Shown: piece after piece, positions 1 through 38,198 of the stretch
How positions within the stretch are numbered: the first letter of the stretch is position 1
Layout of the letters: each line of letters starts with the position of its first letter
DNA from: Arcobacteraceae bacterium
GTDB taxonomy: Bacteria; Campylobacterota; Campylobacteria; Campylobacterales; Arcobacteraceae
Direction of reading: 5' to 3'
Assembly: GCA_029935705.1 (NCBI GenBank)
Contig: JAOZJU010000009.1
Coordinates: forward strand, 1-38,198
Length of the DNA stretch: 38,198 nt
Translations under genes and position numbers: made by a program
The notes under the pieces: generated by a model
The model's database searches: none
What the model was told of the DNA's origin: nothing
Seen by the model: the letters and a program-made list of their open reading frames with translations, nothing else

Positions 1-1
1 A

Positions 2-58
2 TTTTATGCTGGTTTTTCTAAAAAAGCAGCAATTGCTATCAAAAAAATATTATTTTAG
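2..58 (+). CDS. possible C-terminal end of an upstream gene (partial)
   Basis: One frame is open from the window edge to a TAG at 56-58 and encodes 18 residues ending SKKAAIAIKKILF, which reads like the basic, hydrophobic end of a protein. Another forward frame also stays open for some distance, so the assignment rests only on plausibility and on the -10 box that follows at 99. The product cannot be identified from this fragment. Confidence 0.25.
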   Translation, partial: FYAGFSKKAAIAIKKILF

Positions 59-74
59 AATAACTCCACAAAAA

Positions 75-104
75 TTGCTTGATTTTATTATTTTGTGTTA
101 TAAT
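75..104 (+). promoter_or_regulatory. sigma70-like promoter of the symporter cluster
   Basis: TTGCTT at 75-80 and TATAAT at 99-104 are separated by 18 nt. The predicted transcription start near 111 leaves a leader of about 65 nt before the DUF4212 gene. The leader is AT-rich and shows no strong hairpin. Confidence 0.5.
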
Positions 105-176
105 TTCATATGATATATTTAGATATTATATTTTTTGATATTTCTAAATGTATCTAATCAAGAAAAAGGAGTTTGT

Positions 177-431
177 ATGGATACTGTAAAAGCACAAGAG
201 TATTGGAAAGAGAATATCTCAACGATACTAAAGTTGTTGGCTGTTTGGTTTATAGTCTCCCTTGGATGTGGAGTGCTATTTATCAATCAACTAAATATGA
301 TAGAGGTAAGTGGGGTGAAATTAGGTTTCTGGTTTGCTCAACAAGGTTCGATTTATGCATTTGTTGCACTTATATTTGTATATGTATTTAAGATGAAAAA
401 AATCGACGAAAAATATGGTGTAGATGAATAA
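177..431 (+). CDS. DUF4212 small subunit of a sodium:solute symporter
   Basis: This 84-residue membrane protein has two hydrophobic segments (about residues 17-38 and 51-70) and ends in a charged tail (KMKKIDEKYGVDE). It matches the DUF4212 family, small proteins encoded directly before VC_2705-type sodium/solute symporters and thought to act as a small subunit of the transporter. A longer reading from a TTG at 135 is possible, but AAAAAGGAG lies just before the ATG at 177 and family members begin at this point. Its stop codon overlaps the AAGGAG that serves the symporter, so the two are probably translationally coupled. Confidence 0.85.
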   Translation: MDTVKAQEYWKENISTILKLLAVWFIVSLGCGVLFINQLNMIEVSGVKLGFWFAQQGSIYAFVALIFVYVFKMKKIDEKYGVDE

Positions 432-440
432 GGAGATATT

Positions 441-2339
441 ATGGAATTACAAGGCTTGATATATCTATTTGTAGGTCTCTCTTTTGCTCTTTATATAGCT
501 ATTGCTGTATGGAGTAGAGCGGGTTCTACAAAAGATTTTTATGTAGCTGGTGGAGGAGTGCCTCCTATAGCAAATGGTATGGCTACGGCTGCTGATTGGA
601 TGAGTGCTGCTTCATTTATATCATTGGCTGGTATTATAGCATTTAAAGGTAGCGATGGCGGTGCTTATCTTATGGGTTGGACTGGTGGATATGTTCTACT
701 GGCACTTTTACTTGCACCATATCTAAGAAAATTTGGCAAATTTACTGTGCCTGATTTTGTAGGAGATAGATACTACTCAGATGTAGCTAGAACTGTAGCG
801 GTTGTAGCTGTAATCTTTATATCGTTTACCTATGTTGCAGGACAGATGAGAGGTGTAGGGATAGTGTTTTCACGATTTTTACAAGTTGATGTAAATACTG
901 GAGTGATGATTGGTATGGGTATAGTATTTATTTATTCTGTATTAGGTGGTATGAAAGGTATCACATATACACAAGTTGCCCAATACTGTGTGATGATATT
1001 TGCATTTACAGTGCCTGCTATATTTTTGTCACTTCAAGTTACTGACACATTTTTGCCACAGATGGGTATTTTTGCTCAAACTACATTTGCTTTTGACGAT
1101 GGAGTTAGAGTGATACCAGAAGGAACATACTTGATGCATGCACTTGACCAAGCTGTCAATGACTTAGGCTTCAACAACTATACAGATCCAGGAAGTGTAT
1201 TTAATATGTTTTTGCTTACAGTTGTGCTTATGGCTGGAACTGCTGGATTGCCACATGTTATAGTGCGATTTTTTACAGTGCCAAAAGTCAAAGATGCTAG
1301 AGCAAGTGCTGGTTGGGCTTTGGTCTTTATAGCTATCATGTATACTTCTATATCTGCTGTTGCTGCATTTTCAAGAGTAAATCTCATAAACAATGTGCAA
1401 AATGTAGAGTATAGCAAGTTTATAAATGGCGAACAACTAAGAGAAGATGGCAAAACTATCAACGATGGAGCTTGGTTTAAGACATGGGAAGCTGGTGGAT
1501 TGTTAGCTTGGAACGATAGAAATAAAGATGGCAAGATACAATATGCATCTGGAGCTGCATTTGATGGAGCTAAAGGCAAGCCTGTTTTTGATGGAGACAA
1601 AAGAGGCGAACATGGTCAAAGATTGACGACAAATGCAAAAGGTGCACCGACACAAGCGGAGCTTAAAAACAACAACGGCATAGCAAATGAGATATATGTT
1701 GATAGAGATATCATGGTTTTAGCAAATCCAGAGATAGCTCACTTGCCAAACTGGGTGATAGCACTTATGGCAGCTGGTGGTTTGGCGGCTGCTTTATCTA
1801 CTGCTGCTGGATTGTTGTTGGTCATATCTTCATCTATATCACACGATCTATTTGGTAGAGTTTTATACAAAGACAAAAAAACTGGCTTATCTACACTTAG
1901 TGAAAAAAATGAGCTAAGATTAGCAAGAACTGCTGCGGTGGTTGCTATTGGTGTTGCTGGATATTTGGGCATAAACCCACCAGGTTTTGTGGCACAAGTT
2001 GTGGCATTTGCCTTTGGTTTGGCGGCTGCTTCATTTTTCCCTGTGATTATCTTAGGTGTATTTGACAAAAGAATGAACAAAGAGGGAGCGATAGCTGGTA
2101 TGGCAATAGGGTTGTCGTTTACATTTTTCTATATAGTATATTTTGTATTTTTAGGAGGCGACAAAGCTGACTATCTATTTGGAATAGCACCTACAGGTAT
2201 AGGAACTATTGGTATGATAATTCACTTTATAGTGGCATATGTGGTATCTCGCAATACTACACCGCCACCACAAGAGATTCAAGATATGATCGAAAAGATA
2301 AGAATACCAAGTGGTGTTGGCGAAGCGACTGGTCATTGA
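441..2339 (+). CDS. sodium:solute symporter, VC_2705/ActP-like subfamily
   Basis: This 632-residue SSS-family transporter probably couples sodium entry to uptake of acetate or another small carboxylate; the substrate is inferred from ActP relatives only. It starts with a membrane helix, followed by the family pattern FYVAGGGVPPIANGMATAADWMSA (split here: FYVAGGGVPP, then IANGMATAADWMSA) near residues 33-56. More than ten hydrophobic segments follow. A hydrophilic stretch at about residues 325-430 holds DRNKDGKI from residue 359, which resembles a calcium-binding EF-hand loop; I recall similar loops in this subfamily. The pairing with the DUF4212 gene nine bases upstream is diagnostic of the VC_2705 group. 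AAGGAG precedes the ATG. Confidence 0.88.
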   Translation: MELQGLIYLFVGLSFALYIAIAVWSRAGSTKDFYVAGGGVPPIANGMATAADWMSAASFISLAGIIAFKGSDGGAYLMGWTGGYVLLALLLAPYLRKFGKFTVPDFVGDRYYSDVARTVAVVAVIFISFTYVAGQMRGVGIVFSRFLQVDVNTGVMIGMGIVFIYSVLGGMKGITYTQVAQYCVMIFAFTVPAIFLSLQVTDTFLPQMGIFAQTTFAFDDGVRVIPEGTYLMHALDQAVNDLGFNNYTDPGSVFNMFLLTVVLMAGTAGLPHVIVRFFTVPKVKDARASAGWALVFIAIMYTSISAVAAFSRVNLINNVQNVEYSKFINGEQLREDGKTINDGAWFKTWEAGGLLAWNDRNKDGKIQYASGAAFDGAKGKPVFDGDKRGEHGQRLTTNAKGAPTQAELKNNNGIANEIYVDRDIMVLANPEIAHLPNWVIALMAAGGLAAALSTAAGLLLVISSSISHDLFGRVLYKDKKTGLSTLSEKNELRLARTAAVVAIGVAGYLGINPPGFVAQVVAFAFGLAAASFFPVIILGVFDKRMNKEGAIAGMAIGLSFTFFYIVYFVFLGGDKADYLFGIAPTGIGTIGMIIHFIVAYVVSRNTTPPPQEIQDMIEKIRIPSGVGEATGH

Positions 2340-2342
2340 TTG

Positions 2343-2415
2343 TTTCAAGGTGAGAATTTTCTCATCTTGAAAAAGTAGCCTCAAATAAAATCATTGTGTT
2401 TGTTTGAGGGCTACT
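2343..2415 (+). repeat. two tandem hairpins between symporter and DUF294 genes
   Basis: Hairpin 1 pairs TTTCAAGGTGAGA (2343-2355) with TCTCATCTTGAAA (2360-2372), 13 pairs with one G-T, over a 4-nt loop. Hairpin 2 pairs AGTAGCCTCAAA (2374-2385) with TTTGAGGGCTACT (2403-2415), with one bulged base and a 17-nt loop. Neither is followed by a T-run on the plus strand, so a simple intrinsic terminator is unlikely. A transcript attenuator, a processing site or a 3'-end stabiliser for the symporter mRNA fits better. Confidence 0.65.
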
Positions 2416-2440
2416 AAAAAGATTTACAATAGGACAAAAT

Positions 2441-4255
2441 ATGAGTTTAAATAGTCAAAAAGAGTTTTTGTCATCTTATCATCCATTTGACAAACTATCA
2501 CAGTTTGAACTAAATCAAGCTATACAAAATATAGAGATAGGATACTATGCTAAAGATACAACTATAATATCCCCTACAAATATACCAGACAACTTTTTTA
2601 TTGTCATAAAAGGTGAAGTAAATGAATACAACAACGATATTTTAACTGCGGTTTATCATATAGATGATAGTTTTGATGCTGATTCGCTTATGTATGAAAA
2701 AACAACAAGCTTATTTAAAGTAGCAGATGATTTGATATGTTATGAGTTAAACAAAAAAACATTTTTAAATTTACTCAAAACCAACGAAAAGTTTAAAGAG
2801 TATTATTTACAAAATCTATCAAATAGACTCCAATCGCTAAAAACTAAACAATATGACAATGATATGTCAAGCTTTATGGTCTCAAAAATTAGTGAGCTAT
2901 ATCTACACAAAGCTTGTATAGTAAGTGGGCAAACTATCTTAAAAGATGCCATAGCAAAGTCATTGGATTATAAAACATCTACTATAGTTGTATTGCATGA
3001 TAAAAAATATGGTATCATCACTGATTCTATCTTGAAAAAAGAGGTTTTATTAAAAGATGCCAATCTTTTGATAAGTTCTTTTAAAATAGCAAACTTTCCT
3101 TTAATTTGTGTCAAATATGATGATTTTTTATTTCAAGCACTCTTGACTATAACCAAACACTCTATAAAAAGAGTGGGAGTCTTAAAAGATGACAAACTCA
3201 TAGGTATAGTTGATCAGATAGATATATTAAGCTATTTTGCAAACCATATCCACCTCATAGCAAACCAAATATCAAAAGCTTCAAACACAAAAGATCTTCA
3301 AAAAGCAAGTGAAAATATCATAAAAACTGTAAGGTCGTTGTTTATAAAAAGTGTAGGCACTACATATATAGCCAAGATGGTAGCCCAACTAAATGCCAAG
3401 ATATATGAAAAACTTTTTTCACTTTTAGTGCCAGAAGATTTACAAAAGAGTTGTGTCTTGATCGTCATGGGCAGTGAAGGCAGAGACGAACAGATACTAA
3501 AAACAGACCAAGACAATGGTTTGATAGTAAACGACGATATAGATATTGAACTATATGAACCATATATGAAGAAGTTTGTTAAAAAGCTTATTGAGTTTGG
3601 ATTTCCAAAGTGCGATGGCAATATCATGGTCACAAACAGTTACTGGAGAAAAAATAAAAAAGATTTCGAACTACAAATAGATAGCTGGATAGATGCTTTT
3701 GCTATGGAGGATTATATGAATATGGCTATATTTTTTGATGCTAAAGCAGTAGCTGGTGATATATCTTTACTTGACAATCTAAAGGCAAGTTTGTTTAAAA
3801 AAATTCAAGACAAAGATGTCTATATGGCATATTTTGCTAAAGCTACTTTGGCTTTTGAGACACCTATTGGTCTGTTTTCAAAGTTTATCACAAAAGATGA
3901 TAAGATAGATCTAAAAAAAGGTGCGATATTTGCTATCGTTCAAGGAGTTAGGGCATTGAGCTTGAAGCATAAAATCACAAAGCTATCAACCATAGCAAGG
4001 ATAAAACAACTAAACAAAAAAAAGATATTGACAAGAGATATCTCAAGCGAACTTATAGAGGCTTTTGAGTTGTTAATAAGGCTAAAACTCCAAGCACAAA
4101 TAGACAATATTGACAACAATCTACCTATAACAAATACGATAAATATAAGAAATCTCACCAAAATACAACGAGATATGTTAAAAGATAGTTTTAAGATAGT
4201 CAACAATTTTAAAAAATTTATATCAAACCATTTTAGACTTGACAATATCTCCTAA
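2441..4255 (+). CDS. cNMP-binding/CBS/DUF294 nucleotidyltransferase-like regulator
   Basis: This soluble 604-residue protein has a cyclic-nucleotide-binding-like domain (about 15-125, with FFIVIKGEV), a pair of CBS domains (about 155-275) and a DUF294 nucleotidyltransferase domain. The last carries GSEGRDEQ from G344-S345 and a D356-x-D358 pair, the metal-binding pattern of GlnD-like nucleotidyltransferases, so it looks catalytically competent. A helical DUF294 C-terminal domain (about 450-604) follows. Proteins of this architecture are known to sit next to VC_2705 symporters, where a regulatory role is assumed. The target and the nucleotide are unknown. The stop overlaps the start of the exonuclease gene (TAATG), implying tight coupling. 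Confidence 0.85.
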   Translation: MSLNSQKEFLSSYHPFDKLSQFELNQAIQNIEIGYYAKDTTIISPTNIPDNFFIVIKGEVNEYNNDILTAVYHIDDSFDADSLMYEKTTSLFKVADDLICYELNKKTFLNLLKTNEKFKEYYLQNLSNRLQSLKTKQYDNDMSSFMVSKISELYLHKACIVSGQTILKDAIAKSLDYKTSTIVVLHDKKYGIITDSILKKEVLLKDANLLISSFKIANFPLICVKYDDFLFQALLTITKHSIKRVGVLKDDKLIGIVDQIDILSYFANHIHLIANQISKASNTKDLQKASENIIKTVRSLFIKSVGTTYIAKMVAQLNAKIYEKLFSLLVPEDLQKSCVLIVMGSEGRDEQILKTDQDNGLIVNDDIDIELYEPYMKKFVKKLIEFGFPKCDGNIMVTNSYWRKNKKDFELQIDSWIDAFAMEDYMNMAIFFDAKAVAGDISLLDNLKASLFKKIQDKDVYMAYFAKATLAFETPIGLFSKFITKDDKIDLKKGAIFAIVQGVRALSLKHKITKLSTIARIKQLNKKKILTRDISSELIEAFELLIRLKLQAQIDNIDNNLPITNTINIRNLTKIQRDMLKDSFKIVNNFKKFISNHFRLDNIS

Positions 4256-4884
4256 TGTTTAAAAATCTAAAACGAAATTATCAGCTATGTAAACTTACCA
4301 AAAAAGAGTTTGAGTTTGTTTTTGACCAAAATATCCCAAAAGATGAGTATATAGTGTTAGATACTGAAACTACTGGTTTAAATCCAAAAAAAGATGAGAT
4401 ACTATCCATAGGTGCTGTCAAGGTTGAAAAAAATAGGATCATCACTAGCAAATCTTTTGAAGTTTTTATAAAACCAAAAGAGAAAATAAGCGATGAAAGT
4501 ATCAAAATCCACCACATACTGCCACAAGATATAGAAAATGGCGACACTATCGACAAGGCATTGGAGAAGTTGCTCTATTTTATAAAAAACAGACCCATAG
4601 TTGGTTATTATATATCATTTGATATATCTATTTTAAATACTTATTTTAAACAATATATTGGCACAACAATACCAAACGACACTATTGAGATATCTTCTAT
4701 GTATTATAAAAGATACAGAAAAAAATCAGCCCACGAGTTTGTGGACTTAAAATTTGACACTATCATGGAGAGTTTAGAGATACCAACACTTGGCAAACAC
4801 GATGCCCTAAACGATGCTGTCATGAGTGCTATGATATTTTTAAAACTTCAAAACAAACCACTCTACAAAGGTGCATTTGCATAA
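4255..4884 (+). CDS. DEDDh 3'-5' exonuclease (DnaQ/epsilon-like)
   Basis: This 209-residue single-domain exonuclease has all five catalytic residues: D36 and E38 in VLDTETTGL, D123 in YYISFDI, and H182 and D187 in KHDALNDAV. It is shorter than and distinct from a replicative epsilon subunit. It lacks a clear clamp-binding motif and sits as the last gene of the symporter/DUF294 set, overlapping the DUF294 stop by one base. I infer that it acts with the nucleotidyltransferase, for example on a nucleotide or nucleotidylated target, rather than in replication. A general exonuclease role remains possible. Confidence 0.85.
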   Translation: MFKNLKRNYQLCKLTKKEFEFVFDQNIPKDEYIVLDTETTGLNPKKDEILSIGAVKVEKNRIITSKSFEVFIKPKEKISDESIKIHHILPQDIENGDTIDKALEKLLYFIKNRPIVGYYISFDISILNTYFKQYIGTTIPNDTIEISSMYYKRYRKKSAHEFVDLKFDTIMESLEIPTLGKHDALNDAVMSAMIFLKLQNKPLYKGAFA

Positions 4885-4983
4885 CAAAAAATATAGTATA
4901 AGATTTTATATCTACAATATCTCTTATCTTTAGTATCTAAAAAGCTTTAAAACTACTTGTATATTTGATGGTTGATTTTAAAT

Positions 4984-5010
4984 AAAAAAAGGCAGGACAA
5001 AAGTCCTACC
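4984..5010 (-). terminator. intrinsic terminator of the hrcA-grpE-dnaK operon
   Basis: GGCAGGAC (4991-4998) pairs with GTCCTACC (5003-5010) with one mismatch around an AAAA loop. On the minus strand the stem is followed by a run of seven T (4984-4990). It lies 40 nt beyond the dnaK stop. On the plus strand there is no T-run, so it does not end the exonuclease transcript efficiently. Confidence 0.75.
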
Positions 5011-5049
5011 CTATATATGATGGTTTGATTTTATTCTATAAAAAATAGA

Positions 5050-6939
5050 CTACTCTACCTCAGCATCTATGACATCGTCATCTTTTTTCTTTTTCTTCTC
5101 TTGTTTTGGTGCTTCACCTTGTGCTTGAGCGGTTTGTTTTTTTGCAACCATTTCGGCTAACTTAGTTGAAGCTTCTGTTAATTTTTTTGTTTGTTCGTCT
5201 AATTTTTCTTTTGTAACTGTTTCATCTTTTAACATCTCTTCAAGTTTTGCTGCTTCATCTACTATCTTTTTTTCTTCATCGGCACTTACTACACCTTTGT
5301 TCTCTTCAAGTGTTTTTTTAGTGCTATGTAGCATAGCTTCTGCTTGGTTTTTTGCATCTACGATTTGTCTCTTTTTCTCGTCGGCTTCTTTGTTTAGCTC
5401 TGCTTCCTTGACCATCTTGTTTATCTCATCGTCACTTAATCCAGATGAACCGCTTATTGTTATCTTGTTTTCTTTGCCAGTGCCTTTATCTTTAGCACTT
5501 ACATTTAAGACACCATTTGCATCTATATCAAATGTAACTTCAATTTGTGGCACTCCTCTTGGAGCTTGTGGTATATCTGTCAAATCAAACTTTCCTAAAC
5601 TTTTATTGTCTTTTGAAAACTCTCTTTCACCTTGACCTACTAATATACTAACTGCTGGTTGATTATCTTGAGCAGTTGAAAAAATTTGTGATTTTTTCAC
5701 TGGAATTGTAGTTCCTTTTTCTATAAGCTTGGTCATCACTCCACCCATAGTTTCAATACCTAACGATAGAGGTGTGACATCAAGTAGCAAGATATCTTTG
5801 ACATCGCCTGTTAAAACTCCACCTTGTATAGCTGCACCTGCGGCTACTACTTCATCTGGATTTACAGAGTTGTTTAACTCTTTGCCAAAATACTCTTTGA
5901 CTGTCTCTTGAGCTTTTGGTATTCTTGTGCTTCCACCTACCATGATTATCTCTTTTATCTCGTCTCTTTCAAGTCCAGCATCGTTCATAGCAGTTTTGAT
6001 ATGATCTAAAGTCTCTTCTATCAAATCACTTGTCATTTTTTCAAAGTTTGCTCTTGTTAGAGTTTTCACTAAGTGTTTTGGTCCTGTAGCATCTGCTGTG
6101 ATAAATGGTATATTTATCTCTATTTGTGTAGATGAACTTAACTCTTTTTTAGCTTTTTCTGCTTCATCTTTAAGTCTTTGGTGTGCCATCTTGTCATCTC
6201 TTAAGTCGATTCCATTTTCATTTTTAAACTCATCTGCCAACCAATCTATGATACGGTTGTCAAAATCATCGCCACCTAAAAATGCATTGCCATCTGTTGA
6301 AAGAACTTCAAATGTTCCGTCACCTATCTCAAGCACTGTTACATCAAATGTCCCACCACCTAGATCATATACCAAAACTTTCTCTTCCCCTTTTTTGTCC
6401 AAACCATAAGCCAATGCGGCTGCTGTTGGTTCGTTTATGATACGAAGAACATTTAGTCCTGCTATAGTTCCTGCTTCTTGTGTCGCTTTTCTTTGAGCAT
6501 CGTTAAAATATGCAGGGACAGTAATAACAGCATCTGTAACCTCTTGACCCAAATAACTCTCTGCATCTACTTTTAGTTTGCCTAAAATTTTTGCACTTAT
6601 CTCTTGTGGTGTATATACCTTACCAGCTATCTCTACGGCTGCTGCTCCATTTCTATCTACTATCTTGTAGCCTACTTTACTTTGAGCATCTTTTGCATGC
6701 TCTTCATCTATCATAAGCCCCATAATTCTTTTTATAGAGTATATAGTCTTTTGGGGATTTGTGATAGCTTGTCTTTTTGCACTATCGCCTACAAGAACCT
6801 CTTCTTTGTCTGTAAATGCTACTATACTAGGTGTGGTGTTTTTACCCTCTTTGTTTACGATGATTTTTGCTTCACCACCTTGAAATACAGCTACACAGCT
6901 GTTTGTAGTTCCCAAATCTATTCCTATTGTTGCTCCCAT
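5050..6939 (-). CDS. dnaK: chaperone protein DnaK (Hsp70)
   Basis: This 629-residue ATP-dependent chaperone works with DnaJ (22364) and GrpE (7064). The N-terminal ATPase has the phosphate-1 loop [10 protein letters not shown], the signature [12 protein letters not shown] and the second phosphate loop [11 protein letters not shown]. The substrate domain and a lysine/glutamate-rich helical lid follow, ending [10 protein letters not shown]. The open frame extends 17 codons further upstream, but the ATG at 6939 has AAAGGA before it and begins [10 protein letters not shown] as in the family. It is the last gene of the operon and is followed by an intrinsic terminator. Confidence 0.98.
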
Positions 6940-7008
6940 TTTAAATCCTTTAAATTTTAATTTATATAGTTTAAAGTGATTTCGCACCATATCAATCTGT
7001 CATATTTT

Positions 7009-7063
7009 ATTGTTTGTATCTACAAGCTTATCTTGATAAACCAAAAGATAGATCTCAAACAAT
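7009..7063 (-). repeat. intercistronic hairpin between grpE and dnaK
   Basis: ATTGTTTG (7009-7016) is perfectly complementary to CAAACAAT (7056-7063), which directly follows the grpE stop. Inside, either ATCTA/TAGAT (7018-7022 and 7049-7053) or TATCTT/AAGATA (7029-7034 and 7045-7050) can pair. There is no T-run. A processing or stability element that raises dnaK over grpE expression is a reasonable guess. Confidence 0.45.
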
Positions 7064-7660
7064 CTAATTTGCTATAGAGACCATAGCTTCTCTTAATAAT
7101 CTGTCCTTGTATTGATAACCTTTTTGCATCACTTGGACAATCTCTCCAGCTTTAACCTCTTGGCTATCTACTTTCATAACAGCATTGTGAAGCTCTGGAT
7201 CAAACTTGTCATACTCTACTTCTGTTATGTCGTGAGCTTCAAATGCTTTGTTAAAAGCTTTGAGTGTAAGCTCCATACCCTCTTGAAGTTTTTGCACTAC
7301 TTGCGATGGTTCAAAATCACCTTTAGCACTAACTATTGCCATTTGGAGTGCATCTATTGGTGCTAACAGATCCTTGGCAAACTTTTCGCTAGCATAATCT
7401 ATGGCACTATATTTTTCTTTTGATATCTGTTTTTTAAAATTTTCAAAGTCAGCATAAGCACGAAGCAGTTTATCTTTTGCCTCTTTTGCTTCTTTGTTTG
7501 CTTTGTCTACTTTATTTTGCATTTTTATTTTAAACTCTTCATCAAGTGAAGCAAATTTTAGATCCTCATCTACTGTTGTTTCATCTTGTTTTTGTGCTAA
7601 CTCTTCTTCAATATCAACATCGTTGTTTATATCTTCTGTTTTATTGTTATCCTCTTTCAA
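7064..7660 (-). CDS. grpE: nucleotide exchange factor GrpE
   Basis: This 198-residue co-chaperone releases ADP from DnaK. It has an acidic disordered N-terminus, a long coiled coil (about residues 45-90, KEAKEAKDKLLRAYADFENF) and the C-terminal beta domain with VEYDKFDPELHNAVMKV and KGYQYKDRLLREAMV. The start is a TTG at 7658-7660, with AAGGAG eight bases upstream. It overlaps the hrcA stop by four bases (TTGA), a translationally coupled arrangement. Confidence 0.95.
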   Translation of the reverse strand: MKEDNNKTEDINNDVDIEEELAQKQDETTVDEDLKFASLDEEFKIKMQNKVDKANKEAKEAKDKLLRAYADFENFKKQISKEKYSAIDYASEKFAKDLLAPIDALQMAIVSAKGDFEPSQVVQKLQEGMELTLKAFNKAFEAHDITEVEYDKFDPELHNAVMKVDSQEVKAGEIVQVMQKGYQYKDRLLREAMVSIAN

Positions 7661-8442
7661 ACTGTTATCTCCTTGTAAAAATACTCATAATCTTTTGCTA
7701 ACTTACCAACAACCAACATATCGATATGTTCGTTTTTTTGTTTAGTATTGTGACAAACTCCTATAAAGCCTCGTGGCAAAAGTTGTTCAAAATACAATCC
7801 TTGGGTTATATCATCAAGTATTGAACCATTTAAAAACTTTCTAATATCTCTATCTTTTATATCAAAATCCAAACAAACTTTTAAAAACTGTTTTAGATTA
7901 AATATATCAAATCTATCGGTGCTATTTTTTAGCAACAACTTGTTATACAATCTATTTGCTCCTATATCTTTGCTTATTTTGAGTATCTCGTTTATTGTTA
8001 AATTTTCTAAACTTTTTAGAAACTTATACAAAAGTGAATTATACTCTGTAGATATATAGAAGTTTTCAAATTTTAAAATTATATAACTATCTTCAATATT
8101 CAAAACTCTTTTAAGTGTGTCTTGTGCTTTTCTTTTGATAAACACAGTCACACCCAACATCTTGGCATATTTTTCAACTTTTTTTAAAAATATCTCATCT
8201 AAATCAAAATTTAACCTATTTGTCCAGTATTGTTTCAGCGAACATATAGTAGGCGATCGGCCACTGCTTATATGTTCTTGAGTCAATGCTCCCTCTTCTA
8301 CAAGTAGTTTAAAATATGATCTAATAGTCGCTGTTGAGTAGTTCATATCGCACATATTTTTAAGTCTATTTGAGCCTATAGGCTCAGCGGCTTTTATGTA
8401 TGCTTCTATTAAACTCTCTAAAAAATATTGTTTTTTGTTCAT
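7657..8442 (-). CDS. hrcA: heat-inducible transcription repressor HrcA
   Basis: This 261-residue repressor binds CIRCE operators and shuts off the heat-shock operon when GroEL-dependent folding capacity is in excess. The winged-helix N-terminus is recognisable (PIGSNRL, then TATIRSYFKLLVEEGAL and HISSGRSPT). The protein is much shorter than the roughly 340 residues of Bacillus HrcA and the central part is divergent, which is usual in Campylobacterota as I recall. It is the first gene of hrcA-grpE-dnaK, and a CIRCE element lies directly before its ATG, so it is autoregulated. Confidence 0.9.
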   Translation of the reverse strand: MNKKQYFLESLIEAYIKAAEPIGSNRLKNMCDMNYSTATIRSYFKLLVEEGALTQEHISSGRSPTICSLKQYWTNRLNFDLDEIFLKKVEKYAKMLGVTVFIKRKAQDTLKRVLNIEDSYIILKFENFYISTEYNSLLYKFLKSLENLTINEILKISKDIGANRLYNKLLLKNSTDRFDIFNLKQFLKVCLDFDIKDRDIRKFLNGSILDDITQGLYFEQLLPRGFIGVCHNTKQKNEHIDMLVVGKLAKDYEYFYKEITV

Positions 8443-8469
8443 TTGGCACTCTTTATCCTTGAGTGCCAG
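8443..8469. promoter_or_regulatory. CIRCE operator for HrcA
   Basis: TTGGCACTC, nine bases, then GAGTGCCAG. The consensus is TTAGCACTC-N9-GAGTGCTAA. The A-to-G change in the left arm is matched by T-to-C in the right arm, so the eight-base inverted repeat TGGCACTC/GAGTGCCA is perfect. The element abuts the hrcA start codon, and its spacer contains the AAGGAT ribosome binding site read on the minus strand. Confidence 0.93.
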
Positions 8470-8470
8470 T

Positions 8471-8479
8471 ATTATACCA
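8471..8479 (-). promoter_or_regulatory. extended -10 promoter of hrcA-grpE-dnaK
   Basis: On the minus strand TGG directly precedes TATAAT (8471-8476), an extended -10 box. Transcription would begin at about 8464, inside the right arm of CIRCE, so HrcA binding would block initiation. No good -35 box is seen, as is common in this phylum. Confidence 0.7.
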
Positions 8480-8583
8480 AGATTTGTTTAAACTAACATA
8501 TAAAAAAGTAAAAAAATTTGAAATTTTAGGAAAAAATTGTAAAAATAGGTAAATAGAATCGGTTTTTGTCTACAAACTCAGTT

Positions 8584-8628
8584 TATTGGACAAAAGAGCA
8601 AAATAAAATTAAGCTCAAATGTCCAATA
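8584..8628 (-). terminator. hairpin downstream of icd, possible weak terminator
   Basis: TATTGGACA (8584-8592) and TGTCCAATA (8620-8628) form nine pairs, and inner GAGC (8596-8599) can pair with GCTC (8613-8616). It sits 17 nt beyond the icd stop. There is no T-run on the minus strand, so it may protect the 3' end or terminate only weakly. Confidence 0.4.
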
Positions 8629-8645
8629 TTTTCATCTAAGTGTGA

Positions 8646-10814
8646 CTAAATATTGTCGATGATATTGTTAAGTGTAGCAGATGGTCTCATACATGCTTCT
8701 ACTTTTTTCTCATCTGGTCTGAAGTATCCACCAATATCTTGAGCTTTGCCTTCTACTGCTAACAACTCTTTTATGATTGTATCTTCGTTTTCCGATAGTG
8801 CTTTTGCAACTGGTGCAAACTTTTCAGCCAATTGAGCATCGTCGCCTTGTGCCAATGCTTTTGCCCAGTATAGAGCTAAAAAGAAGTGCGAAGCTTTATT
8901 GTCTGGTTCGCCACATTTTCTGCTTGGTTCTTTGTTGTTTGAAAGATAATCATCATTTGCGATATCCAAACCAGCTGTCAAGGCAGCTAGTTTTGCATCT
9001 TTGTTTTTGTTGCCTATAAATCTTAAAGACTCAGCAAGTGCCAAAAATTCTCCCAAACTATCCCATCGTAGATGTCCCTCTTTGACAAATTGGTCAACAT
9101 GTTTAGGAGCAGAACCACCTGCACCAGTTTCAAACAAACCACCACCAGCTAACAATGGAACGATTGATAACATTTTAGCAGATGTTCCAAGCTCTAAAAT
9201 AGGATACATATCTGTAAGATGGTCTCTTAGGACATTGCCAGTTGCTGCTATGGTATCTTGACCTTTTCTTACTCTTGCATTTGAAAATTTTGTAGCAGCT
9301 TCTACATCCATAATTGAGATTTCAACTCCTGAAGTGTCATAGTTTTTCAAGTAACTATTTACTTTTTTGATCATATTAGCATCGTGAGCTCTTTTTTCAT
9401 CTAACCAAAATACAACTGGAGAACCTGTGATCTTACCTCTTTCTACTGCGAGTCTTACCCAGTCTTGAATTGGAATATCTTTAGCTCTTGAAAGTCTCCA
9501 AATATCACCAGCTTCAACTGTATGGCTCATCAAAACTTTGCCATCTTGTTTGACCTCAACAGTTCCTGCTTCTTCAATCTCAAAAGTGGTTGGATGCGAT
9601 CCATACTCTTCTGCTTTTTGTGCCATGAGACCAACATTTGAGACATTTCCCATAGTTTTGACATCATATTGACCGTTTGCAACAACATCATCAACCATAG
9701 CTTTATGAAATAGAGCATAAGATGCATCAGGGATCACACATACAGCATCTTCAGCTTCATCATCCCAATTCCACATTTTGCAGCCAGTTTTTACAGCAGC
9801 TGGCATGGAAGCATCTATGATTATATCATTTGAAGCATGTAAGTTTGTGATACCTTTGCTTGAATCAACCATAGCAATACGAGGTTGTGTAGCATATGTG
9901 GCTTCAATAGCTTCTATTATCTCATCTTTTTTATCGCTATTTTCCAATTTTTTATATAGATCACCTAAGCCCATATTTGAGTTGTAGCCCAATTTATCAA
10001 ATTCGTCACTATACTTATCAAACACATCTTTAAAAAATATCTCAGTAGCATGACCAAACATGATAGGATCGCTTACTTTCATCATGGTAGCTTTAAGGTG
10101 CAAAGACCATAAAGTATCAGTTTTTTTAGCACTATCTATTGTATCTTGATAAAATTTTCTAAGAGCTTTGACTGACATAAATGTAGCATCGATAATCTCT
10201 TTCTCTTTTATGTCGTTAAGTTCTTTTAAACATTTGCCGTTTAGTTCTATAGTGACATTTGAGCTACTGTCCAATATCACAGATTGTTCATTTGAGTAGA
10301 AATCTCCACCATTCATATGTTCGACTCTAGCTTGTGAGTTTTTACTTACAGCAGATAGTCTATGGGGATTGTTTTGAGCAAACTTTTTGACCGCTACTGC
10401 GGCTCGTCGGTCTGAGTTACCCTCTCTTAAGACTGGATTTACAGCAGAACCTAGACAAACAGAGTATGAAGCTTTGATTTTTTCTTCATCTGCATTTGTA
10501 GGTGATTCAGGATAGTTAGGAATATCAAAACCTTGACCTTGTAGCTCTGTAATACACTCAATCAATTGGCCTACAGATGCTGATACATTTGGAAGCTTGA
10601 TGATATTGCCATCTTTTTGCAAAACAACTTTACCAAGTTTTGACAACTCATCGACCGCTTTACCTTGTGAACTTAAAACTCTATTTGCAAGTGAAATATC
10701 GCTTACAACCACTTCAATACCTGCTGCTTTTGTAAATGCATTTACTATTGGCAAAAGCGAATAAGTTGCTAATGCTGGTGCCTCATCAATTTTTGTCCAT
10801 ATTATTTTTGACAT
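8646..10814 (-). CDS. icd: isocitrate dehydrogenase, monomeric NADP-dependent
   Basis: This 722-residue cytoplasmic enzyme oxidatively decarboxylates isocitrate to 2-oxoglutarate with NADP. It belongs to the monomeric IDH class, unrelated in length to the ~420-residue dimeric form. Recognisable stretches include [41 protein letters not shown] and [23 protein letters not shown]. It covers the whole family length (about 740), with no break. In Campylobacterota this step serves either the oxidative or the reductive TCA cycle; the window does not say which. AAAGGA precedes the ATG. It is transcribed alone from a promoter shared back to back with the LapB-like gene. Confidence 0.96.
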
Positions 10815-10837
10815 AATAATCCTTTTTTTAAAGTTTG

Positions 10838-10884
10838 TTATTATACCATAAGTTATTAAAAATAAGGTATTTATGGTATAATAA
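10838..10884. promoter_or_regulatory. mirror-image divergent promoters, icd (-) and LapB-like operon (+)
   Basis: TTATTATACCATAA (10838-10851) and TTATGGTATAATAA (10871-10884) are a perfect 14-bp inverted repeat with a 19-bp centre. Each arm holds an extended -10 box, TGGTATAAT: TATAAT at 10877-10882 for plus and at 10840-10845 for minus. Predicted starts are near 10889 (+) and 10833 (-). The two polymerase footprints would overlap across the centre. Confidence 0.7.
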
Positions 10885-10908
10885 ATTATAAAATTTTGGA
10901 GTTTAGGT

Positions 10909-11958
10909 ATGATGTTGTCTTATAGAGATCCTCTTTTGGGTCTTATTGAGTTTTTTTTATTTATTTTTGCAATATCTGCTATAACTTACATCTACTCAAT
11001 CTACAGACAAAAGATTCAAAATAGAAGTTATCAAAAACTACTCAAAAGGTTTAACAACGGTTATCTAAAAGAGCAAGACTATGTCAAGATGTATCAAAAC
11101 TACAATTTGTCATTTGAATCTATCATGCTACTCTCCTCTACTTTAAATCATCAAGGGGATATTACAAAAACTATAAATATCTATATAAGTTTATTAAAAA
11201 TTGTCAAAAACAGCTCACACAAAGAGCAAGTCCTTGAAAATTTGGGTCGAGTTTATCTACAAGCTGGTATGTTGCAAAGAGCAAAAGATATATTTGAAAA
11301 AGTTATAAAGTTTTCACCTACAAATATAAAAGCATTAAATAGCTTGCTTATCATATATGAAAAACTTAATTTGTATAAAGAGACTAAAGAGATTATCGAT
11401 GTATTAAACGAGCTAAATATAGACACAACACAAGAGTCCTTTTATATTGATGCTGTTATGACAATCCACGATCCTCTTCAAACTACAAAAGAGAAATCAA
11501 CAACATTGACAAAGCTGTTAAAACAAAACAAAAATATCCAAAGACTCGTAGCTTCATATCTCATACAAAATGATATTAAGCTTTTTTGGAGATATATTGA
11601 TATGTTTGAGCCTGCACATATAGTAGATATGTTGTGGTTTATGACACTTGAACAAATAGATCAAAACAGTATTAAAGATATCAAGTTTCTTATAGAACTA
11701 TACACAGCAAAAGGGTATATAAAAAAAGCAACCAAAAGTGATGATTTTCATCTTGATATCATCATAAGAGTTAGGGAAAATGGCTCAAATAGAGTTGATT
11801 TGGCATTTAAATATATCTGTAGCTACTGCAAAAAAAGCTCACCTTTGTATCAAGATAGATGTCAGTTTTGTCATCATATCTTAACTATCAAACCAACTTT
11901 TGCTATAACCAACAAAACAAAAGAAGAGAAACATAAAGAGATAGGTAGTTTTATATGA
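10909..11958 (+). CDS. membrane-anchored TPR protein with C-terminal zinc ribbon (LapB/YciM-like)
   Basis: This 349-residue protein has an N-terminal membrane segment (about residues 9-28), tetratricopeptide-like helices (clearest at 100-150, VLENLGRVYLQAGMLQRAKDI) and a C-terminal metal-binding knuckle with C304-x2-C307 and C318-x2-C321. The order membrane anchor, TPR, rubredoxin-like knuckle matches E. coli LapB (YciM), which controls LpxC turnover and LPS level. The sequence is divergent, so the LapB role is inferred from architecture. GGAG precedes ATGATG; the start may be either ATG. It overlaps rnhA by four bases. Confidence 0.7.
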   Translation: MMLSYRDPLLGLIEFFLFIFAISAITYIYSIYRQKIQNRSYQKLLKRFNNGYLKEQDYVKMYQNYNLSFESIMLLSSTLNHQGDITKTINIYISLLKIVKNSSHKEQVLENLGRVYLQAGMLQRAKDIFEKVIKFSPTNIKALNSLLIIYEKLNLYKETKEIIDVLNELNIDTTQESFYIDAVMTIHDPLQTTKEKSTTLTKLLKQNKNIQRLVASYLIQNDIKLFWRYIDMFEPAHIVDMLWFMTLEQIDQNSIKDIKFLIELYTAKGYIKKATKSDDFHLDIIIRVRENGSNRVDLAFKYICSYCKKSSPLYQDRCQFCHHILTIKPTFAITNKTKEEKHKEIGSFI

Positions 11959-12416
11959 AAAAAAAAGTAACAATATACACAGATGGTAGCAGTCTTGGCA
12001 ATCCAGGATTTGGTGGCTGGGGTGCAATACTTGATTATCAAGGAAAAACAAAAGAGTTAAGTGGCTCTCAAAAAGATACTACAAACAACCAAATGGAACT
12101 AACTGCTGTCATAAAAGCTATAGAGATACTCAAGGAGCCTTGTGATATATCACTGTTTAGTGACTCATCTTATGTGGTCAAAGCTATAGGTGTTTGGCTT
12201 GATGATTGGCAAAAAAATGGATGGAAAAACTCAGCAAAAAAACCTGTAAAAAATAGAGATTTGTGGGAAAGATACTTAGAGGTTTCAAAGATACACGACA
12301 TAAAGGCAAATTGGGTCAAAGCACACAATGGAGAGATACAAAATGAAAGATGTGACAAATTAGCAAGAGATGAAGCTACAAAGCTACAAGAAAAGGAAAG
12401 ATATGAGAGATTTTGA
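11955..12416 (+). CDS. rnhA: ribonuclease HI
   Basis: This 153-residue enzyme cuts the RNA strand of RNA-DNA hybrids. Active-site residues D10, E48, D70, H124 and D134 fall at the same numbers as in E. coli RNase HI (YTDGSSLGNPG, NNQMELTAV, FSDSSYVV, VKAHNG, NERCDKLARDEA). The start overlaps the previous stop as ATGA. A type 2 enzyme, RNase HII, is encoded at 29048, so the window carries both hybrid nucleases. Confidence 0.97.
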   Translation: MKKKVTIYTDGSSLGNPGFGGWGAILDYQGKTKELSGSQKDTTNNQMELTAVIKAIEILKEPCDISLFSDSSYVVKAIGVWLDDWQKNGWKNSAKKPVKNRDLWERYLEVSKIHDIKANWVKAHNGEIQNERCDKLARDEATKLQEKERYERF

Positions 12417-13080
12417 AAAGCTTGAAGATATTATTGGTTACACCTTTAAAGATAAAGGTTTGTTAGCTAAAGCACTCACACACAAAAGTTACAAAAAACC
12501 ATACAGCAATGAAAGATTGGAATTTTTAGGAGATGCTGTGTTAAATTTGATTGTAGGAGAGTATCTTTATGAAAATTTTCCTATATCAAATGAGGGGGAA
12601 TTAAGCAAGATGCGAGCTGGTATTGTAAATGAAAACGGCTTTAAAAGATTGGCAAACAGTATTGATTTGGGTCGTTTTATATTTTTGTCTGATTCAGAAG
12701 AGAGAAACAACGGCAGAGAAAAGTCCTCAATATTGTCAGATTCATTTGAAGCAGTTATGGGTGCAATATTTTTAGAAGCAGGGTTACAGCAGGTAAAAAC
12801 CGTAGCACTAAAACTTATAAAAAAAGAGTATAAAAAGATAAGTTTAGATGAGTTGTTTGAAGATTATAAAACTGCTCTACAAGAGATAACTCAAGCACAT
12901 TTTGCTCAAATTCCTGAATACAAACTAGAAAAACAGATAGGTCCAGACCATAAAAAAATATTTGAAGTATCTATATGGATAGATGGCAAATGTTATGGAA
13001 AAGCAAGTGGCAAGAGCAAAAAGATAGCTCAACAATCTGTAGCAAAAATCGCACTTGACGAGATAAACAATGCAAAATAG
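12403..13080 (+). CDS. rnc: ribonuclease III
   Basis: This 225-residue double-strand-specific endoribonuclease processes rRNA precursors. The signature NERLEFLGDAVL at 36-47 supplies E40 and D44, and SDSFEAVMGAIF supplies D113 and E116, one off the E. coli numbers. The C-terminal dsRNA-binding domain runs from about 150 (TALQEITQAHFAQIPEY to KIAQQSVAKIALDEI). A longer frame opens at 12370, but AAGGAAAG precedes the ATG at 12403 and the length then equals the family's. It overlaps rnhA by 14 bases and aroC by 11. Confidence 0.96.
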   Translation: MRDFEKLEDIIGYTFKDKGLLAKALTHKSYKKPYSNERLEFLGDAVLNLIVGEYLYENFPISNEGELSKMRAGIVNENGFKRLANSIDLGRFIFLSDSEERNNGREKSSILSDSFEAVMGAIFLEAGLQQVKTVALKLIKKEYKKISLDELFEDYKTALQEITQAHFAQIPEYKLEKQIGPDHKKIFEVSIWIDGKCYGKASGKSKKIAQQSVAKIALDEINNAK

Positions 13081-14149
13081 TTTTGGAGTAAAATTTGGGT
13101 TTTCAACCTTTGGTGAATCGCACGGCAAAGCAATTGGAGTCATAATAGACGGTGTTCCAGCTGGACTTAAGATAGATGAGAGCTTTATCCAAAAAGAGAT
13201 GGATAGAAGAAAACCGGGTTTGAGTAAATATACTTCAAGCAGAGATGAGAAAGATAAGATAGAGATACTAAGTGGTCTATTTGATGGAGTATCAACTGGC
13301 ACACCTATAGGTATGATTATCTTTAATCAAAATCAAAAAACTAAAGATTATGAAAATATCAAAGATATATTTCGTCCAGGACATGCTGATATAACATATT
13401 TTTCAAAGTATGGCTTAAGAGACTATAGAGGTGGTGGGCGAAGTAGTGCAAGAGAGACCGCATGTAGAGTTGCTTGTGGAGCAATAGCCAAACTTATATT
13501 AAATCAACTAAATATAAAAGTACTCAGTGGAGTATCTCAAGTAGGAGATATAAAAGCAAACAATCTTGACTTTGATTTTGCTATGGTTAGCGAGATAAAC
13601 TCTTTGGATAAAGATGTAGAACAAGCACAAAAAAACCTAATAGAAAAAACTAAAAACGAACACGACAGTATTGGTGCTGTTGTGAAAGTTCTTGTATTGA
13701 ACTCTCCTATTGGTCTGGGTGAACCTATGTATCACAAACTTGATGCCAAACTTTTTGAAGCACTTGGTGGGATAAATGCAGTAAAAGCTGTAGGTATTGG
13801 AGATGGATTTGAAGTAAGCCAACACAAAGGTAGCACCAACAACGATACAATATTGCCAAATGGTTTTGCCACAAACCATAGTGGCGGTATATTAGGAGGT
13901 ATAAGCAACGGAGATGAGATAGTTTTAGATATATATTTCAAAGCTACACCATCTATATTTCAAGACCAAAAAACTATAAATACAAAAAATGAAGAAACAA
14001 TATGCAACCTCAAAGGCAGACATGACCCATGTGTAGGCATACGAGGAGCTGTTGTATGTGAAGCTATGGTGGCTATAGTTTTGGTTGATATGTTGCTTTT
14101 AAATACCTCATCAAAGATTGAAAATATACTCAAAGTTTATAAGCGATAG
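13070..14149 (+). CDS. aroC: chorismate synthase
   Basis: This 359-residue FMN-dependent enzyme makes chorismate from EPSP, the last step of the shikimate pathway. Motifs are GFSTFGESHGKAIG at 8-21, the conserved RPGHADITYFSKYG near 99-113, and GGGRSSARETACRVA, followed by GGISNGDEIV and GRHDPCVGIRGAVV. Length is normal. The ATG lies inside the end of rnc, an 11-base overlap. A second shikimate-pathway gene, aroE, is at 19808, not in the same operon. Confidence 0.97.
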   Translation: MQNSFGVKFGFSTFGESHGKAIGVIIDGVPAGLKIDESFIQKEMDRRKPGLSKYTSSRDEKDKIEILSGLFDGVSTGTPIGMIIFNQNQKTKDYENIKDIFRPGHADITYFSKYGLRDYRGGGRSSARETACRVACGAIAKLILNQLNIKVLSGVSQVGDIKANNLDFDFAMVSEINSLDKDVEQAQKNLIEKTKNEHDSIGAVVKVLVLNSPIGLGEPMYHKLDAKLFEALGGINAVKAVGIGDGFEVSQHKGSTNNDTILPNGFATNHSGGILGGISNGDEIVLDIYFKATPSIFQDQKTINTKNEETICNLKGRHDPCVGIRGAVVCEAMVAIVLVDMLLLNTSSKIENILKVYKR

Positions 14150-15222
14150 TGGTTTTAAAAAATCTTTACGACAAACAATATATTCAAGAAGTTTCAGACA
14201 ATATTATTCAAAACTACAAAAGTTTTGATAAAACAGGTTTTACAAATACTGTTTTTGATAAAAAGTGGCAAAACCTTAAACTAAAACAAAGAATGAGACA
14301 TATATCTGCAAGTATGGGCAGATACTTGCCACTAGATTATCAATATGCATCAAAGATATTAAGAAAAAGTTTTTTGCTTATGGATAGCAAAAAAAGAGTT
14401 CAAAATATGATATTTCAAGATTTTGTAGAACTTTATGGTTTGAACTATTTTGAGATATCTATGAAAAATTTGGAACATTTTACTCAAAATTGTAGCAGTG
14501 AGTTTGCTATAAGAGAGTTTATATCAAACTACCCCACAAAAACTATAAAACAGCTCAAACTATGGACAAAAAGCAAAAGCCTACACACAAGACGATTAGC
14601 ATCTGAGGGTTCTCGTCCATTGCTTCCGTGGGCTTCGGTTTTGCATATCTTTAAAGATAATCCAAAAGAGGTATTGGATATATTGGAGCTTTTAAAGTTT
14701 GACAAAGAGAGATATGTCCAAAAATCTGTAGCAAACTCTCTTAACGATATATCCAAAAATCACCCAAATTTGGTGATAAAATTTGCAAAAGAAAATATAG
14801 GCAAAACAAAATCGCTTGATTATATCATATCGCACGGTTGTAGAACTCTGCTTAAAAATGGCGACAAAGAGAGTTTGGATATATTTGGTTTTAAAGAACC
14901 AAAACTTATAGATATAGAAAATTTTAAATTATCAACCGATGTGAAGATGGGTGAAAACCTTCGCTTCTGTTTTGATATTATATCAAAACAGAAGTTAGGA
15001 CTATTAAGAGTAGAGTATGCTATATGGTTTAAAAGAAAATACAAATCAAATAAAAAAGTGTTTAAAATATCACAAGCGAAGTATGAAAGTATAAAAGTTC
15101 AAAAAACCAAACTTTATAGTTTTAAAACGATTAGCACAAGAAAATATTATAAAGGTTTACATAAACTTGATATCATAATAAATGGCGAAACAAAAGCTTC
15201 AAAAGAGTTTTTACTTTCTTAG
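14149..15222 (+). CDS. DNA alkylation repair protein, AlkC-like HEAT-repeat glycosylase
   Basis: This 357-residue protein is helical and HEAT-like for about 250 residues, with RRLASEGSRPLLPWA near 148-162, a segment typical of AlkC-type 3-methyladenine glycosylases, and YVQKSVANSLNDISKNHP near 188-205. The last 100 residues are beta-rich (LRFCFDI, LRVEYAIWF, LHKLDIIINGE), fitting the Ig-like domain known in AlkC. The start is GTG, overlapping the aroC stop (TAGTG). Its 3' end overlaps the convergent gene at 15211 by 12 bases. A perfect palindrome lies at the domain boundary (14964). Confidence 0.8.
   Translation: MVLKNLYDKQYIQEVSDNIIQNYKSFDKTGFTNTVFDKKWQNLKLKQRMRHISASMGRYLPLDYQYASKILRKSFLLMDSKKRVQNMIFQDFVELYGLNYFEISMKNLEHFTQNCSSEFAIREFISNYPTKTIKQLKLWTKSKSLHTRRLASEGSRPLLPWASVLHIFKDNPKEVLDILELLKFDKERYVQKSVANSLNDISKNHPNLVIKFAKENIGKTKSLDYIISHGCRTLLKNGDKESLDIFGFKEPKLIDIENFKLSTDVKMGENLRFCFDIISKQKLGLLRVEYAIWFKRKYKSNKKVFKISQAKYESIKVQKTKLYSFKTISTRKYYKGLHKLDIIINGETKASKEFLLS
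14964..14994. repeat. perfect 14-bp inverted repeat inside the AlkC-like gene
   Basis: CTTCTGTTTTGATA (14964-14977), loop TTA, then TATCAAAACAGAAG (14981-14994). It is coding (FCFDIISKQK) and lies where the HEAT domain joins the beta-rich domain. Because it is palindromic, the same peptide is encoded on the opposite strand. Confidence 0.85.
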
Positions 15223-15978
15223 TTTTAATTTTACCAATATCTCATGACCTTCCATAAGATTGTTTATAGTTTTTTTATCCAATACTGAAAAGAGTGGCAT
15301 AAGCTGTTGTGCTGCAAAATTATCAAGATATATGATATCTTTTGGTTTGAGTATTGATTTTGCATCTGTATCTTTTAGTCCATCAAAGTTTAGTTGAATA
15401 TTTTTCTTTCTTGATTGTTGTTGTATTGTTCTTTTAAGCAAACCTTTTATTGAGTTTATCTCATTTTGGTTTAATAGATTTTGAGTGTTTATCGCTTTTG
15501 ATTTTATATCAATATTTCTGTCTATTCTTTTTTCTATATCTTGTTTTGTGTTTATTGTTGGGGTAGTTGCGGTGTGTTGGTATCGTACCTTTCTTTTTTG
15601 TGGCAGATCATCTTTTGAATTGTCTTGTAGTTTAACTTTAAACCCATCTATACTGTTAAGCTCGTTTATCAATATACGAACCAAAGTTGTAGGCAAAAAT
15701 GGCTTATGAACCACAAACGAAACAAAATCTTTATCTATATGACTTTGTGTTGTCATGATACCTATTTTAGAGCATAGGGGTTTTATCTTTGAACAATAAG
15801 CTTTTAGCATACCTAAATCTTTGTCCATAAATGTCTCATCTATCAATACTATATCGCTATCATTTTTCACATGGTCTATATTGCTAACAGTTGTAAGACG
15901 GACATTTGTATTGTGTAAAGCAAGCTCGCATGTAGTTTTGGTCTTGACACAGTTTGATATTAGAACTAAATTTTTCAT
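15211..15978 (-). CDS. unrecognised protein with receiver-like N-terminus
   Basis: I do not recognise this 255-residue protein. The first ~115 residues look like a Rossmann or response-regulator receiver fold: strands LVLISNC, DIVLIDE and KIGIMTT, then a VHKPF motif like the conserved lysine-proline of receivers. The acidic pair and phosphoacceptor pattern is not convincing (IDE at about 45-47). A basic, glutamine- and asparagine-rich linker (about 120-200) follows, then a compact C-terminal part rich in leucine. It overlaps the LolD-like gene by four bases and is the last gene of the rpsB operon. Alternatives are a degenerate response regulator or a localisation factor. Confidence 0.6.
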   Translation of the reverse strand: MKNLVLISNCVKTKTTCELALHNTNVRLTTVSNIDHVKNDSDIVLIDETFMDKDLGMLKAYCSKIKPLCSKIGIMTTQSHIDKDFVSFVVHKPFLPTTLVRILINELNSIDGFKVKLQDNSKDDLPQKRKVRYQHTATTPTINTKQDIEKRIDRNIDIKSKAINTQNLLNQNEINSIKGLLKRTIQQQSRKKNIQLNFDGLKDTDAKSILKPKDIIYLDNFAAQQLMPLFSVLDKKTINNLMEGHEILVKLKLRK

Positions 15979-16634
15979 CTTATTTTATTAAACTCATTAT
16001 CTTCAAGTTCATATATCGTATCACAACAATCTGCCAATTTTTTATCGTGTGTCACTAAGATTAGTGCTGCGTTGTTGTTTTTGACATACTCAAATAAAAG
16101 TTTTGTAACTTCATATGCTGTTTGTTTATCAAGATTTCCTGTAGGTTCATCGGCAAATATGATTTTAGGTTTTTTTATAAGCACTCTTGCTATTGACAAT
16201 CTTTGTTGTTGTCCGCCACTTAACTCTCCTATGTTTTGTTTGAGTATATGAGCTATCTTTAGATCCTCTAAAAGCTTATTGTCTATGTCGTTCTCGCTAA
16301 GTATTGAGCCGATTTTTAGATTTTCATTTGCTGTAAAACCACGAAACAAATAGTGTGCTTGAAATATGATACCAAAGTGGTCTCGTCTTACTTTGGTTAG
16401 ATATTTTGTTTTGCAGTTATAAAGGTTAAGATTGTTGTATATAACTTCGCCACTATCTGGGACAAGAAGGGTAGATAAGATATTTAGCAATGTTGACTTG
16501 CCACATCCACTTTCGCCTATTATTGAAACAGTCTCTTGCTGTCTTACACTCAGCGAGATATTCTCAAAAAGTTTATAATCAAAACTTTTTGAGATGTTTG
16601 TAGCTTCCAATAAAATCAAATTTTCATTTTGCAT
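15975..16634 (-). CDS. ABC transporter ATP-binding protein, LolD/MacB family
   Basis: This 219-residue ATPase has Walker A GESGCGKST (about 37-45), Q-loop FQAHYLFRG, ABC signature LSGGQQQRLSIAR, Walker B IIFADEPTGNLD and the H-loop VTHDKK. FADEPTGNLD and the short length fit LolD/FtsE-like partners of integral permeases with large periplasmic domains. No LolC/E permease is nearby, though a LolA gene is at 19240, so a part in lipoprotein release is possible but unproven. It starts one base after the tsf stop. Confidence 0.85.
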   Translation of the reverse strand: MQNENLILLEATNISKSFDYKLFENISLSVRQQETVSIIGESGCGKSTLLNILSTLLVPDSGEVIYNNLNLYNCKTKYLTKVRRDHFGIIFQAHYLFRGFTANENLKIGSILSENDIDNKLLEDLKIAHILKQNIGELSGGQQQRLSIARVLIKKPKIIFADEPTGNLDKQTAYEVTKLLFEYVKNNNAALILVTHDKKLADCCDTIYELEDNEFNKIR

Positions 16635-16635
16635 A

Positions 16636-17682
16636 TTATTTCATCTGTGAAGCAACTTCAGCTGCAAAATCCTCTTGCTTTTTTTCTATACCGTCGCCTA
16701 GCTCATATATAGCATAATCAACGATTTTGATAGATGGGTCAGTCTGAGCTATCGCCTCTTCTACTGTTTTGCTATCATCTAAAACATATGTTTGACTAAG
16801 AAGTGCAAAACTATTGTCAAGTTGAGTATTGTCTTCTATAAATCTTGCAATTTTTCCTGGTATTATTTTGTCCCATATTTTTTCTGGTTTTCCTTGTTCT
16901 TTTAACTCATTTTGAAATATCTCTTTTTGTTTATCTATGATATCTTCAGTCAATTGAGATCTGCTTACAAACATAGGGACTGCTTTTAGTGGTTTTTTCA
17001 ATCTTTTTAGCTCTTCATTTTCTTTGGTTATATCTGCTATGATTGCTTTGTTTTCACTTTTTACAACTTCTGGGTCAATATCTTTATATGATATGACAGA
17101 TGGTTTCATAGCCGCTGAGTGCATAGCTATATTTTTTAGTAGTTTTTTTGTTTTCTCTTTGGCATCTTCATCGCAAGTTGCTGACAATATCACACCTACT
17201 TTGCCATTTGTATGCACATAACCATTTACAACTCCGCTGTTGTTAGATATATTTATCATTCGTCTTGCTACTATATTTTCGCCGATTATTGCTATCTTGC
17301 TATTTAGATACTCTTCAAAATTTATACCATGTATGTTTGTTTGGTTTAACTCTTGTGTTGTGTTTGTATTTGTATCTTGTATATGGGATGTTATCTCATC
17401 TTTTAAAGCTAAAAACTCTTTATTTTTAGCTACAAAATCTGTTTGTGAGTTTATCTCACATAAAGTTGCTTTGGTAAAGTTCTCATTTACGATCAAAGAT
17501 ATTAAACCCTCTGCTGCTATGTTTGAGCTTTTTTTAGCTGCTTTGACCAACCCTGATTCTCGTAAATATGCCAAAGATTTATCTATATCGCCGTTTGTTT
17601 CTTGTAAAGCTCTTTTACAATCTAACATACCAGCTCCTGATATAGAACGAAGCTCTTTTATAAGTTTTGGAGTAGCTGACAT
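16636..17682 (-). CDS. tsf: elongation factor Ts
   Basis: This 348-residue factor recycles EF-Tu by releasing GDP. The N-terminal UBA-like module is clear (LIKELRSISGAGMLDCKRALQ, given in part: SGAGMLDCKRAL at 15-26), followed by the EF-Tu-binding motif TDFVAKN at 81-87 and a long core with coiled-coil insert. It follows rpsB with a one-base stop/start overlap (TAATG), the almost universal rpsB-tsf pair. Confidence 0.97.
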   Translation of the reverse strand: MSATPKLIKELRSISGAGMLDCKRALQETNGDIDKSLAYLRESGLVKAAKKSSNIAAEGLISLIVNENFTKATLCEINSQTDFVAKNKEFLALKDEITSHIQDTNTNTTQELNQTNIHGINFEEYLNSKIAIIGENIVARRMINISNNSGVVNGYVHTNGKVGVILSATCDEDAKEKTKKLLKNIAMHSAAMKPSVISYKDIDPEVVKSENKAIIADITKENEELKRLKKPLKAVPMFVSRSQLTEDIIDKQKEIFQNELKEQGKPEKIWDKIIPGKIARFIEDNTQLDNSFALLSQTYVLDDSKTVEEAIAQTDPSIKIVDYAIYELGDGIEKKQEDFAAEVASQMK

Positions 17683-18596
17683 TATTTGCTCTCCTCTTTT
17701 TCATCCGAAGTCTCTTTGCTTGTATCGTCCTCTTTTTCATCTGGTTGTTTGGTTGTCACTTTTTGTGTCGCTGTTTGCTCATCTGCTTTATTTTCAACCT
17801 CTACTTTTGTGTCGTTGTCTGTATCAGCTTTGGTATCATCTGCATCTTCTTTGAGTTGTTTTTCTGTATCGTTTGAACCAGCAATCTCTTGTACAAACTC
17901 TTCGCCATTTTCATCTGCTAACATTGCTCTACCTTCATTCATAGCATTTGCCATCTCATTACAAAAAAGCTCTATAGATCGTATCGCATCGTCGTTTCCT
18001 GGGATTGGAAAATCGACCAAATCAGGGTCACAATTTGTATCAAGTGGTGCATATACTTTGATACCAAGTCGTCTTGCTTCAAGTATAGCTATCTTCTCTT
18101 TAACTGTATCTATGACAAACATAGCATCTGGCATCTTTTTCATATCTTTGATACCGCCTAAATATGCTTCAAGTTTTGCCTCTTTTCTTGTGAGCATAAG
18201 AGCCTCTTTTTTTGTCAAAAGTTCTATTTGTCCCTCTTCTTTCATCTTTTTGATGATCTCAAGTTTTCTTAGACCTTTTTTTATAGTATCATAGTTTGTG
18301 AGCATACCACCTAACCATCTGTTGTTTACATATGGCATACCACAAGAGATTGCTGCTGTTTTTACTGCTTCACTTGCTTGCTTTTTAGTGCCTACAAATA
18401 TCATAGTCTCGCCTTTTGCTGCACTATCTCTTACTAGATTGTAAGTATATTTGAAGTATCTGAGTGATTTTTGCAAATCAATTATATAGATATTTTTTCT
18501 AACTCCAAAAATATATTTTTTCATTTTTGGATTCCATTTTCTTGTTTGATGCCCAAAGTGTATACCACACTCAAGTAGATCTTTCATCGTTACCAT
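17682..18596 (-). CDS. rpsB: 30S ribosomal protein S2 with acidic C-terminal tail
   Basis: This 304-residue protein has the S2 core in residues 1-238 ([19 protein letters not shown], then [59 protein letters not shown]). About 65 residues of low-complexity Asp/Glu/Thr/Lys sequence follow, from about 240 to the end ([17 protein letters not shown] through SDEKEESK). E. coli S2 has 241 residues, so this tail is additional. AAAAGGAAAAAT precedes the ATG. It heads the operon rpsB-tsf-ABC ATPase-unknown. Confidence 0.97.
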
Positions 18597-18733
18597 ATTT
18601 TTCCTTTTTGCTTTTGCTTTTTTTTGGGTTTATACCTCTGTGATCTTTCATGCATTTTGCACAACCCTTTTGGAACTATCACATGTGAGTTCTTGTTTAT
18701 CAAGTTTATCTTGATTAAAAGTTGTAGATTATA
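18597..18733 (-). promoter_or_regulatory. rpsB promoter and structured leader
   Basis: On the minus strand TATAAT (18728-18733) is a likely -10, giving a leader of about 125 nt. The leader can form ATCAAG/CTTGAT (18699-18704 and 18710-18715) with a 5-nt loop, and GAACT/AGTTC (18673-18677 and 18688-18692) around CACATGTG. A second -10-like TATAAA lies nearer the gene. S2 is known to control rpsB through its leader in other bacteria, so an autoregulatory site is plausible. The rest of this 322-bp intergenic stretch (18734-18854) is AT-rich and I see nothing else in it. Confidence 0.45.
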
Positions 18734-18854
18734 CCTAAAAGTTATAAAATTTACTACGATATAGTATAAAAAAGATAAAAAAGTATAAAATATGTAAAAA
18801 TAGCAAAATAAACTTTATTTTATAGACTGTTTAATCTAACTTTAAGCAAAATTA

Positions 18855-18863
18855 TGACATAAT
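18855..18863 (+). promoter_or_regulatory. possible extended -10 promoter of hup
   Basis: TGA followed by CATAAT (18858-18863) resembles the extended -10 boxes elsewhere in the window. The predicted leader is about 50 nt. An alternative AT-rich box near 18880 is weaker. Confidence 0.4.
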
Positions 18864-18918
18864 ACACAAATTTGTTAAGATATTATATTTTAGCGAATTA
18901 AAACAAAAAAGGAAAAAT

Positions 18919-19191
18919 ATGACAAAAGTTGAACTAATTGACTCAATTGCAAAAGATGCAGGAATTTCGAAAAAAGATGCGGGTTCTGCATTAAATGCTT
19001 TTACAAATGCTGTTACAAACGCTCTAAAAAAAGGAGAGGATGTGACACTTATAGGTTTTGGTAAATTTAGCACTTCTAAAAGATCTGCAAGAACTGGGAG
19101 AAACCCATCTACTGGAAAAGAGATAAAAATAGCTGCATCTACTGTTGCTAAGTTTAAAGCTGGAGCTAAACTAAAAGCTGCTGTTAAATAG
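18919..19191 (+). CDS. hup: DNA-binding protein HU
   Basis: This 90-residue histone-like protein bends and compacts DNA. The sequence is typical throughout: MTKVELIDSIAKDAGISKKD at the start, the core VTLIGFGKFSTSKRSARTGR, and the arm and end GRNPSTGKEIKIAASTVAKF. The proline at the tip of the arm (NPSTG) is present. AAAAAGGAAAAAT precedes the ATG. It is a single-gene unit closed by a strong terminator. Confidence 0.98.
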   Translation: MTKVELIDSIAKDAGISKKDAGSALNAFTNAVTNALKKGEDVTLIGFGKFSTSKRSARTGRNPSTGKEIKIAASTVAKFKAGAKLKAAVK

Positions 19192-19210
19192 TCAAAACTA
19201 TTTTACGACC

Positions 19211-19240
19211 AAAAACCCACGACTGTTGTTGTGGGTTTTT
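19211..19240. terminator. bidirectional intrinsic terminator between hup and lolA
   Basis: AAAAACCCAC (19211-19220) pairs with GTGGGTTTTT (19231-19240). GAC/GTT extends the stem inside, leaving a TGTT loop. T-runs flank the stem on both strands, so it ends hup on plus and lolA on minus. The lolA stop codon begins at the last T of the stem. Confidence 0.9.
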
Positions 19241-19761
19241 TATTTTCTGATGATATCATAACCTTTTTTTGGTTTGAACTTAAAAAATCCAGCTTTATAT
19301 CTTGGGTTTGACTGAATGTTTGAAAACGATATTTTAACTTTATTTCCAAATTTGTCTGTGTAGTTTATATCTATTGGTTTTTTTGCTTTTACTGTAACAT
19401 AGTATGTGATACCTTTTATTGTTGTTCTGTATCTATTTTTTGCTATTTTTTTTGATTTTGATAATAATCTTTTGATACTAACACCGCTATCAAGTGTAGT
19501 ATATATAGCTTGCTCTAACATAGGCTCTTCTATGATGACATTTTTTTTGTTTAAATATATATTTTTTACAGTTGGTTTTTTATATCTCCATAAAACATTT
19601 TTAAACCTATCTGTGTATATGTTGCCACTATAAACTATCATTTTATTGTGTTTGTTTTTAACTGTCTGTATAAAACTTGCTTTAAATGGCAAGATAGTAA
19701 CAGGCGATGCAAATAGTTGGTATGTGCATACAAACATTAAAAATATAATTATTTTTTTCAT
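19240..19761 (-). CDS. lolA: outer-membrane lipoprotein carrier LolA
   Basis: This 173-residue periplasmic carrier takes lipoproteins from the inner-membrane Lol ABC complex to the outer membrane. It has a signal peptide (MKKIIIFLMFVCTYQLFA, cut before SPV), then FKASFIQTV, YSGNIYTDRFKNVLWRYKKP and a C-terminal KISFSNIQSNPRYKAGFFKFKPKKG, all matching LolA. The protein is slightly short for the family but complete. AAAGGATAAAGATG gives a clear ribosome binding site. Its likely ATPase partner type is encoded at 15975. Confidence 0.88.
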   Translation of the reverse strand: MKKIIIFLMFVCTYQLFASPVTILPFKASFIQTVKNKHNKMIVYSGNIYTDRFKNVLWRYKKPTVKNIYLNKKNVIIEEPMLEQAIYTTLDSGVSIKRLLSKSKKIAKNRYRTTIKGITYYVTVKAKKPIDINYTDKFGNKVKISFSNIQSNPRYKAGFFKFKPKKGYDIIRK

Positions 19762-19807
19762 CTTTATCCTTTTTTGTAGAGATATTCTAAATCATCTGTA
19801 CATTGTA

Positions 19808-20602
19808 TCATAAAGTTTTTAAACTTTCCTTCATAACTTGAATTAGTTTTTTGTCTGCTTTTTTTTCACTCCACAATTCTAATGCCTTTACCCCTTGGTA
19901 CAACAACATATCTTCACCATCTTTATATGGCTTGTTAAGCTTGGAAGCTAATTTTAAAAACGGTGTTTTTTTGCCATATATACAATCAAAAACAACCTTA
20001 CACCTATGAAGAAGTTTTTCTAAAATATCTTTAGATATAGGATATTGAGTATCGTTTAGACCAGCTGTTGTAGTGTTTATGACTATATCATAACTCTCTA
20101 TTTTGAACATATCGTGTGTATATGTTTTAAAGTTTAAACTATCAAAAAACCCCAACTTTTGTTTGCTTCTATTTAAGATAGTGGTCTTTATATTTTGATG
20201 CTTAAGAGCTACTGCTATTGATTTTGCTGTGCCACCAGCTCCTAATATCAAAGCTGAACTTATATCATCTATCCAGTTATCAATCGCCATAACAAACCCA
20301 GCTCCATCTGTGTTGTAGCCTACTAATTTACTATCTATTAGTTTTATTGTATTTACTGCTTTTATATCATTTGCATCGCCTATTACTTTATCGCATAAAC
20401 CAAATGCCACCTCTTTGTGTGGCACTGTGATATTTGCTCCTTGTAGTTTGTGATTTAAAAATATTTTTTTGATATCTTCGCCATTTGTTACTTCTGTTTT
20501 ACTATAGAAACATTTTAAACCAAGATAAGCGAAACCAGCTTGTTGCATCTGTGGAGATTTTGAGTGTGAAACTGGGTTGCCAAATATAGTATATTTTCCC
20601 AT
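19808..20602 (-). CDS. aroE: shikimate dehydrogenase (NADP)
   Basis: This 264-residue enzyme reduces 3-dehydroshikimate to shikimate. The substrate pocket has NPVSHSKSP at 9-17, K63 in TVPHKE and D99 in NTDGAG. The NADP-binding loop is LILGAGGTAKSI, with NRSKQK after it. The C-terminal DMLLYQGVKALELW is typical. It follows lolA's upstream end by 46 bases in the same direction and may share its transcript. Confidence 0.96.
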   Translation of the reverse strand: MGKYTIFGNPVSHSKSPQMQQAGFAYLGLKCFYSKTEVTNGEDIKKIFLNHKLQGANITVPHKEVAFGLCDKVIGDANDIKAVNTIKLIDSKLVGYNTDGAGFVMAIDNWIDDISSALILGAGGTAKSIAVALKHQNIKTTILNRSKQKLGFFDSLNFKTYTHDMFKIESYDIVINTTTAGLNDTQYPISKDILEKLLHRCKVVFDCIYGKKTPFLKLASKLNKPYKDGEDMLLYQGVKALELWSEKKADKKLIQVMKESLKTL

Positions 20603-20707
20603 ATATTGTAGTCCTATTTTTATCTATATTATCCAAACAAACTTATGCATATCTTAAACTTATATCTTCTTAATTTCTAAGAGCTTCTTAAATGATAGAG
20701 TGAACTA

Positions 20708-21457
20708 CTATTGTAGTTTTGAGATAATCTTGTAAAAGTTATCTACTATTTGTTTGATATTTTTGCCTTTTACTTTTGGAATGTTAAACTCATCTATCAA
20801 GTTTGTGTTTTGGACAGTTTTGTCCAAACGATGATAAAAGACAGGATAGTTACCGCTCATCTTTGACTCCAAAGCAGTTTGCACTGATGAACACAATAGA
20901 TATTTGGTGCTTTTGATAGTGTGTATATATAAATCATCTTCAATAGTTTGTGAAAATATATCTTGTAGTAGTGGTTCGTTTTTATAAAAAAAATAGTGTC
21001 CTAAAAGTAGTGGTATATCAACCTTATCGATACCTTCAGATAGTTTTAAGAGTTCATTTGAATAATCATCATCGCCAAAAAACATCATAACATCTTTTTT
21101 GATTTTTGCTCTTTGATGAAATATATCATCAATCAATATATCATCGATATCAACTCCTACTTTGTATGAAGCGGTGCAATACTCTTTCATATGTTTTGTC
21201 ATAGTATCACTTGGTTCATCTGTATCATAGATAAGTATATCTCCTCTTGTCATCATATTTGGTAAGTTTCCAAATATATCGATACCCACTGCCTTTTTCA
21301 CTTTGAGCACTCTTTTTGCATATGTTGCGGCTCTATAATCACAAGTAGCAAGTATAGGGTCAAACTCTTCCAATCTTTTTGCAAGCACTGCACATCTTCT
21401 GACATTTTCAAGTCCATGAGCATGACCGCTTTTAGCATATATATACAAATCTACCAT
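20708..21457 (-). CDS. unrecognised protein, weakly like PseG-type glycosyltransferase folds
   Basis: I do not recognise this 249-residue protein with confidence. The N-terminus has GHAHGLENVRRCAVLAKRL (about 11-29), which resembles the GHxxRC start of PseG/UDP-sugar hydrolase-like GT-B folds. ILIYDTDEPSD (about 75-85) and FFGDDDYSNELL (about 125-136) could be further loops of the same kind. No signal peptide or membrane segment is seen. It overlaps mqnP by seven bases, so it is co-translated with the prenyltransferase; a functional link is possible but not shown. Confidence 0.55.
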   Translation of the reverse strand: MVDLYIYAKSGHAHGLENVRRCAVLAKRLEEFDPILATCDYRAATYAKRVLKVKKAVGIDIFGNLPNMMTRGDILIYDTDEPSDTMTKHMKEYCTASYKVGVDIDDILIDDIFHQRAKIKKDVMMFFGDDDYSNELLKLSEGIDKVDIPLLLGHYFFYKNEPLLQDIFSQTIEDDLYIHTIKSTKYLLCSSVQTALESKMSGNYPVFYHRLDKTVQNTNLIDEFNIPKVKGKNIKQIVDNFYKIISKLQ

Positions 21458-22299
21458 AAGCTATCCATCGTTATAAATATCAAAAACACAACTCCCAAAT
21501 AACCATTTACTACAAAAAATGCTTGGTCGATCTTCTTAAAATTGTCTTTTATAAGATAGTGCTCATAAGCTAATCCTATAGCACTAAACACCAAAGCGAT
21601 ATATGCAAATATACCGCCGTGTGCCATATAGACAAAAATAGTCCAGAAAATCAAGCTAAATATATGTAGTATTTTTGATATAAACATAGCTTTTTTATAA
21701 CCAAACTTCGCAGGAATAGATGACATAGATAGTTTTTTGTCTATATCAATATCTTGTAAAGAGTACAATATATCAAAACCAGCCACCCAAAACATCACTC
21801 CCAAACCTAAAAATAGCGACCACATAGGTATATATGAAACCACGGCAATTGCTCCAGCTATAGGTGCCATACCAAGCCCTATACCCAAAACTAAGTGAGA
21901 TAGATATGAAAATCTTTTGACATATGAGTATCCGCCTATTATCAACAATACAGGCAAACTTAAAGCAAAAGCCAGATCGTTTATAAGATATGTCACAAAA
22001 ACAAATCCAACAATATTTGCAAATATAAACACAATCATACTCTTTTTGCTTATTCTGCCATCTACACTTGGTCTTTTCTTTGTTCGTGGGTTTTGAATAT
22101 CTATATCCATATCTACAAGTCTGTTAAAACTCATAGCAAAATTTCTCGCAGTCACTGTTGCTAATATACCAAGAAAAAGTAGCTCAAAACCAAACCAGCC
22201 ACCTTTTGCTACTATCATAGCTATAAATATAAAAGGCAAAGAAAATATGGTATGCTTAAACATCACAAGTTCATTTATGTTTTTTAATTGTTTTATCAT
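21451..22299 (-). CDS. mqnP: UbiA-family polyprenyltransferase, probably MqnP
   Basis: This 282-residue integral membrane protein with about eight helices attaches a polyprenyl chain to an aromatic quinone precursor. The two aspartate motifs are NRLVDMDIDIQNPRTKKRP (near 59-77) and LQDIDIDKKLSM (near 180-191). Campylobacterota generally make menaquinone by the futalosine route, in which this UbiA homologue is MqnP, so I prefer that over UbiA; the family assignment is certain, the subfamily inferred. The ATG lies almost at the predicted transcription start, so the message may be nearly leaderless. Confidence 0.85.
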   Translation of the reverse strand: MIKQLKNINELVMFKHTIFSLPFIFIAMIVAKGGWFGFELLFLGILATVTARNFAMSFNRLVDMDIDIQNPRTKKRPSVDGRISKKSMIVFIFANIVGFVFVTYLINDLAFALSLPVLLIIGGYSYVKRFSYLSHLVLGIGLGMAPIAGAIAVVSYIPMWSLFLGLGVMFWVAGFDILYSLQDIDIDKKLSMSSIPAKFGYKKAMFISKILHIFSLIFWTIFVYMAHGGIFAYIALVFSAIGLAYEHYLIKDNFKKIDQAFFVVNGYLGVVFLIFITMDSLW

Positions 22300-22304
22300 A
22301 ACCT

Positions 22305-22342
22305 ACTATATCATAATAAGTTTAAATATATTATGATATAAT
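22305..22342. promoter_or_regulatory. mirror-image divergent promoters, mqnP (-) and dnaJ (+)
   Basis: TATATCATAATA (22307-22318) and TATTATGATATA (22329-22340) are a perfect 12-bp inverted repeat with a 10-bp centre. Plus-strand -10: TGA plus TATAAT (22337-22342), start near 22349. Minus-strand -10: TATAGT (22305-22310), preceded by TGA, start near 22298, which is the mqnP initiation codon. No CIRCE element is present. Confidence 0.65.
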
Positions 22343-22363
22343 AGATAAAAAGAGGATTTGATA

Positions 22364-23470
22364 TTGGTTGATTTATGTTATTATGAGATTTTGTCTGTTG
22401 AAAAAACAGCAAACAAAACAGAGCTAAAAAAAGCATACAGAAAAATGGCGATGAAATACCATCCAGATAAAAACCCAAACAACAAAGAAGCAGAAGAGAA
22501 CTTCAAAGCCGTAAATGAGGCATATCAAGTATTAAGCGATGAAAAAAAGAGAGAGATATATGACCGATACGGCAAAGAAGCAGTCCATCAAAACCAAGGG
22601 CAACATCATGGTGGTTTTGAAGATATAAGCAGTATGTTTGAAGATCTTTTTTCTGGTGGTTTTTCAAGACAACAAACACAACAAAAAAGATATAGCTACG
22701 AACTTGATATGCTCGAACAGCTTGAGATAAAATTTCATGAAGCTATATTTGGAGTTGAAAAAGAGCTTAAATACAACTACAAAACAGCATGTAAAAGCTG
22801 TAAAGCCACAGGTGCAAAAGATGGAAAACTAAGCAAATGTCAAAGTTGTGGTGGAGTTGGCGAGATACACTCAAGACAAGGTTTTATGACATTTGCTCAG
22901 ACTTGTCCAGCTTGTCAAGGAAGTGGTCAAGCAGTAACACAAAAATGCAAAAGCTGTAAAGCCACAGGGTATGATACTATCAAAGATACAATAAAAGTAA
23001 AAATTCCAGCAGGCATAAACGACAACAACAGAATACGAGTAAGCAAAAAAGGCAACATAGATCCAAACAACCACAGAGGCGACTTGTATATCAATATCAA
23101 AGTCAAAGAGGATGAGCATTTTGTAAGACACGAAGATGATATATATCTTGAAGTGCCAGTATTTTTTACTCAAATAGCTTTAGGAGCGACTATAGATGTG
23201 CCTAGTCTTGATGGCAAACTATCTTTAAATATCCCACCAAACAGTAAAGACAAAGAGCATTTTGTATTTAAAAACAAAGGTGTCAAAGGTGTCAATAGCT
23301 ATACCAAAGGAGACTTTATAGTCCAAATAAAGATAGTATATCCTCAAAAACTTGATGATACACAAAAAAAGCTTCTTGATAAACTACAGGAGAGTTTTGG
23401 TATCAAAAGCAAACCATATCAAAAAGGTTTTGATAAAATGTTTGAAAATATCAAAGGGTGGTTTACTTGA
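22364..23470 (+). CDS. dnaJ: chaperone protein DnaJ (Hsp40)
   Basis: This 368-residue co-chaperone delivers substrates to DnaK and stimulates its ATPase. The J-domain has YYEIL and HPD at 33-35, followed by a short Gly-rich stretch (FSGGFSRQQ) and four zinc motifs, [24 protein letters not shown] and CKSCKATG, then two beta substrate domains. The start is TTG: GAGG lies eight bases before the TTG at 22364; an in-frame TTG at 22358 is too close to it. Motifs 1 and 4 have Ala where CxxCxGxG has its first Gly. Confidence 0.95.
22793..22968 (+). repeat. 20-bp direct repeat flanking the dnaJ zinc-finger core
   Basis: AAAAGCTGTAAAGCCACAGG occurs at 22793-22812 and again at 22949-22968, identical in all 20 bases. 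The copies are 156 bp (52 codons) apart and in the same frame, encoding zinc motifs 1 and 4. Recombination between them would delete three of the four motifs' worth of spacing without a frameshift. Confidence 0.9.
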
Positions 23471-23471
23471 T

Positions 23472-24050
23472 TTGAAACCATTATTCAATCATATAATAGC
23501 AGGAAAATATAAGGGTGCTAAGATCAAACTTCCGAGTTTGCAAACTACAAGAAGTAGCAAATCTATCTTAAAAGAATCATTTTTCAATGTAGTATCATAT
23601 GATATCATAGACAAAATTTTTATAGAGTGTTTTGCAGGTAGTGGCTCTATCGGCCTTGAGGCTATCAGTCGTGGTGCAAAGAGGTGTTATTTTATAGAAA
23701 AAGATAAACAATCTTTTGATACTCTTAAGCAAAACTGTCAAAATATAGATGATGTAAAATCTTTATTGGTATATGGAGATAGTTTTGACAAAACTCCACA
23801 AATTTTAGATAGATACAACAACCAAGATGAGAGTTTGATACTCTATATAGACCCTCCTTTTCCAATCTTCGAAGATACACACGACATATATGAAAAACTT
23901 TTTGATATGCTAAAGCAGATAAAAAACCAAAATATAAGTTTGATAGTATTTGAGTGCCAGTCATCATACCCTATGCCAAAAAATATAGGCAGATGGACTA
24001 CAAACAAAACAAAAAAATTTGGGCGAAGCTCTTTGGTTTATTATGTATAA
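23472..24050 (+). CDS. rsmD: 16S rRNA (guanine966-N2)-methyltransferase RsmD
   Basis: This protein of about 192 residues methylates G966 of 16S rRNA with S-adenosylmethionine. IIAGKYKGAKIKLP opens the protein as in the family, the SAM loop is FAGSGSIGLEAISRGA, and LYIDPPFP is the DPPF/Y catalytic motif. The frame is open back to 23352 inside dnaJ, but homology begins at LKPLFNHIIAG, so the TTG at 23472 with AAAGGGTGG about ten bases upstream is the best start. That TTG follows the dnaJ stop by one base. Confidence 0.88.
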   Translation: MKPLFNHIIAGKYKGAKIKLPSLQTTRSSKSILKESFFNVVSYDIIDKIFIECFAGSGSIGLEAISRGAKRCYFIEKDKQSFDTLKQNCQNIDDVKSLLVYGDSFDKTPQILDRYNNQDESLILYIDPPFPIFEDTHDIYEKLFDMLKQIKNQNISLIVFECQSSYPMPKNIGRWTTNKTKKFGRSSLVYYV

Positions 24051-24813
24051 AACTGCTATATTTGTTTTGATAGTTATAACTTCGATGATGTTTCTTTTGC
24101 CATATATCTATACAGTATCGCCATATAAACTTGATGCATCAAATATCCTTTTGTCTCCATCGTGGGCACATATATGTGGTACTGATAGGTTAGGACGAGA
24201 TATATTTGCTAGGATTTTACAAGGTGGGCAGATATCGCTTATCATAGGATTTTTAAGTGCTACTATCTCCACTTTTATAGGTCTTATGGTTGGTGTGAGT
24301 GCTGGATATTTTCGCTTTAAAACTGATAAAATTATTATCATAGTTATAGATATATTTCTAACTATTCCTACATTTTTTCTGCTTCTTGCTATCATAAGTT
24401 ATGTAGATGCATCTATATTTGTATTGGTTGTTGTGTTGTCAATAGCAAGCTGGATGTCGACAGCTAGACTCATAAGAGCAGGAGCATATGAAGTTACACA
24501 TATGCCATATATAGATATACTAAATATAGCTAAAACAAACAAGCTAAAAATATTGCTAAAATACTACACACCGATATTAGCTCCTATATTTCTAATATCT
24601 TGGACTTTTGGAGTAGGAGGAGCTATACTTGCTGAGTCTAGTTTGAGTTTTTTAGGGCTTGGTATCAATCCTCCACAGATGAGTTGGGGTAGCTTGATTA
24701 GCGATGGCAGAGCTATACTTGATATAGCATGGTGGGTGAGTTTTTATCCTGGATTGTTTATATTTTTAGTTACATTTTGTTTGTTTGTTATATCAAATAG
24801 GTTACAACGATGA
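24043..24813 (+). CDS. oligopeptide/dipeptide ABC transporter permease, DppC/OppC-like
   Basis: This inner-membrane permease of about 256 residues has six hydrophobic segments. The family start is seen as GTDRLGRDIFARILQGGQISL, quoted in part as GTDRLGRDIF, and the EAA loop region as the stretch from IRAGAYEV to SFLGLGINPPQMSWGSLI (quoted as SSLSFLGLGINPPQMSWG). I prefer the ATG at 24043 (MYKTAIFVL), overlapping rsmD by eight bases, over a TTG at 24019. No DppB-type permease or DppD/F ATPase is in the window, so the partner genes must lie elsewhere. Confidence 0.88.
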   Translation: MYKTAIFVLIVITSMMFLLPYIYTVSPYKLDASNILLSPSWAHICGTDRLGRDIFARILQGGQISLIIGFLSATISTFIGLMVGVSAGYFRFKTDKIIIIVIDIFLTIPTFFLLLAIISYVDASIFVLVVVLSIASWMSTARLIRAGAYEVTHMPYIDILNIAKTNKLKILLKYYTPILAPIFLISWTFGVGGAILAESSLSFLGLGINPPQMSWGSLISDGRAILDIAWWVSFYPGLFIFLVTFCLFVISNRLQR

Positions 24814-26306
24814 GATATATACTCCTTTTTCTATCTGTAGTTGTCTTAAACTCATCTACTTTAAAATTAAGCATATCATCAAATCCAAGCAGGCTAAATC
24901 CTATTTTATCTACAGATAGTGCAAGCAGTATGATAACAAATCAGCTTTTTAATGGTTTGTTCAAATATGACAAAGATGGCAATATCGTTTATGATTTAGC
25001 TTTGTCGCACTACTTTGAAAACAACACCACACTTATTGTAAAAATAAAACCAGGAGTTTTGTGGCACGATGGCGAACCTATGGATGCTTATGATATATTG
25101 TGGACATATGAAAAGATAATAGACCCCAAAATTTTTACACCACATAAAACATATTTTGAGTTTGTCAAAAAGGTTGAAGTCGTAGATAGTTTGACTATCA
25201 AGGTGGTTTACAAAAAACCATATTTTAAAGCTTTGCATATATGGATGATGGGTATTTTACCACGACACATACTAAAAGATGAAAAAGACCTAATGACCTC
25301 AAAATTTAACAAACAACCAATAGGCACTGGTGCTTATAAGTTAAAATCATGGAAAACATCTCAAGATATATTGTTAGTACGAAATGATAACTATTTTGGA
25401 CCTATACCAAAGATAGAGACTATATCATATAAGTTTTTGCCAGATTCAAATACTCAGTTTTTTGCTTTAAAACAACAATCACTTGACATAGGCACACTCT
25501 CGCCACTTCAAATAGATAGGCAAATAGATAAAAAATTTAAAAAAAATTTTCAAATAGTTGAAAAACAAAGTTTCTCATATACATATATGGGCTTAAACCT
25601 AAAAAATCCAAAGTTTAAAGATATTCGAGTTCGCCAAGCTTTGGATATTGCTATAGATAAAAAACAGCTTATTGATATACTTTTTTTTGGTCACGGTAAG
25701 ATATCTTTTGGACCATTTTTGCCAAATAGTTTTGCTTTTGATGATAAAATAAAACCATCTAAATACGATCCTAAAAAAGCAAAAAAGCTACTCAAACAAG
25801 CTGGATATGACTCAAAAAATCCGCTATCGTTTACACTCATAACAAATGCAAACAATCCTACAAGAGTATATGCTGCACAGATTATCCAACATCAGCTCAA
25901 AAAAGTAGGTATAGATATCTCAATAAGAGTTATGGAGTGGCAAGCTTTTTTAAATACCATAGTATCGCCTAGAAACTATGAAGCTATATTGTTAGGCTGG
26001 GGCTTATCTCTTATGCCAGATGCCAAACCGCTATGGCACAGCAGTAGTGCTACTAAAGGTGGTTTTAATCTTGTCTATTATGACAATAAAAAAGTGGACA
26101 AACTTATAGACCAAGGGGCAAAAACTATAGATAGAGCAAAACTATCTAAAATATATAAAGATATCTTTAGACAAATAGTCAACGACAAACCATATATATT
26201 TTTATATATACCAAACAGCATAACAGTCATAGATAAAGATATACAATATATAGAACCATCTTTTACTGGTATTTGGCACAATCAACACGAATGGATCAAA
26301 CCATAG
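24810..26306 (+). CDS. peptide ABC transporter substrate-binding protein, family 5
   Basis: This 498-residue periplasmic binding protein has a signal peptide (MRYILLFLSVVVLNSS) with no lipobox cysteine. The family-5 features are LSISSNPSRLNPILSTDSAS (about 18-37), QLFNGLFKYDKDG, LWHDGEPMDAYDILWTYE and IRVRQALDIAIDKKQLI, then KLLKQAGYD. It should deliver peptides, or possibly nickel or another ligand, to the permease, whose stop it overlaps by four bases (ATGA). Ligand specificity cannot be read from sequence alone. Confidence 0.9.
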   Translation: MRYILLFLSVVVLNSSTLKLSISSNPSRLNPILSTDSASSMITNQLFNGLFKYDKDGNIVYDLALSHYFENNTTLIVKIKPGVLWHDGEPMDAYDILWTYEKIIDPKIFTPHKTYFEFVKKVEVVDSLTIKVVYKKPYFKALHIWMMGILPRHILKDEKDLMTSKFNKQPIGTGAYKLKSWKTSQDILLVRNDNYFGPIPKIETISYKFLPDSNTQFFALKQQSLDIGTLSPLQIDRQIDKKFKKNFQIVEKQSFSYTYMGLNLKNPKFKDIRVRQALDIAIDKKQLIDILFFGHGKISFGPFLPNSFAFDDKIKPSKYDPKKAKKLLKQAGYDSKNPLSFTLITNANNPTRVYAAQIIQHQLKKVGIDISIRVMEWQAFLNTIVSPRNYEAILLGWGLSLMPDAKPLWHSSSATKGGFNLVYYDNKKVDKLIDQGAKTIDRAKLSKIYKDIFRQIVNDKPYIFLYIPNSITVIDKDIQYIEPSFTGIWHNQHEWIKP

Positions 26307-26330
26307 ATTCAAAGCTCATTGGATAAGATT

Positions 26331-26395
26331 TTGTTTTGTTTAAAACTTTTTTATCTATAAAAGTGAAGATTTTTTTATCTTTGTTTTGTTTAAAA
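26331..26395 (+). repeat. short direct repeat in the gap before tRNA-Ala
   Basis: TTGTTTTGTTTAAAA is present at 26331-26345 and 26381-26395, each near a TTTTTTATCT stretch. The second copy ends 30 bases beyond the 3' end of the tRNA. AAGAT and ATCTT can pair around a T6 loop between the copies. It may contribute to termination, but no standard terminator is visible. Confidence 0.45.
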
Positions 26396-26425
26396 AGATA
26401 GTTCCAAATTTACAATAGTTAAAAA

Positions 26426-26501
26426 TGGTGGAGCCTATCGGGTTCGAACCGATGACCTTTTCGCTGCCAGCGAAATGCTCTCCCAACTGAGCTAAGACCC
26501 C
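26426..26501 (-). tRNA. tRNA-Ala (anticodon GGC)
   Basis: The minus strand folds as a 76-nt cloverleaf. The acceptor stem is GGGGTCT with AGGCTCC (two G-T pairs), the D arm GCTC/GAGC, the anticodon stem TTTCG/CGAAA with loop CTGGCAG (anticodon GGC) and the T arm ATCGG-TTCGAAC-CCGAT. The 3' ACCA is encoded. GGC reads GCC and GCU alanine codons. Confidence 0.97.
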
Positions 26502-26515
26502 ATTTTTGTGATTCT

Positions 26516-26521
26516 ATTATA
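26516..26521 (-). promoter_or_regulatory. -10 box of the tRNA-Ala promoter
   Basis: TATAAT on the minus strand ends 14 bases before the mature 5' end of the tRNA, giving a short precursor leader. CTTTGT, 17 bases upstream, is a poor -35 match. Confidence 0.6.
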
Positions 26522-26637
26522 CAATATATATCTTAAAAACAAAGATTTTAAAGAGCTGTTTGTTATATATATCCTTTAAAAGCTTATTGTAGTAGTATAT
26601 GGTGGTTTACTTAAGCAAACATTTAGTATCTTTTGGA

Positions 26638-26643
26638 TATAAT
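26638..26643 (+). promoter_or_regulatory. -10 box of the rpsF-ssb-rpsR operon
   Basis: TATAAT follows TTTTGGA. The predicted start near 26650 gives a leader of about 67 nt. No consensus -35 is visible. Confidence 0.6.
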
Positions 26644-26677
26644 CATTGACTTTATTGGCAACTGTAACTGATAAATA

Positions 26678-26709
26678 CCTTGCTGGCACAAGTCGGCAAA
26701 CCCACAAGG
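26678..26709 (+). promoter_or_regulatory. rpsF leader hairpin and possible Shine-Dalgarno sequestration
   Basis: TTGCTGG (26680-26686) pairs with GTCGGCAA-type sequence (26693-26699) to give a seven-pair stem with loop CACAAG. Alternatively CCTTG (26678-26682) can pair with CAAGG (26705-26709), part of the AAGGAG of rpsF. The two folds exclude each other. In other bacteria an S6:S18 complex binds the rpsF leader, so a regulatory switch is a sensible inference here. Confidence 0.45.
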
Positions 26710-26716
26710 AGAACAA

Positions 26717-27199
26717 ATGAACAGAATAAGAAAATATGAGACTATGTTTATAGTAAAATCAACAATTCAACCAGAAGATATTGAGAAACAAATAAACCAA
26801 GTCAAGGAAAATATCACATCAAATGGTGGCACTATAGAAGCTACAGATGATATGGGCTCAAGACAATTGGCATATGAAATAAACAAAGAAAAAAGAGGTT
26901 ATTATTATGTAATATATTTTGAAGCACCTACAAGTTCAATATTGGAGCTTGAAAGACTAAACAACATAAACGAAAATATCCTAAGAACCATCTTTATCAA
27001 ATACGAATCAAACAAAGAGATAGGGCATTGGCAAACTATGGCAGATGCTACAAAAAAGAAAAAAACACAAAAAGAAGAATCAACAACAGATGAAACGACA
27101 ACAGATAAAACTGCTGTTGAAAATTCAAACGACACAACAGCCAAACCAACTACAGATGAACCAGTAGATAAGAGTGCTCAAGAACCAAAAAGCGAATAG
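26717..27199 (+). CDS. rpsF: 30S ribosomal protein S6 with long acidic tail
   Basis: This 160-residue protein has the S6 fold in residues 1-100 ([17 protein letters not shown], then [20 protein letters not shown]). It is followed by a low-complexity tail rich in Thr, Asp, Glu and Lys (about 112-160, [18 protein letters not shown] through QEPKSE). S6 is usually 95-135 residues. AAGGAG lies before the ATG. It is first in the conserved rpsF-ssb-rpsR operon and binds S18, the product of the third gene, on the 30S platform. Confidence 0.95.
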
Positions 27200-27207
27200 G
27201 AGAGATT

Positions 27208-27690
27208 ATGTACAACAAAGTAATCATGATAGGCCACCTTACAAGAGATATAGAACTAAAATATCTTCCAAATGGCACAGCAATAGGAAAAAGTAGTATA
27301 GCAACAAACCATAGCTACAAAACTCAGTCAGGTGAAAAAAAAGATGAGACTTGTTTTTTAGAGTTTGATATATTTGGCAAACCAGCTGAGATTGTTAACC
27401 AGTATGTCAAAAGAGGGCAAAAGATACTCTTAGAAGGAAGGCTTGTGCTTCAACAATGGACTGCTCAAGATGGAAGCAAACGAAGCAAACATAGTTTAAG
27501 AGTTGAGAGTTTTAAGTTTATGGACAACAAAAGTGATAGTGCTCAAAGTGGAAACTATCAAGGTGAAAACCAAAATAGTTATCAAAACAACTACAACAAT
27601 CAATCACCAGCTCCTCAATCAACAACCCAAGCGACACCAGCACAACAAGTGCCGGAAATAAATATCTCAAACGATGAGATACCATTTTAA
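27208..27690 (+). CDS. ssb: single-stranded DNA-binding protein
   Basis: This 160-residue protein coats single-stranded DNA in replication and repair. The OB fold covers residues 1-110 ([59 protein letters not shown]). A Gln/Asn/Pro-rich linker and the acidic tip NDEIPF, the docking site for partner proteins, follow. It lies between rpsF and rpsR, with a GGAG ribosome binding site nine bases after the rpsF stop. Confidence 0.97.
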
Positions 27691-27700
27691 GGATAAAAAT

Positions 27701-27964
27701 ATGATAAGACAAAAAAGAAAATTTGAAAAAAAATATTGTAAATATACAAAAATGAATGTAGAGTTTATTGACTATAAAGATATGGACCTTGTGAAGATAT
27801 CTTTAAGTGAAAGAGGCAAAATTATGCCACGAAGATTGACAGGCACAAACAAAAAAATTCAAGAGATGTTAGAGGTTGCAGTAAAAAGAGCAAGACATAT
27901 GGCACTTATACCATATACTGTTGATACAAGAAACTTAACACTACCTGCATTTGTAAAACTATAG
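27701..27964 (+). CDS. rpsR: 30S ribosomal protein S18
   Basis: This 87-residue protein pairs with S6 on the 30S platform. Characteristic segments are [22 protein letters not shown] (quoted in part as KKYCKYTKM), then [18 protein letters not shown]-like sequence ([18 protein letters not shown]) and [13 protein letters not shown]. The frame is open upstream to an ATG at 27674 in the end of ssb, but AAGGATAAAAAT stands before the ATG at 27701, which gives the normal S18 beginning [11 protein letters not shown]. Confidence 0.96.
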
Positions 27965-27995
27965 TCAAAAACAGTCTGTGCAAAAGGGATAAACC

Positions 27996-29051
27996 ATAGA
28001 GATACTATCATATTTTTATGGTTTTGACTTTTCTAAGATCGATTTTGTAGAACGGCAAAAAACAATTACAAACAACAAAACCATCCTGTATGGTGCCACA
28101 AAAAGTGGCAAAAGCTATATGCTTTATGATTATCTATCAAGATTCAAATCAAAAGATTATATATATATTGATTTTAACAATCTAAAACTCAAAAACTACG
28201 ACTTTTTTGATCTTATAGATGAGTTTATTGAACAAAACAATATATCTACAATCGCTCTTGACAATTTTATACCCACTTTAAAACTACCAAACTGTCAAAA
28301 TATTCTCATATCTACAAACAGATATTTAGCTATAGAAACTTTTGAAACCATTGAGTTAAACCCTTTGGTATTTAAAGAGTTTTTGCTTTTTGATAGACAT
28401 CAACATATCACAGTGTCGTTTGATTTCTTTTTTAGATATGGCAACTTTGCCTCTACTATATATGAAAATGAGTTTAACAAAAACAACCATCTACAAGCTA
28501 TCTTGTCACAAAGTAGCAAAGATGATACACAGTTACAGATGCTTTTGTCTATATATAAAAATGGCTCACAAGTAAAATCCCAAAGGCAGATATACAATGA
28601 GATAAAAAAAAGCAGTAAAATATCCAAAGATAGGTTTTATCTCTTTTTTGGCGAACTGTTAAAAAACAGACAGATATATCAACTATCAAAACACAACTTT
28701 CCTTATAGTGCAAAAAAACTATACCTATACAACCACAGCTTTATATCATCTATAAATATAAAAAATAGATTTAACCATACTTTTGAAAATATGATATTTT
28801 TGGAATTAAATCAAAAGTTTGACGATATATTTTATAGCAATAAGATTGAGTTTTATATACCAAAAGAGAATTTGATAGTGCTTTGTAGGCCATTTTTCTC
28901 TGCTTCAAATATATTTACAGAGGTTTTGTCATTTATACAAGAGCAAAAGATCAAAAAGGTTATAATAGTTACTATAAATCAACAAGAACAGATATATCTT
29001 GATAATATATTGTGTCAAATTATCCCTTTTTACAAATGGGCAGTATCGTGA
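27996..29051 (+). CDS. P-loop ATPase, AAA_14/DUF4143-like, apparent ATA start
   Basis: The frame encodes about 351 residues. Walker A GATKSGKS lies at residues 34-41 counted from the ATA at 27996, IALDNF is a possible Walker B, and the C-terminal half carries FENMIFLELNQKF and IEFYIPKE, resembling the nuclease-like DUF4143 domain. The first in-frame ATG (28119) falls after the Walker A loop and would destroy the ATPase. Between the upstream in-frame TAA and that ATG there is no ATG, GTG or TTG. AAAAGGGAT sits six bases before ATA-GAG-ATA-CTA, so the start is probably this ATA. The function is unknown; it overlaps rnhB by four bases. Confidence 0.75.
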   Translation: MEILSYFYGFDFSKIDFVERQKTITNNKTILYGATKSGKSYMLYDYLSRFKSKDYIYIDFNNLKLKNYDFFDLIDEFIEQNNISTIALDNFIPTLKLPNCQNILISTNRYLAIETFETIELNPLVFKEFLLFDRHQHITVSFDFFFRYGNFASTIYENEFNKNNHLQAILSQSSKDDTQLQMLLSIYKNGSQVKSQRQIYNEIKKSSKISKDRFYLFFGELLKNRQIYQLSKHNFPYSAKKLYLYNHSFISSINIKNRFNHTFENMIFLELNQKFDDIFYSNKIEFYIPKENLIVLCRPFFSASNIFTEVLSFIQEQKIKKVIIVTINQQEQIYLDNILCQIIPFYKWAVS

Positions 29052-29584
29052 TAAAGCTATGCGGTATAGATGAAGCAGGTAGAGGGCCTTTGTGTGGTCC
29101 TTTGGTAGTTTCTGGTGTAGTGCTTCATAAAAATATAGATGCACTGGATGATTCTAAAAAACTCTCAAGCAAAAAACGAGAAATTTTATTTGAGAAGATT
29201 ATCCAAAATTCTGACTATTTTATATCTTTTAGTTCAAATATAGATATAGATAGATATGGTTTGAGTTTTTGTATCAATCGCTCTATAAGAGAGATCCAAC
29301 AAAATATCCAAGCTACAAGATATTTAATAGATGGCAACACTACATTTAAAGCCACAAATATCTCGTGTGAGATAAAAGCAGACCAAAAATATGCTCAAGT
29401 AATGGCAGCTTCTATTTTAGCAAAAGTAAGTCGCGATAGATATATGATAGAGCAAGCTAAGATATATCCTAAATACAATTTTGACAAACACAAAGGTTAC
29501 CCCACAAAAGAACACAGACAGCTTATACAGTTGTATGGTTTAACTCCAATTCATAGGCGAACTTTTAAAGGCTGCAAAAGCTAA
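29048..29584 (+). CDS. rnhB: ribonuclease HII
   Basis: This 178-residue enzyme cuts at ribonucleotides embedded in DNA. The active-site segment IDEAGRGPLCGPLVVSG starts at residue 6 with D7 and E8, DDSKKL follows, and ASILAKVSRDRYM carries a further conserved aspartate. The GTG at 29048 overlaps the ATPase stop as GTGA and gives the usual short N-terminus MIKLCGIDEAG; an in-frame ATG at 29036 is the alternative, without a better ribosome binding site. RNase HI is encoded at 11955. Confidence 0.93.
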   Translation: MIKLCGIDEAGRGPLCGPLVVSGVVLHKNIDALDDSKKLSSKKREILFEKIIQNSDYFISFSSNIDIDRYGLSFCINRSIREIQQNIQATRYLIDGNTTFKATNISCEIKADQKYAQVMAASILAKVSRDRYMIEQAKIYPKYNFDKHKGYPTKEHRQLIQLYGLTPIHRRTFKGCKS

Positions 29585-29641
29585 ATTTGAAACTTATTCT
29601 TAAAAGAAGCTAAAATTCAGCGACATTTAAGGTTGTTTGGA

Positions 29642-29647
29642 TATAAT
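29642..29647 (+). promoter_or_regulatory. -10 box of rplM-rpsI
   Basis: TATAAT follows TTTGGA, like the rpsF promoter. The predicted start near 29654 leaves a leader of about 12 nt with the AAAAGGACG ribosome binding site. Confidence 0.6.
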
Positions 29648-29665
29648 AAATAAAAGGACGAAAAT

Positions 29666-30088
29666 ATGAAATTCACAAAGATGAAAAACAAAGCAGATAT
29701 CCAAAGAGATTGGGTAGTCATAGATGCAAAGGGAGAGGTGTTTGGTAGAATGATTAGCAAAATAGCGACAATATTAAGAGGGAAAAATAAAGTAGATTTT
29801 ACCCCTACTGTTGATTGTGGTGATTTTGTTGTAGTTATCAATGCTTCACAAGCGGTATTTACAGGAAACAAACTTGAAGCAAAAAACTACTATACTCATT
29901 CGGGTTATTTTGGAAGCACAAAAACTCACAAGATGAAAGATATGCTTGAAAACTCACCAGAGAAGCTCTATATGTTAGCTACTCGAGGAATGTTGCCTAA
30001 AACAAAATTAGGCAAAGAGATTATCAAAAAATTAAAAGTATACAAAGGTGACAAACACCCACATACAGCACAGGTCAAAGGAGAATAG
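29666..30088 (+). CDS. rplM: 50S ribosomal protein L13
   Basis: This 140-residue primary-assembly protein of the large subunit has the typical [15 protein letters not shown]-like start ([16 protein letters not shown]), [24 protein letters not shown] and [20 protein letters not shown] followed by HPHTAQ. It is full length. It leads the conserved rplM-rpsI pair, with two bases between its stop and the rpsI start. Confidence 0.97.
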
Positions 30089-30090
30089 AT

Positions 30091-30480
30091 ATGGCAAAAA
30101 TATATGCAACAGGAAGAAGAAAGAGTGCTATAGCAAAAGTATGGTTAGAGGTCGGAAAAGGTGAGATGGATATCAACGGTCTCTCTCTTGATGTATGGCT
30201 TGGTGGTCACGAAGCTATCAAAAAAAGAGTCAAACAACCTCTTGAAGTATCAAAACAGTTAGAATCAGTCAATATAAAAGCTACTACATTAGGTGGCGGA
30301 TACTCAGCTCAAGCAGATGCACTAAGACATGGAATTAGTCGTGCTCTTGTAAATTATGACGAACAGTTTAGAGCAGTGCTTAAGCCATTTGGACTTCTTA
30401 CAAGAGATGCTAGAAGAGTAGAGAGAAAAAAATATGGTAGGAAAAAAGCAAGAAGAAGCGGACAGTTCTCTAAAAGATAA
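30091..30480 (+). CDS. rpsI: 30S ribosomal protein S9
   Basis: This 129-residue small-subunit protein reaches the P site with its C-terminal tail. It has [15 protein letters not shown] at the start, [19 protein letters not shown] in the middle and the conserved end [18 protein letters not shown], with the terminal Lys-Arg. AAAGGAGAATAG overlaps the rplM stop and provides the ribosome binding site. Confidence 0.98.
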
Positions 30481-30562
30481 TTTTAGAGCAACCTCTAAGA
30501 TGACAGATATTATAAACTATCATATGAAGGAAACTTCTATGAATGATATGATTTTTAGGGGT

Positions 30563-30584
30563 AGATAAACTGTGTTTATCTTTT
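30563..30584 (+). terminator. probable terminator after rpsI, overlapping the cmoA stop
   Basis: AGATAAAC (30563-30570), loop TGT, GTTTATCT (30574-30581), followed by three more T. The convergent cmoA gene ends inside the right arm. An earlier stem, TTAGAG/CTCTAA at 30483-30498, has no T-run. Confidence 0.5.
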
Positions 30585-31286
30585 GATAGCTATAAAAGTG
30601 GCAAAGTTTAGCCACTTGAATATGGTCTGACACTCATCAAAACCAGCTTTGGCTATCATATCTTTGTTTTCTTGTTCGCTATATGGCACAAGAACATTTT
30701 CGAGCATCTCTCTTTTTGTTGATATTTCAAAATCACTATATCCTTTGGATTTTTTATATTTGATATATTCATCTATAGATATTTTGTCAAGTTTTTTATC
30801 TGTGTATATGATTTTCTCACTAAATATCAAAACTCCTCCAACTTTTAGTTTGTTGTATATTTTTTGAATCAACTGCTCTCTTTTTAGTGGCCTTATAAAC
30901 TGCAAAATATAGTTTGCAAATATCACCTTAGCACCATCAAAATTTGTATCAAATATATCTTCTGTAATAAATTTTATATCCATATCGTATGCTTTTGCTT
31001 TGTTTGTGGCTATCTTTATCATATCTTTTGAACTATCTACTCCAACTAATATAGCATCTTTTTTGATAGTTTTGTGAAGTTTTATCATAGTTTCGCCAGT
31101 AGAGCATCCAAGATCAAACACCATATCACCTTTTTGGATATAACAAGAAGCGATATTTGTCATCATATTTGTAGTCGATGTGTAGTATGGCACTGATCTT
31201 TTAAGCATATCATCAAATACCGATGCTACAGTATCATCAAACTCAAACTGCTTATCATAAGCTTTTGTAAATACTCTATCTTTCAT
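30576..31286 (-). CDS. cmoA: carboxy-S-adenosyl-L-methionine synthase CmoA
   Basis: This 236-residue Rossmann-fold enzyme turns prephenate and SAM into carboxy-SAM, used by CmoB to modify wobble uridine 34 of some tRNAs to cmo5U. It has MVFDLGCSTGETMI (SAM loop), GVDSSKDMI, ANYILQFI and the KREMLENVLVPYSEQEN region typical of CmoA. No cmoB gene is in the window. It overlaps the acyltransferase gene by 11 bases and is last in the ferredoxin-ppx-lpxL-cmoA run. Confidence 0.92.
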   Translation of the reverse strand: MKDRVFTKAYDKQFEFDDTVASVFDDMLKRSVPYYTSTTNMMTNIASCYIQKGDMVFDLGCSTGETMIKLHKTIKKDAILVGVDSSKDMIKIATNKAKAYDMDIKFITEDIFDTNFDGAKVIFANYILQFIRPLKREQLIQKIYNKLKVGGVLIFSEKIIYTDKKLDKISIDEYIKYKKSKGYSDFEISTKREMLENVLVPYSEQENKDMIAKAGFDECQTIFKWLNFATFIAIKR

Positions 31287-32157
31287 AGATATCTTTATAA
31301 AATATTTTAAATCTTTTGTGTTGCCAAAACCATTGGTCTGGGTGGTTGTATATATAATCGCCCAATATATCTGCTTGTTTTTGAGTTAGTTTTTTTATAT
31401 CATCAAACCCGCTTGGTTCTATAGGCGGAAGAAAGTTTATATTGTATTTTCCAAATGATATATTGTCAAAAAATACAGGTATGATGATAGCATCTGTTTT
31501 TACAGCAAGCCTACTTACACTATCTACCATCAAAGCTCTATGTCCCATAAATTCAACCTCTATACCTTTTGGATTGTTTTGATCTATTGCCAAACCTACG
31601 ATTCTGCCATTTTTCAGGGCTTTCATAAGCCCCATTGCACTGCCATTTTTGTCCAACATTTCACTGTTGTGTTTTGTTCTGTTTTTGATCAAATCTTCAT
31701 TTAGGTATTTGTTGTTCATCTTTCGCCCTACCATTGTAGTGGGTTTGTATTTTAACGATATATACGATGTGATATACTCCCAGTTGCCATAATGAGCAGA
31801 TATCAATATGATTTTGCGATTGTTTTTTATAGCATCGGTCAATATGTGTTCATCCAAAACGGTAACTTTTTTTTCAAGTTCTAGCAGACTCAAAGTAGGA
31901 TTTTGGATAAATTCATATATATTGTAGATCATATTTTTATAACTATTTTTGATTATTTGGTTTTTTCGTTTCTCATTTAAACTATTTTGATATACCAAGT
32001 TTAAGTTAGCTTTAGCATAATATTTATGTTTGGTATCTACTATATATACAAAATATGACAAACCATCTAAAAATATCTTAGCAAAACTGTGTGGCAGTAT
32101 CAAAACAATAGCTTTAAATATCTTATACACAAGATACAATAAAAAATTAACCATCAA
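31276..32157 (-). CDS. lipid A biosynthesis late acyltransferase, LpxL/HtrB family
   Basis: This 293-residue inner-membrane enzyme adds a secondary acyl chain to the lipid A precursor. It has an N-terminal hydrophobic segment, the catalytic HxxxxE motif at H122-E127 (SAHYGNWEY), VGRKMNNKYLNEDLIKNR, VGLAIDQN and the C-terminal HPDQWFWQHKRFK, all typical of the LpxL/LpxM family. Which family member cannot be settled by eye. It overlaps both neighbours by 11 bases. Confidence 0.9.
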   Translation of the reverse strand: MMVNFLLYLVYKIFKAIVLILPHSFAKIFLDGLSYFVYIVDTKHKYYAKANLNLVYQNSLNEKRKNQIIKNSYKNMIYNIYEFIQNPTLSLLELEKKVTVLDEHILTDAIKNNRKIILISAHYGNWEYITSYISLKYKPTTMVGRKMNNKYLNEDLIKNRTKHNSEMLDKNGSAMGLMKALKNGRIVGLAIDQNNPKGIEVEFMGHRALMVDSVSRLAVKTDAIIIPVFFDNISFGKYNINFLPPIEPSGFDDIKKLTQKQADILGDYIYNHPDQWFWQHKRFKIFYKDIYER

Positions 32158-33631
32158 AAGCCTCGTAAACTATCTTGATATCTTTATCTATCTTCTGTAT
32201 CTCATCTTTAGTTGTAGAGGAGTAGTTGTCTGTTTGGATATTTAACAAACCGTTTGTTTTGTTAAACTTGAATTTGTGTTTTTGTTTGTTTAGTCTTTGT
32301 GATAAAACAATTGCAAGTTTTAAAATAAAAACTAATTTTATTATGGTTTTCAATTTTGGCAAAAGTTTTTTGTATTTTAAAATATGTCTTTTTTTAACTC
32401 TTTTTTTTGTGGTAAGCTTGATAATAGTTGCTATTAGTATCCTGTTTTTATGACAAAATCCATAATCAAGCCCATAAAGTATAAAATCACTCGAGAGTTT
32501 TTGGTTGTTGTGGAAGTTTAACATCTGCCCTATTTTATGCAAAGTTGAAGCTGTTTTGAGTATATCTTTGTATTTTGCTTTTAGTTTAAGATATGAAGCT
32601 AACTCATCAAAAATATCATTTGAAAGTTTTGCTGTATATCTTGTGTTGTTGTTTTTGTTTCCAAATCTATCCATAAGAGATCTTTGGCTTATGTTAAAAT
32701 TTGCTGGAAATTTGTGATTTTGTGTCCTTAATATATCGCATAGATACACCCCTTCTCTTACTCCTACTTGAGAGGTTATCACCTGTTTGACTTTAAAATA
32801 TTCTAATATAGTTTTGAGTATAAAACAGCCCGCTTTAATAGTATCATACCTATCCTCTTTGATACCCATTTTGTTCAGATCGCTGTTGTTTTTGGCATTT
32901 AATATATTTTCAAATATATATTTTTGTTTTGCTACTTTATAAGAAAATCCATGAACTATATCAAGTGGATAGTTGCTTTGTTTTATAATTGCAGTGCTAA
33001 TAGCCCTAGCAGAACCGCCCAATACCACTGCTTTTCGCAAAAAGAGTGATATATCTGGTATAGTTACTTTTTTTAGCTCTTCAAAAATATGATTTTTTGC
33101 TTCAGCTACATTTTGCTTGTCAAAATATAGCTCTTTTAGTCGAACTGTTCCTATATCAAATGAAAAATTTTCTATATTTTTGCCATCTTTGACAAATGCT
33201 ATTTCAGTGCTACCTCCACCTATATCAATAGTAAAAAAATCTTTAGTATGTAGTAGATTTGATACTGCTACTTGACCATAATATGCCTCTTTTTGACCAT
33301 CTATCACTCTTATGTTTAAATTTAGTTTTTTTTTGATTTTATTTATAAATTCATTTTTATTTGGAGCATCTCTTAGTGCAGATGTAGCAACAAGGAGTAT
33401 CTTTTTTGATTTTAGGTTGTTTGATATTTGCTTAAATGATTTGATAGCTTCATAAGCTTTTTCCATAGGTTCTTTTTGAAGTTTGCCATCTTTTTTATAA
33501 CCACCTTTGCCTATTTGTATCTTGTATTTTGTTTCATTTATCAAAAAAAAGCCAAATCTACTGGACTTTTCAAATATAACCATTCTTATAGAGTTTGAAC
33601 CAATATCGATTATGGAGGTGATTTTTGCCAT
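32147..33631 (-). CDS. ppx: exopolyphosphatase / guanosine pentaphosphatase, Ppx/GppA family
   Basis: This 494-residue enzyme belongs to the ASKHA phosphatases that degrade polyphosphate or pppGpp. Motifs are IDIGSNSIRMVIFE (phosphate 1, from residue 8), ATSALRDAPN, TIDIGGGSTEIAFV (phosphate 2) and FDIGTVRLKELY, with VLGGSARAIS further on. An HD-like helical domain with TLHKIGQML follows. Ppx and GppA activities cannot be separated from sequence. Its ATG directly abuts the ferredoxin stop (TAGATG). Confidence 0.92.
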   Translation of the reverse strand: MAKITSIIDIGSNSIRMVIFEKSSRFGFFLINETKYKIQIGKGGYKKDGKLQKEPMEKAYEAIKSFKQISNNLKSKKILLVATSALRDAPNKNEFINKIKKKLNLNIRVIDGQKEAYYGQVAVSNLLHTKDFFTIDIGGGSTEIAFVKDGKNIENFSFDIGTVRLKELYFDKQNVAEAKNHIFEELKKVTIPDISLFLRKAVVLGGSARAISTAIIKQSNYPLDIVHGFSYKVAKQKYIFENILNAKNNSDLNKMGIKEDRYDTIKAGCFILKTILEYFKVKQVITSQVGVREGVYLCDILRTQNHKFPANFNISQRSLMDRFGNKNNNTRYTAKLSNDIFDELASYLKLKAKYKDILKTASTLHKIGQMLNFHNNQKLSSDFILYGLDYGFCHKNRILIATIIKLTTKKRVKKRHILKYKKLLPKLKTIIKLVFILKLAIVLSQRLNKQKHKFKFNKTNGLLNIQTDNYSSTTKDEIQKIDKDIKIVYEAFDG

Positions 33632-33932
<301 letters not shown>

Positions 33933-33949
33933 AAAACTATCTTAATCTA

Positions 33950-34078
33950 TCAAGAAAATAGCTCTTTTATACCAAAAAAAGCAAAAAGAACCAAAAGAAG
34001 CTTAACTATCCAGTGCAATATATATAAAACTAAAGTTGCAGTTACTATTTTTTTGATTTTTTTTAATATATTTTGCAA
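33950..34078 (-). CDS. candidate small hydrophobic membrane protein, 42 residues
   Basis: Starting from a TTG three bases after the murC stop, the minus strand encodes a basic N-terminus (MQNILKKIKKIV) and then about 25 hydrophobic residues (TATLVLYILHWIVKLLLVLF, then AFFGIKELFS) before a TGA. This looks like a single-pass membrane peptide. There is no Shine-Dalgarno sequence, so translation would depend on reinitiation after murC. AT-rich DNA produces hydrophobic frames by chance, and that is the main reason for caution. Confidence 0.4.
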   Translation of the reverse strand: MQNILKKIKKIVTATLVLYILHWIVKLLLVLFAFFGIKELFS

Positions 34079-34081
34079 CTT

Positions 34082-35383
34082 TTAAACTCGTATCTGATAT
34101 GTAATATCACCAGCTCCTACCCCAAGCACTAAGCCATCTTTTATAGTTTTTATCACTCTATTTTGTTTGTCATATATCATGATGCTGCCCTCTTTTGCTC
34201 CAATTTTGTGAGCAAATATAGGTTTGTATCTTTTAAACTCATTTTCCAAATCTATATCAAGCACTGGTTCATTTACTGTCCATACAGGCAAGATCACAAG
34301 CTCTTTGCATCCATCAAAACAACTCTTAAAAGCTTCCAAATTGTCTTTGGTTCGGCTATATTTATGTGGTTGCCATACAACAGTTATATCCTCTATAGCT
34401 TTTTTTCGGCAAAATAGTTTTACTGATTGCATAGTAGCTTTAATCTCTGTGGGATGATGAGCATAATCATCAATCACACAAAAATTTTTGTGATTTTGGA
34501 TGATATCAAACCTTTTTTTGATACCTCTGTATTTTGATAAGTTTTCTTTGAGTTTTACCAAACCTATTTCATTTAGTCCTGCTAATATAGCCAAAGATGC
34601 ATCAATAGCTATATGTTCGCCAAATCCCCATACTTCAAACTCTCCTAAATCTTTGAGTTTAAACGATGTGTATGGTTCATCATCTTTTAAAAAGTATTTT
34701 ATATTTTGTATATCTTTACTAGGGTGTAGTTTGATAGTGTTATCAAACTTTGACATATCAAGAAAACTATCTTCAGCATTTACTACTCTTATAGTCGCCA
34801 TATTAAGAAACTGGATATAACTATCGTAAAAAAGGTCATAATTGTAGTTATAATACTCCATATGTTCTGGCTCGGCATTTGTAACTATGGCACAATATGG
34901 ATTTGAAAAAAGAAAACTACCATCACTCTCATCTGCTTCAAAACAAACAGTATCGTCTATATACCTAAAGTTTGAGTTAAACTCTTTGCTAATCGCCCCG
35001 ATAAGAGCGGAGCTTTGCAATATCGCTGTAAGCATAGCAGTTGTAGTGCTTTTGCCATGGGCTCCACAGACACTATATGTCTTTTTTTCACCCAATACTG
35101 TGCTTAGAGACTCTTTTCTTGACATAGTTTTGATATTTTGTTTTTTTGCTTCTAATAGCTCTACATTTTTTTCATCTACTGCTGCACTATATACCACCAA
35201 ATCATGATGTTCTATAGCTTTTTTATTGTGTGGTATGGTGATTTTTATGTTTTCGTTTGACAACTGTTTGGTCAAAATCGTTTCTTTGATATCGCTTCCA
35301 GATATATGGTGTCCGCTATTGTTTAAAAATCTTGCCAATGCGGACAATCCTATACCGCCTATACCTATAAAGTGTATATTCAT
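34082..35383 (-). CDS. murC: UDP-N-acetylmuramate--L-alanine ligase
   Basis: This 433-residue cytoplasmic ligase adds the first amino acid to UDP-MurNAc in peptidoglycan synthesis. It has the N-terminal HFIGIGGIGLSALARFLN (from residue 4), the ATP loop GAHGKSTTTAML near 108-119, YAHHPTEIKAT in the centre and WQPHKYSRTK. Length is slightly under the ~460 typical value but all motifs are intact. It follows hpf by nine bases. The ribosome binding site is weak. Confidence 0.96.
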   Translation of the reverse strand: MNIHFIGIGGIGLSALARFLNNSGHHISGSDIKETILTKQLSNENIKITIPHNKKAIEHHDLVVYSAAVDEKNVELLEAKKQNIKTMSRKESLSTVLGEKKTYSVCGAHGKSTTTAMLTAILQSSALIGAISKEFNSNFRYIDDTVCFEADESDGSFLFSNPYCAIVTNAEPEHMEYYNYNYDLFYDSYIQFLNMATIRVVNAEDSFLDMSKFDNTIKLHPSKDIQNIKYFLKDDEPYTSFKLKDLGEFEVWGFGEHIAIDASLAILAGLNEIGLVKLKENLSKYRGIKKRFDIIQNHKNFCVIDDYAHHPTEIKATMQSVKLFCRKKAIEDITVVWQPHKYSRTKDNLEAFKSCFDGCKELVILPVWTVNEPVLDIDLENEFKRYKPIFAHKIGAKEGSIMIYDKQNRVIKTIKDGLVLGVGAGDITYQIRV

Positions 35384-35392
35384 ATATAGTGT

Positions 35393-35749
35393 TTAATCAT
35401 TTATCTCGTCGTCATTTTTTTCAAATGCTTCAGTGAGTTTTGTAGCATCGTGAGATTTTATTTTATCATGATGTCGTCTTAGTATTTTAGCAACTCTATG
35501 CGAAGCTAAGTCTATCGCTTTATGTAGGTCTTGATCTTTTTGTTTGACTACTACTGTGTCTATATTTGCTATGTTTATCACAAACTCAAATGTAATAAGA
35601 GGTTTTTTGTGTCGTTCCTCTTTTGATATCTTTGCTGATACAGATATGATATCAAGGTGGTATTTTTTAAAACTGTCTGCTGATTTGTATATAGACTCTT
35701 TTATCTTGTCATCTATTTTTATGTGTCTTCCTACTATACTTGTGTTCAT
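35393..35749 (-). CDS. hpf: ribosome hibernation promoting factor (HPF/YfiA family)
   Basis: This 118-residue protein binds the 30S subunit in stationary phase and blocks translation. The fold is seen from SIVGRHIKIDDKIKESIYKSADSF (quoted as GRHIKIDDKIKESIY) to the end of the RNA-binding helix, KAIDLASHRVAKILRRHHDKIK. A short acidic tail follows, so it is the short type without a dimerisation domain. AAAAGGGAATAG precedes the ATG. A consensus sigma70 promoter and an extended -10 lie upstream. Confidence 0.92.
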   Translation of the reverse strand: MNTSIVGRHIKIDDKIKESIYKSADSFKKYHLDIISVSAKISKEERHKKPLITFEFVINIANIDTVVVKQKDQDLHKAIDLASHRVAKILRRHHDKIKSHDATKLTEAFEKNDDEIND

Positions 35750-35769
35750 CTATTCCCTTTTATAGCACT

Positions 35770-35824
35770 ATTGTAAAACAAGTAAATTTTATTTGTCAAA
35801 CAATAGTTTATTTGTGGTATTATA
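35770..35824 (-). promoter_or_regulatory. two promoters upstream of hpf-murC
   Basis: Proximal: TTGACA at 35794-35799, 18-bp spacer, TACAAT at 35770-35775, the only near-consensus -35 box noticed in the window. Distal: TGA plus TATAAT at 35819-35824. Both read on the minus strand. The remaining 120 bases to the FAH gene stop show nothing clear. Confidence 0.65.
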
Positions 35825-35946
35825 TCAAAATATTATAAAATTTAGGACTACAGAATTACAAGAGATAAAAATAGTGCTTATTTAGGGCATCTATACGAAA
35901 CAAATATGTTCATAACTTTAGGATAACTTTTAGAGGTGTTCTTAAA

Positions 35947-36561
35947 TTAACAAACTCTCCATGATACCTCTAATACTAATTTGTCTTTGACATACAGCTT
36001 ACCTTCAAAATGGTCATTTATTTTATAAGTACCTACACCTTTTGGTGTTCCGCTCATTATAATATCTCCATTGGCAAAACTCATAAACTCTTGACACTCT
36101 TTAAGTATCTTATGTGGTTTGTATATCATCATATCCACTGTTGCTTTTTGTGTCAATTTGCCATTGATAAATAGTTTCATAACTATCTCATCTATATTGC
36201 CATCCATTTTGACAAATTCACTTAAAACAGCACTTTTATCAAATGATTTTGCTCTCTCCCATGGCAAGCCTTGTTGTTTGAGTTCTTGTTGTATATCTGC
36301 TTTTGTCAAATCAAGCCCTATACCGATACCATCTATGCGATTGTTGATTATCAAAAAGCATATTTCACCTTCATATCTTGTGTTTGGGCATATAGATGTC
36401 AACTTGTCGCTTATGGCGGAGTTTGGTTTATTAAACACTACCATATTTTGTGGTATTTCATTTTGCAGTTCTTGTATGTGTTCTACATAGTTTCTGCCAA
36501 TACATACAATTTTTGATGGTGTGATTAGATGATTGTCAAATTTTACCTGGTTTAAATCCAT
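35947..36561 (-). CDS. fumarylacetoacetate hydrolase family protein
   Basis: This 204-residue protein of the FAH superfamily hydrolyses or decarboxylates small 2-oxo acids (for example acylpyruvate or oxaloacetate); the substrate cannot be told. It has CIGRNYVEHIQEL, a metal-site segment YEGEICFLI, the lysine-containing AKSFDKSAVLSEF and MSFANGDIIMSGTPKGVG. It is complete for the short FAHD1-like class. AAAGGATAAAATT precedes the ATG. It follows recR by 44 bases in the same direction. Confidence 0.9.
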   Translation of the reverse strand: MDLNQVKFDNHLITPSKIVCIGRNYVEHIQELQNEIPQNMVVFNKPNSAISDKLTSICPNTRYEGEICFLIINNRIDGIGIGLDLTKADIQQELKQQGLPWERAKSFDKSAVLSEFVKMDGNIDEIVMKLFINGKLTQKATVDMMIYKPHKILKECQEFMSFANGDIIMSGTPKGVGTYKINDHFEGKLYVKDKLVLEVSWRVC

Positions 36562-36605
36562 AATTTTATCCTTTTTTACTGTTGTATGACACTTTAGGAC
36601 ATCTT

Positions 36606-37181
36606 CTAAACTTTTGTTTTGCCGTCAATTGCTTTTGCCAATGACAACATATCTACATTTTCCAAACTCACCCCAGTAGGCACCCCTTGGGCAATTTTAT
36701 TAAACTTTATATCAAACTTTTCAAGCTTATCCTCTATAAAGAGTATGAAACTATCATTTGCTATAGATGGCGATACCGCAAAAAGAATCTCTACAATATT
36801 TTCTTTTTCGATCAAAGATATCAGTCTATTGATTAGTGGCTTTTCTATACAATCTACCACAAAATACCTACCATCAAAAATATGGCATTGTTCTATAGTA
36901 AATATATCTTTAGAGTCTTGAACGATACAGAGCTTTTGCCCATCTCTAAACTCATCGAGACATATTTGACAAAACTGATCTTCAGTGATAAAACCACATC
37001 TTTGACAAGCATTGATATGCACAACTGCATCCTCTATACTTTGACTAAGTTTTAAACCATCAAATTTGTTTTTATGCACCATATGATATGCCAACCTTGT
37101 GGCAGATTTTTTACCAATAGAAGGTAGTTGCTCAAGTGCTTCTATAAGATTGTAAAATCTTTCTAAATTTTTTTTGATAAT
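36606..37181 (-). CDS. recR: recombination protein RecR, apparent ATT start
   Basis: The full-length reading has 191 residues: a helix-hairpin-helix start (IIKKNLERFYNLIEALEQ, LPSIGKKSATRLAYHM), the zinc site C59-x2-C62 and C71-x2-C74 (CQRCGFITEDQFCQIC), a Toprim domain and the end GVPTGVSLENVDMLSLAKAI. RecR acts with RecF/RecO in loading RecA at gaps. The first usual start codon in frame is a TTG at 37094, inside the hairpin-helix domain. An in-frame TAA lies 27 bases before the ATT at 37181, and no ATG, GTG or TTG lies between. ATT (or the following ATC) is therefore the likely start, seven bases after the nifU stop. Confidence 0.85.
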   Translation of the reverse strand: MIKKNLERFYNLIEALEQLPSIGKKSATRLAYHMVHKNKFDGLKLSQSIEDAVVHINACQRCGFITEDQFCQICLDEFRDGQKLCIVQDSKDIFTIEQCHIFDGRYFVVDCIEKPLINRLISLIEKENIVEILFAVSPSIANDSFILFIEDKLEKFDIKFNKIAQGVPTGVSLENVDMLSLAKAIDGKTKV

Positions 37182-37188
37182 TTTACTT

Positions 37189-38169
37189 TTATATTGGCAG
37201 GACTCTTATATTTTCATCAACTTTTTGTTTAAGAGTGCTCTCTATAGCATACAAAGTGCCAGTAGATCCGCTCGCACAGCTTCCGCAAGCTCCTAAATAT
37301 CTTATATATATATCATAGTGTGGGATATTTTCTTTTATATCTATGATCTCCATATCTCCGCCATCCATCACAAGCATAGGTCTTATAAATTCATCTATTA
37401 CTGCATCGACTGCTTTTATTCGCTGAACTATTGTCATCTTGTCAAAACTATTTTCACCAGTTTGTGTTGTGTTTGCACTTTTTTCCAAACTTTCTTGGTC
37501 GATAAGTTTTCTTGTCTCTTCTAATATATCGACCAAATATATATCTCGTGGCTCATGCCCCCCTGGTCTAACACATGATTTACAATATGTACCAGCTTTT
37601 GTTTTTTCTCCTATTTGCTCAACCGTAGTCAAATCATAATCCCTAATAGCAGTGATGATATCTTGTTTGGTTTTTCTAGCACACTCACAAACTATATCTA
37701 TATTTTGCAAACTCTCTCTATCTACACCTTTGTATTGGGCAGCTGCTTCGAGTATCACATCGTATGCCATGACAGAGCAGTGCATCTTTTGTGGTGGCAC
37801 TGCTGGAGTATTTTCGTCATCTCTTAGATACTGCTCAACCTCTGTGTTGGTTATTTTAATAGCATCATCAACCTTTTTGCCAATACAAAGCTCAGCCATA
37901 GCATCGCTACTTGCAATAGCAGTACCACAACCAAATGACTTAAACTTACTATCTATTATCGTGTCTGTTTTTTCATCTACAAGCCAAAAAAGTCTCACAG
38001 CATCGCCACAACTCTCTGCTCCAAAATCAGCTACAATAAGTCTAGCTCCTATTTTGTCTGCATCGTTTTGGTTAAATTCACCCATCGCTTTTGGATTGTT
38101 CATCCTATCTTGAACTTTTTTGCTGTATTGTTCCCATACATTTCCACTTATCATATCGCTTCTTGCCAT
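37189..38169 (-). CDS. nifU: iron-sulfur cluster assembly scaffold NifU
   Basis: This 326-residue scaffold builds Fe-S clusters and has three domains. The IscU-like domain carries C54 (AESCGDAVRL), C81 (FGCGTAIASS) and C131 (HCSVMAYD). The central [2Fe-2S] BFD-like domain has C161-x-C163 and C196-x2-C199, and the C-terminal NifU domain has C295-x2-C298 (GACGSC). The full NifU form is the general Fe-S scaffold of Campylobacterota, not evidence of nitrogen fixation. AAAGGAAAATT precedes the ATG. The cysteine desulfurase nifS is normally just upstream, beyond the window edge. It leads the run nifU-recR-FAH. Confidence 0.96.
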   Translation of the reverse strand: MARSDMISGNVWEQYSKKVQDRMNNPKAMGEFNQNDADKIGARLIVADFGAESCGDAVRLFWLVDEKTDTIIDSKFKSFGCGTAIASSDAMAELCIGKKVDDAIKITNTEVEQYLRDDENTPAVPPQKMHCSVMAYDVILEAAAQYKGVDRESLQNIDIVCECARKTKQDIITAIRDYDLTTVEQIGEKTKAGTYCKSCVRPGGHEPRDIYLVDILEETRKLIDQESLEKSANTTQTGENSFDKMTIVQRIKAVDAVIDEFIRPMLVMDGGDMEIIDIKENIPHYDIYIRYLGACGSCASGSTGTLYAIESTLKQKVDENIRVLPI

Positions 38170-38198
38170 AATTTTCCTTTATATACATTATATTTTTA

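What the first reader, a model, noticed from the sequence alone, without database searches (positions are those of the whole stretch)
37094..37191. recR without a canonical start codon; ATT at 37181 fits homology
The hairpin-helix residues of RecR (LPSIGKKSATRLAYHM) lie upstream of the first possible TTG start. The frame is closed by TAA 27 bases before the ATT, and nothing but GAG TCC TGC CAA TAT AAA AGT AAA lies between. AUU starts are known for infC and pcnB in E. coli, where they keep expression low and under IF3 control. With the ATA case at 27996, two such genes occur within 10 kb, which suggests either relaxed start selection in this lineage or a common regulatory theme.
Basis: partly seen in the sequence, partly recalled or inferred. 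Interest (0 to 1): 0.57.

Follow-up and report, generated by a model that had tools for sequence, protein, structure and literature searches.

The report
RecR gene starting with AUC codon
A DNA-repair gene in a group of uncultured sea bacteria begins with a near-miss start codon (AUC or AUU instead of AUG) in every known species of its genus, right behind another gene, and several other genes in the same family do the like, so ordinary gene finders misread them.

Summary
recR (window 36606-37178, minus strand) has no ATG, GTG or TTG upstream of residue 29, inside the helix-hairpin-helix domain. The codon homologous to the start of other recR genes is ATC at 37178-37176, not ATT at 37181. All four held genomes of the genus carry ATC, ATC, ATC or ATT there; 26 of 26 non-genus relatives read have ATG or TTG within one codon. 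In this genus alone recR sits 9-10 bases behind the nifU stop, with almost no Shine-Dalgarno in the window. Best explanation: a near-cognate start used by termination-reinitiation, giving low RecR. The ATPase behind rpsR (ATA at 27996) is the second case, also in 4 of 4 genomes. A sample survey added genes with ATA or CTG starts, and rnpA starts with ATT or ATC in 12 of 12 family genomes read. Most of these sites overlap or abut an upstream stop, often as ATAA or ATAG. The habit is thus wider than the genus. A clade-specific IF3 change exists (5 of 5 against 0 of 29), but a role is unproven, because genomes with ordinary IF3 also show AUA and AUU starts. Near-cognate starts are known; this is a new, clustered use.

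The parts
36606..37178 (-). recR coding sequence as proposed here, start ATC at 37178-37176, stop at 36608-36606
   Evidence: TIGR00615 recR equivalog above cut-off (176.4 vs 162.55 bits); alignment to relatives
37176..37178 (-). ATC, proposed start codon; column holds ATC/ATC/ATT in the three congeners and ATG/TTG (within one codon) in 26 of 26 non-genus relatives read
37179..37181 (-).
37179..37188 (-). 10-base gap between the nifU stop and ATC (9-10 in the congeners)
37189..38169 (-). nifU, upstream gene of the pair; within the locus in 7 of 77 recR loci searched = the four genus genomes (three of them twice), in no other
37092..37094 (-). TTG, first canonical start in frame, residue 29
37023..37151 (-). 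RecR helix-hairpin-helix domain (PF21176, residues 10-52), begins upstream of the TTG
27996..29051 (+). second case: AAA-type ATPase gene behind rpsR, start ATA at 27996
   Evidence: AAA_14 just under its cut-off
27982..27989 (+). AAAAGGGA, Shine-Dalgarno-like, 6 bases before the ATA
   Evidence: duplex -5.3 kcal/mol
27991..28024 (+). hairpin (27991-27998 with 28017-28024 as its outer part) that pairs the ATA start codon
   Evidence: z -3.87 for the 80 bases 27966-28045
27674..27964 (+). rpsR, upstream gene of the ATPase, stop 31 bases before the ATA

Best explanation
recR in this Arcobacteraceae genus is translated from a near-cognate start codon, AUC (AUU in one species), at 37178. Ribosomes that finish nifU 9-10 bases upstream reinitiate there with the ordinary initiator tRNA; in the window there is almost no Shine-Dalgarno to help. 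Elsewhere in the family recR has its own promoter whose -10 element lies 5-7 bases before ATG, which would give a leaderless mRNA that needs AUG. When recR came to lie behind nifU, that need fell away and a weak start could keep RecR low on a well-transcribed iron-sulphur gene. The same logic fits the ATPase behind rpsR, and rnpA and yidD behind rpmH. Shown: absence of canonical starts, conservation of AUH in the start column, constraint on the N-terminal codons, the gene pair unique to the genus, weak SD. Inferred: initiation at AUC, reinitiation, low output, strong nifU transcription, the order of events.
For: Start column: ATC/ATC/ATC/ATT in 4 of 4 genus genomes, ATG or TTG within one codon in 26 of 26 non-genus relatives read; 8 further matches gave no locus. 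In G001 only three codons (AGA GAC ACT) lie between an in-frame TAA and the ATT. Of 47 Campylobacterota loci of another collection, 43 have a canonical start near the column; the other 4 are the three congeners again and an independent MAG, L276, with ATC overlapping the upstream gene's end by 13 bases. N-terminal codons 2-28 are under constraint: pN 0.12-0.19 against pS 0.58-0.83 in the five distant pairs; pN 0.00 and pS 0.17 in the close pair. nifU next to recR only in the genus; -10-like hexamer 3-10 bases before the start in 21 of 26 others. SD duplex of window recR -0.6 kcal/mol, matched or beaten by 90% of 586 internal codons. Initiator tRNA ordinary (CAT anticodon, GGG/CCC stem) in the three genus genomes where it was found. 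Paper passages: AUU/AUC/AUA occur as starts and IF3 discriminates against them; leaderless mRNAs need AUG (PMC4611024); loss of recycling causes initiation at non-canonical codons downstream of stops (PMC2268962); AUA/AUU starts give about 10-30% of AUG output in S. aureus (PMC13009471).
Against: No protein or ribosome data exist for any of these organisms here, so initiation at AUC is not shown. The congeners have canonical codons further in (TTG at codon 11 in G002, GTG at codon 12 and ATG at codon 17 in G001/G003) that could give a shorter RecR. All four genus genomes are draft assemblies. In E. coli raised IF3 lowers reinitiation without SD (PMC2268962), so AUC without SD should be very weak. 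Codons 2-10 alone have too few synonymous sites to prove constraint.
Confidence: 0.7

Rival explanations
1. recR starts at an internal canonical codon (TTG 37094 in the window) and the genus makes a shortened RecR.
For: Canonical codons exist downstream: TTG residue 29 in the window, TTG codon 11 in G002, GTG codon 12 in G001/G003.
Against: The positions differ between species. In the window the HhH domain would be cut in the middle. Codons 2-28 are as constrained as the rest.
Confidence: 0.1
2. ATT 37181, is the main start.
For: AUU and AUC are both near-cognate, and ATT is directly adjacent in the window.
Against: Not conserved: TAT, TAT, ACT in the congeners. The only purine stretch, AAAAG, ends 7 bases before ATC and 4 before ATT.
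Confidence: 0.12
3. IF3 of this lineage has lost part of its start-codon discrimination, so near-cognate codons are tolerated anywhere and carry no regulatory meaning.
For: The genus and G022 share KET for KEI/KEV and ERSR in place of KH in the IF3 C-domain: 5 of 5 against 0 of 29 other Campylobacterota. E. coli IF3 fidelity mutants raise non-canonical initiation 3- to 15-fold (PMC5472188 passage).
Against: G022 has the same IF3 change but canonical starts at recR (TTG), yidD (GTG), the ferredoxin (GTG) and the ATPase (ATG). G012 has ordinary IF3 and yet three ATA-start genes and ATT rnpA. Near-cognate genes: 4 of 207 in G000, 4 of 195 in G002, 3 of 278 in G012, too few to tell apart.
Confidence: 0.2
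4. RecR is made as a fusion with NifU by frameshift or stop read-through.
For: The two frames are only 9-10 bases apart.
Against: The frame relation differs: gap 9 in G001 and 10 in the other three, so one would need read-through and the others a frameshift. NifU ends identically (VDENIRVLPI) in all four.
Confidence: 0.03
5. Assembly error or pseudogene.
For: Draft assemblies of many contigs, three of them named as metagenome assemblies.
Against: Four separate assemblies agree; the frame is open and constrained.
Confidence: 0.02

Closest known systems
infC (IF3) with AUU/AUC/AUA start
   Same: A near-cognate AUH start in a conserved gene; IF3 represses it (PMC5472188 and PMC13009471 passages).
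   Different: recR encodes no initiation factor, has almost no SD in the window and lies at a coupling junction. infC of this genus itself starts with TTG.
S. aureus cvfC1 (AUU), ccpN (AUA), citZ (AUA)
   Same: Near-cognate starts, two of them conserved, lowering output.
   Different: There extended SD motifs direct the weak start; recR here has none, though the window ATPase, rpe, the peptidase, pabB and the helicase have fair ones.
Streptomyces sigR (GTC start)
   Same: A non-canonical start keeps one of two neighbouring products low; IF3 represses it.
   Different: sigR is the upstream gene of its pair; recR is the downstream one.
Translational coupling with 4-base overlap (ATGA; recalled)
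   Same: yidD, the ATPase of G001/G003, hypF and a glycosyltransferase start within the upstream stop.
   Different: The overlap reads ATAA or ATAG, so the start is AUA and the stop UAA or UAG.
Listeria rsbW ATA/ATT variants
   Same: ATG changed to ATA/ATT lowers output (PMC13068326 abstract).
   Different: There recent mutations under selection; here fixed across a genus.

Membership tests
Genes with a non-canonical (near-cognate) start codon | No ATG/GTG/TTG at or upstream of the homologous start | tested here: met
   four genus genomes
Genes with a non-canonical (near-cognate) start codon | Near-cognate codon conserved at the homologous start | tested here: met
   ATC/ATC/ATC/ATT in 4 of 4; the genomes share ancestry
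Genes with a non-canonical (near-cognate) start codon | Coding constraint reaches up to that codon | tested here: met
   pN well below pS over codons 2-28; codons 2-10 alone inconclusive
Genes with a non-canonical (near-cognate) start codon | Initiation with fMet shown at the codon | not testable with these tools
   needs peptides or footprints
IF3-repressed genes of the infC type | Output rises in IF3 fidelity mutants | not testable with these tools
   no expression data
Translationally coupled gene pairs | Short distance from upstream stop, conserved | tested here: met
   9-10 bases in 4 of 4
Translationally coupled gene pairs | Downstream translation depends on upstream translation | not testable with these tools
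   needs a reporter
RecR | RecR family model and HhH domain | tested here: met
   TIGR00615 over cut-off, PF21176 over cut-off; Toprim_4 just under its cut-off, 24.6 vs 25
Leaderless mRNA genes | -10 element directly before the start and AUG start | tested here: inconclusive
   The genus lacks AUG, a requirement of leaderless translation according to PMC4611024. The -10 scan was scored only on the 26 canonical relatives; by eye a TATAAA hexamer ends 9 bases before the window ATC

The most novel reading that the evidence does not exclude
Arcobacteraceae use near-cognate AUA/AUU/AUC starts as a regular device at translational-coupling junctions: a low-dose protein is placed directly behind a highly expressed gene (rpmH-rnpA-yidD, rpsR-ATPase, nifU-recR), and overlaps ATAA/ATAG take the place of ATGA. 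One G-to-A change in ATGA turns start and stop into ATA and TAA at once, which is a ready route to such sites. In the clade of this genus a changed IF3 C-domain may have widened the set further.
Probability: 0.35. Interest if true: 0.75.

Novelty: new variant of a known kind. Interest (0 to 1): 0.56.

Why it matters
Gene finders that accept only ATG, GTG and TTG truncate or lose such genes (rnpA would lose 9 to 104 codons in the 12 genomes read), so start-codon rules drawn from annotation are circular. If the junction reading is right, it gives a simple, testable grammar for where bacteria tolerate AUH starts and a set of conserved natural sites for studying reinitiation and IF3 discrimination.

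Tried and rejected
Frameshift or read-through from nifU: rejected, the frame relation differs between species. Altered initiator tRNA: rejected for G000, G001 and G003; not found in G002. 16S changes: not testable, no 16S match in the four genus genomes. infC with an upstream near-cognate start: its conserved upstream frame appears by eye to overlap the thrS end in another frame; TTG kept. RNA structure at the nifU-recR junction: nothing unusual (z -0.43 and -0.56). The helicase of G012 in its own genus: loci could not be cut, so its ATA was not checked in relatives. Survey method: stop-to-stop frames of 60 or more codons, overlapped frames removed, L138 replaced by its tail, alignments beginning after subject residue 15 dropped. 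A first run without removal of overlapping frames was mostly shadow frames. G000 L130 (glycosyltransferase, ATA, overlap ATAA) is probable but not in the count of 4; G012 L161 (rnpA) was recognised only and is not in the count of 3. The method misses genes whose reference also lacks a canonical start, so the counts are lower bounds; a frame-against-frame rerun added rnpA and otherwise mostly ordinary or shadow frames. No genome-wide control in an unrelated bacterium was possible. Papers: eight searches of the open library showed no report of AUH starts in recR or rnpA of Campylobacterota in their listings; subscription journals are mostly missing. PMC5397182 (all 64 codons in E. coli) is not held.

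Full report
Observation. The recR frame on the minus strand is open from 37205 to the stop at 36608-36606. No ATG, GTG or TTG precedes TTG 37094, which is residue 29 counted from ATC 37178.

Which codon. Relatives were read (38 of 41 genomes matched; loci for 30, the window's own among them). In 26 of 26 non-genus relatives read the start is ATG (24) or TTG (2), in 22 exactly in the column of ATC 37178 and in 4 one codon earlier. The three congeners have ATC, ATC and ATT in that column. The genus search holds four genomes, all with recR. In G001 an in-frame TAA leaves only AGA GAC ACT before ATT.

A second collection. Of 80 loci returned I tabulated the 47 Campylobacterota. 43 have a canonical start near the column. 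The four exceptions are the same three congeners under their public names (QMKX01000031, JAOZMC010000046, JAOZTH010000075) and JAOXRY010000165 (L276), a separate Campylobacterales lineage with ATC inside the end of an upstream phosphatase-like gene (the name of that gene is my reading of its sequence). That is an independent arrival at AUC in recR, in a single draft genome.

Constraint. Codons 2-28 show pN 0.12-0.19 and pS 0.58-0.83 in the five distant pairs, and 0.00 and 0.17 in the close pair, like or better than the rest of the gene. Codons 2-10 alone are too few.

Context. nifU lies beside recR in the four genus genomes only (7 of 77 loci searched, three genomes counted twice), with 10, 10, 10 and 9 bases between stop and start. 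In 21 of 26 relatives outside the genus a -10-like hexamer ends 3-10 bases before the start, which would make those mRNAs leaderless or nearly so (inference). SD pairing of the window recR is -0.6 kcal/mol; in the congeners -2.4 to -3.0; the background mean of internal codons is -3.06 and canonical starts average -5.09. Reinitiation behind nifU is the likeliest way in, and low RecR output the likeliest result; both are inferred.

The second gene. The ATPase at 27996 has ATA in the window, ATT in G002 and ATA in G001 and G003. In the last two the ATA overlaps the rpsR stop as ATAG. 28 of 28 other relatives with a readable start have ATG (27) or TTG (1); one further locus, L054, lacks the N-terminus. 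The window ATA lies in a hairpin with z -3.87.

Survey. With G012 (same family, complete) as reference, 8 of 160 N-terminally matched G000 genes and 5 of 149 G002 genes were flagged; by eye 4 and 4 stand: G000 ATPase ATA, recR ATC, a ferredoxin-type protein CTG, yidD ATA; G002 ATPase ATT, recR ATC, rpe CTG, an Xaa-Pro peptidase-like protein ATA. In reverse, G012 gave 4 of 162 and 4 of 186 flagged, of which three look real, all ATA: pabB-like, hypF-like and a DEAD-box helicase (these three names are my reading of the alignments). Against all unique matched genes this is 4 of 207, 4 of 195 and 3 of 278; the differences are not meaningful. The G012 genes are thus both control and extension: near-cognate starts are not confined to this genus. 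yidD is ATA in G000 and G002, ATG in G001 and G003; the ferredoxin is CTG only in G000, TTG in the congeners, GTG in G022.

rnpA. The only near-cognate codon there is ATT in 11 and ATC in 1, always overlapping rpmH by 13 bases; the first canonical codon comes 9 codons later in G001 and G003 and 27 to 104 codons later in the other ten. The bases at the junction also encode the end of L34, so their conservation is partly owed to rpmH; but in the genome where L34 ends differently (L340) a near-cognate ATC is still found.

Junctions. recR (gap 9-10), ATPase (gap 31, gap 10, overlap 4, overlap 4), yidD (overlap 4), the probable glycosyltransferase (overlap 4), the ferredoxin (overlap 8), hypF (overlap 4), pabB (0), rnpA (overlap 13) and recR of L276 (overlap 13) lie at or near an upstream stop; rpe and the helicase do not and have fair SD; the peptidase lies at the edge of its stretch. 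This favours a regulatory or coupling theme over random loss of ATG.

IF3. In the genus and G022, IF3 has T where all 29 others have I or V, and ERSR where the others have KH. By an alignment with E. coli IF3 recalled from memory these are near residues 96 and 112-115. G022 shares the change without near-cognate starts in the recR, ATPase, yidD and ferredoxin genes (its rnpA has the family's ATT), and G012 lacks it while having such starts. I keep it as an open lead only.

Prior art. AUU/AUC/AUA starts, IF3 discrimination and weakened output are established (passages of PMC4611024, PMC5472188, PMC13009471; abstract of PMC13068326; abstract and passages of PMC2268962). The A. butzleri genome paper predicted frames with ATG, GTG and TTG only, with starts then curated by hand (passages). 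What is new here is the genus-wide AUH start of recR and of the ATPase, the family-wide AUU/AUC of rnpA, and the clustering at coupling junctions; I found no report of these in the eight paper searches named in Tried and rejected.

Noticed in passing
L330-L341 (rpmH-rnpA junction): rnpA starts with ATT (11) or ATC (1) in 12 of 12 Arcobacteraceae read, always overlapping rpmH by 13 bases.
   Followed up: partly
L007-L031, upstream of recR: In 21 of 26 non-genus relatives a -10-like hexamer ends 3-10 bases before the recR start, suggesting leaderless mRNA.
   Followed up: partly
L076-L079, L329 (infC): Clade-specific IF3 C-domain change (KET; ERSR) in the genus and G022, 5 of 5 against 0 of 29.
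   Followed up: partly
window 27991-28024: Strong hairpin pairs the ATA start codon of the ATPase (z -3.87 for 27966-28045); might be a further brake on translation.
   Followed up: no
L276:1498: Independent ATC start of recR in another Campylobacterales MAG, overlapping the upstream gene by 13 bases, with AAGGA before it.
   Followed up: partly
L180:2146, L225:1236, L229:18661 (-): Three G012 genes with ATA starts; in hypF-like L225 the first canonical codon comes 204 codons into the frame.
   Followed up: partly
L130:1293: Probable ATA start of a glycosyltransferase in G000, overlapping the upstream stop as ATAA.
   Followed up: partly
G000 genes: Isoleucine codons are strongly biased to ATA (6.7% of codons against 1.7% ATT and 1.85% ATC).
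   Followed up: no
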